DNA of 64,000 bases. Origin: Cloeon dipterum (Eukaryota; Arthropoda; Insecta; Ephemeroptera; Baetidae). The notes under the pieces are model-generated. The model was not told the origin of the DNA. It made no database searches and was given only the letters and a program-made list of their open reading frames with translations. A program made the translations under genes and the position numbers. Each line of letters opens with the position of its first letter. Position 1 is the first letter of the stretch. Of the stretch, positions 1-64,000 are shown one piece after another. Where the stretch lies: the NCBI RefSeq assembly GCF_949628265.1, contig NC_088789.1, positions 4,580,886 to 4,644,885 on the forward strand, in the 5' to 3' direction.

Positions 1-3000
1 TGAACGGTGGCTATTGAGTCTGCTGGGGGTGAGAATTGACTTCTGGGACAGGCCGGTGGCCTCGAGGAAACCCTCGTAAGACCCCTGGGTCAAGGATTTG
101 AGCACTAGCTGCTGCTTTTCAGCACCGTCGCCTGATTTCCGATTCAAAATTCCTTCGTCGTTTTCATCAGAGTTGTTTTCAGAGTCAAGGTGGAACTCCT
201 CAAAGTTGTCGTGGAAGTGGTCTATGGGGGTGTCAGGACTAGCGGTATCTGTCGAGGAAGGAGGAGAAATGCTGGTTTGCATTGGCTCACTGAGGCACTC
301 TTGGTGTACACTGAAAATGTTAAAAATATTTTAGAAAATGGCATATTATTAATTTTATAGTCTTAAAAAGTAATACTTGGCAGATATATTAAGAATGTGC
401 ATTTTTTGCAATTTAGAACGATTTTTCTATCCACAAAAGAGCTATATCGGCGAGTATAAAATAAATCTCGCATAAAATAATGCAATAAAATAGCTAATTA
501 AATTGAAGGAAAACCAATAATAAACGAAAATCAATACTTGTGGAATTATAAATTACACCATACAGAGAGGGACATTATTCTATTATGTAAAAATCATATT
601 TACAAAATTTCTAAGAATTTCTTTCTGAGTTATTTCTTAGCCAATCCATACACAGATGAAATTTTAACATATTAATTTATTTCTTAAGTGCTTCAAATTC
701 CTCACCTTGGTGCACTATTTGACTGAGGTTGCACATTTTCTTCCTCTGGCAGCTTTTCAAGCTTTTCCAAGGCAGGCTTCTTTTTGTACTGAGGTGGTAG
801 ACTAAGGGTGAGTCCAGGGGGTTTGTATGGGGTGGGCGGCTTGTTGCAAATGGGTGCCAGAGGCTTCCTTGGAGCAGGCACCGGCGGCGGAGTGGTTTTC
901 GGCGGCTCTTGGCTCAACCGCTCAATCTTGGTACGCTGCTCGCTTATCTGCTCATCTCTCGTGGCCAACTGTTGGATTATTTCTTTCTGTTTCCTGCAAA
1001 GCAACAAGTGGTTGGTTCACACTTTTCATTTGCAAAAATCGATCATCATTCATAAAAGTACATGTGTGAAGGGGATAATTATAATCTCTGGCTTTGATGG
1101 AAGAAGCTTTTTACTGTTCCAGCAATTAGAATTTGTTATTTAGTTTAAAAGCTCTAGAAATATAATTTATGTATTTTGAGTTGTGTTACTTGCTATTTGT
1201 CATAAGACTATTTCTTAAAAAAAATCCAGTTTTACGGAATAACTCTACTTTGCTGATTATTCAATATAATGGTTTTATATTGGATTTATTTTTTTCTGCT
1301 ATTTAATGCAATATGTTGCTATGATTTAATTAATTAATATGTGCACAAATATTGCTTTGTTGCAGCCTTCTGAAATCGCAACGATGTTATATGATAAAAA
1401 ATATTAGGATTTGAAGCGTCTTTTTAAATTATTAGAAAAAAGCAAAGCCACCTTCCCCTATAAAAATGTGTTGAGTGCAGGAAGGCTTTTAAGTTCATCT
1501 TTTCATTAAACTTGCAGGTGAATTTGGAAATATAACTCTGCATCTCTTTTGCAATCAATATAACAAGCTGCACAAGTTGCAAAGGAGTAAACCATTTAAT
1601 TAATTGTAAGAGATAATAATTGTAATACCATAATAAATATATTTGGCATTTACATAATCTCCAAAAATGCTAATGGGTCAGAATTTTCTCTTAGTTAGTT
1701 ATAGTTAAAACTCTCAAATTCATCTGAGCTTAAATTTTTGCTCACTGAAACTTTCGCCTCGCACACATAGAACATGTTAAAAGCATGGGTTTTCCTGATG
1801 GCTGAAATAGAAGTGAAAGGGCCCAAATCAATAGCACGAAAGCCCAAAAGCAAGAGAGGAGGAAAATAAAACGAAATAATGTGTGCGGTCGTGCGCGCAC
1901 GCTTTCGGCCTTAAGAAATGTAACGATCGGAGCGTGCTGGCTGTGTGTGCGTTTAATTGAGATGCAAAAAGTCACCTGCGCAGGCTGGCCTCGGCGCCCA
2001 TGACAGCTCTGGCCAAGTACGCGAATCTCTTTTGGGACAATTCCTCGGCTTCCTTGAGCTTGCAGTTGGTTGCATGCAGTTTTGCATTGTAAGCAGCGAC
2101 CAACTGTTGCGAGCGTTGGATCTGCAGGCGGAGGGCGGCCCTGCACGCCAGCAGCTGCTTCGTCAGGCCTTCGACATCCTCAGCCGGCTCTTCCTGAAAT
2201 CACAAACGAAAGCGTTCCTTTAATTAACTGCTTCCGCTCACAATCAGCACTCGCGTCTTTGGGCACAATTCCGTAACCACTAACTGCTCTCAGAAAAGCG
2301 TCTCTTCATTAATGTGCAACTTTTACTTTTTTTGTTTAAATTAATATTGAATTGGGTTTATATTTAATTTGAAAAATTATTAATCTCCCTTACTGTTCTT
2401 GTAAGTGTCATATTTAATGTAACAATATTTTTAAATAACTTCGCTTGAATAAGGGCAGAAAATTGTGTTGTTTTGTAGATAGAAGTTAATTAGAGAAAAG
2501 AAAGTTTTTTCGTTTATTTCCTCACTCCCTTTTCTGAAAATTGAGGCCCGGGCAGGAGAGGCGAAGCACGCCGCGGGTTGACAAGGGTAGCAAGAAAGAG
2601 AAGCAACTCCGAAATTAAACAGATGTTACAAACAGCAGTGTAGCAACAGAATTTATGACTTAAAGAAAACACGAAACACATGGTTTCGAAGCGTATGAAA
2701 AGAAAATATAAGTGAACTATTATCAGTCTTGTTATTTTTTAGTGTTTTATAAGGGTTTTTTTATTTTAAGTATTGGTTTTAAAACTCTAAAGATGTCAGA
2801 CAGAATCAGAAAAATCCGCGTATTGCTTTTTTGCAAACACAAGAAATTTAAATGAAAGTGCAGTCGCTCACTGAGATTTAGGCCAAGCACACGTTCAATT
2901 CAACAGGTTAATTTCACGCACAATTATTTAACGACATTATTGCAAAAAGCTTTTACGCGTAACGAGAGAAGAAATGGCAAAGTATGAAGTTTGCAGCACG

Positions 3001-5733
3001 AATCTCATTTCACGAGAGATACAATCCGCTCCTTCCTTCCTTTGTTCTGTCGACCCACGGCAAAAAAAAATCATTGCCTCACACTCCTTTGTAAAATGTG
3101 CCATTATTGCACTTTCAAAACAGGCAAAGTAAAATTTCGTGCCGTGGCGTGTGAGACAAAACACGCGCTTCCTCTCCGCCCGCACTTTCTTCTTTTCCAG
3201 CGCGCGCCCGGGACAAAAGCACCGCACTGACAGCCGATTTTCGACGTTTATTAATCTTGAAAGCCGCTTCCTGCTGTCCAAATTAATGAGCATCGTTCAT
3301 CTCTTTGAGCTGCTTAATGACGCGTGGGCTCTAATTACTATCGCACTGACCATATTCCACGCAAAAGCAAATAACAATAGAGCGCCCAAATGCGGGTCTG
3401 GGTTCTGGCGTTTTTTGTTTACGAAGTATGGGTGGCGATATATTATTGTGTCACAGCTCGAAAATTCTACAAATTACTCGCCACCTTTGACTTGTCTGAC
3501 TCATTCTCGCCGCAGTGATAATTTGTTAAAGCTCATTCAATAGACCGCGGCTCTAATAGTTTAGGCAAGCGGCAATAGTACGAGCTTTTGTGTGTTTTAT
3601 AGCACCGTGTTGGATTTCCAGCAGATGAAAAGGAATTTGTAGTGTTCGTGGGAAAAGACGTTTTTTGCCGATCGAGGACAAAAGAAAAAATCACAAGTGC
3701 GCGTGTTGCGTGTTTTGTTTGTTTTGTGCAAGCATGCGAGAGCACGGAACTTCCTTTGTCTTGGGGCCTAATTTGCATAACCACCAGGTTCAAATTGGGC
3801 AAATCAGTTATAACACACGTACCAACTGTGAAATAATAAATGGGAATCAAAATAGAGAGAGAGAAGAATTTGGGCAGCTGAAATAATTCACTCAAACGCA
3901 ACCGTCACACACTCCAGGAAGCAGCTGTCTTTGGTCATCACGTTTCACAAAGAAGTAGATAAATAAATCTTAAAATGCGAAGGCTACGAACAATTCTTTG
4001 ATTTTTTGATTATTTTTTTATTTTTGGTTTGGTTTAAAATAAACATACTTTGATAGTAGCATTAAATAAATTCACTTTACTTTTAAATTTGTTTTCAAAC
4101 GTCTTTATATTATGTTTGGATTTTGATAGCTCACAATGTGCCTGAATTAATTTTGCCCAAATCACTTGTCCGAATGAAAAAATCAGAATATCACCAAAAC
4201 AGACAGATCAGGAATAAATAAATTCGGGCCATATATGGCAACCCTTCAATATTTTCTCTATGACATCGTTTGGAATATTCTAATTTTAATATTTGAAATA
4301 TCACTGTGTTCTATAAACTTGGCTAATTTGTAAACACTCGGACATTACACGCTTGATTTCGAAGTAAATTGAGTCAAAATCTAACAAAGAACAGTTTAAA
4401 TTTGTATTTAAATTAAAAATATGCACTCAACGTTGATGTGAATAAGCAAATAATGTGGTTTTAGTATAGCATACATTTCAACCACACGTAATTTTCCTGT
4501 GGTTATGCGCGTGCACAAATGAAGAATGACGAAAAGCACTATTAAATATATAGCACACAGGGCATCGCGTATCGCAATACTTTTAAAATCTAGCGTTAGG
4601 ACGAGATTTGTAAAGCAATAAGTAAAAATTGAGGTACGAACCAAGTTATTCTTGCGCACTCTTGTGTGCAAAATATTTTATGATAAAAGAGAAGGCCGAA
4701 TTGTGTAATAAAACCTTATTATCAGATTTGTTAAATTCAGTTGCTCAACGCCTACTTCCTTTCGCATTATCTCTTAGGGAAACCCTAAAATAAGCATTAT
4801 GTTAGCGATTGCTAATTAGATTTCAGCAAGGACGTGTTGCGTGAGCATGATAGTCAAGTTGCAAACGACCATATGATGATATAAAAATACTATTTTTGCA
4901 AGATTGGCAACAATTATCTTTTACACCGTCATTTATAGCAAGTTTTTGTCGGAAAATTAAGCATTACGATTTGTGATTCTAAAAATAATTCATACATGGA
5001 CTGGAAATCAAAAACATGAACACATTAGAAAAGGCATTCCTAGACACAAAATCATTCGGATAATTTTTTTTCTTTTATAGCTATTAATTTTCGAGACATA
5101 TTGCCATAGCAAGCATACGAAGACTATTTGTTATCATTGTTATTATTCACTTAATTTTAATAAATTATTCAGAATAATTTTAATAACTCTCAGGGTCGAC
5201 TCGAGAAGAGCTGGGAGTGTTGGGACGTGTGGCCAAGAGTGAAACCCAAAGTGCTGGAAGCCCCGTTTGCGTTGAAAAGTGATGAATGTTTGGTAATTTG
5301 GACGTTAGCAGGCAGCAACCGAGAGTGTCTGCTCTGTCTCTATTGGGAGCTATTGGTGGCACAAATATCCAAAGAGAAGATCGAGGCCGGCGTGTCGACC
5401 TACTGGCCTACAAGCCGCAGGCGCCTGCGAGGGAGCAGACGGTCCTGCTGGAGACTTGAACGCACGTCTTTTGGACAAAATCTTAGTATCAATTTATTTT
5501 GCTTTGCAGAGGAAAAAAGCTGTGCGATCCGCACGCAGGTATTGATAGCAGGCTAGCGCAATCGGATCCGCGCGCGGCCAACGGCTCGGGTTTCGTATAT
5601 ATAGACTTTACACGCGCGACGGGCGATCGAGCGGCCCTTTTTAGGGCTTCTCAGGTGCCCGAGGGCGCAAGGTCGGGTGCACACGTACCTCGAGGAGCTG
5701 TTTCGACGGGGTTGCGAGGCAGACCAGACTCAT
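1..5733 (-). CDS. Coiled-coil and proline-rich protein, 3' end beyond window
   Basis: I do not recognise this gene. Three consecutive exons are well supported by splice sites and matching phase: 2193-1976, 993-706 and 310 to the left edge. The first two encode a charged heptad-like coiled coil (…LKEAEELSQKRFAYLARA… then KQKEIIQQLATRDEQISEQR). This is followed by a proline-rich stretch (PPKTTPPPVPAPRKP) that could bind SH3 or WW domains, then an acidic, Ser-rich tail. A likely first exon lies 3.5 kb upstream at 5733-5689: ATG plus 14 codons ending at a GTACGT donor, in the phase (0) that exon 2 needs, with a TATA-like sequence about 90 bp upstream. That exon is inference; exons 2-4 are seen. 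The C-terminus is outside the window. The composition suggests a cytoskeletal or signalling scaffold, but no family can be named. Confidence 0.6.
2194..5688. other. First intron of the coiled-coil gene (inferred)
   Basis: This stretch is AT-rich and has no open frame with protein-like composition on either strand. If the exon at 5733-5689 is real, the whole stretch is intron 1. I see no repeats longer than simple A/T runs. Confidence 0.4.
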
Positions 5734-5818
5734 GGCTCACGCATTCCACTCGCAGGAAACGAAGGAAATAGTGGTTACTTTTGTTGACGAGCCACCGCCG
5801 CCGACCGCTGCAGGAAGA

Positions 5819-5827
5819 ATATATAAA
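5819..5827 (-). promoter_or_regulatory. Possible TATA box for the coiled-coil gene
   Basis: The minus strand reads TTATATAT here, about 90 bp upstream of the proposed start codon at 5733. A second TATA-like run (plus-strand TATATATAG, 5596-5604) lies downstream of that start and fits no gene I can see. Assignment depends on the inferred first exon being right. Confidence 0.3.
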
Positions 5828-8800
5828 TGAAAATAAGCAAGCGCGAACGAGCGGCCGCGAGCCGCGCGAGAAGCAGGGGAGGTGGGCCAGAAAGGAATCC
5901 GTTAGTGAAGAGCCCCCTCTCGCCTGCCTGAAATGCCTGTTTGTAGGTAGGCAGTCGCGCAGATTTCGATGAGCAAACGACGAAAAGAAGCATAGGGGGG
6001 ACTACAAAACGCATTATTATTATTTTTATTTTTCTCTCTCCTCTGGCCGCAGCCGCAGATGCCATTCTTTTTCATTTCTTTTGAAGGCTTGTTTGTGGTG
6101 ATTTTATGCAATAACCACGCGGCGGATCGATCATTATAGATGGATAGGTTGCAGAAAACCTATATTAGTTCTGGCGCCGGGAATACAATCACTCTTGCGT
6201 GTAGGATTGACGCTTTTCATGTGGGTTTGAGTGGAATGCCGGCACACTTCTTATTAACTACAGATTTTATTTTCTTGTCTAGCCACGATCACTTCCGTGA
6301 TTCTAGGTCGCGTCAATTTTTGGAACTAGCAAGAAAAGTTGTTGGAATAATTCGACCGGCCCACATTTATTTGAGGATAATTTTCCCAACAGCACCAGAG
6401 CTAAAATTTGATAATTGTAAATATAAATTAAAAGATGAGGAGGAAAAGTGCAATTATTTTGAAATTCTAGGAGAAAAATTTAGTAAAAAATATTGCTCTG
6501 TTCGCGATGATTCAGAACTACTCGTTTGACAAAGAAAAAGAGGCAGTATTTGTCACTCTCACTTCTTAACTGGAATTATTTTGACGGATGGAGCGCGGTT
6601 GCACTCAATGTGCGCGAGTTTGCTGATACGGCCGGGATTTCTCCATCCTGTGAGCACGAATTTGTGCGAGCAGGATATTCTGTTGATTAATGAGGCACGC
6701 GCGGTTTTGCCAAGAATCTCAGAAATGGAAAGTATGCTGCCAAGCGGAGTATTTTTTAGAATTACAAGATGACTTCGGTAATTATGGAAATAACTTGCAA
6801 TTATTGCAACACGTCGCACTTTCTTATTTACCATAGCAGGCGCCGACGCGTTTTCTCTGCCTCAGAAATAATGTCAAAATTGGTCTCCTATTTTTGGATT
6901 GGTTTGAAATCACCAACGGTTGTTCTTTCCTTTCAAAATTCATTACCACTCATTGCGTAAGTGTCATTCAACTCTCTGAAGAAATTTTACAAATATCTTT
7001 GACCTAAAAAATGTTCAACTTCCCGCCCGGTAAAAATGTAAAAAATCTGAAAAAGTATTCTTCATGATCTCGCATATATTTTGTATTCATTCTCTTTACC
7101 TTCCGCATTTGAAATTTCACGACGCTCGAGTAAAAGGACTCGCGTTTCAATCATTTTATGGCATGCTGCCTCTAACTTGTTAATGAAAGAGTTGCAATTC
7201 TTCATAAAAACATTTTATTGTTCTTAAGCAGCACGCCTCATGAATTTCAGTTGCAACACCGGAATATCAATTAAGCACGACGGAGTGAAAGAGTGCCGAG
7301 CCTATTATTTTTATTTTCTGCGCTCGTGACTCTGCGTTTCAAGTAAATTTGCAGTATTTTGAAACAATGCGAGCTACAGCTAGGCTGATCGTGATCAGAG
7401 CGTAAATATTGGACTACATAGGCATATGTAAAACATTATTGCTATAAGTAAGAAAGAGAAAACGCAAATAAAGCAATTAACATTTCTAACGTTATTTGTT
7501 CCAAGGACTAAAAAATTATTTTCCATTCGATATTAATAATTATGTGTTTAATGAAAGATTACTGTAATGTAATCTAATTGATTCAATTCAAATATTTACT
7601 CGATTTGGAGAGTGATATTGTTAAGTTAATTGGTGAACAACAAATTGAACACATTAATACATATTACCTTCCGCTATGACTTTCATCTAATAGGTTTAGT
7701 CATCTCTGATCTAAAATTGGAACTTCATAATATATATGCTTAATTTTTTTTGTAAACATTTTTTTTTCGTAAAAAATAGTGCAATTTAATTATTTTGTTG
7801 GCTCGCATTCTTAAAGGCATTTTTCAGGAGTATATATATCAAAACAAAAGCAGACATTAGAGCATTTCGGGGATCGGGCTGGAAGGCGCACCGCGATTTG
7901 TTTCTTGCTGGTTTGCGCACCTCTCGATCCAGTTGCTTTAGGGACCGATTTCTGGCGTATCATTAAAAGATCTTCGTGCGGGGAGGCGAAAAGATGGTCA
8001 CATTTGGCTCAAAGCACCTCTGCGGCCACTCGGTGTTGTTATTGGGCCCATGTGCTGAGCAGAGGCTATTTTCTAAAATATATCATACATCTTTCATACT
8101 TTTGTACCATTTTCTATGAAGTAAACCAAACGATTTATCCTTTTGAATGATATAAATAGGGTTAAAAATTATTTAAATGTTGACTAGAAATCATCAGATG
8201 GTGAAAAAAACAATTATTTACAGTACATTTTGAAGCTCCTGAAGCATATAGAAGCAATTAAATCTAATAATAAATAAAATATCATTTTATCTCTCTATAG
8301 AGGAAGAACAACATACTGAAAGATCGTTACACGACGTTTTGATGAGCATCAGTCCACGGCAAGTCGTGTCAGACGGGAAATAATTAATGCCAGACAGATC
8401 TCAACAATAAGAGAAAAGCACGCATTTTGATTATGTTATCCCTTTGTAAACAGCTTGGCCTGCTTCTGGTGATTTCATTGATTAAGCCCGTCTGCCAGCA
8501 TACGGTGATTATTCGCGCGCGTGGCGTCGGGTCATACGGTTCGGTGTAAGTGTGTATTACGGCCGTTACTCCGACTCGAATGGTAATCGTGAGTGCTATC
8601 GCGGAGCAGCTGTTTTTATTTTTCAGAACTGAGGGTGGCAGATGATGCTTTCATAATGCAGCGTGCGTGCGCGAGACTCTCAATTGGGAACGCGCCGCAA
8701 GACAATGCGCCTTTTCACTCCTTTTTTGGGTGGCTCGGAATTTATGTAATACGCTCCAGATGGAAACTTTATTTGAACGTTGCATGATTTAATGGGCACC

Positions 8801-10049
8801 ATAAAATAGTCGTTGTTCCAGTGAGTGTGTATAATTTTAAATTGAGGTGCACTCAAAAAGGAAAATCTCGTTTCACAATCTGCAACCATTGGCTTAAAAA
8901 TATGCTATAATTAATGTGTTAAAATTTTGATTTTTTTTTCTTGTGAATCCTTTGAAATTTTTAAGAATAAGCAGTCATAGAGAATAGAGGCTCGACTTGC
9001 AAATCCAGTAGTGCGTTCTTCGGGAGCAAATAATTCTCCCTGGAAATTCATCTTACCGGAATTTCCTGGTGGCCTTACCAAATATTTTTCACGGATATTC
9101 CCGCTCCCGACTTTTATTTCCCGATTCCTCCCGCTCACGCTTCCTTTCTTTCTGCAAAAATTTTAAAATCAAAAGTAGACACCATATTATGTGCGTTGAT
9201 AACTTTATTCTTGGCTCGCATATTTACAAATACAAACTTACTATGCTCTTATTATTTTTCTGTGTCGAAAAGTTGAAAATTATAATTTAAGTTGTAAGCT
9301 TAAAAATTCACGAAGGCAATTTTTACTGGGTCACGTTAAATGCTACGTTTTAAATGAAATTAAATTTGTGAAGAAAAGCAGAGATTCTTAAAAAAACCAT
9401 AAAAAACCGCATTTTATTTAAATAATCATTTTATTTTAATTCCGAGAGTCCCGAGACATTCCCGTCCCGGTGAATGCACTAAAATCCAGCCAAAAATAAC
9501 ATATTATTAATCTTTGAATTTAATTTTACCGAAACTAAATTTTACAAAAATGCTATAAAAGAGAAAAGTGATCATTTTAACTTATTAAATAGTGTGCATT
9601 ATTCAGATTGTTCTGAATTAATATTTATTCAATCTTAGATGAAGCAGATATATCGTTATTTATAAGCTATTAACCCAAAATTCAACATTATTAATTTCAA
9701 CAGTTAAATAAACTAAAATTGAATATAGAATTAATTCAAATCTAACGATTTTTCTAGCAAAGCGAACCCTTCCACACACAAGATGTTCTTTAAATACTTT
9801 TTAATAAGAAATTTACAATTTTTCTGAGAAGCGTGTGTTGAATTGGCGCAGAGGATGGTTGGCCTGGCTGCATGGGGATAGAAGCATTTTTATGTTTTCC
9901 AACTGCACTGGCTGATTACAACATCATCCTAGTGCTTTTCTGTGGAAATAGGGGAGGTATGCCCTCTGTGTGCACATCCTGTCAGCAGCACCAGCGCAAA
10001 CGAACGCAAAGCGTGGGCCGAGCACAGCAGTTGAAAAGGCGAAAGAATA
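5828..10049. other. Intergenic, no gene seen
   Basis: AT-rich sequence with short random open frames. The longest (6140-6529, plus) has no signal peptide, no domain I recognise and no support from splice sites or a neighbouring exon. A GC-richer patch at 9940-10049 is probably the 5' UTR or promoter of the membrane protein gene that follows. Confidence 0.5.
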
Positions 10050-10556
10050 ATGCTTTGCAAGGTGGTGATTGTGATTTTCGTGGCCGTCGGCCTCAACCTG
10101 ATGGCCGCCGCGGAGCACCTCGTCCCGATCGGCCACAACCTGATCAACTTAAGCCCCCATCAGGGACAGTACCACTTGAAGCAACAGGTGAACGAAAGCA
10201 AGCCCAACCCCGAGGATTGTCTGTGGACCGAGGTGAACGGCACCAGCCTCGACGAGAGCGTCTTCCTGCCGGTTAACGCCACAACGCTGGACGACGAGGA
10301 CTACTGCAACCTGATCATCTCGAACTTCAGCGCCGAAGACGATAGGAAGTTTATCATGCTCACATACCGCGAGATAAAGTACCTTCTCTTGATCTTTGAT
10401 GAGAGTGTCCATTCCGATTTCAATGCCAAGATGTTACTCCTGTTGAGTGCCTTGCTGGGCGTCATCACCGGCATAGTCAGCTCCATGGCCTGCTATATCT
10501 ACTGCAGGAGGAGCAACAGTTATGCACACGCAAAACTGTTGATGATGCCTTCGTAA
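10050..10556 (+). CDS. Orphan type I single-pass membrane protein, 168 aa
   Basis: I do not recognise this protein. The N-terminus is a signal peptide (hydrophobic core VVIVIFVAVGLNLMAAA, residues 5-21). The predicted ectodomain of about 105 residues is acidic, with N-glycosylation sequons NES, NGT, NAT and NFS and few cysteines. One membrane segment follows (about residues 127-149, LLLLSALLGVITGIVSS), then a short cytoplasmic tail starting CRRSN. The gene is intronless, and its GC-rich, codon-biased sequence contrasts with the AT-rich surroundings. A canonical AATAAA lies 80 bp downstream. The stop codon sits inside a perfect donor-like string (C|GTAAGT), so the real transcript could splice two codons before the stop and continue. 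This may be a small receptor accessory protein or a lineage-specific surface protein; the function is unknown. Confidence 0.65.
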   Translation: MLCKVVIVIFVAVGLNLMAAAEHLVPIGHNLINLSPHQGQYHLKQQVNESKPNPEDCLWTEVNGTSLDESVFLPVNATTLDDEDYCNLIISNFSAEDDRKFIMLTYREIKYLLLIFDESVHSDFNAKMLLLLSALLGVITGIVSSMACYIYCRRSNSYAHAKLLMMPS

Positions 10557-10637
10557 GTGGCCAAGAGTTCATCAAGCTGCTTTTTATTTTTGTTCCTACA
10601 TAGTACACATACATAAATCACTGAATTGATTTCGCGC

Positions 10638-10643
10638 AATAAA
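10638..10643 (+). terminator. Polyadenylation signal AATAAA
   Basis: Canonical hexamer 82 bp after the stop codon of the orphan membrane protein. It supports the gene ending as a single exon. Confidence 0.5.
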
Positions 10644-11963
10644 CAAAACAGATTTGAATGTATACGCCGGATCTCACATACATAAATCATAATAATATAC
10701 ATATTATTGCTGTTGGTTGGCTATTTACGCACAATATTGAAGTAAATTTTCAGCTCCTGGCGATTTAGTTTGTTTAAAAGAATGAATAAATAATCAAACT
10801 TGTTATGATGGAAATTAAACTATGTACTCAATTTTTAATTTTAATTCAATCTCCTTAAAAAATAATTGAGGACAAAATAAACTGACAAAAAATATGAAAT
10901 CTCTTGATTAGAAACGTAATTTTCAATTAATTCATCCCTATTTTTGACGAAACAGTTTCCGTGACATATTTAAAAGGTACATGATTCAAATGAATTTTTT
11001 AGGTGGTGTAAGTTTCATAACAAAAAAACAAATTGTGAGAGAACTGTGGAATATTGTCTTCCCAATCCTATCCAAAATCTGAGATCCAAAGCCAAAGCAG
11101 TTAGAAGTTATATTACTAACATTATTTTCCAAAAAAAGTAATATACATAAATTTTAACACGACTGCATCTGATCAATATAATATTATTATAAATTACTGA
11201 GAGTCAGGTTCAGGATTTCATCGAGAGATAATCATAATTGTTAATGGTCTTACACGAGACTCAAAGATGGAAAGTGGAAAGACTTGTAAATTCATATAAG
11301 ATGTGAACCATATAGTTAGAGCATGACTATGTGAGTGTCAGGAAAAGTGGGAAAATATTCTGTCCGTAGCAGTTTCACAAAGCGAATTTATTATTCGCAT
11401 TTTTAAGTTTTAAACGCACGAAAAACTAAGAGACCCATTCACTGAGAGGATCGACATTTCTACCAATCGCAGAGCCTTAGAAGTAAAAAAAAAACACCCA
11501 CCGTGTTTGCAGAACTTGAAATTCAATGAACCCTTATAATTAAATTGGTGAGTTAAAATGAATTAAATTATCCACATATTCTAATGAAAAGTAGACAAGC
11601 TTTTAATTTCTTTTAGAAATCTCATTCAACAATTATATTGGTTGTAAATGCCTGATAGTGTGGCTCATGCACATGAGGATAACATTTCGTTTTGATATTG
11701 AATCAAATGTCAAATGTAGCTACCCTGGAGAATGTACGCTGTTATTTTTTCCCCAAAAACACCACACAAATTTTGAGTTCAGTTATTGTTTCAGCTGTAG
11801 TTGCTCGCGTGAGCTTTCTCATCTCATGAAAAACAGTCTGTTATATTCACTGCTGGTAGCTGCAATGAATTTAACTCAAAATCTTTTAAGAATAAATGGA
11901 AGACCAAAACAATGCCACATCAAATTCAAAAATAGATCAAATTTGTACAAAACACTAATTGCC
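10644..11963. other. Intergenic, no gene seen
   Basis: AT-rich. The open frame at 11658-12038 (plus) runs antisense over the last exon of the aminotransferase gene and is a shadow. The aminotransferase 3' UTR must lie at the right end of this stretch. Confidence 0.5.
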
Positions 11964-14171
11964 TTAGAGGTTGCTAGTGGGGGCAGTCCAGTTGCGCAGA
12001 ATTTCAGCCGCCTTTGCAAGATTTTCGTCTTTCTGTAAATTTTAGAGCTGAATGAAAAGCTGAAATCTTTGTTTGGTGGAAAGACAAGACCTTGAAAAAG
12101 CAATATCGCACAAGGTGTTGGGCCAGATTTTTGTTTTCGGGCCCGTAAAAGGCAGACGGCGGGATTCCCTGAAGCTTGACGTTCTTGGTCATCCACTTGG
12201 TGAATTTGTAGTCCAGCTCAGGATCTTTTTCTTCCTCCAGCCTCACTTTGCTAGCTGAATAAAGAGGCCAATTAATTGTTTTTGCTCCAGATTAGAACGT
12301 TATTTTTTCTAACTCAGAGCAGACCAATCGGCGATCATGAAATAGCCGCCATCAGGCACTGTTGGTTTCATGCCAACATCGGACAGGAACTTGACCATGA
12401 AATCTCGCTTGGGTCTCAGCTCTTCTGCAAGAGAGGATAGATAGCAATCTGGCGAATCTCTCCTGCTCATTTCCAGCTCCAGGCCTCGGGCCACAGCCTC
12501 CTACTCAGATTAAAACGCAAGAAGTTATATTGCCACCTTTAAATCAACTTGCTGCAACTTGCCTGAATGGGAGTGGGACAAGTGTAAACAGTATTCTGGT
12601 GAACTGTCTGCAAATTCTTCATGAGGTAATCAGGTCCGTACGCCCAGCCTAACTTCCAGCCAGTGACACTGAAGGTTTTGCCTGCAGAACCGATCGTCAC
12701 GGTGCGTTCCCACATGTCAGGCAAAGAAGCTGCATGATTAAATAATTATTAACGAATTAAAAAAGAAATTAGAAACTTCAGCACCGATTCTGATGTGCTC
12801 GTTGGGCTTGTAGACCATCCACTCATAGACTTCGTCAGAAATGACAAGGACATTGTGCTTCTTGCACAGGTTGGCGATCAGCTCAAGTTCAGCACGGGAG
12901 AAAACCTTTCCCATGGGATTGTGGGGAGTATTAAGGATCAGCGACTTTGTCTTCTCAGTAAACATGCTCTCCAGTTCACGTGCATCCAAGACCCAATCAG
13001 CGGAGCTAACAGGGCCCGATTTTCCAGCTCCTTCTCGCTGGAGTTATTACTTTCATCACTTCAAGGAACGCAAATTGAACTCAAAGCTAACCAGTCTCAG
13101 AGGAATGAATTTGGGAATTCCGCCAGCAGATTTAACCATAGGGACGTAGCAGTCGAAAAATGGTTCAATAATGATGACTTCATCTCCAGGGTTGGTGTTA
13201 CCTGTGTAATTTAAATAGATAAGTATAGATTTAAACTGTGTCAGAAAAATATATATACTTCATTTGCAAATCTTAAAATCAATGAGGCGTTGCACTGATG
13301 GAATTTGTTTACAATAAGATAAGTTAAAATGATTTAAATATAAAACACTTAAGTGATTAAAATTGTTTGTATTTCAGCTTAATGTGGCAAGAGGTTATAT
13401 GCACGTTTTGTTGCATTTCAGCGATAATTTCTGCTTGCAGGTTCAGTCTTTTAGCTATCAACTTTAAATTAAAATGAGTGAATTCTAGGAAAGAATAAAA
13501 TATTGAAAAATCACAACTCTGGTCCACATGCACACACTTCGAGGCCGAATAGGGAGCACTATGTTAATCTTTGGAATAAACACGAGAAGTGTGATAGAAC
13601 GGTTATTGTGATTTTTGTCAACACATTATTTTTAAGAATTAGGTTATACCCTGAATGGCACAGAAGAGGGATTCATACGCTCCGTCAGTAACTAGAACTT
13701 CCTTTAGAGGATCAATATTTCTGCCTAGCTCAGCGGAATAGAGCTTAGAAAGAGCTTGAACAAGTCTTGGATGTCCCTGTAATCAAGATAATAAAACGCA
13801 TTGCATAAGAGGTCACATCAATTAATTACAAATCCTCGAGTGTACTGGTTGAGCAGCGTATTGTTTCCATTAGTGGCGTCGGACAGCGCCTCAGTGACGT
13901 AGGAGGGCGGAGCGTAGTCAGGAAATCCCTGGCCGAGATTCAAGGGTTGGTGCTCCAGTGCCAGCTGGATGTACTCAACCCTTTAAGAAAAGGTCGAATT
14001 AATTTATTTCAAGATCGTGATTTGTCAGAATACTACGACTTACCAGACACTCTTCTCGGAGCCGCGGTACCTATCAGGCAAGGCGAATTTGTCTGCAACA
14101 GATGCCATACTTCTGACCGATCTTTGTCCAACGACTCGTAAACCCTGACGGCACAGCAAACTCGCAAGCAT
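11964..14171 (-). CDS. KAT: Kynurenine aminotransferase / cysteine-S-conjugate beta-lyase, 451 aa
   Basis: PLP-dependent fold-type I aminotransferase that transaminates kynurenine (to kynurenic acid), 3-hydroxykynurenine, glutamine and aromatic or sulfur amino acids. Nine coding exons: 14171-14044, 13980-13830, 13776-13650, 13201-13092, 13037-12785, 12729-12563, 12500-12314, 12254-12091, 12032-11964. They sum to exactly 452 codons. Diagnostic segments are [10 protein letters not shown] (substrate loop), [37 protein letters not shown] and the PLP-lysine block [18 protein letters not shown] (Lys274). The C-terminus has QGIPPSAFY. Residues 1-21 ([10 protein letters not shown]…) are basic and Arg-rich without acids, which suggests a mitochondrial presequence. 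Met22 at 14108 could start a cytosolic form. The ATG is the first codon of its exon; a 5' UTR exon ends at 14371 (donor GTGAGT). The intron between 12563 and 12500 has a GC donor. Length matches the family (about 420-455 aa). Confidence 0.95.
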
Positions 14172-14775
14172 CTGCAATTGACAAAAGAAAAAATATTGTA
14201 TAAATATACAAGGAACGGGGAGGCCACGAGGGTGTATGTTAAATAATTACTAAAAGCAATGAGGGCGACATTGTAATGTGAAGGAGTTAAAATACTAACA
14301 CGAATGACACGCAGAGGGACAGGGTTGCAGGAGCCGAGACCACGAACCGGTTCCTTGCACTTTCACTCACCTTGAACACCAGACGTCAGACGAGAAGATA
14401 GGAGATAGATAGACGGTCGCAAGCTGCACCACCCCTGGCGACACCTGTTGGAACTTGTTTTACCAACATGATGAAATAGATTGAACCTTTTATTTGAATA
14501 GATTTTTAGTTTTTTTATCAGTTTTTTATTAATAAATAATTAGAAAGTGGAGTTTTCTACAGTTTTGTCACCTTTAAGTTTCATATTTCATAGAAAACAG
14601 TTGATAATATTGACTTAAGAAAACCGTTTCAGGTGGTAATTAAAACGCCTATTTCACAGCTGCTAGGTGTATACAGTGTGGTTTCGAGGAGAGAGTTGCC
14701 CTTAAGAAGTTTTACATCAAAATGTGAACACGACAGTGTGTTTTAGAACGAAATTTACAACCAATTAACTTGATA
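14172..14775. promoter_or_regulatory. Shared bidirectional promoter of KAT and ATP7, with both 5' UTRs
   Basis: The start codons of KAT (minus) and ATP7 (plus) are about 600 bp apart and point away from each other. KAT's 5' UTR exon begins its splice at 14371 and ATP7's untranslated exon ends at 14778, leaving a core of roughly 250 bp. I see no convincing TATA box for either gene, which fits a dispersed-type divergent promoter. The exact transcription starts cannot be read from the sequence. Confidence 0.5.
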
Positions 14776-17700
14776 ATGGTGAGTGCGTTATAGTAATGAA
14801 ATGCATGATTCATTCTTTCGATGTTTAAGTAATCTATTTCGCTCTGACTGATGATAACTAATATAATACAAGATGTGTGAGCTAAATGTTTCCGCCCATT
14901 GCACTTCGCGACAACGGGAATTTTCTCTCTGGCTTTTGACTTTGACTGTTGATCATTACACTTACGGTTTAATTTTTCGTTGAGAACCTATGACATTTAA
15001 ACTTACGTAAATCCTTTTGTGCAATATTTGCTCGATGTACAGAGTCTGCTTTTTATCCAGCATTATTTGTGAAGCAAGGAAATTTTAATTTTCTCATATT
15101 TCACATAATTGACATAATATGTACATGAATGTATTATATGATTTATAATTTTATATTGATTTGTAAATGACAGTGTGTGCCATTAGGCTTTTAATTTTTA
15201 TTAAAATTCATGCAATGCGTATCATACAATGAATTATTATAATATTATTGTGCGAGCTTCTTCATAATATTCATTTGAACACCATTTTCCTTATTCAACG
15301 CTCTCATGGGAAGGAATAATTATTTTGTGTTAAAAATATTGGTAGCGAATAAATATAATTTCGTTTTTTGGTTTCTCTTCGAGTCAACAACCACTCTAAT
15401 CCTATAATTATTGGGTATTTGTCAAAAACATCAGTCCTAGATAATGCAATCTACTAAAAAATCATTATTAAAAAGTATCACAACAGGCTTTCATGTATTA
15501 TCTCGGAGTTATGAATTTTTGGTTTTAAGTCGTGGGATGCCATAGCCAGAGGCCTAGAACTGACATGGAAGCATATTAGAAAGAGAGAAATTGATGAATC
15601 AGGAATGCAAGACAAGGTTTAAGGCGCAGAAATGATCCAAATTAAAAGAGCTAAAGCTCGCTGCAGTGCTCTATTATACTTACCAATTGCAGAGCTCTAT
15701 TTTTACTATAGTATTATATTATTGGCATTCCTTCCTCTCCTCCATTTAGTAATACTTTAGTAATACAACAGGGGTGCTGATTGCATCACAATGATAAACA
15801 TTATTTCACAATTCGTGCTGCAACAACTGCAACGCTGTGTTAAATTTTAAATATCGATCCACAAATTTGTTCCCATGTCATCCATAATGCTGAACGTTCG
15901 TTTATTGAGTAAATTTGTTACAACAGGAAATGACGACTTAATTATTTTAAGTAATAATTTCGCTCATTTCAGGCGGCGATCGAGCTCGAGACCAGGGGCG
16001 AGGAGCGGATCCTTCGCTTTTCCTACGATGGTGAGTTAGGTCTTGAAAGAATAGTAGTATCTTATCTGTCATTCGCCTCAAAATGAGGACTGGATTAGCT
16101 TCGCTTTATCTCGGTTCTGATGTAAATCCAAATTTTTTTCATTCCTAGAGAAATCTCAATTAAAGCAGCGGTGCCTCTTTATGTGGTCCAAAGCAATAAT
16201 TCCTGCAATCTAATTTAATATTTATTACCTAAGCGCTGCTGTCTTATCTGGGTGTTAAAACTTAATAACATGGTTTTTAATGGTTATCACTTTGTCAAGA
16301 GCACTTAGCTTATTTCTTCAAGAAACACACCGTTCTTGGGATGCGAAGAATGAGGTAAGCAGGAAAATTGCTTGATAATGGTACAAAAACGATTCGCAAC
16401 AGTTGAATTATTGTATTTATTATGAGAGGACAGTGTGCTACTTATCACCTTGAGACCGTTTACATTGCGTTTATCACCCACTGCCCACAACCTTGACAGT
16501 AGCGGTTTGTCTCTTATAAAATTTTCTCGTTCTCGCCCGTATTTCAGAAAAAAAACTTGAAAACTGTCACATGTTATTTTAGATAACATTTTTTAATGTG
16601 AACTCAGTCTTCTATTCTTACCGCAGTTTTAAAAACAAAGCTCTCATGTAAGCGCATTTTTGAGCACATCATGCTTTGTATGCACTTACAATGACGAGTC
16701 CATTCGGATTTGGGAGGATTGCAAAAGATTTGGGACTCACTACGTACTTGCTGGTTTGCACCTTGCCAGCATGTGCGAATTAATATCACGGGACGGAGTG
16801 TCTAGCGTTAAAAATAAAATACCCCGGTGCGGTGGCAGGAACACGAGCTAGTCCTTTTCTGGACTGGGCCTGTGCGTCCATGGAATTCGTTCGCGATGTT
16901 TATTATTGGAACTTTGAGTTTTCGCAGGTTGTTTGCTATCAGGGGGTCGCCCATCTCAAGAGATGTAAAATAAAAAAAATCAACGTTACTCAAGTATCTT
17001 AAAGTCACTGAGAGTGAGATGGGTGGAGTGATGATCTTACATTTATGTGAAACATTTCAAATAAATTGCACTGGATAGTACGAGTCCAACTACTATTCAG
17101 TCCACTCATCATTAAAGCCAAAACTGACGTAGCTGCATGAAACGTGCAAACTTTAACACAGCTATTTTATGTATGTCTCTCTATAGCTTCTCAAAACTAC
17201 ATTCAAATAAATAAAAGTGATCTGGCAATTTGCAAACAAAATCGCAAAAATAAAAAATGGAAAAGAGCTAGTAAATGGAGTTATTTTAGTCTATAAAATT
17301 TTCAAGGTTTTGGTTCCTTAGAACTAATTCTAGTAAATTGATGAAACTCCGGACAAAGCTCAATGCGTGATATGGTTGGAATGTTGGAAAGAATAAAATT
17401 GCACCTGATATGGCATTCCTTGGCATTCCACTTGCGTGGGCGTGGAGAATTATGCTCTTTTTAAAATACAACAATAAAGTCAAGCCTTTTGCTAATTAAA
17501 TTCAAGGCTGTCGAACATGCTGCCAGAACAACAATCAAAGCGCTCTCTAGGACCATTCAATAGCCGCCAGATTCAATTCATTACAAAACTCGAGCTGGTT
17601 AGAGAACAAAAGAGATGGAGGCTGCAGCTGCTTTCCATTTGATCTTGTGTCTGGCTGGAGCGGAGTTGATGAATCTGTGCACGTCCCACCTCGCTCGATC

Positions 17701-20700
17701 GCATTACCTCACAAGAAATTTTGGGCCGAAAGAGAAAGGAAATGTATACTTCCTTTGCCCCTTCCACCTTGACGGAGTGTCTCTTTGCTCGGCTGGATCA
17801 TTCCTCTATTACATGCTCTAGTTGTTCGGTTCTTAGGTGCTCAATCCTTATATATACTGTATATCCCTGTTTATTATTGCGTTGAAAACGACTTAAACGT
17901 GTGAGCTTTGCTCCAGTTCATCGGGGGATGATCAATAATGAGAAATTCCAGTCATGTCCTTTTGGAGGGATCTTCCAGTTATTGCATTCCTGTCAGACGC
18001 AGGAATAAAGAAATTTGATTGCGTCTGGATCTTGGTGGGAGAATACTGAACGCGAGCATATTGCCGCCGACGACCACTCGCTGAAATGTGTTAGTCTGTG
18101 GAGTTCCTCCTTGTTGTGAACAGCTCTATTAGAGCCTCTCTTGCGGCAGTGAGTGTTTAGTTAAATTTGAGATTTTTCGATCAAAGGTGAAATGAATATT
18201 GGCAATGAAATTTGCTTAACCAAGTTGAGAGTAAAATTTTTGTTATTTTTAGCGCCATGAAATATAAAATGATTTCGATTTTGAATAACAATAATTATAA
18301 ATTATTAAATCGTGAAGTTAAACGCACTTGCAAGTTGCACGAAAATAGCATATTGGTCTTTTCTTTTTGACTTTGACGCGTTGTTTCTGCTTGCATTAGT
18401 AAATTTTTGCTCCCGTGTGATCTCTACTTATTTGTGGCTTATAGTTTCTGAATAACAATTTAATGATGTCGAAGCTTCAGAGGTCAATTTGAAATCAAAA
18501 GTGTTGTAGTTCACACAGTTCACGGAGATCACTGAAAATTGCGTCTGCTTGAGATTACACAAGTTAAACAACGTTTGAGCTTACCAAATTATATATTTGA
18601 AAAAAAAAAACTTAATTAAAGATTTACAATGCTTTAACGCCAAAAATAACGTGACACCTGTATTTTTCAAATTTAAATTGAAGTACTTCAATCATTTATT
18701 TATATTTCTAAATTATAACATGTTTTTGTTCAGCGGCCAGTCGAGGACGAATTATTCGTCTATCTGTATTACTCCAACGTACAGTATAAAGGCTAAAATT
18801 GTGTGCTTTTATCATTTGCCATTTTTTTATTAACGGTGGTAAATGTTGGGAGGGGACTTCCATAAACGAGCAAGTGAATGTCTTTTATTTTATGCAGGCG
18901 CAAAAACAAGAGAAAATATACCGCGGCGCTGATGTTGAGTGATCCACTTGTCCGTCGTTAATTTCTCTGCTCCACATTTGGACACTGAAACGAGCTGACC
19001 GCTGAGGTGGTGCAGGAATTCAATTTAGGATTTATCTTCATACTATATAGATTTATGGTTAGTTAAGTTGAGGTGAAACGTTTTCATTATTTGCTCTTTT
19101 TACTCGGCTTTTATCACTGCATTTCGCTTTACAGGTTGTATTCGTTGAGCAATTTTCATTTTCCATTGTTTTCACAATAAAAGATAACTTATTTATTATT
19201 ATTTTTATTTTCTTTTGAAATGCTCGTATGGTATACAAGAGAAAAGATACCATGGACATTATTTTCCCTTTGGTTTGAAATACTAAACCGTGTTCCTCCA
19301 AATACCGATAACATAAAATGTTCTTTAAATTTTTGTGTATTTCTCATGTTAAATATTTTGTGTTTCAGATTCAAAGAGCAAAGACATCAGCGATGAGTTT
19401 GTTTTGAGCTCTCTGCGCGAAAAGGTCACACCAGATATCAGTGGGGTTAGCCGAGAGGTCGCCAAAGGACAGTTGCAGGTCTGCTTTAGGGGCAGCATCC
19501 ACGAGTCTGAAATCGTTCCACAAATAAGGTAATATAAATTTAAACTGTGAATCTCGGTCTTATTGCTAGAATATTATTGAAAATTCCTATTCGCCTACAG
19601 TAGAGTAATGATTTCTGATTACTATGCGTAGGGAATTCTTTTGGGAAACTAGTTGGTCACGAGACGTGATTTTTTGTGCAGAAGAGCACTCATCATTCAC
19701 CTAAGAGATATCTTTCACCAATTATAAGACAAGTGTAGAAATTTAAGATAAAAGTTAGCACAAGGAAGAATCAGGACGGCGAACACAAACTGAATCTTCC
19801 TCGTTCTTGCACTAACCTTGAATTGCATCAGTTTTCTCTCCGAATTTCCTCCCGTCCGTGATTATGTCTGAATTCCCAGATAATGCAAAATGCATGTTAA
19901 ATTAAGTGTGTGTAGTATGGGCTGTAGTTTGGCTAGTGGTTGAATCCGAAGCAAATTTTGCTGCTATTTTGATCATGAGTCTCAGCGAGTTGATCGCTAT
20001 AATGCTACTAAAAGCCTTATTTCTCCAAAATGTGAATGTGATATTTACTATTTTGATTGATTTTAAGTTTATTATGACTTGTTTGGAGAAATAAAACTAA
20101 ATTGAATTGAGTGATAGAGCAGAGAGATACTGACCTATTTTTCCATATTTTTATGCTCAAGTGAAACGATATTTAATTAAATAATTTTATTAAACGAACA
20201 TATATTAGTGATATTCTCATAATCAGTTGTATAAAAAATGCAAGATGGGGGTAGGAACCCCTTTCAAAATAAACACTACTTTTATATTCTTTAGTTGCAT
20301 TCCTTTGCAATGGGGTCTCTTTGGATTAGCTCATATTTTTTTCCATCAACCAACCCATCAGTGTAAGAGGCTCCTATGCATTGATAAAAAATTCCCCGCC
20401 ACCTTGGTTTTATGATAAGTGGAGAGCATAACATTGTTTTCAGTCCCTGCGTCTCTGAATTCACCTCTCATTGAGGCATATCTCTGTATGCATACAAGTC
20501 CAAAAACTATTTGCCGTTCGTTTGGCTTGATAAGACTGCCATGATTTAGATAATAATGCACATCATTTGTTAACATGGAGCGGAAACCACTTTTGAGTGA
20601 AAATAGCTATGGACTTTCCAAGCAACAAGCCCTTGACAGGCTCAGGTTTCCGCTGACGAATTTCCTGTTTGTTTCTTTGACTAATTCCGCTTAAATTATT

Positions 20701-23700
20701 GTTTTGCAGATCCACCCTGGATAACTTGGGCTTTCTAGTTGACCTCGAGGATGGTGCCTCCACCTCGGGGTCACTTACGACCATTGTTGGAATCGATGGA
20801 ATGACTTGCATGTCTTGCGTCAGGAACATTGAAGGAACAGTTGGTGCTAAAGATGGAATTCTCTCCATTAAAGTAGGAGTTCTTTATTTTGTTTTTACTA
20901 TAAAAAATAATGTAACAAAAATTGCAGGTTGATTTGGGTAGAAAAATGGCCACCATAAACTACAACTCCTCAACTCTTAGACTGGATCAAGTGTTGGAAA
21001 TGATTGATGACATGGGATTCGACCCCTCAGAGCCCCAACCCTGTCTATATTTTTGTAAAGAACTAGCCGCCAAAAGGTCACAAGTAGAAAACTACCTCAA
21101 AGAAAAGCTTTGGATCATAAGCTTTGAAATAATCGCCGAAAGAAATCTCTTTTACCTGGAAATCAACAAAGCTTTCTCCGTAAACACGTCGCAAGTGTCT
21201 TGTGATTTGAAGGAAGTCGGAATCGAAGTTCTTGAGCAAGAGAAGATTACACTGCGTTGCTCGGAGCAAGTGACTGAGTATTTGTCACGGACAAACGGTG
21301 TTTCTGAAGTGAGGCAGAACGGCGACTGTGTTCACGTGTTTGTTGAGCCTGGAGCGGTGTCTTCACAGCAAATCAATGCCCTTTTGGACGTGGGAGGCTA
21401 CAGTGGATCAACGTCCCAAAGCACAAGTAATTTGAATATTAAATGATTTGTTGTAATGCTAATTTTCTCCTGAATTCAGCACCTGTTGGGTCAAAAACTG
21501 GAAGCCCCGAAAAGGATGTCAAAATCACTGTAGAAAGTGACGATGTTGTGGTTTTTGAAAGAAAAGACCTTGCCAAATGTCACCTGCATGTGCAAGGAAT
21601 GACATGCGCATCATGTGTAGCTGCCATTGAAAAGCACTGCATGAAAATCTATGGTTAGTTGAATGAAAATGAAATTTATTATTCTCATTGATATATTTTT
21701 ATTTAAATGTGACTTATCATTGATTGTATAATTTCGAATTCGCAGGCGTGCATGGGGTGTTAGTGGCTCTATTGGCTGCTAAAGTGGAGATTAAGTATGA
21801 CCCCACGGTTGTGACGCCCGTCACTATTGCTGCTTCTATCACAGACCTGGGCTTCACGTCTAGTGTCATTGATGAGGCAGGCAGTGGAGATGGACAAGTG
21901 GAACTGAAGGTACGCCCTGGTTTAAAGTTTTAAAAGTGCAAAACTAACAAAGCAACAATTTAACAGATCTCTGGAATGAGCTGTGCGTCATGTGTAAATA
22001 AAATTGAAAAAACGGCACTGGCCCTGCCAGGAGTTACTTACGCTGCAGTTGCGCTTACAACACAGAAAGGGAAGTTTAAATTCGATCCGGAGACCACGGG
22101 ACCCAGAGACATCGCTGATGCTATTACAAAATTGGGATTTGAAGCTGAGCCAGTCACGTCTTCCTCTCAAAAAGATCACTTGGACCACTCACAGGTAAAA
22201 ATGATTATTTTTTTGTGACGAACATTTTCTAATTACTTGCAAACACCAGGACATCAGAAAGTGGCGGAACACGTTCCTGATCTCCCTTATATTTGGAGGA
22301 CCGTCCATGGCGGTGATGATGTACTTCATGATGGCCATGCCAGCCCACCACCACGATTCTGGCCTCATCATGCCAGGTCTTTCTTTGGAAAACCTGATCC
22401 TCTTTGTTCTGGCAACACCCGTCCAGATTTTTGGAGGCTGGCCCTTTTACTCTCAGGCGTGGAAATCTATAAAGCACGGATCATCCAACATGGACGTGCT
22501 AATCGTGATGGCAACGTCGGTTTCCTACATTTACTCAGTGGCCGTGCTTGCAGCTTCAATGGCTCTGATGCACTCAACCAGTCCAATGACCTTTTTTGAC
22601 ACTCCACCCATGCTCTTCGTGTTTGTTTCGCTGGGCAGGTGGCTGGAGCATATCGCTAAAGGAAAAACCTCAGAAGCTCTTTCGAAACTTCTCTCTTTGA
22701 AACCGACTGAAGCGCTTCTTGTGCAAGTAGGACCTGATTTTGAAGTGCTGTCTGAGAAGACGATTGGCGTAGATCTGGTGCAAAGAGGGGACGTCCTCAA
22801 GGTTCTTCCTGGGGCAAAGGTATGTGAAGGTTTTTTCTAATGTCCTGAAATTGGTCTATGTTGGAAAAAGATTTGTTAGGGCTTAAGCAATTAGCCACAT
22901 ATTAAAACTAATTCATCGCTAAATTTTCTAATATTCATGTTTCCATATATTTTTAATACCCGAATTTTATGCTTCAAAATTTTAAAAATTCAATTTGATT
23001 TCATAGTTAAAACTCCATTTTATTCAGCATTAAAATTTTATTAAAACGTTGCAAATTTGATAAATTTTTAACAACATCAATGTTGATTAAAATTACTAAT
23101 TTAACTCAAAATCCTCATGTCCATTACACGTTGATGAACAGTCTTAAATTTATTAGACGTTCTGGATACACAAGGGTTTAAGTTTTATTATCAATATTCG
23201 TTTAATTTTAGGTTCCTGTTGATGGGAGAGTTATATCTGGAAAATCAAGCTGTGACGAGGCTCTGATCACTGGTGAATCCATGCCTGTGCCCAAACAAAC
23301 TGGGTCGGTGGTGATTGGAGGATCAATCAATCAGAACGGGTCGCTTCTGGTGAGGGCCACCCACACCGGGGAAGCGACCACTCTTGCCCAGATCGTGCGT
23401 CTGGTGGAGGAAGCACAAACCTCTAAAGCCCCAATCCAGCAGCTGGCCGACAAGATCGCAGGATACTTTGTACCTTTTGTAGTCGCGGTTTCAGTTACTA
23501 CTCTCTTAGGTTGGATCATAGCCGGATACATTGACATCAACTACCTTCCTTTATCAGTAAAATCCATGCAAATGTTATATAATATGTGATTAATAATATC
23601 AACAATCCGCAGGTTGAGGCAAAAGAAGGGCTGACCAACGACGAAATCATTCTTCAGTATGCATTCCAGTGCGCATTAAGCGTGCTCGCGATCGCCTGTC

Positions 23701-25707
23701 CTTGCGCCCTGGGTCTCGCAACTCCAACGGCTGTGATGGTTGGTACTGGAGTTGGAGCCCAGAGTGGCATTTTGATTAAAGGCGCCGAACCTCTGGAAAA
23801 CGCGCACAAAGTGAAGGCGGTGGTGTTCGACAAAACTGGAACCATCACTCACGGCAAACCAATGGTGGCCAGGATCAGCCTGTTTGTCAAGGAACAGACT
23901 TTGAATCTTGCCCACGTTTTGGCGCTTTTGGGCACTGCTGAAGCCAGCAGCGAACATCCTATTGCGTCTGGTAATTAAAAACATAAATATTGAAAGAAAT
24001 TATTGTTACCCCCAATATTACAATTTTAAAAACAATTATGCTAAATTAAAATTGACAAACAAACCATTTTAAATCAAAGTCTTCATCCTTACTTTGCAGC
24101 TGTTGTTAAGTTTGTCAAAGACGTGGTTGGACCAAACGCCCACCCAGGAACTGCTGAAAATTTCCAGGCTGTGCCTGGCTGTGGACTGAAATGCACCGTA
24201 TCCAGGATTGAAGCACTGACTGAGACCGCACAAAAGTCGGAGGGCGTAATTAATTATGCAAATCACACAAAGTAATTACAATGGGAAGAAAGAAACCTTT
24301 TTTACCTAAAAATATTTCTTATATTTAGATCGGGAGGCACTCAGATTGAAATATCTGGCGTTTTGATAGAAGATGTTCCCTGTGAAATGGCATCAACTGA
24401 GAAAACTGCAAAGGAATTGCAGCAGCTACTCAACATAGACGATCGTTCGGCTCAGTTGACAGGGCCTTTTGATGTTTTGGTGGGCAACCGGGAATGGATG
24501 AAGAGAAATGCCATTGAAATACCCACAGAGGCAGACATGAGAATGATTGATGAAGAGGAGAAAGGCAACACAGCCGTGCTTTGTGCAGTTAATGGTATTT
24601 TGACCTTGGCTCAATCTCGCTTAAATCTTTACGTTACTTTAATTCTTAGGCATTTTGGTCGCCATGGCGAGCGTTGCAGATAGAGTAAAGCCTGAGGCGC
24701 ATTTAGCGGTTTACACACTTAAGAAGATGGGGCTGGAAGTTATTCTACTGACCGGCGACAACAGGAAAACTGCTGCCACCGTCGCGAGGCAGGCCGGCAT
24801 CACTCGAGTTTTTGCTGAAGTTTTGCCATCACACAAGGTAAAATAATAATAATAAAAAATACCTTATTCAAATTAATAATGCTTGGGCGGTTGATGTAGG
24901 TCGCCAAAATTCAAAGACTACAAGAGCAGGGCATGAGAGTGGCTATGGTTGGAGACGGTGTAAATGATTCACCAGCTCTGGCTCAAGCAGATGTTGGAAT
25001 TGCAATTTCGTCTGGCACTGACGTTGCTGTTGAAGCAGCAGACGTAGTCCTTATGAGAGTAAGTGATGCAGCAGACCTGTTAAATTTTAATCATTGAATT
25101 TATTTCCCTGCTGTAGAATGATCTGCTAGACGTGATTGGCTGCTTGGACCTGTCCCGCAAAACTGTCCGCAGAATCAGACTGAACTTCATGTTTGCCAGC
25201 ATGTACAACGTTATTGGAATTCCAGTAGCTGCAGGCGTGTTCAGCCCATTTGGTTTCCTGCTGCAGCCTTGGATGGCATCAGCAGCAATGGCGCTGAGTT
25301 CAGTTTCAGTGGTGGCATCATCCCTCTTCCTAAAAACGTAAGATCCTGCAGTTGCTAGTTGTGCAATCTCATCTACTGATTTTCTATAGGTACGTTAAGC
25401 CTACAAGAGGCACTTTGGTGACCCCCGAGTATCAAGCGGCTGTCGCACGATCAAGGGAATTGCCTGAGGATTCAATTTCGCTGCACAGAGGACTAGACGA
25501 CAAAGACAAAACATTTGCCAGGTCTAACAGCTCGACGATTGGAAGGTACAGTTTTCTTCAAATCAACCATCTTTTTTTACTTCAACGATTATTTTTTCCA
25601 GACTACTGAGCCGAGGGAGCAGAGCTGAAGGCAAAGGCCGTCTCTTGTCTGAAGAGGAGGACTGTCACGATCAGCTGCTTGCTCAAGCAGGGTCATCAGT
25701 GGTATGA
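14776..25707 (+). CDS. ATP7: ATP7 copper-transporting P1B-type ATPase, 1329 aa
   Basis: Orthologue of Menkes/Wilson proteins: pumps Cu(I) into the trans-Golgi lumen to load cuproenzymes, or exports it. Coding exons: 14776-14778 (ATG only), 15973-16030, 19369-19528, 20710-20872, 20928-21426, 21480-21653, 21746-21909, 21967-22194, 22250-22819, 23212-23556, 23613-23970, 24100-24271, 24329-24594, 24650-24837, 24900-25058, 25117-25337, 25390-25545, 25602-25707. They total 1330 codons. N-terminal metal-binding repeats carry GMTCMSC (C107/C110), GMTCASC (C337/C340) and GMSCASC (C413/C416). Three further repeat-like blocks lack CxxC. A Met/His-rich lumenal loop ([13 protein letters not shown]) follows the first membrane segment. 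Catalytic core: TGES (693-696), CPC (817-819), DKTGT (Asp861), SEHPIA (His903), GDGVND (1134-1139). The C-terminus has two LL pairs near acidic residues and ends SSVV, a possible class I PDZ ligand. All catalytic residues are intact. Confidence 0.96.
15000..15960 (+). other. ATP7: ATP7 intron 1, no embedded gene seen
   Basis: AT-rich intron sequence between the ATG-only exon and exon 2. No transposon ends, repeats longer than simple runs, or protein-like frames were seen. Confidence 0.5.
16031..19368 (+). other. ATP7: ATP7 intron 2 (3.3 kb), no embedded gene seen
   Basis: The largest intron of the gene. Short open frames at 17573-17821 on both strands overlap each other, lack domain features and are taken as chance. 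Some GC-richer patches (17620-17800, 18000-18140) could be enhancers, but I see no specific motif. Confidence 0.4.
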
Positions 25708-25862
25708 AGATATCAAGAAATAATATTCTTCAGAAGTAGAGGACAGATAATGTATTTTTCATTTAATCATTAATCAAAGTTAAACACTGCGTTAATTTTG
25801 ATACATAATTTCATCCACCCATCACTACGCAAAGATCATAAAAATATTTTTTCAAACAATAA
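25708..25862. terminator. Convergent 3' ends of ATP7 and the multicopper oxidase
   Basis: Only 155 bp separates the two stop codons on opposite strands. The plus strand has a weak AATAAT at about 25720. I see no canonical AATAAA for either gene in the gap, so the 3' UTRs may overlap. Confidence 0.4.
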
Positions 25863-28667
25863 CTACAGTAATATTATTACACTCAAAACTCCTGTCAATA
25901 TCGTCAAACTTATTCTTTCTTGTGGCGCCGCGTTGCGTCCGTTCAGCCAAGAATTAAGGATTCCTTGATGTTTTGGTGGCTCATTTTTTACGTTAACTGT
26001 TATGTTGTGAACAATTTGATAAGTTACTTTATCTTTGTCTTTGCCTCCATTTATCAGCACAATCTTGACAATATCGTGAATTAATATGGTATTAATTTTA
26101 GTAATATCATTTAAATTACCGTATTATCTGATACGTCAGGTCCATCGTCCAAGTCGTTTGGTATCCAATCTCCACATTTCGGGAATCCCTTTGGTGTTGG
26201 TGCGAACTGTTCAGGTTCTCCTACCTGAACTACAAATGCCATTCCGATCTCGACGTGAAAACCTATGTGGCAATGGAAAAGCCACACTCCTGACAAAACA
26301 TGCACTTTGAAGTACAGCGAAAAATTTATATGTAATCAAATTTACCAGGATTTGCCGCTTTTATTCGCAACTGGGCCAGTCCTCCATCAGGAATGGACAC
26401 AGTGTCTTTCAAAATAGCATGTAGATTCACCTTCTTATTCTTCTTGCTCTGTTGCATGAATTTTTTCACTTCTTGCAAATTCGTGCTCATGCCCAGTTTT
26501 TTAATTGCCATGACATGGAAGGCATGGCCGTGCAAGTGGAATGGGTGGTTGGCATCAAATCTATTTCCTATTTAAAGCACTAATTTAAGTACCCAAAATT
26601 AAAATTTCTTAAAGTTTACCTTCATCAAATAGAACAAAATCCACTATGTCGTTCACGTTGACCTTAATGCGGTGCAGGCACTTGCAAAAATCTTTAATAG
26701 CGCAGTCCTTCCCTTGCATCCTCAGAGATGTATCATTGCAGCCCAGAGCGTTTAGCTGCTCTCCTGACTGCATTATCAAGGGGGTCGGGGGTAACATCAA
26801 AGTGATGTTGTTTAACTGGGGCGTAGTGAGACTTTCTTCCTTTCTCAATACTAAGTGCAAATAATTTAAATTAATTACATTCTGTCGTCAAACGCGCAAC
26901 ATATACCTTCGTGAAATCCGTACTTGCCAGCTGGGTTTGTAAGTGGGTTGTCTTTAGGGTAAAAATCATAACCTATATAAATTGTATGGTCTGCGTTGGC
27001 TGTCAAAGTTTTCACGTCTCCAGGCTCAAGAGAATGAATTTCAGCCACTGTGAATTTACTGATGTCCTCATCAAATGAGTCCAGGTTCAGCGAATTTAAT
27101 TGCTATAAATATGTGTAAAAGGAAAATCATATTATAAAGTTACCACTGGGACAAGCAAATCATAAGGTAAAATTATAATTTATATTTGGGGGAAGTGTCT
27201 TCTGAACTGCAAAAGGGCACAGACCAAAAAAGCTTAACCTCGCATGGTCCAATCCAAATAAAAATATGCTAAAAATAAATAAGTCATGATCAAACCTTTC
27301 CTTCCCGATGCGCATTTTTGTAGCTGACGAACGGCTCTGGCTCTTTACTCATGTTAGCGCCTTCATATGTTAATATCGCCGCTTGGAAAGCAGACCGAAA
27401 GCGTTCATCGCAGTCCATCAAGCCTTTAATCCTGATCCAGTAGCGCCCGATTGATTGGTTTGCACTGAGGACGAAATCAAACCGTTCGCCAGCATAGGAT
27501 ACCACAGAGTCAACTGAAGCGGTAGAGGTTAATTTCAGAGCTAAAAATATTAGAACCTTCTTGTGAATTCACCTGGAATAGGTTGGAGGTTTGATCCGTC
27601 AGTTGAAATCACGGTGATTGTGTGGTTGTCAACTGACAGCTCCATCGGGCAGTTGTTATATCCAGAGTTTATCAGACGGAAGCGATATTTTTTGCCCTGC
27701 GCACCAAAACGCATTGAATACTTGACTAAACTAGTTTAATTATTATTACTTTTTTCACGACGAAATTCTCAAGTGGAGCCGCGAATGAGTTATTTCCACT
27801 CTCGTATCGGCCCTTTCCATTCACCAGGATGTTGTCGGGCTTGTTGTCTCCTGCTGCAAAGTGGTGCGCGATGAGTTTGCTGATGGTCGACTCGTGCAGC
27901 CAGTCATTCAAAATAATCACATGTTCTGGTAGGTCGAAGTCATAGAGGGACCTGTGCGGGTCCACAGGGTCCTCGATTATCAAAGCTCCGAAAACGCCGT
28001 CTCCCCTCTGAACGCCTGCGGCACCGTGGTGCTGAGTTCAAATATTCAAAGCGGGGAATAGCGCAGTATACCTGAATGCGAATGCCAGAAATGGGTGCCT
28101 TGGGTGTCTGCCTTGAATATGTACCTAAAGGTTGAGCCGGGAGATATCGGACACTGGGTGACCGACGGCACGCCGTCCATGTGTGGCGACCCTTTTTGGT
28201 GGTGGCCGTGCCAGTGCACTGAGGTGGTCTCGCTCATCAACGAGTTGTGCACATCGACGACTATTTTATCGCCATAGCAAACCTTGAGGCCAAAATTCAG
28301 TCTCCTGAATAATTGGATATAAGCGCCCGCTTACTCTTATTTCTGGTCCCGGCAGTTGCCTGTTAACGACAGCGATGAGCCTTGCTACTCCGTCTCCCGC
28401 AACGCAATCTTGCCGCATGCAGTCTGTAACATTTCCAAAGGCGCAGGCATAGCAAGCTTTGCTCAGCGTTTGATAGGGCTCCACTTCAAAGTTGTAGTAG
28501 CAGGTCATAGGTTGGGTGGAATTGTTGCATGATCTCCGGCAAGGATGGCTGTCCTTTGCAGCAAATGCTAAAAATTCTCGTGGGTTAAGAACGTACTACT
28601 TAGTCAAAAAGCAGTAAAATTTACCTGAAACCGCATAAAATGCGAGAATAGCCGAAAAAACCAGCAT
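25863..28667 (-). CDS. Multicopper oxidase (laccase/ferroxidase-like) with membrane-anchor tail, 704 aa
   Basis: Secreted-pathway oxidase that uses four copper ions to oxidise phenols or Fe(II) while reducing O2 to water. Eleven exons: 28667-28625, 28567-28335, 28282-28072, 28015-27750, 27696-27573, 27513-27296, 27102-26907, 26850-26620, 26567-26346, 26289-26120, 26063-25863. They total 705 codons. A signal peptide ([14 protein letters not shown]) is followed by the Cys-rich segment typical of insect laccases ([17 protein letters not shown]). All four copper motifs are present: HWHGHH (115-120), HFWHSHS (156-162), HPFHLHGH (515-522) and [12 protein letters not shown] (587-598), with an axial Met at the type 1 site. 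The last 16 residues are hydrophobic ([16 protein letters not shown]) after a small-residue stretch (NGRNAAPQ), the pattern of a GPI-anchor signal. This points to a cell-surface enzyme such as the MCO1 ferroxidase group rather than cuticle laccase 2, but the choice of subfamily is inference. Confidence 0.93.
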
Positions 28668-30405
28668 GTTTTTCTGTAACATGAATTTTGATTAATAACT
28701 ATTAATAGAAAATTAAACAGTTTCCTCCCTACTGGTTAAAAACAATTAAACGGCACTTCCAAAGGAAGATAACGCGTTCATGAAACATAATATACTCTTA
28801 TCATCAGTTTGTTTTGCATTGATCCCTTTTCGCCAAGACTGTCAGTTTGAGTGAAATAAAAAAAACTCACGTGTGATGCACTCCAACAATGTTAAATTAT
28901 GCAGATGAATGATGACGGAGTGCAGCACCAAACAACACGCACCGACGTTCAGCAGACGTATGAAAAAATGTGGGACTTGTGAACGAAAACTCACACCACG
29001 AGCTCGTCAGGTACATGGAGGAGTAGGGATTCATCAAACTATCAAGCTTGCATTAAACAAATGTTATGTAATGTTGGAATAGGTGCTGATTGTTGAAGGT
29101 TATGGCAGTAAGAAAGAAACAACATAATTTCAGCTATATATTAGTAATATTTATTGTAATTTACAAAACATTATTCAGTCAAGTCAGCTATATATTTGAC
29201 ATATACAACATATACAATTTTATGATACTGTAATATCTTTAGTCATCATTTAATGACTTTTACAACTGTTTTGAAAAATTTCAATCAATGCTGAAAGACA
29301 TTTTCACTTAAATTTGACTATCCCAAGTTAAAGACAAAGTGGAGCCTTGAGGCAGCAATTTCCACACTCAATTGAATTGTGCTAAAAGAAGTGTTGCCAA
29401 TAAAGCTATAATATAATTGCTCTCGTCAACTGGGATGCACAAGTGGTTAAGGAGAAAATAATAGAGCAATTTGCCTTGCACGTCGAAGGAAAAACTCGCC
29501 AGTCATTCAGGAATTAGTTGCAACGCTATTGTGAGGCGCCCGTTTCCGTCAATGCCTTTGTGAAAATCTACCGGCGCTTAATCAGGACGCGCGCGCGTCA
29601 CTTTTTGCAACACTCATTTCGGTCCAACCAGTGCAGCTAATGGACGGATGATTTGAAAGGAATAAACCTCGCCTGAGGGTCAAGAATTGGAAGTGCATGA
29701 CTCGGAAATTTTAAAGTGCCAAAAGGCAACACTCTTTTTGTTGCGGTGCTGACCAGGGCACTGACCTTTCTTCAATAAGTAGTGTGGATTCATTGCTTTA
29801 CTGATGTTAGTTAATAGGTTCATAATTATTTTATAAAATAAATAAAACGTTATCCGAAAAAATCCACCAAGAAGGTTACCGGAACAAAATTGACCTAAAA
29901 AGATGAAGTAACACAATTTAAAAAGAGGAACTTACTGGACCATTATTATTTTTAATGACAATACTTTACAGGATCATCGCAGCGGGGGAAATTTTCAGGA
30001 TTTCTCTCTTTTACGGACGTGATAAAAATTAAAATGTGCTTAGCCTTAACACTAGCAGAGGATTCGTGTAATATATTTAATAAATGTCAAGGAGTAAGTG
30101 AGTTTTTAACACTGGAATTTTAAGAAATTTTTCCTTATATCGTAAAGCTGTCAGGGCAGTGGCGCCAAGGAAAAAAGAATATCATGCATCCCGCGGTAGG
30201 AACGAATAATATATAGCTAAATAATTGAGTGCAAGGACCTTGCTGAAGCATTTTTACTGGGTCGACCAAGCTATGGGCAGCAAGAGGCTGCTGCAGGCTC
30301 TATTTCACTTTCACTGCGAGCGTATTTTATTCCCAGCAACGATTTTAACAATTCATTACGCAAATTCTGATTGAGCAGAACAAGTTTGCGGATTTGCATA
30401 ATATA
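28668..30405. other. Intergenic, includes promoter of the multicopper oxidase
   Basis: No coding sequence recognised. A minus-strand donor-like sequence near 28866 (ACTCAC on plus) suggests a 5' UTR exon for the oxidase gene. The rest is AT-rich up to the retrotransposon insertion. Confidence 0.4.
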
Positions 30406-30792
30406 TGTAGTGGTTGCGGAGCCGAGCTCCCATTCCTTTTTCATTTTTAGCCTAGGGTATTGTTATTCATGATTGTTAGAAATTCGTTAATGCAACAGAG
30501 AGAGAGATTTTTAATTTAAATTAGTTTTCGCCGGACACACGAGCCAACAAGTCGCATCTTAAGAGTTCCGAGCGTTTAATTGTGAAGGACCCGGCTCAAT
30601 CGGGTAAATTCTTTTCTAATTTTAAATTGTTCTTCAAGACAAATCTCTTTAAATTGTCAATTCTAAGTCGTGTATCAATTTTGTTTAAAGGTCCTTGTAT
30701 TCTGTTAGACTAAGTCGCCAAGTGACTGACGTTCATAAAGAGAAGAATTCGTTGAAAATCCCGCAAGGTTTAATTTCCACCTACTACCCCCC
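30406..30792 (+). repeat. 5' LTR
   Basis: Begins TGTAGTGGTTGCGG and ends in a CTACTAC(C)n run. Matches 34999-35385 with no difference that I could find by eye. The exact 3' edge is uncertain because the C-run is 8 long here and 6 long in the other copy. Confidence 0.9.
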
Positions 30793-30798
30793 CCAAAG

Positions 30799-30813
30799 TG
30801 GTGACCCACGACG
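30799..30813 (+). other. Retrotransposon primer-binding site, tRNA-Trp-like
   Basis: TGGTGACCCACGACG lies a few bases inside the 5' LTR. TGG matches the complement of a tRNA CCA end, and the next bases fit tRNA-Trp except for one extra A. The identification is from family knowledge and a remembered tRNA sequence. Confidence 0.55.
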
Positions 30814-30846
30814 AAAATTGACACGAACACGCGCAGCCAGAGTGAT

Positions 30847-31866
30847 ATGATGTCGTTTGAGGTGACTGATTTTGGATTCCCTGGCGGGGCCAACGAAAAT
30901 CTGAACAATCAAGAAGACGGTGAAGTGCTGAGATTAAAAAACGACAATGCAGCTTTGCAGCAAAGAATCGCCATGATGGAACAGCAGTTGCTGAATTTGA
31001 ATTCGCAACAACGTGGTTCGCAACAGTCGACAGAAATTTCATTGAATGAGTCGATGCAACCATTGTTGATTGATATTGGAAATAATGCTGCTCAGTCAAC
31101 TATGATTCAGCCTTCTCATTGTTTCAAAATGAACTACAAGCCACCAACATTCATTCCGAGCAATCCTGAGATCTTCTTCGCTCTTTTGGAAAACCAATTT
31201 AATTAATTAATTTATCCACCGCTTCAAGATGCGTACAAAACTCTGAAAGTTCAAATCCTGAAGAATTTCTCCCCTACTGTTGGACAAACCGTTCAGCAGT
31301 TTTTGAAGGGTGAAAGTATTCGAGCTAAGGAATTGCCAACTGCATTTCTGGCTCGATTGAGGAGCATGTGCTCTAAACTTAACCTACCGAACGTGTCGGA
31401 TGCATTGCTCAAGGGCATTTTCTTGAAGGGTTTGCCCTCTGATGCCCAAAGCAAAATTTACCATCTAGAAAACCTTGATGAAGCTGCTACCATGCTGGAC
31501 AGCGCCCGTGAATGGTCTTTGATGGGACATGAGTTGTCGGTTCATGCGATTGCGAAGACCGCTCCAGTCGAGAAGGAATCGGACATAACGAACGTGCTCA
31601 AGGAACTGCAGAAGAGCAACGCGCTGATAATGGAGGAGCTGATAGAGCTTAGAAGATCAAGGAATCGGTCTCCCACACCCCGTGGTACAGATCGAGAAAG
31701 AAGACGATCATCTTCGAGGTCGCGCCAGCACAAAAATGGTGTCTGCTGGTATCATTACAGATTTGGCGACAGGGCTTTTCAATGCAACTCCCCGTGCTTG
31801 CTGGAGAATCATCCCTTGGCCACCCCTCCTGAGATTGAGTCGACAAACGCCAAGGGCAAGCAGTAA
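30847..31866 (+). pseudogene. gag: Retrotransposon gag, interrupted by one stop codon
   Basis: Nucleocapsid/capsid polyprotein. Frame 1 is open from the ATG at 30847 to the TAA at 31864 except for a single in-frame TAA at 31204-31206. The frame is otherwise continuous and protein-like on both sides. The N-terminal part holds a short coiled-coil-like region and the motif YKPPTFIPSNPEIFFALLE typical of gypsy Gag starts. The C-terminal part is Arg/Ser-rich, followed by a knuckle CWYHYRFGDRAFQCNSPC with spacing C-x2-H-x9-C-x3-C. The stop falls in a repetitive AATTAATTAATTT string, so a small deletion or slippage could also be involved. The copy could not make full-length Gag without readthrough. 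Confidence 0.85.
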
Positions 31867-34800
31867 TTGCGGCCGCTGTTTGCCCACCTTCATCAGGTCG
31901 CCTATTCATCCCTGACAAGACTTCAGAACAGGTTTACCTAATTGACACCGGGTCCGATGTTAGCGTTTTCCCGTCATCCTATTTGCGCGGTACTAAATTA
32001 ATTCCATCAACAATTTCTCTCTCTGCGGCAAACGATACGCCGATTAGAACATTCGGATTCGTTGAAAAAACTGTCAGTTTGGGACTAAAAAGGGATTTCA
32101 GATGGTCATTTCTCGTTGCCGAGATTTCAGATCCCATCATTGGGGCTGATTTTTTAACACACTTTGACCTGTTAGTAGATTTGAAGCAGAAAAAACTGAT
32201 CGATAAATTGACCAATGTGGCTACCAGCAGTTTTAGCAGTCTGATTAATTCTAACACACCCAGTGTGCGGGTGATTGAACAAAACCACTCGTATTTCCAT
32301 TTGATACAAAAATTCCCAGATCTCTTTTCTGCTGACAACAAACGGCGTCACATCAAACACAATTTTGTGCACGAGATTGAGACAGTTCCAAATTTGGTAG
32401 TGAAAAATAGATTTCGGCGATTAGATCCAGTCAAGCAAGCTTTTGCACACAAAGAGTTCCTTAGGATGTTAGAAAGTGGGGAAGCGCGCCGATCGTCGTC
32501 TAGTATGTCATCTGCATTGCACATGGTGCCTAAAAAGAACTCGGGTCAATGGAGATGTTGCGGAGATTATCGAGCACTGAATGCGGGAACAGTCCCAAAT
32601 AACTACCCAATGCGTTCCATCCAGGATTTTACCCATAATTTGGCGGGATGTAAAATATTTTCTGCTCTAGATTTGCCCCAAGCGTATCACTTTATCCCAG
32701 TGCATCCAGATCATATTTACAAGACCGCTATTACCACGCCTTTTGGACTCTTTGAATTTCCTTTCATGCCTTTTGGCCTCAAAAATGCTTCTCAGTCATT
32801 TCAATCATTCATTGATTCGCTGATTGGAGACTTGGATTTTGTCTACGTGTATATAGATGATATTCTCATTGCATCCAAAAATGAAGAAGATCATCTATTG
32901 CACGTGGAAACTGTCCTTAAAAAGCTTGACGAAGCAGGTTTGAGGTTAAATGTGCAGAAATGCAAATTTGGCGTGCAGGAGATTGATTTTCTCGGCGTTC
33001 ATATTTCAGCTGACGGCATCTCCGCAAAGAAGGAAAGAGTGCAAGCTATAGTTGATTTCCCGATTCCAAAGACGGTGGGAGAATTGCGTTCATACTTGGG
33101 CACGATTAATTTTTACCATCGTTTCTTGCCTCACATTGCCGAGATTTTAGCACCTCTGACAGCACTTCTTTCAGGACCAAAACAGTCTAAAAAAGACAAA
33201 CTAAAATGGACAAATGAACACCAGAAAGCTTTTGAAAAAAGCAAAGAGTTGCTTGTTTCGTCCACTTTGCTTGCTCATCCGTTACCAGGTGCAAAATTGT
33301 CGCTCGTTACTGATGCGTCAAATTTAGCAATTGGTGGCGTACTGCAGCAGCAAGTGGAGGAAGACTGGCAGCCCTTGGCATTTTTCAGTAGAAAATTGTC
33401 AAAAACCGAGCAAAAGTACTCCACTTACGATCGCGAATTGTTAGCGATCAATGACGCGGTTAAAAAATTCAGGCATCATCTCGAGGGCCGAAATTTCACT
33501 ATTCTGACTGACCATCTACCGTTGACTTTTGCTTTCACCAAAAATAGACAAGACTGCACCCCGCGACAATGCAATCATTTGGAGCGTATAAGCCAGTATT
33601 CTACCGACATTCAATTTATCCGGGGAAATTGCAATATTGTCGCGGACACAATGTCGAGACTAGCAGCGATCACAGCTAGATTCCCACTTCTGGAATTGGC
33701 GCAAGCTCAAGTAAGTGACGCAGAACTTGCTCTTGCACGCAAGGGGAAGTCTGCATTACAACTTCTTGATTACCCTCTGCCAAATTCAGATTTGAGAGTT
33801 TGGTGTGATTGCACCAATGGAAAAATTAGACCATTCGTCACTTCACAATTTAGGAAACAGGCGTTTGATTTGGTGCACGGACTAAGCCATCCTGGTATTA
33901 AAACCACTGTGAGAATGATAACTAAAAAATTTGTGTGGCCAGGAATGAAGAAAGACTGTACAGAGTGGTCAAAAGCGTGTCTTGCTTGCCAAACGTCAAA
34001 GATCCACGTGCACAATCGCACACCATTACAAAGTTTTCCCCTGCCTGAACACAGATTCTCATCTTTGCATGTGGACTTGGTCACTTTGCCATATTCAGAT
34101 GGTTTTAAATATCTCTTGACAGTCATTGACAGGTACACCCGGTGGCCTGAGGCAATTCCGTTAACCGACATTACTGCCGAGACCGTTTCTCGAGCATTTT
34201 ATGAAAATTGGATTTGCCGTTTCGGTTGTCCTCTGACTGTGGTATGTGACCAAGGTAGACAATTCATTTCTGATCTTTTTGAAAAACTGGCCGAACAGAT
34301 GGGATTTAAATTAGATTTCACAACTGCTTATCATCCACAGTGTAATGGCATGGTGGAGCGCTTGCATCGCACGCTTAAAGCAGCGCTCATGTGCCACAAA
34401 GGGCAATGGACAGCCGCCTTGTCAACCGTTTTGCTAGGATTGCGAACTGTGTTAAAGGAGGATTTGAGGTGCAGCACAGCAGAGTTGTTATACGGCGAAC
34501 AATTAAAATTGCCGGGTGAATTTTTCGTTAAATCCGAGAATGAAATGCCGCAACATGAGTTGTTAATTAAATTGCGCGCGATCATTGAAAAATTACGTCC
34601 GACTCCTGCTTCACACCATTCAAATCACCTCAAAACATTTGTTCATCCTGATATGGCTACTGCTTCACACTGTTTTGTGCGTACTGATGCGGTCAGAAAA
34701 TCATTGCAGCCTCCATACACTGGTCCTTTCCCGATAGTAGAAAGAGGACCCAAGTTTTTCAAGTTAGAAATCAAAGGCCAGCACAAAAATGTCAGTGTAG

Positions 34801-34949
34801 ACCGTCTGAAACCAGCTTTTATTTTAGCCACAGAGTCTGTCTCTTCAATAGAAGTAGTTAAAAGCAAAGTGGTGGAAGAGCAGACCGATCAAACTGAAAC
34901 TGTCGAGAAAACTGCAAAGTCGTGCAGAAAAGTAAGATTTGCAATTTGA
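31839..34949 (+). CDS. pol: Retrotransposon pol polyprotein (PR-RT-RH-IN)
   Basis: The frame opens at 31839, overlaps the end of gag by 28 nt in the -1 frame, and runs to a stop at 34947-34949 without interruption (about 1036 codons). Domains in order: aspartic protease [12 protein letters not shown] (31938 on), with GADF flap region; reverse transcriptase with [11 protein letters not shown] and the catalytic YIDD (about 32850); RNase H with [19 protein letters not shown] and LTDHLPL; integrase zinc finger HGLSHPG…CLACQTSK; integrase core with Asp in LHVDLV, Asp in VVCDQGRQF and Glu in GMVERLHR; and a C-terminal GPY/F-like segment ([18 protein letters not shown]). No chromodomain is visible. 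All catalytic residues are present, so this copy could supply enzymes even though its gag is broken. A -1 ribosomal frameshift is the expected route of expression. Confidence 0.93.
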
Positions 34950-34998
34950 GTTTAGTTATTGTCTCTTAAAACTTCCAGTTTACTCCCCCCGGACTAAA

Positions 34999-35385
34999 TG
35001 TAGTGGTTGCGGAGCCGAGCTCCCATTCCTTTTTCATTTTTAGCCTAGGGTATTGTTATTCATGATTGTTAGAAATTCGTTAATGCAACAGAGAGAGAGA
35101 TTTTTAATTTAAATTAGTTTTCGCCGGACACACGAGCCAACAAGTCGCATCTTAAGAGTTCCGAGCGTTTAATTGTGAAGGACCCGGCTCAATCGGGTAA
35201 ATTCTTTTCTAATTTTAAATTGTTCTTCAAGACAAATCTCTTTAAATTGTCAATTCTAAGTCGTGTATCAATTTTGTTTAAAGGTCCTTGTATTCTGTTA
35301 GACTAAGTCGCCAAGTGACTGACGTTCATAAAGAGAAGAATTCGTTGAAAATCCCGCAAGGTTTAATTTCCACCTACTACCCCCC
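34999..35385 (+). repeat. 3' LTR
   Basis: Same 387 bp as the 5' LTR. The bases directly before it (…ACTCCCCCCGGACTAAA) are not a polypurine tract, which is unusual for the plus-strand primer of this class. Confidence 0.9.
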
Positions 35386-35388
35386 TAA

Positions 35389-36320
35389 ATATATATGGCA
35401 AATAATAATATTACTGCGAGACTGCACGTTTGCTTTTATGAGCAATGGACCAAAATAAAATCAAGTGGATGAACAAGGAATTATTAAAAAAAGGAATAAC
35501 ACGCATTCATACTATTTTAAGAAAAAATAGCTCGACCTCCCGATAATAATCGAATATTTTTCAAACTTCAGTAAATTTTTTGGACAGGCAAATAATAATA
35601 ATAATTATCCTTTAAAGTAACGATATGAAGGCTTATTTAAAAAATCAATTTTAAATTCAATGAATGTCTCTGCGCGGAAATTAATTCAGAATGGTCAGGT
35701 AATATTGAAAATTCTGAGGAAAAAATTGAATAGCACGTTCTCGTACTCTTCTATATTTAATTTTGTCCTCTCAGATCAGCTAGGGTATTAAGCGGTTGTT
35801 TTTTTGCGGATCCGGTTTTTTGGGTTTTTTGCAGCTAGTTTCTCCCGCATTTTTGGTGCCTATGAAAAATTACATTATAAAATGTTTAAAAACATGAGTC
35901 AACGAAAATAAAAAACCCGTTCCCTCCCCATATAACCATATGAGGTGCAAAAAAACACAAAACTGGTTAAGTACCGCAAAAAACCACTGCACTGCAAGTT
36001 TGGGAATCTCCCTGGGAGATACCCAGCAAACCATCCAGCAGTATTTTCCGCGCAGAGTAGAGCCATTCATTAAATTACAATTTAATAACTGTGTGTATTT
36101 ATTTCTTTTTCTGTTAAAAAAATCAACTAATACATCCGCTCAAATAATTAATTCATAGCTTGATAAAGGCAAGAAAGTTTCAAACTTGATGCGGGCTCCC
36201 CGGGCACACCCATTTAAAAACTTTCGGTGCAGCAGCTGGTCAATGTGTACAGACTCTGTTATCTAAAAGAAATACATCTTTCTCTCTTTGTGCAACCTGC
36301 TAGCTAATGTGATCGCAATA
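35389..36320. other. Intergenic, promoter side of HYI
   Basis: AT-rich with a short AAT repeat near 35590-35605. No gene seen. The HYI promoter must lie close to 36200-36300, but I see no clear core motif. Confidence 0.4.
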
Positions 36321-37803
36321 ATGGCAGGCTTGAAATTCTGTGCCAATCTCAGCTTTATGTTCCAAGAGAGCACTTCTCTGCTCGAAAGGTACGCTTTGGC
36401 CGCGAAAGCCGGTTTCAAATGGGTCGAGTGCGCCTTTCCCTATGACCATCCCCTTGAGGAGGTGGTAGCAGCCAAAGAGGCGGCCGGCGTTCAACAGGCA
36501 TTGATCAACATTCACGTCGGTAAAGTGTTTATCGAGAAAAAAGGATTGAATTAAACCCTAAATTAAAAGGCGATGTGACAAAGGGTGAACTGGGCACAGC
36601 GGCCGAGCCTGGTCGCGAGGAGGACTTTAAGAAAAGTTTGCAGCTGGCCGTCGATTATGCTAAGGCGCTCAAATGCAACAGGTGAGTTTTTGTGCGAGTC
36701 TAGCTTGAAGCTAATTTGAAAATTTCAGGATCCACATCATGTCTGGAAAGGTGGAGAAACCCACGGCCGAGAACTGGACCACTTACGAGCAGAATATTAG
36801 ATTCGCCACTTCCCTCTTGGCCCAAAATGAAATAGTTGCGCTCATCGAACCGATCAACAACAGGAGTGTGCCTCAATACTTCATGAACAATTACGACAAA
36901 GGTCTTAAATTTGATAAAAAAAAGGAAATAATTGCAAGTTTATTTATTTCAGCACTGCACCTGGTTAAGTCCGTCAACTCACCGAATTTGAAAATAATGA
37001 TGGACATTTTCCACCTTCAGCAGCTCAAAGGCAACTTGGCTCACAATATCAAAGAACTTCTACCTTTTGTTGGTGAGTCCCATTTTTATTGTATTCCCTA
37101 ACCATACAATTAAGGTTGAGGCAAATTTATTAATTAATATTATTAAATACAAAATGTATTTATCCCTTTATTTAAAAATGTTAGAGTAGGAAATCCTGTT
37201 GTTGGAATTAAGTTATTTCTACTTTGTTAAATGTTTAACTGAGAATGAGTCGGTAGTTTTTGCCTCAAGCTTGTTTAGAATATCACTTCATATTTTAATC
37301 CATAATTTTAAACTTTCCTGGTCAAAACGCCAGGGCAAAATCTCTCATCCCAAAAAATTGTCATCGGATTTCAATTCACGAAAACAATTTAGCTCTTTTT
37401 GAATGAAGTCGTTATTTAACACATCATGTAGTCAATTGATGAAAAATACGCTTTTATCAGGCAAGAAAAATGATGTCCAACGAGCATGACAAGTTCATAA
37501 TTAACACCGCCAGCGGTTGTTTTAGTTGCATAAATCCCATTGACGCAAAGCAACGCTTGAATTTATGTAGTGTAATTTAGTCAACTTGATAATCATGCCA
37601 ATCGGATGTTTGTAGGGCATATTCAAATCGCGCAAGTGCCAGATAGACATGAGCCAGACTCTGATGGGGAAATCAACTACCAGTATGTGCTGCAGCAGTT
37701 GGAGAAAAACGAATACGACAAGTGGATTGGCCTGGAATACAAACCAAAATCAGACACCCTGCACGGATTGAAGTGGGTGAATGACTTTGGCTACAGTCTG
37801 TGA
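36321..37803 (+). CDS. HYI: Putative hydroxypyruvate isomerase (TIM barrel), 263 aa
   Basis: Xylose-isomerase-like TIM-barrel protein related to bacterial Hyi, which interconverts hydroxypyruvate and tartronate semialdehyde; the animal substrate is not firmly established. Five exons: 36321-36519, 36570-36681, 36729-36901, 36953-37072, 37616-37803, together 264 codons, the usual family length. Recognisable blocks are LKFCANLSFMFQE at the start, GFKWVECAFPYDHP, GELGTAAEPGREEDF, IHIMSGKV, ALIEPINNRSVPQYFM (a metal/substrate Glu region), MMDIFHLQ, HIQIAQVPDRHEP and YDKWIGLEYKP. Two introns are 50 and 47-51 nt, close to the minimum. An in-frame ATG at 36288 would add 11 residues; I prefer 36321 because MAGLKFCANLSF matches family N-termini. 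AATAAA lies 12 bp past the stop. Confidence 0.92.
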
Positions 37804-37814
37804 TTTAAAGCGGC

Positions 37815-37820
37815 AATAAA
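37815..37820 (+). terminator. HYI: HYI polyadenylation signal AATAAA
   Basis: Only 11 nt after the HYI stop and 12 nt before the opposing TRM13 stop codon. Cleavage 10-30 nt downstream would fall within the TRM13 coding region on the other strand. Confidence 0.7.
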
Positions 37821-37832
37821 ATTATTAATTTC

Positions 37833-39516
37833 CTACGCGGTGGTCTTTTCCTTCAACGCAACAAGGCAGACGTTTTCAAGAGTCACGTTTTCTTTGACGT
37901 AATACATAAGTTCGGTGTCAAACCCTGACTTCATAAGATATGCAACCCTGCCCTGGTCTATTAAAAGTTTGCACTTTCGTCCAATCTCCTCGCGGATTTC
38001 CCTACTCAAATTGAGCCGGTCGTACCTGTCTTTGTGCGGATTGTCTTCTTGTGGATGCTGGGCAGGCTGCCTCTCTTCTGGCTGGCGACTCTTGCCTATT
38101 CCGCAAGTCGCCCAGCTGACCAACACGCACATCAGGGTAAAATCCTGAGAAGATAGACCAACGTTCTGCAAAAAACAAACATGAATTTTTTAATATACGC
38201 TTTGAACCTTCAATGAAGTTAGTCTCACCTTAAACAACTCTTTGCCTACAAAATGTCTCCACTCGCATCTGTGGTGGCAGCAGAGAGCCATCACAAGTCC
38301 CTCTTGCCGTGGAGAACTGCCAGATGAATCTGCATTTACAACGCACCTCAGAGCTAAATCTGAAAAATAAGATGAACAAATTAAAGTTCTCCCTCAAATT
38401 TAAGATCAATCTCGTTTACCTGTCGCCGCTCCACAGAGATGCTTGCTTATTGGGACGACATATCGGCAGCCCTCGCGGAAGTCAACTTTTTCCAGGCACA
38501 GGTCTCCAACGTTGGCCAGCACTCGGATGACCTCAGAATTGACCCCTTCCGTCACAAGCTTATTCTCACTTTTGTGTCTATAGGTGGACACATCGACCAG
38601 GGCAAATGTGCAGTTACTTAAATTTTTGGCAGCATGGGCAAGCCAAAAGGTAAATTTCCCTGTTAAATAATTGATCAGTGAAATGTAACCAACAAATTAA
38701 ATGAAAATTTGTTATACCTTTCCCAGCACCTAATTCAACAAAGCAGGTGTCATTCTTGATCAAATTTTTGCTCTCCATGATTCCAATTAATGACGAATTT
38801 TGCTTTAGATGCTTCAAAGCAGGTGCACCGAGGTCAGGCCTTTGAATTTCTTCAGCAAGAGCCGGATGCTCTAAAATTTGCTCCTTGATTTTGATGTTGA
38901 TTTCTGGACAGTAAAATAACCCATTGCAAAAAATATATAGGTTGTAATAATGATAAAAAATTATACCTTCATAGATTTTTTCAACTCGAGAAATAAGATC
39001 TAGAAGAGCCTCATCACTAACATCATTCAAATGAACTCTTGGAACTTCATCTTCAACAGGTCCGGCATTTATCGATGGATTTATGTATACTGGCCTTGTT
39101 TCTGAAGGACGAGAGTTGCATCTTGCCATGTGTTTCTTCAGGTGGCTTTTGTAGCAAGAGCTGAACAAAGAAATTAAATATTTTTTGTAATACATACATA
39201 CATATTTTTTCGCAGGATATCTTTTGTACATTAATAAAATATAAACTTACTGATTGCTGTCAAAAGGGCAAGGGACCCTCAATCTCTCCTCGCCCGATTG
39301 AATTTCGATACAAGTCTCTGCACTTGACTGTGTATTGGAAATGAAAATTTAGTTTTTTAATTCAAAACGTTAACACAAATTTGAACAAACCTTTACGCTG
39401 TCATCTTTCATGTGGTCAATGTGTTCACCACAGTATTTTTCACCAATTCTTACTGTCATTCTACAAAGTCTCTTCTTCTTCAAAACGAAAAATTGGCACT
39501 GAACTCGCTCTGTCAT
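37833..39516 (-). CDS. TRMT13: tRNA:m4X modification enzyme TRM13 homologue, 428 aa
   Basis: SAM-dependent 2'-O-methyltransferase that modifies nucleotide 4 of tRNA-Pro, tRNA-Gly and tRNA-His. Seven exons: 39516-39391, 39327-39251, 39160-38967, 38903-38718, 38659-38420, 38359-38229, 38165-37833, together 429 codons. The N-terminal CCCH finger is visible at C7, C18, C29, H32. A CHHC (U11-48K-type) finger follows with C62, H68, H78, C82, its codons split by an intron. The SAM motif is FVELGAGKGKF (187-197). The conserved TRM13 blocks SKHLCGAATDLALRC and LVMALCCHHRCEWRHFVGKE are intact. The C-terminal exon is less conserved, with a charged insert. The family is often 450-480 aa, so this copy is slightly short. 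An upstream in-frame ATG (39552) would add 12 residues. The region ahead of the start is AT-rich and may hold the promoter. Confidence 0.93.
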
Positions 39517-39806
39517 TATTTTTAAAGTCTGGGAATTATGGGGCAAACACACTTATGAATCAAGAATCAAGCATGGATTTGTTTACTTCTTTGACTCGTG
39601 CCTGCTCGTGCCCTCCTGCCTTTCCCTTGGCTGTGCAAGGCGAGTTGGTTCTTCTCTCCTCCGTCAATTCTATGGTAAATTTGGCCATCTAGTGATACAC
39701 CACTAAACCATTTTCCTTTCTTAAATTTGATGTTTCAAAATTAAACTCTTTTTGCTTCTTCAGCTTCAATAATTATTTTTTTTTTCAAATCTGTAAATGT
39801 TGAGGT

Positions 39807-40136
39807 TCAGAAAAAATAAATGTACCAATTTATTGGTTTTACATCGATCTCAAAGAGCAAGCAGCACACAAAATTTTCAAGAGCCGCGCCAACTAAAGTT
39901 TTATTGGGGAAGGCAGAGATGTTTTTGGGCAACTCTTTTCTCCTGATCAATTGATTCGCTTTTGAAACGTTGAAGTAATTAATATATTCGCCTTCCGATC
40001 CATTCATTAAAATAGGATAGCCATCGTAATAAGAAGAAAGTGACAGTGTGCGGTGAGAAATTTGCAGCTCCAGTTTCCCACAATGGTGAAATAGTGAGCG
40101 CGCGTAGCCGTACAGGCAATTCATAAATAATTTCAA
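39807..40136 (-). CDS. Open frame of unknown significance, 109 aa
   Basis: I do not recognise it. The minus-strand frame starts MKLFMNCLYGYARS and ends WYIYFF. It has moderately protein-like composition but no signal peptide, domain or neighbouring exon with a matching phase. It lies between TRM13 and the selenophosphate synthetase promoter, so it could equally be chance or part of an untranslated leader. Confidence 0.15.
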   Translation of the reverse strand: MKLFMNCLYGYARSLFHHCGKLELQISHRTLSLSSYYDGYPILMNGSEGEYINYFNVSKANQLIRRKELPKNISAFPNKTLVGAALENFVCCLLFEIDVKPINWYIYFF

Positions 40137-40357
40137 CTTGGACTTTTAACTCGGAAAAATTGCTAGGAGACTAGTCCTGCTGGCACGAAGCCGATGGAAA
40201 TCCGTAGTTTTTGCTATTAATCATCAAATAAATCAACGAAAAGCGCTTAGTAAAGGCTTTTATCAGCGCTAAAAGCGAAGGCCGGTGCAACACAACGTTC
40301 TGAGGACTTAAGGGAGCTACAATGAATGCTCCCTAAGCGGTTGGCGCCACGCCGGTC

Positions 40358-40366
40358 GGCCAATCA
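40358..40366 (+). promoter_or_regulatory. CCAAT box (NF-Y site) upstream of selenophosphate synthetase
   Basis: GGCCAATCA, the classic NF-Y site, lies about 130 bp before the start codon within a GC-rich block. A TATA-like TTTATAC follows at 40434-40440, 50 bp before the ATG. Confidence 0.55.
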
Positions 40367-40488
40367 GAGTGGCGGATTCGGACGCCGGGTGCGTCGGCTG
40401 CTGTAGCTCCTCGAAGTAAAGGGAGAACGCCATTTTATACAGTGTTGTCCGACTGGAGTCTTCGACTTGTGCAGATCCAGCTATACAC

Positions 40489-42878
40489 ATGTTGTCCTTG
40501 CAGCAGGGTGCCGTGTCTTCGGACGTGCTCGCAGCCGCGCAGCTCGAGTTGGGGCACAACCCAAATGCGTTGGCTCTGCGCCGTCCGTTCGATCCTGTGG
40601 CACATGAGTTGGACGCAAACTTCCGACTCACTCGTTTTGCTGATCTCAAAGGATGAGGGTGCAAGGTCCCTCAGGAGATTCTTATGAAACTCCTAGAGGG
40701 ACTGCAGCAAGACGAGCACAGTGCCCAGGACAATGACCACGCCCATTTCATGCTGATGGCCAGCCCCAGGATCGGTACGTTCGCCGTCGAAGGACACCCA
40801 CCTGCCCCTGCGGTTGTTGTCATGCAGCGCGGAGGGGAAGGCGGCACTGTCCGAACCGCAGTGCGGTCCATCCGCAGGGTGGATTTTTACTTTTTATGCG
40901 TTGTGGGTGCTCTTAGGATTTGAGCATTTTACTTCGGGGTCGAGGACCCCGTCCAAGGGGCCAGGGACGCCTTTGCATTGTTTCAAATAGCTGCGAGGCC
41001 TGTCTGTTTTTAGAGCCTCCTTGTTTCGAGAGACTGAATTTATGGGATATCTCGGGGCTTTATCTTTTCTTAAAATGCTACTTGTAACTTGCCATTCATC
41101 ATTCTGTTGAAACATTTAAACTCCTGCAGAGTAAAAACAACGTGATTAGATTTTGGACTTAATCTCTTAATGATTAACTACAAAAATATTTAAAATCGAA
41201 TTAATAACTTTTTCGAATTGAACATATATAGGCGACCCATCAAAGAACTCGGCATGAGAAATTCTTTGATTTACAATATATTTTACAATTTTTAATGACT
41301 TAATTTTCTAGAAGTATCATAAGACCAATAAAAATAGTTATTATACGGAATCTTCCATCATGTGATCCTAAAATAATGATCTTTTGAGAAAACAGGAATT
41401 GGCATGGATGCATCTGTGACCCCACTAAGACATGGAGGACTTTCCTTGGTTCAGTCCACCGACTTTTTCTACCCAATTGTTGATGACCCTTACATGATGG
41501 GTAAGAAGTTGCTTCTCAAAATTGCAATAATCGCTAAGTTTTTGAACTGCAGGCAAAATTGCTTGTGCTAACACCCTTAGTGACCTGTACGCCATGGGAG
41601 TGACCGAGTGCGACAACATGCTGATGCTCCTCGGCGTTTCCACAAAAATGGCAGAGAAGGAGCGGGATGTTGTCGTTCCCTTGATGATGCGGGGCTTCAA
41701 GGATTCTGCTCTAGAGGCTGGTACAAGTGTCACCGGCGGCCAGACCGTCCTCAACCCTTGGTGCACAATTGGCGGCGTTGCCACCACTGTTTGTCAGCCC
41801 AACGAATACATTGTGTAAGTTTGCTGTGTGCCGCCCAACAAAATTAAACTTTCTATATTTATTTTCTCTAGACCAGACAATGCGGTCGTTGGAGACGTCT
41901 TGGTGCTGACCAAACCCCTTGGAACCCAAGTTGCTGTTAGTGGTCACACGTGGCTGGACCAGGCAGACCGGTGGAACAGGATCAAGCTTGTTGTGTCAGA
42001 GGATGATATGAGGAAGGCTTATCAACGTGCCACAGACTCGATGGCGAGGCTTAACAGAATTGGTAATTGCTTCAAAATTGTCTTTCCTCTTTATTTTAAG
42101 ACCTAGGTTTGAATCTCGAATTTTAGGCCAGTGAATTTTAAAAGTGAAGTTTGAAAATATTTGACGGCATTTAGGGCCGTAGATCTATTTTTTCCCAAGC
42201 ACTATTTAAATTTTTTTACTCTTTCTGGCAGCTGGCGCAGCTTAAGTTAGAGTGACAACGACTGGCGCCTTATTACTTAACCTAACATTAGCTGCCTGGC
42301 TGAGACCTCCATGTTTTATTAATATTTATTTATCATATCATCCCTTCTTGTAAAATCCTGTTTTCAACTAATTATTTGACCAATGTGATTAATAAAATTT
42401 TCTGCGGATGCCTGTATTTTATTGAAGTAAAAAAAAACTAATAAAGATTTGTATTGTATCTGCTTCATTTTAAATTTCAGCCGCCCGATTGATGCACAAA
42501 TACAATGCACATGGTGCCACCGATGTGACTGGCTTCGGCCTGCTCGGACACGCGCAGAACCTGGCGCGGCACCAGAAGAATGAGGTCTCCTTCGTAATCC
42601 ACAACCTGCCCGTGATCGCCAAAATGGCAGCCGTTGCTAAAGCGTGTGGCAACATGTTCCAACTCTTGCAAGGTCACTCGCCAGAGACCTCTGGAGGTCT
42701 GCTCATCTGCCTACCGAGAGAGCAAGCCGCCGCTTACTGCAAGGACATCGAGAAACAAGAGGGTTACCAGGCGTGGATCATCGGCATCGTGGAGAAGGGC
42801 TCGCGCACAGCGCGCATCATAGACAAGCCGAGAGTCATCGAAGTGCCAGCTAAGGAGAAGGACGGCGAGCTCTGGTAG
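40489..42878 (+). CDS. SEPHS: Selenophosphate synthetase with in-frame UGA at the catalytic site, 413 codons
   Basis: Makes selenophosphate from selenide and ATP for selenocysteine (SPS2), or has a selenium-independent role (SPS1). Exons: 40489-40774, 41396-41500, 41553-41814, 41872-42062, 42481-42878, together 414 codons if the TGA at 40654-40656 (codon 56) is read through. The frame around it reads [25 protein letters not shown], exactly where SPS2 proteins have Sec and where other SPS1 proteins carry Thr, Arg or Cys. Downstream blocks are family-perfect: [84 protein letters not shown] and [20 protein letters not shown]. Sequence flavour (GVSTKM, ARLNR, KACGNMF) is SPS1-like. If UGA is not read, ATG 40684 could start a truncated protein. 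The in-frame UGA is therefore not evidence of a pseudogene: everything else is intact. Confidence 0.95.
40660..40706 (+). promoter_or_regulatory. Stem-loop directly downstream of the UGA (readthrough/Sec-redefinition element candidate)
   Basis: Starting three bases after the UGA: TGCA (40660-40663) pairs with TGCA (40703-40706), GTCCCTC (40666-40672) with GAGGGAC (40696-40702), and AGGAG (40673-40677) with CTCCT (40690-40694). That gives 16 Watson-Crick pairs with an AG bulge, one bulged A (40695) and a 12-nt loop. Position and form match the selenocysteine redefinition elements of SPS2 and the readthrough hairpin described for insect SPS1-UGA genes. Pairing is seen; function is inferred. Confidence 0.75.
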
Positions 42879-43147
42879 AGCGAGCGATTCCCAGGTGAAA
42901 GGCAGCCGGCCCCGAACTTGAAGGCACACAGCTCGGGGACGCCTCCCTTTGCCTCATTCACTCACTCTTCTGCGTTATTCCTCGATTGGTTGTGAGCCAT
43001 CGGTGACACAAGCAACCTAACATTACATTTATTTTTATTTAACGAGAGTTATATAGATTCAGAAATTCCTTTTCACTGCTTGAGCTATTGGTTTTTTAAG
43101 AAAACTTGGAAAATAATATGTCTGGATCACTATTACATCTGAGAATC

Positions 43148-43153
43148 AATAAA
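43148..43153 (+). terminator. Polyadenylation signal AATAAA of selenophosphate synthetase
   Basis: 270 bp after the stop codon, in AGAATCAATAAATTC. It bounds the 3' UTR in which a SECIS element would have to lie if this site is used. Confidence 0.5.
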
Positions 43154-46100
43154 TTCTGGCGGTTTTAAGAAGAAAGCTTATGTTTTATTTCAACTGCACC
43201 TGATATATATCAAATAAAACGAAAAATTGGAAGGTGAGAAATTTAATCACATTTCGCGAATAGGTTCAGAATATGGGGGAGGAAATTTTTCATAACTTCC
43301 TACCAAGTTTGAAGTTCCGTGAGCTGTGCATTTGTGTTACGGTTATAAAAATTCTTGGATATATACGTGCATTAAAGGAACGCGGTCATCAGAATCAGCA
43401 ACTTTGAATGATTCAATACTCTGTGTCTTTTACATCATCACGGTTAATCATAACTGGAGGGAAACACCAGGAATTTAAATTGCGTCGCAACAAAATTTCC
43501 ATCCACAGTTCTTTGCGTAACAATTATTATATAAATTTTTGGTCCAGGAGGTTAAAAGCCACAGCTGCTGTTTTCACAGTTGAGTAATTGAAGCCAGCCG
43601 CCGCAGCGAAACCGCCAAAGTGAAAATTTTCGGGAGAGAAACGGGAGCTACGCGCTTGCTGGAATTTGCTCTTCCTGAGCTTTAAAACAAAGTATACTGG
43701 AAAGTATCATGTGCATGGAAAGTTTTCACATCAACATCTATTAAATAGGTATTTTAAATGTCTAGTTTTGACTTCAGATTGCAGAATTAATTCATGAATT
43801 ACAATTTTAGAGTTTGTTGAAAATTTCCAGACATTAATGCCGAGCAGGACATTTGTGCAGAAATATTCAATAATAAAAAGCTCACTATACACCGGTAACA
43901 CCGGGGAAGCTGCTTTTGATTTCTAAATTCGAAAAAGGAGTCGTAAATATTTGGCATTATGCAACTGGCACGAGTTTGATGAAATTTCTGTGCAAAATTT
44001 CAGGTGCTTTTAGTGTGATTTTTTCAATATGATTTTAAAGAGCCTTGAATCATCTCTTGTTATTTATAATGTTCCATTAAAATAATAATTAGTGGCAAGT
44101 GATTTACTCTGACCCCATTTCTTGTGCTCATATTGTATAACATTTCATCTTCAGCTGAGTTTGCCTTATTATAGTCATATTTTACAACACTCGCGTGGTT
44201 TCACTCTTCTGCTTTCCTCAAACAGGAAACCCCTAAAAGTTTCACAAGTCATTGATGTAAACTTCGAAATACATAAAATAACCTTCAGCAACACTCAACC
44301 CGATTCGAAAAGGTATATATGTGTCACTATAAACACTTTAATTAAAATTTGGTTTGATTGAGCGTTTCCACGGTTATTTTGAGCAATTTCTAGCAAATCA
44401 TATGTAATATATTTAGCGTGTGCGCCACTTGGAAGACTTTGTTTGAGCGTAAAGCAAGCGAAAATCGAATAAAATGAAGATGTGCGCCCCGCAATTCCGT
44501 AAGGGTATGTTTTTACGCGCGCAGTCACTTTGAATAATCGAGAGATGTTTGCTAGTCCAGCGCACGTTTGCAATAAATATTAAAGCGAGCATTTGAATGC
44601 TGATCTACACATTTTCCCTTGAATAACTCCATTTAAAATCAATTTACACGGTGTTGCTTGGATGGTAATCTCCAGCTCTGGGGCGGACGGAGCGAGCTCT
44701 AGGCTGACATTTATTTCGGTATCAGCCTGTGTGCACTTGAGATGACAAGCAAACAAGGTGGAAAGTTCTCCTGATGCTCTCGTGTCAATCAAAAATAAAG
44801 TTGTTGCCTTCAAAGCGTTTTTATCGGCCTCCTATACACATGCTCTATCTTCCTCTCTGCTCGTGTCGCAGATAAATTTCCGAAAACAATTTGCGCGTAT
44901 GAGCGTTGCGTGCGCACAATGTTTTCCTGGTTTGCCTGTGCAAAAATTCCCCGTGAGTCATCAGTTGTGATGCCAATAACATAGGAAAATACATTGAAAT
45001 GCCACATGACTTGCAGAGGTGAATAAATTGCTGTTTGAATTCGACTCAAAAATGGTTTTTGGGTTGAATATTAATTAAATCTTTCATATTTTTTGTGTCT
45101 AATTTGATTTCCTTGTGTGCCATTATTCCTTTCTATTTTCTGATCCCAGAATTTAAATTTTTTACAGGCAACTTAAATTTGTTTGTTTACCCTAAGATTA
45201 AAATTAATTTTTTCCGTTCAGATTTGTTCGAGTAATTTTAGCACTGGAATTGAAAGGTGATTTGGCTCTGGAAATGAACAGAAATTTGTCACTTAATATG
45301 TTTTTTGTTGTTGTTTTCTCTTCAGCGTGCGCTATGATGACTGCCGGTATATTTAAAGGATTTTTAAGATAGTTCCCGTGCGTTCATTTATTTTTCATTT
45401 TGACGTAGTTCGTCTCCGTGACAGATTTCGAATTTGAGAGTGTCATCAGCATTAGCGCCGAGTTTGAGCCATTTATGCTTGTCAATCACTTCCAAGCGCG
45501 CCGAAAAATATTATGAGCAAAATCAATTATTTTGCTGTGCCCTGCCGCACCGTGCGCGAATTTCGGGCTGCCACTGCTCTTATGTGACTGCTTCGAATGC
45601 TGGATTACGCTGGATTAAGGGAAACAACAGTCCTGCTGGGTGTTGTCGGAAAGTCCGTGGAAAGGAAAAGCAGGCTCTGCCTACACTTATGCGTTTGCAT
45701 CTCTGAGAACTCTCTTTTTGTTTTTCTTCAAATCTTACCGCGGACGTGCATCTCTCATGGTTTCATAATTTATTTATTTTGTGCTTGCTATTTTGCACGT
45801 CTGCCAGTCATATTAATTAGATTTGCTGGTGAAATGAACGCAAACAATTTTAATTAAGAGCAGTGAGCGATTGCTCGTTTTGTATATGTAAGAGAGCGTT
45901 GATGAAATCAATTTTCTTAATTAAAGCAAGGAAAGGATGTTTCAGCAAGTCAAGCTCCACTTTGGGGAGAAGGGTAATCAAGCTCAACACATAAACGATT
46001 ATTCAACTATTTGTTTTTGGTTTTATGACCCAAATCAAAAGTAAACCAGACGAAAACTCCCAGAACGTTACTTAACGAACAAATTTATTGACTTGCGCTC

Positions 46101-46682
46101 ATTATTTCTCAGCGTCTTGATTGCTTATTCAGATGCCCTTTTCCTTTAGTCCCTTTGTTTGTTTTAACTCCGATGCGTGCGCTAGTACGGAGCTGCAATA
46201 ACATTATTATTGATTAATTCCAAATGAAACTCAATTAGTACTTATGAAGCCTTGCTGGGAATTGATTGGCTTTTTAATTTTAGCATTAAATCGAATCGAA
46301 ACATTTTTACTGTTCAGTACATACACTTTCATTAAATTAATTGTAGCCTGAATAAGAGAGAACATATAACTAATAAGAGCAGGAACCTGCAATTAAAAAA
46401 AATGCGCAAAATTCAATGATATAAAAAATGTTGCCGCATTGCAACGTGAGCTACGGACTAATCAATGAAACATTGATTTTTTTGTAATTAGCAGACGATG
46501 GACAGAAAAATACAGATATTTGTCGTGTAACCAGATATGTAATGCTCTCTGATTCCACGTCGAAAAGACATAGTGTGTGGAAGCATCAATTTTAAAACCT
46601 TATGTAGCCTCCGCAGCTTTTTCTCTGGCATTGGATTTATTTGCTCTTTGTTCAGCGTTTTCCTATGGAATTCTTATTACAA

Positions 46683-47060
46683 TCAGACCTGCGGCTCATA
46701 TTCGGACAAGTCAGGAGTTGTTAATAAGCGATAGCTTTGAGCTTTTGTCTTGATGTATTCTCTGACCACGTATTTATCTTTGATTTTCCATTCACAGCTC
46801 TTTGGTTCCAAATCAGGCATGATCCCGATTTTAAAATGCTGATCTTGTAAAAATGACATCTTTTTAATTTTTACATTTATATTTAAATCTTGTACTAAAT
46901 AAATCACTAATATCATTGAATGTATTTTATATGTGGAAGTAAATTTTACCTTCCCAATCCCCCAATATACACAATGTCGTAAGGTGGTCACAGACTCAAA
47001 TGCTGACCGAGCGGCGCGTCGATTTCTGGGCCGCAGCCCATTATTCGAAAAAAATAACAT
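46683..47060 (-). CDS. Possible small gene of unknown function
   Basis: I do not recognise it. The frame could be one reading or two exons: a donor (AAG|GTAAAA near 46951) precedes a pyrimidine-poor AT stretch, and the rest ends …YRLLTTPDLSEYEPQV. The C-terminal 57 residues (from MSFLQDQHFKIG) look more protein-like than most chance frames here. No signal peptide or known motif. Confidence 0.2.
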   Translation of the reverse strand: MLFFSNNGLRPRNRRAARSAFESVTTLRHCVYWGIGKVKFTSTYKIHSMILVIYLVQDLNINVKIKKMSFLQDQHFKIGIMPDLEPKSCEWKIKDKYVVREYIKTKAQSYRLLTTPDLSEYEPQV

Positions 47061-47710
47061 TTCTCAAAAAACTTACGTATGACCTGACTATAATACTGCT
47101 GACTATTACTACTAAAATAATGTAAAGGACATTTTAGGAGTTTTTATTCATCACTCAAGACTCAAGTTTTTTTTTAGAACCTCGGATCTGCTCAGCACTT
47201 CCCAAGCTGCTGAGCTCGCGGAATCCCGATGTTACCTAAAACGTTTAAGGCATTAAGCAATAACTCGTATCTAGAATATCAGATAAAGCAACTTAACAAA
47301 TGGGTCGTAGCAGAGTTGTCTGAATATAATCTTTCAAATTTTTACTACCAAGAGCTCTTCGTCCGATTTTACTCTCGTGCACACAGCATACACCTTTATC
47401 GCAAATATTTGTATATTTTAAAGTCATTTATGAGTCCCAAAGCTTTCTCAATAGAACCAAAAAATTCTCAAAGGCAGAATTTTTCGGTCTAATGCAATAA
47501 ATTTGGTCTAATAAGTGACAATTATTTGATCTTTTAAATCTCCAAAAGTCTATAGTTTAGTTTTCGGCATATAATGCCACACATTCGACCTCATTTGCTC
47601 GTCACACTGCAGCACGTCGAACACATGAGTTTTTATGAATTGGTGGAAACCCAACAGAGACAATTTATTTCAAACGGTGTTAATGGGGGACCGCGTGGCG
47701 GAGGCGTTCC

Positions 47711-47717
47711 TATAAAA
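47711..47717 (+). promoter_or_regulatory. Ms: TATA box of the myosuppressin gene
   Basis: TATAAAA in CCTATAAAACGG, about 240 bp before the start codon, which puts transcription start near 47740. This makes the upstream in-frame ATG at 47574 untranscribed and supports the start at 47955. Confidence 0.6.
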
Positions 47718-47954
47718 CGGTGTAATTACGTGCCAATAATCAGCGTGGCGCACGGTGGTCGGGAAGGCGCGCAAAAGAAGTGTTGGGCGGGTGGCATAAT
47801 CAAATTAATCCGCCCCTGCATGACCTGCTGGCCTGTTGCGCCTCAGGTGGAGGGTTGGAACTGCGGGGGCTGGAGGCGGCAACGGCCGAGGGGCATGCGC
47901 CAGGTCGGCGTCAAAAGCGACGACCGAGCCACCGCCGCCTCACTCGCAACCGCG

Positions 47955-50900
47955 ATGAAGAGGTCGCCGCTGCACTCGTTGTTGGCCGTCGTTTGCGGGC
48001 TGCTGCTCCTCCAGGGTGCACACTCGACACAGGGCAGCGCCTCCGTTCGCTCCATTTGCATCCAGTCCGACGGCCTCCCTACGCCCCTCAGGGGCTTCTG
48101 CAACTGGCTCTACTCCTCGGAAGAAGGCCTCCCCGTTCGCAGAGGTAAAATTTCCGCTTCTTTCACACCCGGGTCCCACCATTTTTTTTTTAATTTACAA
48201 TATTCTTCTAACGAAAAATACTTTTCTGTGCTAAACGTTGTGCAGTAAAATAATATCTTTACGTTATTTATTGATTTAATAATTTTTTCCATTTATTCAG
48301 CAAGGCGTTTAAAAAGTTGAGGACCGCTTGACTAAACTTTCGTATTTCCTTGCATTGAATAAGAAAATCAAAAGACATTTCAAAATGTTCTGAATCGTTC
48401 TTCATTTTGAAAAGGATTGACCTTTAGAAATTTTTTCGTTCTACGAGTTTCCTGCTCAAGAAATATCTAAACTTCACTCTTACTTATATTTGAAAATGAC
48501 AAAAAATCAATTAGTATTGTGTTTTTATCAGCAATATTTTTGACAGTCTAGAAATTCAAAGCATCGTCTCTTTGAAAATGTAGTCGATCCTTTTTTCGCA
48601 GGAAACTGCGAGCCATTTTCTCTCTACTGAAAAATATTTAAACATCATGTAGATGATAACAAAAGTTGAACGTTTGCTACACTGATTCAAACCAACAAAG
48701 TTTGATATTTTCAATTCCATGAATTCCAGAGTACAAATTACCAATGCAATTCGACTCCTGAGGTTTTCCGATCAAACAATTGGTTCTGAACTCAAATAAA
48801 ATTTGCAACTGGGTGTGCATGGCGTATAATTTAAAGTCAATCAAGCTTGCCATATTAATTGTATGCGAGCAATTGTTATACATCAAGTTGTGTTCACTCG
48901 AGAAAATTAACGCTGGGGTCGGTTCGCTCACGTCAGAAGTTTCGAATTCATTCATTATAGCTGTGCTCATTAGTAATTAAGCCGGACTCTTTTAACTAGC
49001 ACCGCAGTTTTCATGCATCCAGAACATAAAATGCCACGCGTTTCGACAAACAATGGCACCGCACAAACAAAGACCAGTAATTAAAGTGGAAATGCAAACC
49101 TGGCGCGTTTAGTGTGTTTGCCCTCTTTCATTTAACAAGTTAAGCCTGCAAAGTACACGTCCACTCATATCGGTCAAAATCTGTGACACCACCAAACCGC
49201 ATTATTATTATCTTCCTAAACGCATAGTCATAGCAGCAAATAAACATGAAAAACCACTTCCAGTTGATATTTGGTATGCACAAGCACAAAAAACGTTATC
49301 TTTGCTAGAGCATTAAATTTAAAAAGAGTTATATCATTCAATTTGCTTTCAACGCCCCGCAGGAGTCAGTTTTACCAGTTTTACGCCAACTTTGCCTGTT
49401 TAAATATTGGATTGGCATTTCCTGCTATGGGAATTTCCTCTGCATTCCAACTAGCTTGAGCACTGTGCAAATAAAGGTTAGAACCTAACAATTTTATTCC
49501 TCATACATGATTGATCAAACTCGCCTCTGTGATCATAGTTGTGGCAAGCTCTTTTCCAGGAAAACTGCATCATAGAGTTTATTGGAAAAAAGTAACTATT
49601 GACTCAAGTGAAATAACGAGTATCATCAGTGGTTGCCAATAAATGTGTAGAGAAAGCGATTTCAGTGTAATTATATTTTAGCGTCTGTTAAAAGCATAAT
49701 TTTTATTGGAGTTTTGAGCTAAAATTTGTGATTTTCAACATTTTGAAATAAAAAAGTATTTCTTAAATTGTTTCAGCGCCAGCTCAGCAGCTTTTTAAAG
49801 TACCTAGAAGGTTCATGGCAGAAGCGGCAGGTAAGCCTATATTATCTCTATCAATTAATCTTTGCCGAGTCATAAAAGCCGAATTTCGGAGTCACCAACT
49901 AGGCTCATCAATCAAGCGTTGGATTCTGACATTCTGATAAAAAGTCAGAGGCCAATTTTAATTTATGCGCGTAACACCAATTTCATTTCCGACTCCGAGC
50001 AACTTTTGCATTAGCCTCTCCGCACACAAGCTCTCGAATCACGGCTAGTTTTTGCACTCTCATTGAAGGATTACATTATTGGTACCGAGAGGGCATTGTT
50101 TCAGAATGTCGGATTAGATTGCCCAAACAAGAGGAGCGCTGCTTTAACACCGCACGGCATGACATTGCGTTTAAACGAACTGGAGCCGCGAACCGTATCT
50201 GATCGGAACCGACTAAACTTGAAAATTTAATTCAAACTCTAATTTGCTGATGTCGGCGGGGGCTCATGTGTGCGAAAGCAATAACTTTCAATTTGCGTGA
50301 TAAAACTTGTAAACAGACTGAAATTTAAAGGTTGCACCTGCTGATGTGCGAGAGCACCGTGGGGCTTATTTTGTCAGCGGGGTGGCGTTTAAAAATGAAA
50401 TTTACTGGCTTTAATTTTGAGGGTTCTGCTGCGCCGCCATAAATCTATGCATCCCGCGTGCATGCTTGGGCTCATTAATAGACCTGCTGAATAAATATTA
50501 ATTTCCCTGGTACAAAAATCAATCTCGCGCGTGTACACAGATTCTACGGATGCTTCCTGTGCCGGCAGGAATGATGCACGTTTGTACTCCTCCGAGGGAA
50601 GCAAATCCAGGAGCTTTATTCAAAGGAAAAAATGGAAAGTGTGTTTACTTATCGTATTTGGTGCTCGCAAAACAAAATCTAATTTTGCTGTTCCCTTCTC
50701 TTCTCCAGTCTAACGTAGATGCGGTTATTATTGGGATAAGGATTAATCCATAACTCGTCAAAAGTAAATATAACAATTTTGTATAGGAAAAAGGCAATAC
50801 GTGGTTTGGATCGGTATTAAAAGTTGAATCGTTTTAAAATTTCCTCACTTACGTAGAAATAAAAGTGAAAAGTGGGGCAGTAGATTTCTAGCATCAATTA

Positions 50901-53412
50901 TTTAGTTGCAATGGAAATGTGCAAAGCTACGGGATTAATTCACTTAATTTAGATTAGTAGTTGGCGGGGTGCGAATTTTTCTAAGAGTCCAAAACCACGA
51001 TGTGAGGAAAGTTAAGCGTGGGTGTAAATTGAAGCAACCCGCAGTCCTTCTTCCATTGCTTGCTCTGCGGGTACACAAAGTTTCCTTCAGTAAAGTTGCT
51101 AGATAAAGGAGCTGAAATGCGTCCTGGAAATAAACTTAAAACATGCGACCACACAAGGAAAATAAAAATAGTTTGACCATACCGCTCAGTACTAACACTT
51201 ATCCTTTCATTTATTATCAGACAAAGATGGAAGTCTTATTTTGCCTAAAAATATTCTTATTTGGGCAATAACTTTTTTCATTTTATTTTTTTTAACCATT
51301 TTTCCTCCATCGGCCAATAACAGTCACCAATAATTGTCCTCGATTACAAACGACATCAATGGAGTGGTTTGTTGTTTATTCTTCCATAGCCAAAACAAAC
51401 AAAACGTTAAAATTAAAACGAAAACAATGCAAGATATGACCAACAGAAATAGCAAAATTTGAATTGCGAAAATGAAAATATTTTATGGTAATTTTTCGCT
51501 TCACTGAGTCGGAATCATAGTTTTTGAATGGAACGGTACATATAATAATGATAAAAAACAATCATTTCAACTAAGAATAACTTCCGCATTTCCTCACGTT
51601 TTATCACGGTTTTCAGAAATCTATTTATACCTCTGACACCTACCACATCATTATGATAAAATTTTATTCCGTTTTGCACTTTGCGTGTGCGAAGAGCTCG
51701 GATTGGAAAATACCATACCCCTAGGGCGAATCCAAGAGCTTTGTTTTGAATAAATAATGGGAGCGTTATGCGTATATGCGATAGCCTCTTGGCACACACA
51801 TGATTTTCATTAAATTTTCACCAACAAGAAAAGGAGTCTGACAGCAAGAGCTAAAATCAGGAAACACTGCCAACGCAAGTGTGGCAGGGAGAAAGCGCAT
51901 TATCCTCATCTAATTTTCACTTCGGGAAAAATAATGCATCCTGTCAGCAACGCGAGCGTTGTCAGGAGATAAACGAGATGGCGGCCGATCTAATAATGAA
52001 TTTATTCGGAAAACCTTTTACCCTCTCGTCACGTGGCCGACCAGAACAGCGGTTTTTATTGTCGGCACTATTTCGCTAAACACATCTGCGACTATCATAA
52101 CGTCCTGAAATTTTTTTAATTATCTAATTGTTCTGCTGCGCCATACGGCATGTTGTAACTCGCGTGTGTTATGACGATTATTTCATTATAGCCATAACCG
52201 GCTTTCTTTTTCTAGTTCTTGTTGGTTTGCCGCTTTTTCAACCAGGCAGGGCGAGCGTGCGTTTGCACAGTACTTTGGAATTGGGGTTGGTCGAGTTTGC
52301 AACTCGGGCAGTGTTGACAGTATTCATTCGTGAATAGTTAATTTTTCGCCTCATTCAACTTTACTCTTGTTAATAAGATAAACAAGCACGCAGCTATCAG
52401 CTATTAACGATTTTAATGTAAAAGCACAAACAAACGCGCTGGTTGGGATCTGGGATCTCATAAATCGGACAAACATATAAATTTATCATCGTTTGGAAGT
52501 ATACATTTCATAATTAATTTCACATGAATTGAAACAAAAAAAAATGCTAAGTGCGAAGTGCTGCCGGCAATTATTTCAACGGCGCATTCGAAAAGCGATA
52601 AATTAATGCTCAATAAAATATCCTAAACTTCTTCTCCCGTTTGAAAAAACTTATTTGCTTTGCATGTCTGTATTTAATTTCCTTATTCTTGACAAGTTCT
52701 ACTTGAAGTTTTGCTTTGGCATTCTGAGCGCACTACGACGTTAATAAGTTACATCAGTAGCAGCAATTCGAGTTGTTCAGCCAACCCTTTTTAAAAGTCA
52801 CGTTTGGCCCCGCGCTGTCACGTGCGGCTAGCTAAACTTTTATATGCGTCAGACGCGCAAATAACATAATCCCCATCAAAACCAAAGCACGTTGAAAACA
52901 TACCCGTTTACAAAGCGCTGACGCCTCACTCTCGCACCACCTGTTAAAATTTCAAAAAGTGATCATATTATACCAAAATTTTGTCCATTCATGCGTTTCC
53001 CTTTGGCCTCGTACTCTTTTGAAATTTATTTCACATCCCACCAGATTATTTTTCATTCAGTTATCTTGAATGACCCGTGGTGTGTGACTGTGAAATTCGT
53101 ATTTCATTGAGGGGCTTAGAGTCAGATCAATAAGGCAGATTTTCGAACAGCTGTATATAATCAAAGAAAAACTCTGCCTGATTCTTTTCACAAAAACCGT
53201 TTGCGCTGAATGTACTCTCTCACCATTTGGGCTTGGCTGACGTAATCCAAATTTGAACACTTTTTGCGTCCTTTGTTCTAGAACTGGAGCCAGTGGAGCC
53301 GCCGGTGGTCCCGCGGCAAGACAGGTATTCGCAGGAGCCTTCCAGTTGGGAAACGATCAAGCGACAGGACAACAACCACATGTTCCTCAGGTTCGGACGC
53401 AGACGGAAGTAG
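47955..53412 (+). CDS. Ms: Myosuppressin (FLRFamide) precursor, 124 aa
   Basis: Neuropeptide prohormone whose product inhibits visceral and heart muscle through myosuppressin GPCRs. Exons: 47955-48144, 49777-49830, 53282-53412, together 125 codons. The signal peptide is MKRSPLHSLLAVVCGLLLLQGAHS. The spacer has a C-x(13)-C pair (CIQSDG…LRGFC) as in other myosuppressin precursors, and further Arg-Arg sites. The C-terminus is KR-QDNNHMFLRF-G-RRRK: dibasic cleavage, a Gln that can cyclise, a ten-residue peptide, an amidation Gly and terminal basic residues. Length and FLRF ending fit myosuppressin rather than sulfakinin (HMRF) or sNPF (RLRF). Positions 3, 4 and 6 of the peptide (N, N, M) differ from the common [10 protein letters not shown]. 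Small exons within 5.5 kb of genomic DNA are typical of neuropeptide genes. Confidence 0.92.
48145..49776 (+). other. Ms: Myosuppressin intron 1
   Basis: 1.6 kb of AT-rich intron. Opposed open frames at 48556-48980 are shadows of each other and show no domain. Confidence 0.6.
49831..53281 (+). other. Ms: Myosuppressin intron 2
   Basis: 3.45 kb intron, no embedded gene or mobile element recognised. Short frames on both strands lack protein-like features. Confidence 0.6.
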
Positions 53413-53575
53413 CCCCTGGATCTTCTCTCACCCTCCCTAATTTTCGCACTTTTCATCTGTTAATTCCTTTTTTCGATGAGACACTCTTGTCAAATAGTAT
53501 ATAGATACATATTATATTATTGATGATTATCATGTTTTTGTTAAAATAATGTAAGAACTTGATCTCCCAGAGCCA

Positions 53576-53581
53576 AATAAA
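53576..53581 (+). terminator. Ms: Myosuppressin polyadenylation signal AATAAA
   Basis: Canonical hexamer 164 bp after the stop codon. Confidence 0.6.
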
Positions 53582-55080
53582 TGTTCGTATCAAGGTAGCT
53601 ACAGTCATTTGCTGTGTTATTCAAGCGATACCCAGATAAATGATTATGAAGTAATAAATTAATTTTACCTCTATCGAAAGTCTTTCATTTCAGCAATTAA
53701 ATGTTATCCACATTAATTATCATCAAAAGGGAATATTAAAAACGTTTCTGTCTAAGATGCATCAGCTAACACTCTCACGTTTTGCATTTTTGTTTCGAAT
53801 TCATTTCTACCAGAACTTTCTGCAGCACTTACGATGAGACTTTTGCGATCTACAATCCATTTCCACAAATTTCAATAGTCATCCATGCTATGTGCATCGT
53901 AACCAATCAAACTGAAATAAGAGATGATGCCAAAACAAACGCGTCAGCCGTTTTCCGAACAATGAGTTGATGTGAAATCACGCAGTTGAAGTTTTATATA
54001 TCCACTGCTATGGGTTGAATTCCGCATAAACACCCACTCGCACAATTACGGCTTTAAGCTGCTATGGGAAACTCTGATAAAAGCGCTGCATTTATTCGGG
54101 AATCTGTTTTGGGTGCGCTGATGGAAAAATCGGAATAAAAATCAATCAGCCCCTAACGAGTCGCAAAGTCAATTATCCGAGTGAATAAATTTAGTTCGCC
54201 ATTTCGCACAAAAAATGATGTTTTTTGTTGCAAAAGACCTTTGAAGTTGTCAAGTTATAATTTTAAGCTGTTTATCTCAAAATGGAAAACAAATAGGTGT
54301 ATAGCAAATAACTCTTAAAATAATTTTAGAATCAGTTTGAATGAGAATTTTAAATTTCAAACCATAAAATTCAACAGTTAAGAATCAATATTACCGTGAG
54401 AGGCACAAAAAGCATGATTGTCCTTTTTGCTTATTCACAAAATTGCATACCATTAACGGTTTTATTGTAAGAACTATTTACGATTATTTATTCGTTACAT
54501 TTCTTGGTATTTTGAAACAAGTATATACAGTTCAAATTGAATGCAGTTACCCCACTGTAGAGGGAGCTATTTTTTAAATTGGTAAATAAGAACATTCATG
54601 AAATGGATTTATTGGATAACAAAACAACAAAACCTCTTTCCTAGACACAGGTATTTTAAACAGGTATTTTCTTAAATACTTTCATGTGTTAGAAATATTT
54701 TAGTTTGACTTCAAAGGTTCAATTTGTTAACAGGCTAAAATTTCATAATAAATCATGTCCTTAAATCAGTCACCCAAAGAAAAAATTACCCAGTTGTATT
54801 TTTATGCTCCTATGTATATTTTTACGTGAGTCCTCAACGCCTGGTAACAGCAGCGTCAAAAATATAGTTTGCCTCATCCTCATAATAACAGAGAGTCATG
54901 CTGAGATATACAAGCATGTCCGTCCCAAAAGTATAACAATGCTCCTCTTCGCATTGCAAAAGTGGGTCCACGTTCCACGTGTTCATCTTATCATCTCAAG
55001 TATCGGATCGGCGCCAAGCAAACATCGTCTTGCATTTAAATAGGAAGCAGCAACAGCGTGTAGTCGCTTCAAGATTAGCC
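53582..55080. other. Intergenic between Ms and ADGF
   Basis: AT-rich. Holds the ADGF promoter at its right end (TTTAAATAG near 55035 could be a weak TATA-like element). No gene seen. Confidence 0.4.
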
Positions 55081-60208
<5,128 letters not shown>

Positions 60209-62280
60209 ACTTTGATTAGAAAAAAAAACGAACACAAAGATATGGCTTTGTTGAAACTGATAATCGAAATATGTTTGCTCTCAAGTCGAACTGGTTGAAC
60301 TTTTCTATGGTAAATACGTGTTTTGTGGTATTTTATCACGAGCGTTATCACTTTTAGTGACATTTTTGCCTATAGGACAAATTTTGAAAGATTAAAAAAT
60401 AATTCAATATAGTAAAACGATATTAATAAAAAATTTATAGTTAATGTTCGCTAATTCATAAATTAATACAAAAATAGTTATTTATTATAAGAAATGACTA
60501 CATAATTGGGTCGTTAAAAATGTCTGCAGGAGCTTGTTGAATAAAAACCACTGCAGTTAGATGTATATTATATTTTTTCTCCATTTTTTTACAAAACAAT
60601 GACATGTCACGTGTATGGCATTAATTGTTGAAAATTAAATGAGAGTTACATCGATATAAATCACAAAGGTTGTGCACGGTAGGAAGATATGAGATAATAT
60701 ATACAGTATAATAAATATAGAACAGTGTGATCATCAACAAAATAAATCGACGATTGCAAGAAGTGTCGCGCCGTGAGCCAACGCGTCGTACATTATTTTT
60801 CAATTAACAAGATGACAGCATTTGGCATTTATATTTACATTAACATGACACATTTTGTAAGGGTTAAAGAGTCTCCTTGCATCCCTGAAGCGAGGGAATG
60901 AGAGGCTCTCCTCGATTAATCAGTTTCTCAACAATGGCATGTACGTGAAGAAGATGAATGCTTTTCCTGCACTTACACTCTACATCATTTTTATGTACAT
61001 TTACTTCCTTTATTTACACAAAAGAAGCGTCTGTGTGCACACGTGTAAATATATTGCATGCATGTATACTTTGCTGAGAGAAATTCACCCTTGCGAATAA
61101 TATATATTGTCAGTTCAAAGACACAACAGCATCCGTCATCGCGCACTCGTGCTCACACTCCCTTGCATTTTAATAACGCGAATAGTAAAAATACTCTTTT
61201 TACGTCTTCTCCTCCTTCATCTTCTTTACATAATTCAGATCACATTTCTGCAATTAAATCTTTCCAGCAACCACTCCGAACGGACACGCAGTCACTTGGC
61301 CTGTCGGATTAAGCAGCGTTTCTTCGTATTTTTTTTCTTCTTAAATGCATCTCATGTTTGTCTATTTTTAATAAAATAATAAAGAAATATATGGCGTGCA
61401 ATCCTGCACGAATCTTGGCAACTAACAAAAAATCACCTGTGAAAAAAGTGGCTCAGGACTGGGAGTCTTACGTTGAGGAGCATCGGGGAGTTAAATTGTA
61501 AAAAGTCTACTTTTAAGGACAAAACCTACAAACTAGTCCAGCCCTAAGCCTGTGAAATGGTCGCTCAAAACGCCGCGAGTCCGGAAGAAGGCCAAGCGAA
61601 CGCGCATCCATTCAATTTAGCACAGCCTACGTCAAAGTCGCGCGAAAAGTTTAGTCTCATTGCCTACGTGTAGTACTGTAATCCTGAGATACATCATGGC
61701 TCTGTCTTCTGCTCATGTAATTGAACGTTATTGCACTCGTTTTTTCCCATTTTTTCAAACTTTTTAATATGTACAAGCACAAAGAGAAATCAGCAGCGGG
61801 ACGCTCTCTGAAATGAATTTATGCCCGCGGGCGGCGGGCGAGCGAGCGAAATTAAGCTTTATTAAATTATAGCCGAATTTCATCATGTCTTTTTGGTACG
61901 CACGTCCACTCAAACAAAATGTATCGTGTCAAGCCTGCGATTTCAGAAAGGTCCCGCTGACAGTCATAAAATTTAATAAACCCTCGCCCACGCTCGTAAA
62001 TGTTTGCCGAGCGCAACAAGTCAGAAGAGTTTAATATTTGTAAGCACTGAAGGCATGCACTTGGAGAGAAGCGAGTAAAAATTCCCTTTCAGGGCGTCAA
62101 AAACCCACTTCAGTCCGCAGGCGCCTCTTAAAGAGTCCGCAAACCCTTCAACTCATCCAGGCAAGGTGGTTTCGTTTTGATTATTATTTGAAACACTGAA
62201 AATTGAAACCAGCTCAAAGTCAGCCGTTAGCAAAGGCCACCCATCGTGGACGGTTGAAGCGTTCAGGGAGCATTCAAAAT
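60209..62280. other. Intergenic, 3' flank of ADGF and of the transporter
   Basis: AT-rich, with a microsatellite-like and pyrimidine-rich stretch near 61190-61340. No protein-coding frame with family features. Contains the 3' UTR of the minus-strand transporter at its right end. Confidence 0.4.
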
Positions 62281-63842
62281 TCAAACGGCGGCCTGCTCGC
62301 TCTCGCGTTGCCGCTTACGCTCGATCAGCGGGATGAGGCCCCACATGGCTGCCCCCACGAGCAGTACGATGCCCAGGGTGGTGAAGATGAGTGAGTAGTT
62401 GCCGAGCCTCTCCAGAGCGTAGCCGCAGACAGGCGGCCCAAGCAGCTGGAGCACGCCGTTTAAGAAGAGGGAGATTCCGAACGAGGACGCCAGTCGCTCG
62501 GCACCCAGCATGTCAGCGAAAAGCACGGCCGTCACACCGACGTAGGTGCCTGAGCCGAAGCCGAAGATGGCGCACGCCACGGCCAGGTACACGTAGCCGG
62601 CGGACGCGAACAGCGGCAGCAGAGCCAGGATCAGGCCCGAAAGGAACAGGCCGCCGATGTAGTAGTATTTGCGCGGCATGAAGTGCAGGTCCGACAGCGC
62701 AGAGCCGCCGATCCGGCCCACCAAGTCCAGGGCGGCCACCAGCGAGAGTAGGAGGGATGCCGTCTCCTTGTCGCAGCCCAGGCTGATCGCGTACGCGGGC
62801 AGCAGGATGATGAAGTTCGTGTACCCGATCGCGTTTGTTGAGTTTGACAGGAGTATGACCTGGAATTACAAAATGACAATTTTTATTTTAAAACTCAGAT
62901 AAATATGATGTTTGAAACATATATGCAGGTTGGTTTTTAGGATTTTTCTGATCTTTCTATGATATTTTTTTAGTTAAATTTGCAGATGTAACATAAAAGC
63001 TGTTTTACATCAAGCAAAGTATAAGGGCTGCTAAATTTAGACTTGTTTACTCTCAAAAGCACTTAAATTTAGTAGCCAGTTATGACAGTTTTTCTAGATT
63101 TAAATATGCGATCTCACACCATATTATTTGCAGCTTAACATTCCTAAATACTAAAATATCACATGAAATTCTATATGTTACAAAAAGTGCGTTTTATTTA
63201 TTTATTTTAATTTTAAGAACCCTCATTATTTTGAAGAATATCATTGTAAAGAGGAAATATTTTGGCATCTGCATGATTTTAGGAATGGTGACAAGAAATC
63301 GAATATTTTAACTTTTAAGAATCATCAATTTCAATTAAAATCCAGACTATATTCCACTAATTGGAACATTATCAAAAACTTATCCACCAAATTATGTTTC
63401 CTTCCTGAGAGCTAATTTTACTTCTTAACACTAATAGCCACCCTTGATATTTTGAAATTCGAATACTAATAAAAGAGGTGTGAGTAATCGTTTTTTTTAA
63501 ATTAGGGTTTCCACAAGAAAAAACCTGCATGCGTGTAATTGAAATTCGCCGCGTAAATAGATTCGGGGTGAGCTCTACACTTTACTTACCAAATAGAGGG
63601 AATCTTTCAAAAGGGAAAGGTCCAGCAACTTGGTTGTCGAGTCTGCAGAGCCTTCCTTGTCATCATCAATCGGTGGTTTTTCCGTCTTCTTATTTTTCTT
63701 GCGTGAAAAACAGCTAAAACAGTTGCCGAAAGAGTCCCAGCAGGATTTGGTCACTGATTTCAACGTCAGGGTGGAGGCGAACATTTCATTATCACGAGGA
63801 TTCTGCTGCAGGGCGGCTAAAGTGCTTCCATGGTGAACTGTA
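62281..63842 (-). CDS. Monocarboxylate-transporter-like MFS protein (SLC16), C-terminal half
   Basis: Plasma-membrane carrier of the MCT family; substrate cannot be told from this half. Two exons seen: about 63842-63590 and 62859-62281, joined in phase 0. The first encodes the variable cytoplasmic loop between membrane segments 6 and 7, charged and Lys-rich (SRKKNKKTEKPPIDDD). The second encodes segments 7-12 with MCT-like blocks: GYTNFIILLPAYAISLG, AALDLVGRIGGSALSDL (segment 8), VACAIFGFGSGTYVGVTAVL, LASSFGISLFLNGVLQLLGP and a short charged tail ERKRQRESEQAAV. GC-rich codons (third-position C/G) contrast with neighbours. The acceptor of the first exon is ambiguous by 5 nt (63837 or 63842). 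The N-terminal half, including the family signature in segment 1, is beyond the right edge. Confidence 0.8.
62860..63589 (-). other. Intron of the MFS transporter gene
   Basis: 730 bp AT-rich intron with GTAAGT donor and CAG acceptor on the minus strand. Nothing else recognised. Confidence 0.7.
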
Positions 63843-64000
63843 CTGATGTATCTGTGGAGGGAATAATCATTTATTTACGATGACATGTCCATTCAACACA
63901 TTATTTGGAATTTTTAAACTCCAATTAAATTTTGCTAGCTTAAGATAGACTAATATTATTATTTTAACAGCTCAGAAAGTTTTAGAAACTAAATTCTTAA

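Follow-up and report, generated by a model that had tools for sequence, protein, structure and literature searches.

A selenophosphate synthetase gene with an in-frame UGA and a predicted three-hairpin RNA element in the mayfly Cloeon dipterum

UGA-bearing selenophosphate synthetase genes and the mayfly locus

The closest described relatives of the gene reported here are the insect genes known as SPS1-UGA, in which a selenophosphate synthetase (SPS) carries an in-frame UGA together with a 'hymenopteran readthrough element' (HRE) (Mariotti et al., 2015; PMC4561486). Genes of this kind have already been described from bees, wasps, some bugs and lice, and they are named SPS1-rt in PMC5330540 and SEPHS1-rt in PMC7376646; an earlier proposal of non-Sec readthrough for the honeybee gene is found in PMC2500217. 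Two further systems offer themselves for comparison, namely SPS2-Sec, where the UGA is accompanied by a Sec redefinition element (SRE) and a SECIS, and SPS1-Arg, which has an Arg codon at the same site. The gene analysed here lies in a window of 64,000 nucleotides of the Cloeon dipterum genome (C4:4580886-4644885), where it occupies 40489-42878 on the + strand and is divided into five exons:

40489-40774, + strand: SPS exon 1, coding part from the ATG, with the UGA and the whole RNA element inside; donor GT at 40775
40654-40656, + strand: in-frame TGA, codon 56 from the ATG at 40489, at the Sec/Cys/Arg/Thr position of SPS proteins
40657-40662, + strand: GGGTGC hexamer directly 3' of the TGA, in agreement with the hexanucleotide GGG-UG[C/U] described for readthrough (Mariotti et al., 2015; PMC4561486)
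41396-41500, + strand: SPS exon 2, AG/GT borders, frame kept
41553-41814, + strand: SPS exon 3, spliced frame, selD family match
41872-42062, + strand: SPS exon 4, spliced frame, selD family match
42481-42878, + strand: SPS exon 5 with the terminal TAG, spliced frame, selD family match
42879-43153, + strand: probable 3' UTR up to the AATAAA at 43148, with a putative 3' end and without an Rfam SECIS

The TGA is the sole in-frame stop before the terminal TAG, the inner exon borders are GT/AG and the coding sequence comprises 414 codons including the terminal stop. Coding conservation extends over both flanks of the UGA and the SPS protein matches reach the C-terminal end; in the alignment with human SPS1 (3fd5; residues 28-404, 619 bits) the UGA stands opposite a Thr. 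The initial annotation, which had placed a TGA at codon 56 of an otherwise perfect frame, was therefore right on this point, given the LKG-U-GCKVPQE flanks and the intact five-exon frame. Its identification of an SPS gene with an in-frame UGA and a selected RNA structure is supported as well, and the GGGTGC hexamer, which it did not mention, has to be added to it.

As in the insect SPS1-UGA genes, the UGA is located exactly at the Sec position, the frame is conserved on both sides and the GGG-UG[C/U] hexanucleotide follows. The host is different, since the gene belongs here to a mayfly whereas PMC4561486 names Hymenoptera, Rhodnius and Pediculus. The comparison with SPS2-Sec gives a mixed result: the UGA codon, a local stem-loop and Sec machinery in the genome are common to both, whereas the hexamer is reported to be absent from insect SPS2 (Mariotti et al., 2015; PMC4561486) and no convincing SECIS was found at the mayfly gene. 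The SPS1-Arg proteins among the best 120 homologues, which include those of flies, mosquitoes, beetles, leafhoppers and Timema, share 72-89% identity with the mayfly protein and differ from it by an Arg codon in place of the UGA.

The residues found at this site in other SPS proteins were counted among the best 120 homologues of a protein search in which 7995 of the 7997 scored candidates passed E<=0.001. The motif K-[GA]-x-[GS]-C-K-[VIL]-P was matched with Arg at the site in 68 of these 120, Leu in six, Trp in two and Cys in one, while 31 begin downstream of the site and 12 have no motif match. Among these 12, five have Arg and an altered neighbour (P0030, P0053, P0061, P0064, P0078), P0087 has Cys, three skip the site (P0026, P0039, P0085), two shift the frame across it (P0076, P0086) and the residue of P0090 is unclear. 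The Trp of P0020 and P0052 is one base away from UGA. In Timema, one SPS protein (P0003) has Arg, and a different one (P0039) leaves out precisely the stretch around the site, as would a gene model built to avoid an in-frame stop; stick insects may possess an Arg copy alongside a UGA copy. The hymenopteran models P0026, P0076 and P0086 (Apis cerana, Cotesia and Trachymyrmex) jump the UGA region or change frame there, and databases therefore misstate these proteins.

The window also contains other coding features. TRM13 tRNA methyltransferase exons (37833-39246, - strand) are found upstream of SPS, on the opposite strand, and an exon of a major facilitator superfamily transporter is found at 62281-62865 (- strand). 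A single-frame orphan protein of 168 residues (10050-10556), whose sole database match is a Cloeon dipterum protein with 85% identity over the full length, gave no Pfam family when searched without its first Met. Two long open frames of 219 and 1036 residues occupy 31207-34949 and, judging by their motifs, presumably encode gag and pol of an LTR retroelement; no Pfam match was obtained with the 219-residue frame.

The RNA element around the UGA

Folding of the sequence around the UGA predicts a compact element in which three hairpins are held within a closing helix:

40593-40730, + strand: whole RNA element, three hairpins within closing helix P1 (40593-40603/40721-40730)
40605-40630, + strand: first hairpin, 9 pairs, pair probabilities 0.75-1.0
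40631-40716, + strand: helix P2, 12 pairs (40631-40642/40705-40716), enclosing the UGA hairpin and the long hairpin
40644-40658, + strand: middle hairpin, 5 pairs, with the UGA in the 3' arm beside the loop and three UGA pairs of probability 0.83-0.95
40665-40703, + strand: long hairpin, 16 pairs with two small interruptions (arms 40665-40681/40686-40703)

This three-hairpin fold fits the published wording for the HRE, in a comparison made by description and from one sequence. The long hairpin corresponds to the 16-pair hairpin with two small bulges of the initial annotation, which is real but turned out to be one arm of the 40593-40730 element and not the whole of it. The annotation had also placed its beginning three bases after the TGA. 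When the 57 bases from the UGA (40654-40710) are folded alone (-29.6 kcal/mol, z -4.86, none of 200 shuffles as stable), the pairing does start at 40660, three bases after the TGA, if one isolated pair is set aside; within the full element, however, the long hairpin starts eight bases 3' of the TGA.

The whole element (40592-40730 folded) reaches -71.9 kcal/mol with a z of -8.43, a stability that none of 200 shuffles attained, and it is the most stable among 368 windows of 141 nt along the SPS coding sequence. Synonymous versions of 40591-40731 that keep the protein were generated according to the codon usage of the gene, according to a flat usage and by permutation of the gene's own codons; in each of the three tests 0 of 1500 were as stable (z -6.29, -7.54 and -6.35). 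The codon-choice test is weaker for the long hairpin alone than for the whole element. When the TGA and the two codons after it were held constant, synonymous versions as stable as the hairpin numbered 3 of 5000 under the codon usage of the gene and 0 of 5000 under flat usage; when the TGA alone was held constant, they numbered 24 and 1 of 5000, respectively. Because synonymous versions almost never fold as stably, these energy tests on one sequence, as distinct from covariation, support the idea that the codon choice around the UGA has been selected for the RNA fold, as the initial annotation had suspected.

These results also bear on the possibility that translation truly ends at the TGA, or that the site is decaying or has been assembled wrongly, the fold being incidental. 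This appears very improbable, since it would leave 357 in-frame codons after the TGA, across five exons and with an SPS match to the end, as well as a fold that beats every one of its synonymous controls; further, the same UGA site has been published in other insects (Mariotti et al., 2015; PMC4561486).

Selenium use by the genome and the search for a SECIS

The search of the genome for Sec machinery that the initial annotation had proposed covered 190,111,064 bases in 10 contigs and recovered tRNA-Sec (75.3 bits, anticodon TCA), SecS (five exon matches) and domain 4 of eEFSec in an open frame (105.6 bits). Three further tRNA-Sec matches fell below the cut-off, and one of them corresponds to an ordinary tRNA. 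A thioredoxin reductase gene at C2:9213876-9216014, whose last intron was placed by splice signals, has the terminus NFTTMDVSKSSGISVASKSC-UGA-Gly-stop (Cys-UGA-Gly) and is followed about 80 bases after the stop by a SECIS (L039:2290-2353) with the AUGA, the AAA and the GA in place, which scores 26.8 bits (E 0.053), under the Rfam cut-off of 35. The presence of tRNA-Sec, SecS, eEFSec and a Sec-type thioredoxin reductase with its SECIS indicates that this mayfly still uses selenium and selenocysteine. PMC5330540 reports a nearly perfect correlation of tRNA-Sec with eEFSec and selenoproteins across the eukaryotes that it analysed. Honeybee and bumblebees, in contrast, are reported to be without tRNA-Sec, eEFSec and pstk; with both tRNA-Sec and eEFSec in its genome, the mayfly does not share the selenoproteinless status of the hymenopteran type. 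The expectation that the decoding of the SPS UGA would tell whether this insect uses selenium does not hold, as the genome shows Sec use independently.

Another reductase-like gene (C5:1791520-1794309) has the terminus ...QACCS-stop and is thus a Cys form, so that Sec and Cys reductases coexist in this genome; a third, weaker thioredoxin reductase match lies at C5:30598244-30598931. The two exon matches of GPx (PF00255) belong to one locus of the Cys form (NVASKCG), the reported TGA being located in an upstream intron, and the single Rdx match (PF10262) is a SelW-like Cys protein whose CxxC was read by joining two exons by eye. The family search of the genome for SelK (PF10961) did not find it: its three sub-threshold matches, with frames that by eye are not SelK-like, were taken as chance. 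The Cys-form reductase, the GPx locus, the SelW-like protein and the result for SelK together argue against a large selenoproteome.

The SECIS search that had been suggested for the 3' UTR of the SPS gene was run with Rfam and with scanners, and in 42879-47550 it gave weak candidates only, none of them convincing. Rfam at E<=10 found no SECIS in 42800-44600, in 42850-43480 or in the 4.7 kb downstream of SPS (42879-47550). The SECIS of the reductase served as positive control and was found by a comparable Rfam scan. Among the scanners, the first two had no positive control and only the third recovers the reductase SECIS, not as the top hit of its locus; at the threshold that does so, the custom scanner found nothing in 42861-47600. 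Looser settings gave, within 42879-47550, two candidates of -10.2 kcal/mol or lower, against about 3.5 predicted from the window rate of 0.74 per kb, and another looser version gave 15 candidates in 4.74 kb, where 15.7 were expected from the window rate. The candidates at 44475-44533 (-13.4 kcal/mol) and 43621-43678 (-10.2 kcal/mol) lie beyond the polyadenylation-like signals at 43148, 43213 and 43371 and have a helix that does not meet the core; they were rejected by shape, which is a judgement and not a test. A further weak candidate (-12.2, looser settings) lies inside the spliced SPS coding sequence. The Rfam SECIS scan of the whole genome gave nothing, but neither did its control, and with the reductase SECIS below the Rfam cut-off this result proves nothing. 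The SPS gene thus seems to have no convincing SECIS within 4.7 kb downstream, which leaves some room for a weak or unusual one. In this respect it again resembles the insect SPS1-UGA genes, which likewise lack a SECIS in the 3' UTR, the weak candidates here not exceeding the window's own rate.

Decoding of the UGA and the search for a second SPS gene

On four features, namely the UGA position in a conserved frame, the hexamer, the predicted fold and the lack of a convincing SECIS, the gene of the window is probably a mayfly SPS1-UGA with an HRE-like element, and non-Sec readthrough is the likeliest decoding of its UGA, which fits better than Sec decoding because no convincing SECIS was found. 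On the basis of the predicted fold, readthrough is inferred to be driven by the element and, for the same lack of a convincing SECIS, the residue at codon 56 would mostly not be Sec. Termination at codon 56, where the ribosome would meet the UGA within a strongly folded RNA, would be disfavoured by the GGGUGC hexamer together with the three-hairpin element, and a near-cognate tRNA would be accepted there, with Arg, Trp and Cys as candidate residues. The product would be an SPS1 protein of 413 residues, and selenoproteins would be made by the separate, normal SECIS route seen in one thioredoxin reductase.

This interpretation has to be weighed against the result of the search for a second SPS gene. 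Only the window gene was found in the whole genome with a 220-residue part of its own protein (E<=0.001), with the selD family (E<=0.001) and with a mite SPS that has Cys (E<=10). A scan of the whole genome for the motif U-G-C-K-x-P gave the window gene and one rejected match, and the reversed control pattern also gave one match; the rejected one (SCL-U-GCKIP, L024) lies antisense in an apparent intron of a transporter-like gene, without SPS context, and was attributed to chance. These searches proceed exon by exon, so that exon-split or unassembled genes can be missed, and the assembly may be incomplete. That genes can be missed is suggested by SelT, a member of the Rdx family that did not appear in the Rdx search. 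SPS2 is reported in every insect genome coding for selenoproteins (Mariotti et al., 2015; PMC4561486), including those of Rhodnius and Pediculus, which have SPS1-UGA and SPS2, whereas no SPS2 was found here. As no second SPS was found, a non-Sec product would leave the selenophosphate for the reductase unexplained: either SPS2 has been missed, or a single SPS gene does both jobs. The hexamer and the absence of a convincing SECIS speak for SPS1-UGA, the failure to find SPS2 for one gene with a dual role. No decision comes from the protein sequence, because unduplicated SPS2 proteins are said to be more like SPS1 than duplicated SPS2 (Mariotti et al., 2015; PMC4561486).

One form of such a dual gene would be an unduplicated SPS2 in which the UGA is Sec by means of a SECIS that the scans missed, with one gene serving both for selenophosphate synthesis and in the place of SPS1, a dual role that has been proposed in animals whose SPS never duplicated. 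The Sec machinery, the Sec-type reductase, the failure of protein, family and motif searches to find another SPS gene and the reported resemblance of such proteins to SPS1 speak for it. It is nevertheless rather unlikely, as the methods that find the reductase SECIS found none in the 4.7 kb downstream and looser scans gave weak candidates only. Another form would dispense with the SECIS altogether: readthrough would be mixed, a fraction with Cys at codon 56 would make selenophosphate and the remainder would do the SPS1 job. This would fit a Sec user with a single SECIS-less SPS gene and the residues, Cys, Trp or Arg, that can be inserted when a UGA is read through. We know of no precedent for mixed readthrough giving two SPS functions, and SPS2 may just have been missed or be missing from the assembly, which makes this form decidedly improbable. 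In the more general version, a Sec-using animal would have a single SPS gene whose UGA, without a SECIS, yields by readthrough the SPS1 protein and a Cys- or Sec-bearing fraction that makes selenophosphate, which is conceivable if still on the unlikely side.

The reading preferred here, an SPS1-UGA gene decoded by non-Sec readthrough, would, on the evidence of the published main texts, extend this type of gene to a further insect order, although supplementary figures such as S9 of PMC5330540 may include a mayfly. A literature search on Ephemeroptera or mayflies and selenoproteins gave, by title and the start of the abstract, nothing on mayfly selenoprotein genes, and the main texts of two Cloeon dipterum genomics papers (PMC7250882, PMC11491810) contain no word beginning with selen. 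Because the mayfly also has a Sec-type reductase with a SECIS, the same animal would recode UGA in two ways, with and without a SECIS. Mayflies belong to the earliest-branching winged insects, and the presence in them of an SPS1-UGA gene with a full HRE supports the view, already proposed, that the copy with a UGA and without a SECIS dates back to about the origin of insects. Should SPS2 prove to be truly missing, the gene would be a direct test of whether one codon, by readthrough, can serve two functions; a single SECIS-less SPS gene would, if true, break the rule that every insect with selenoproteins also has SPS2, and would represent a present-day form of the dual-function ancestor that has been proposed for metazoan SPS.
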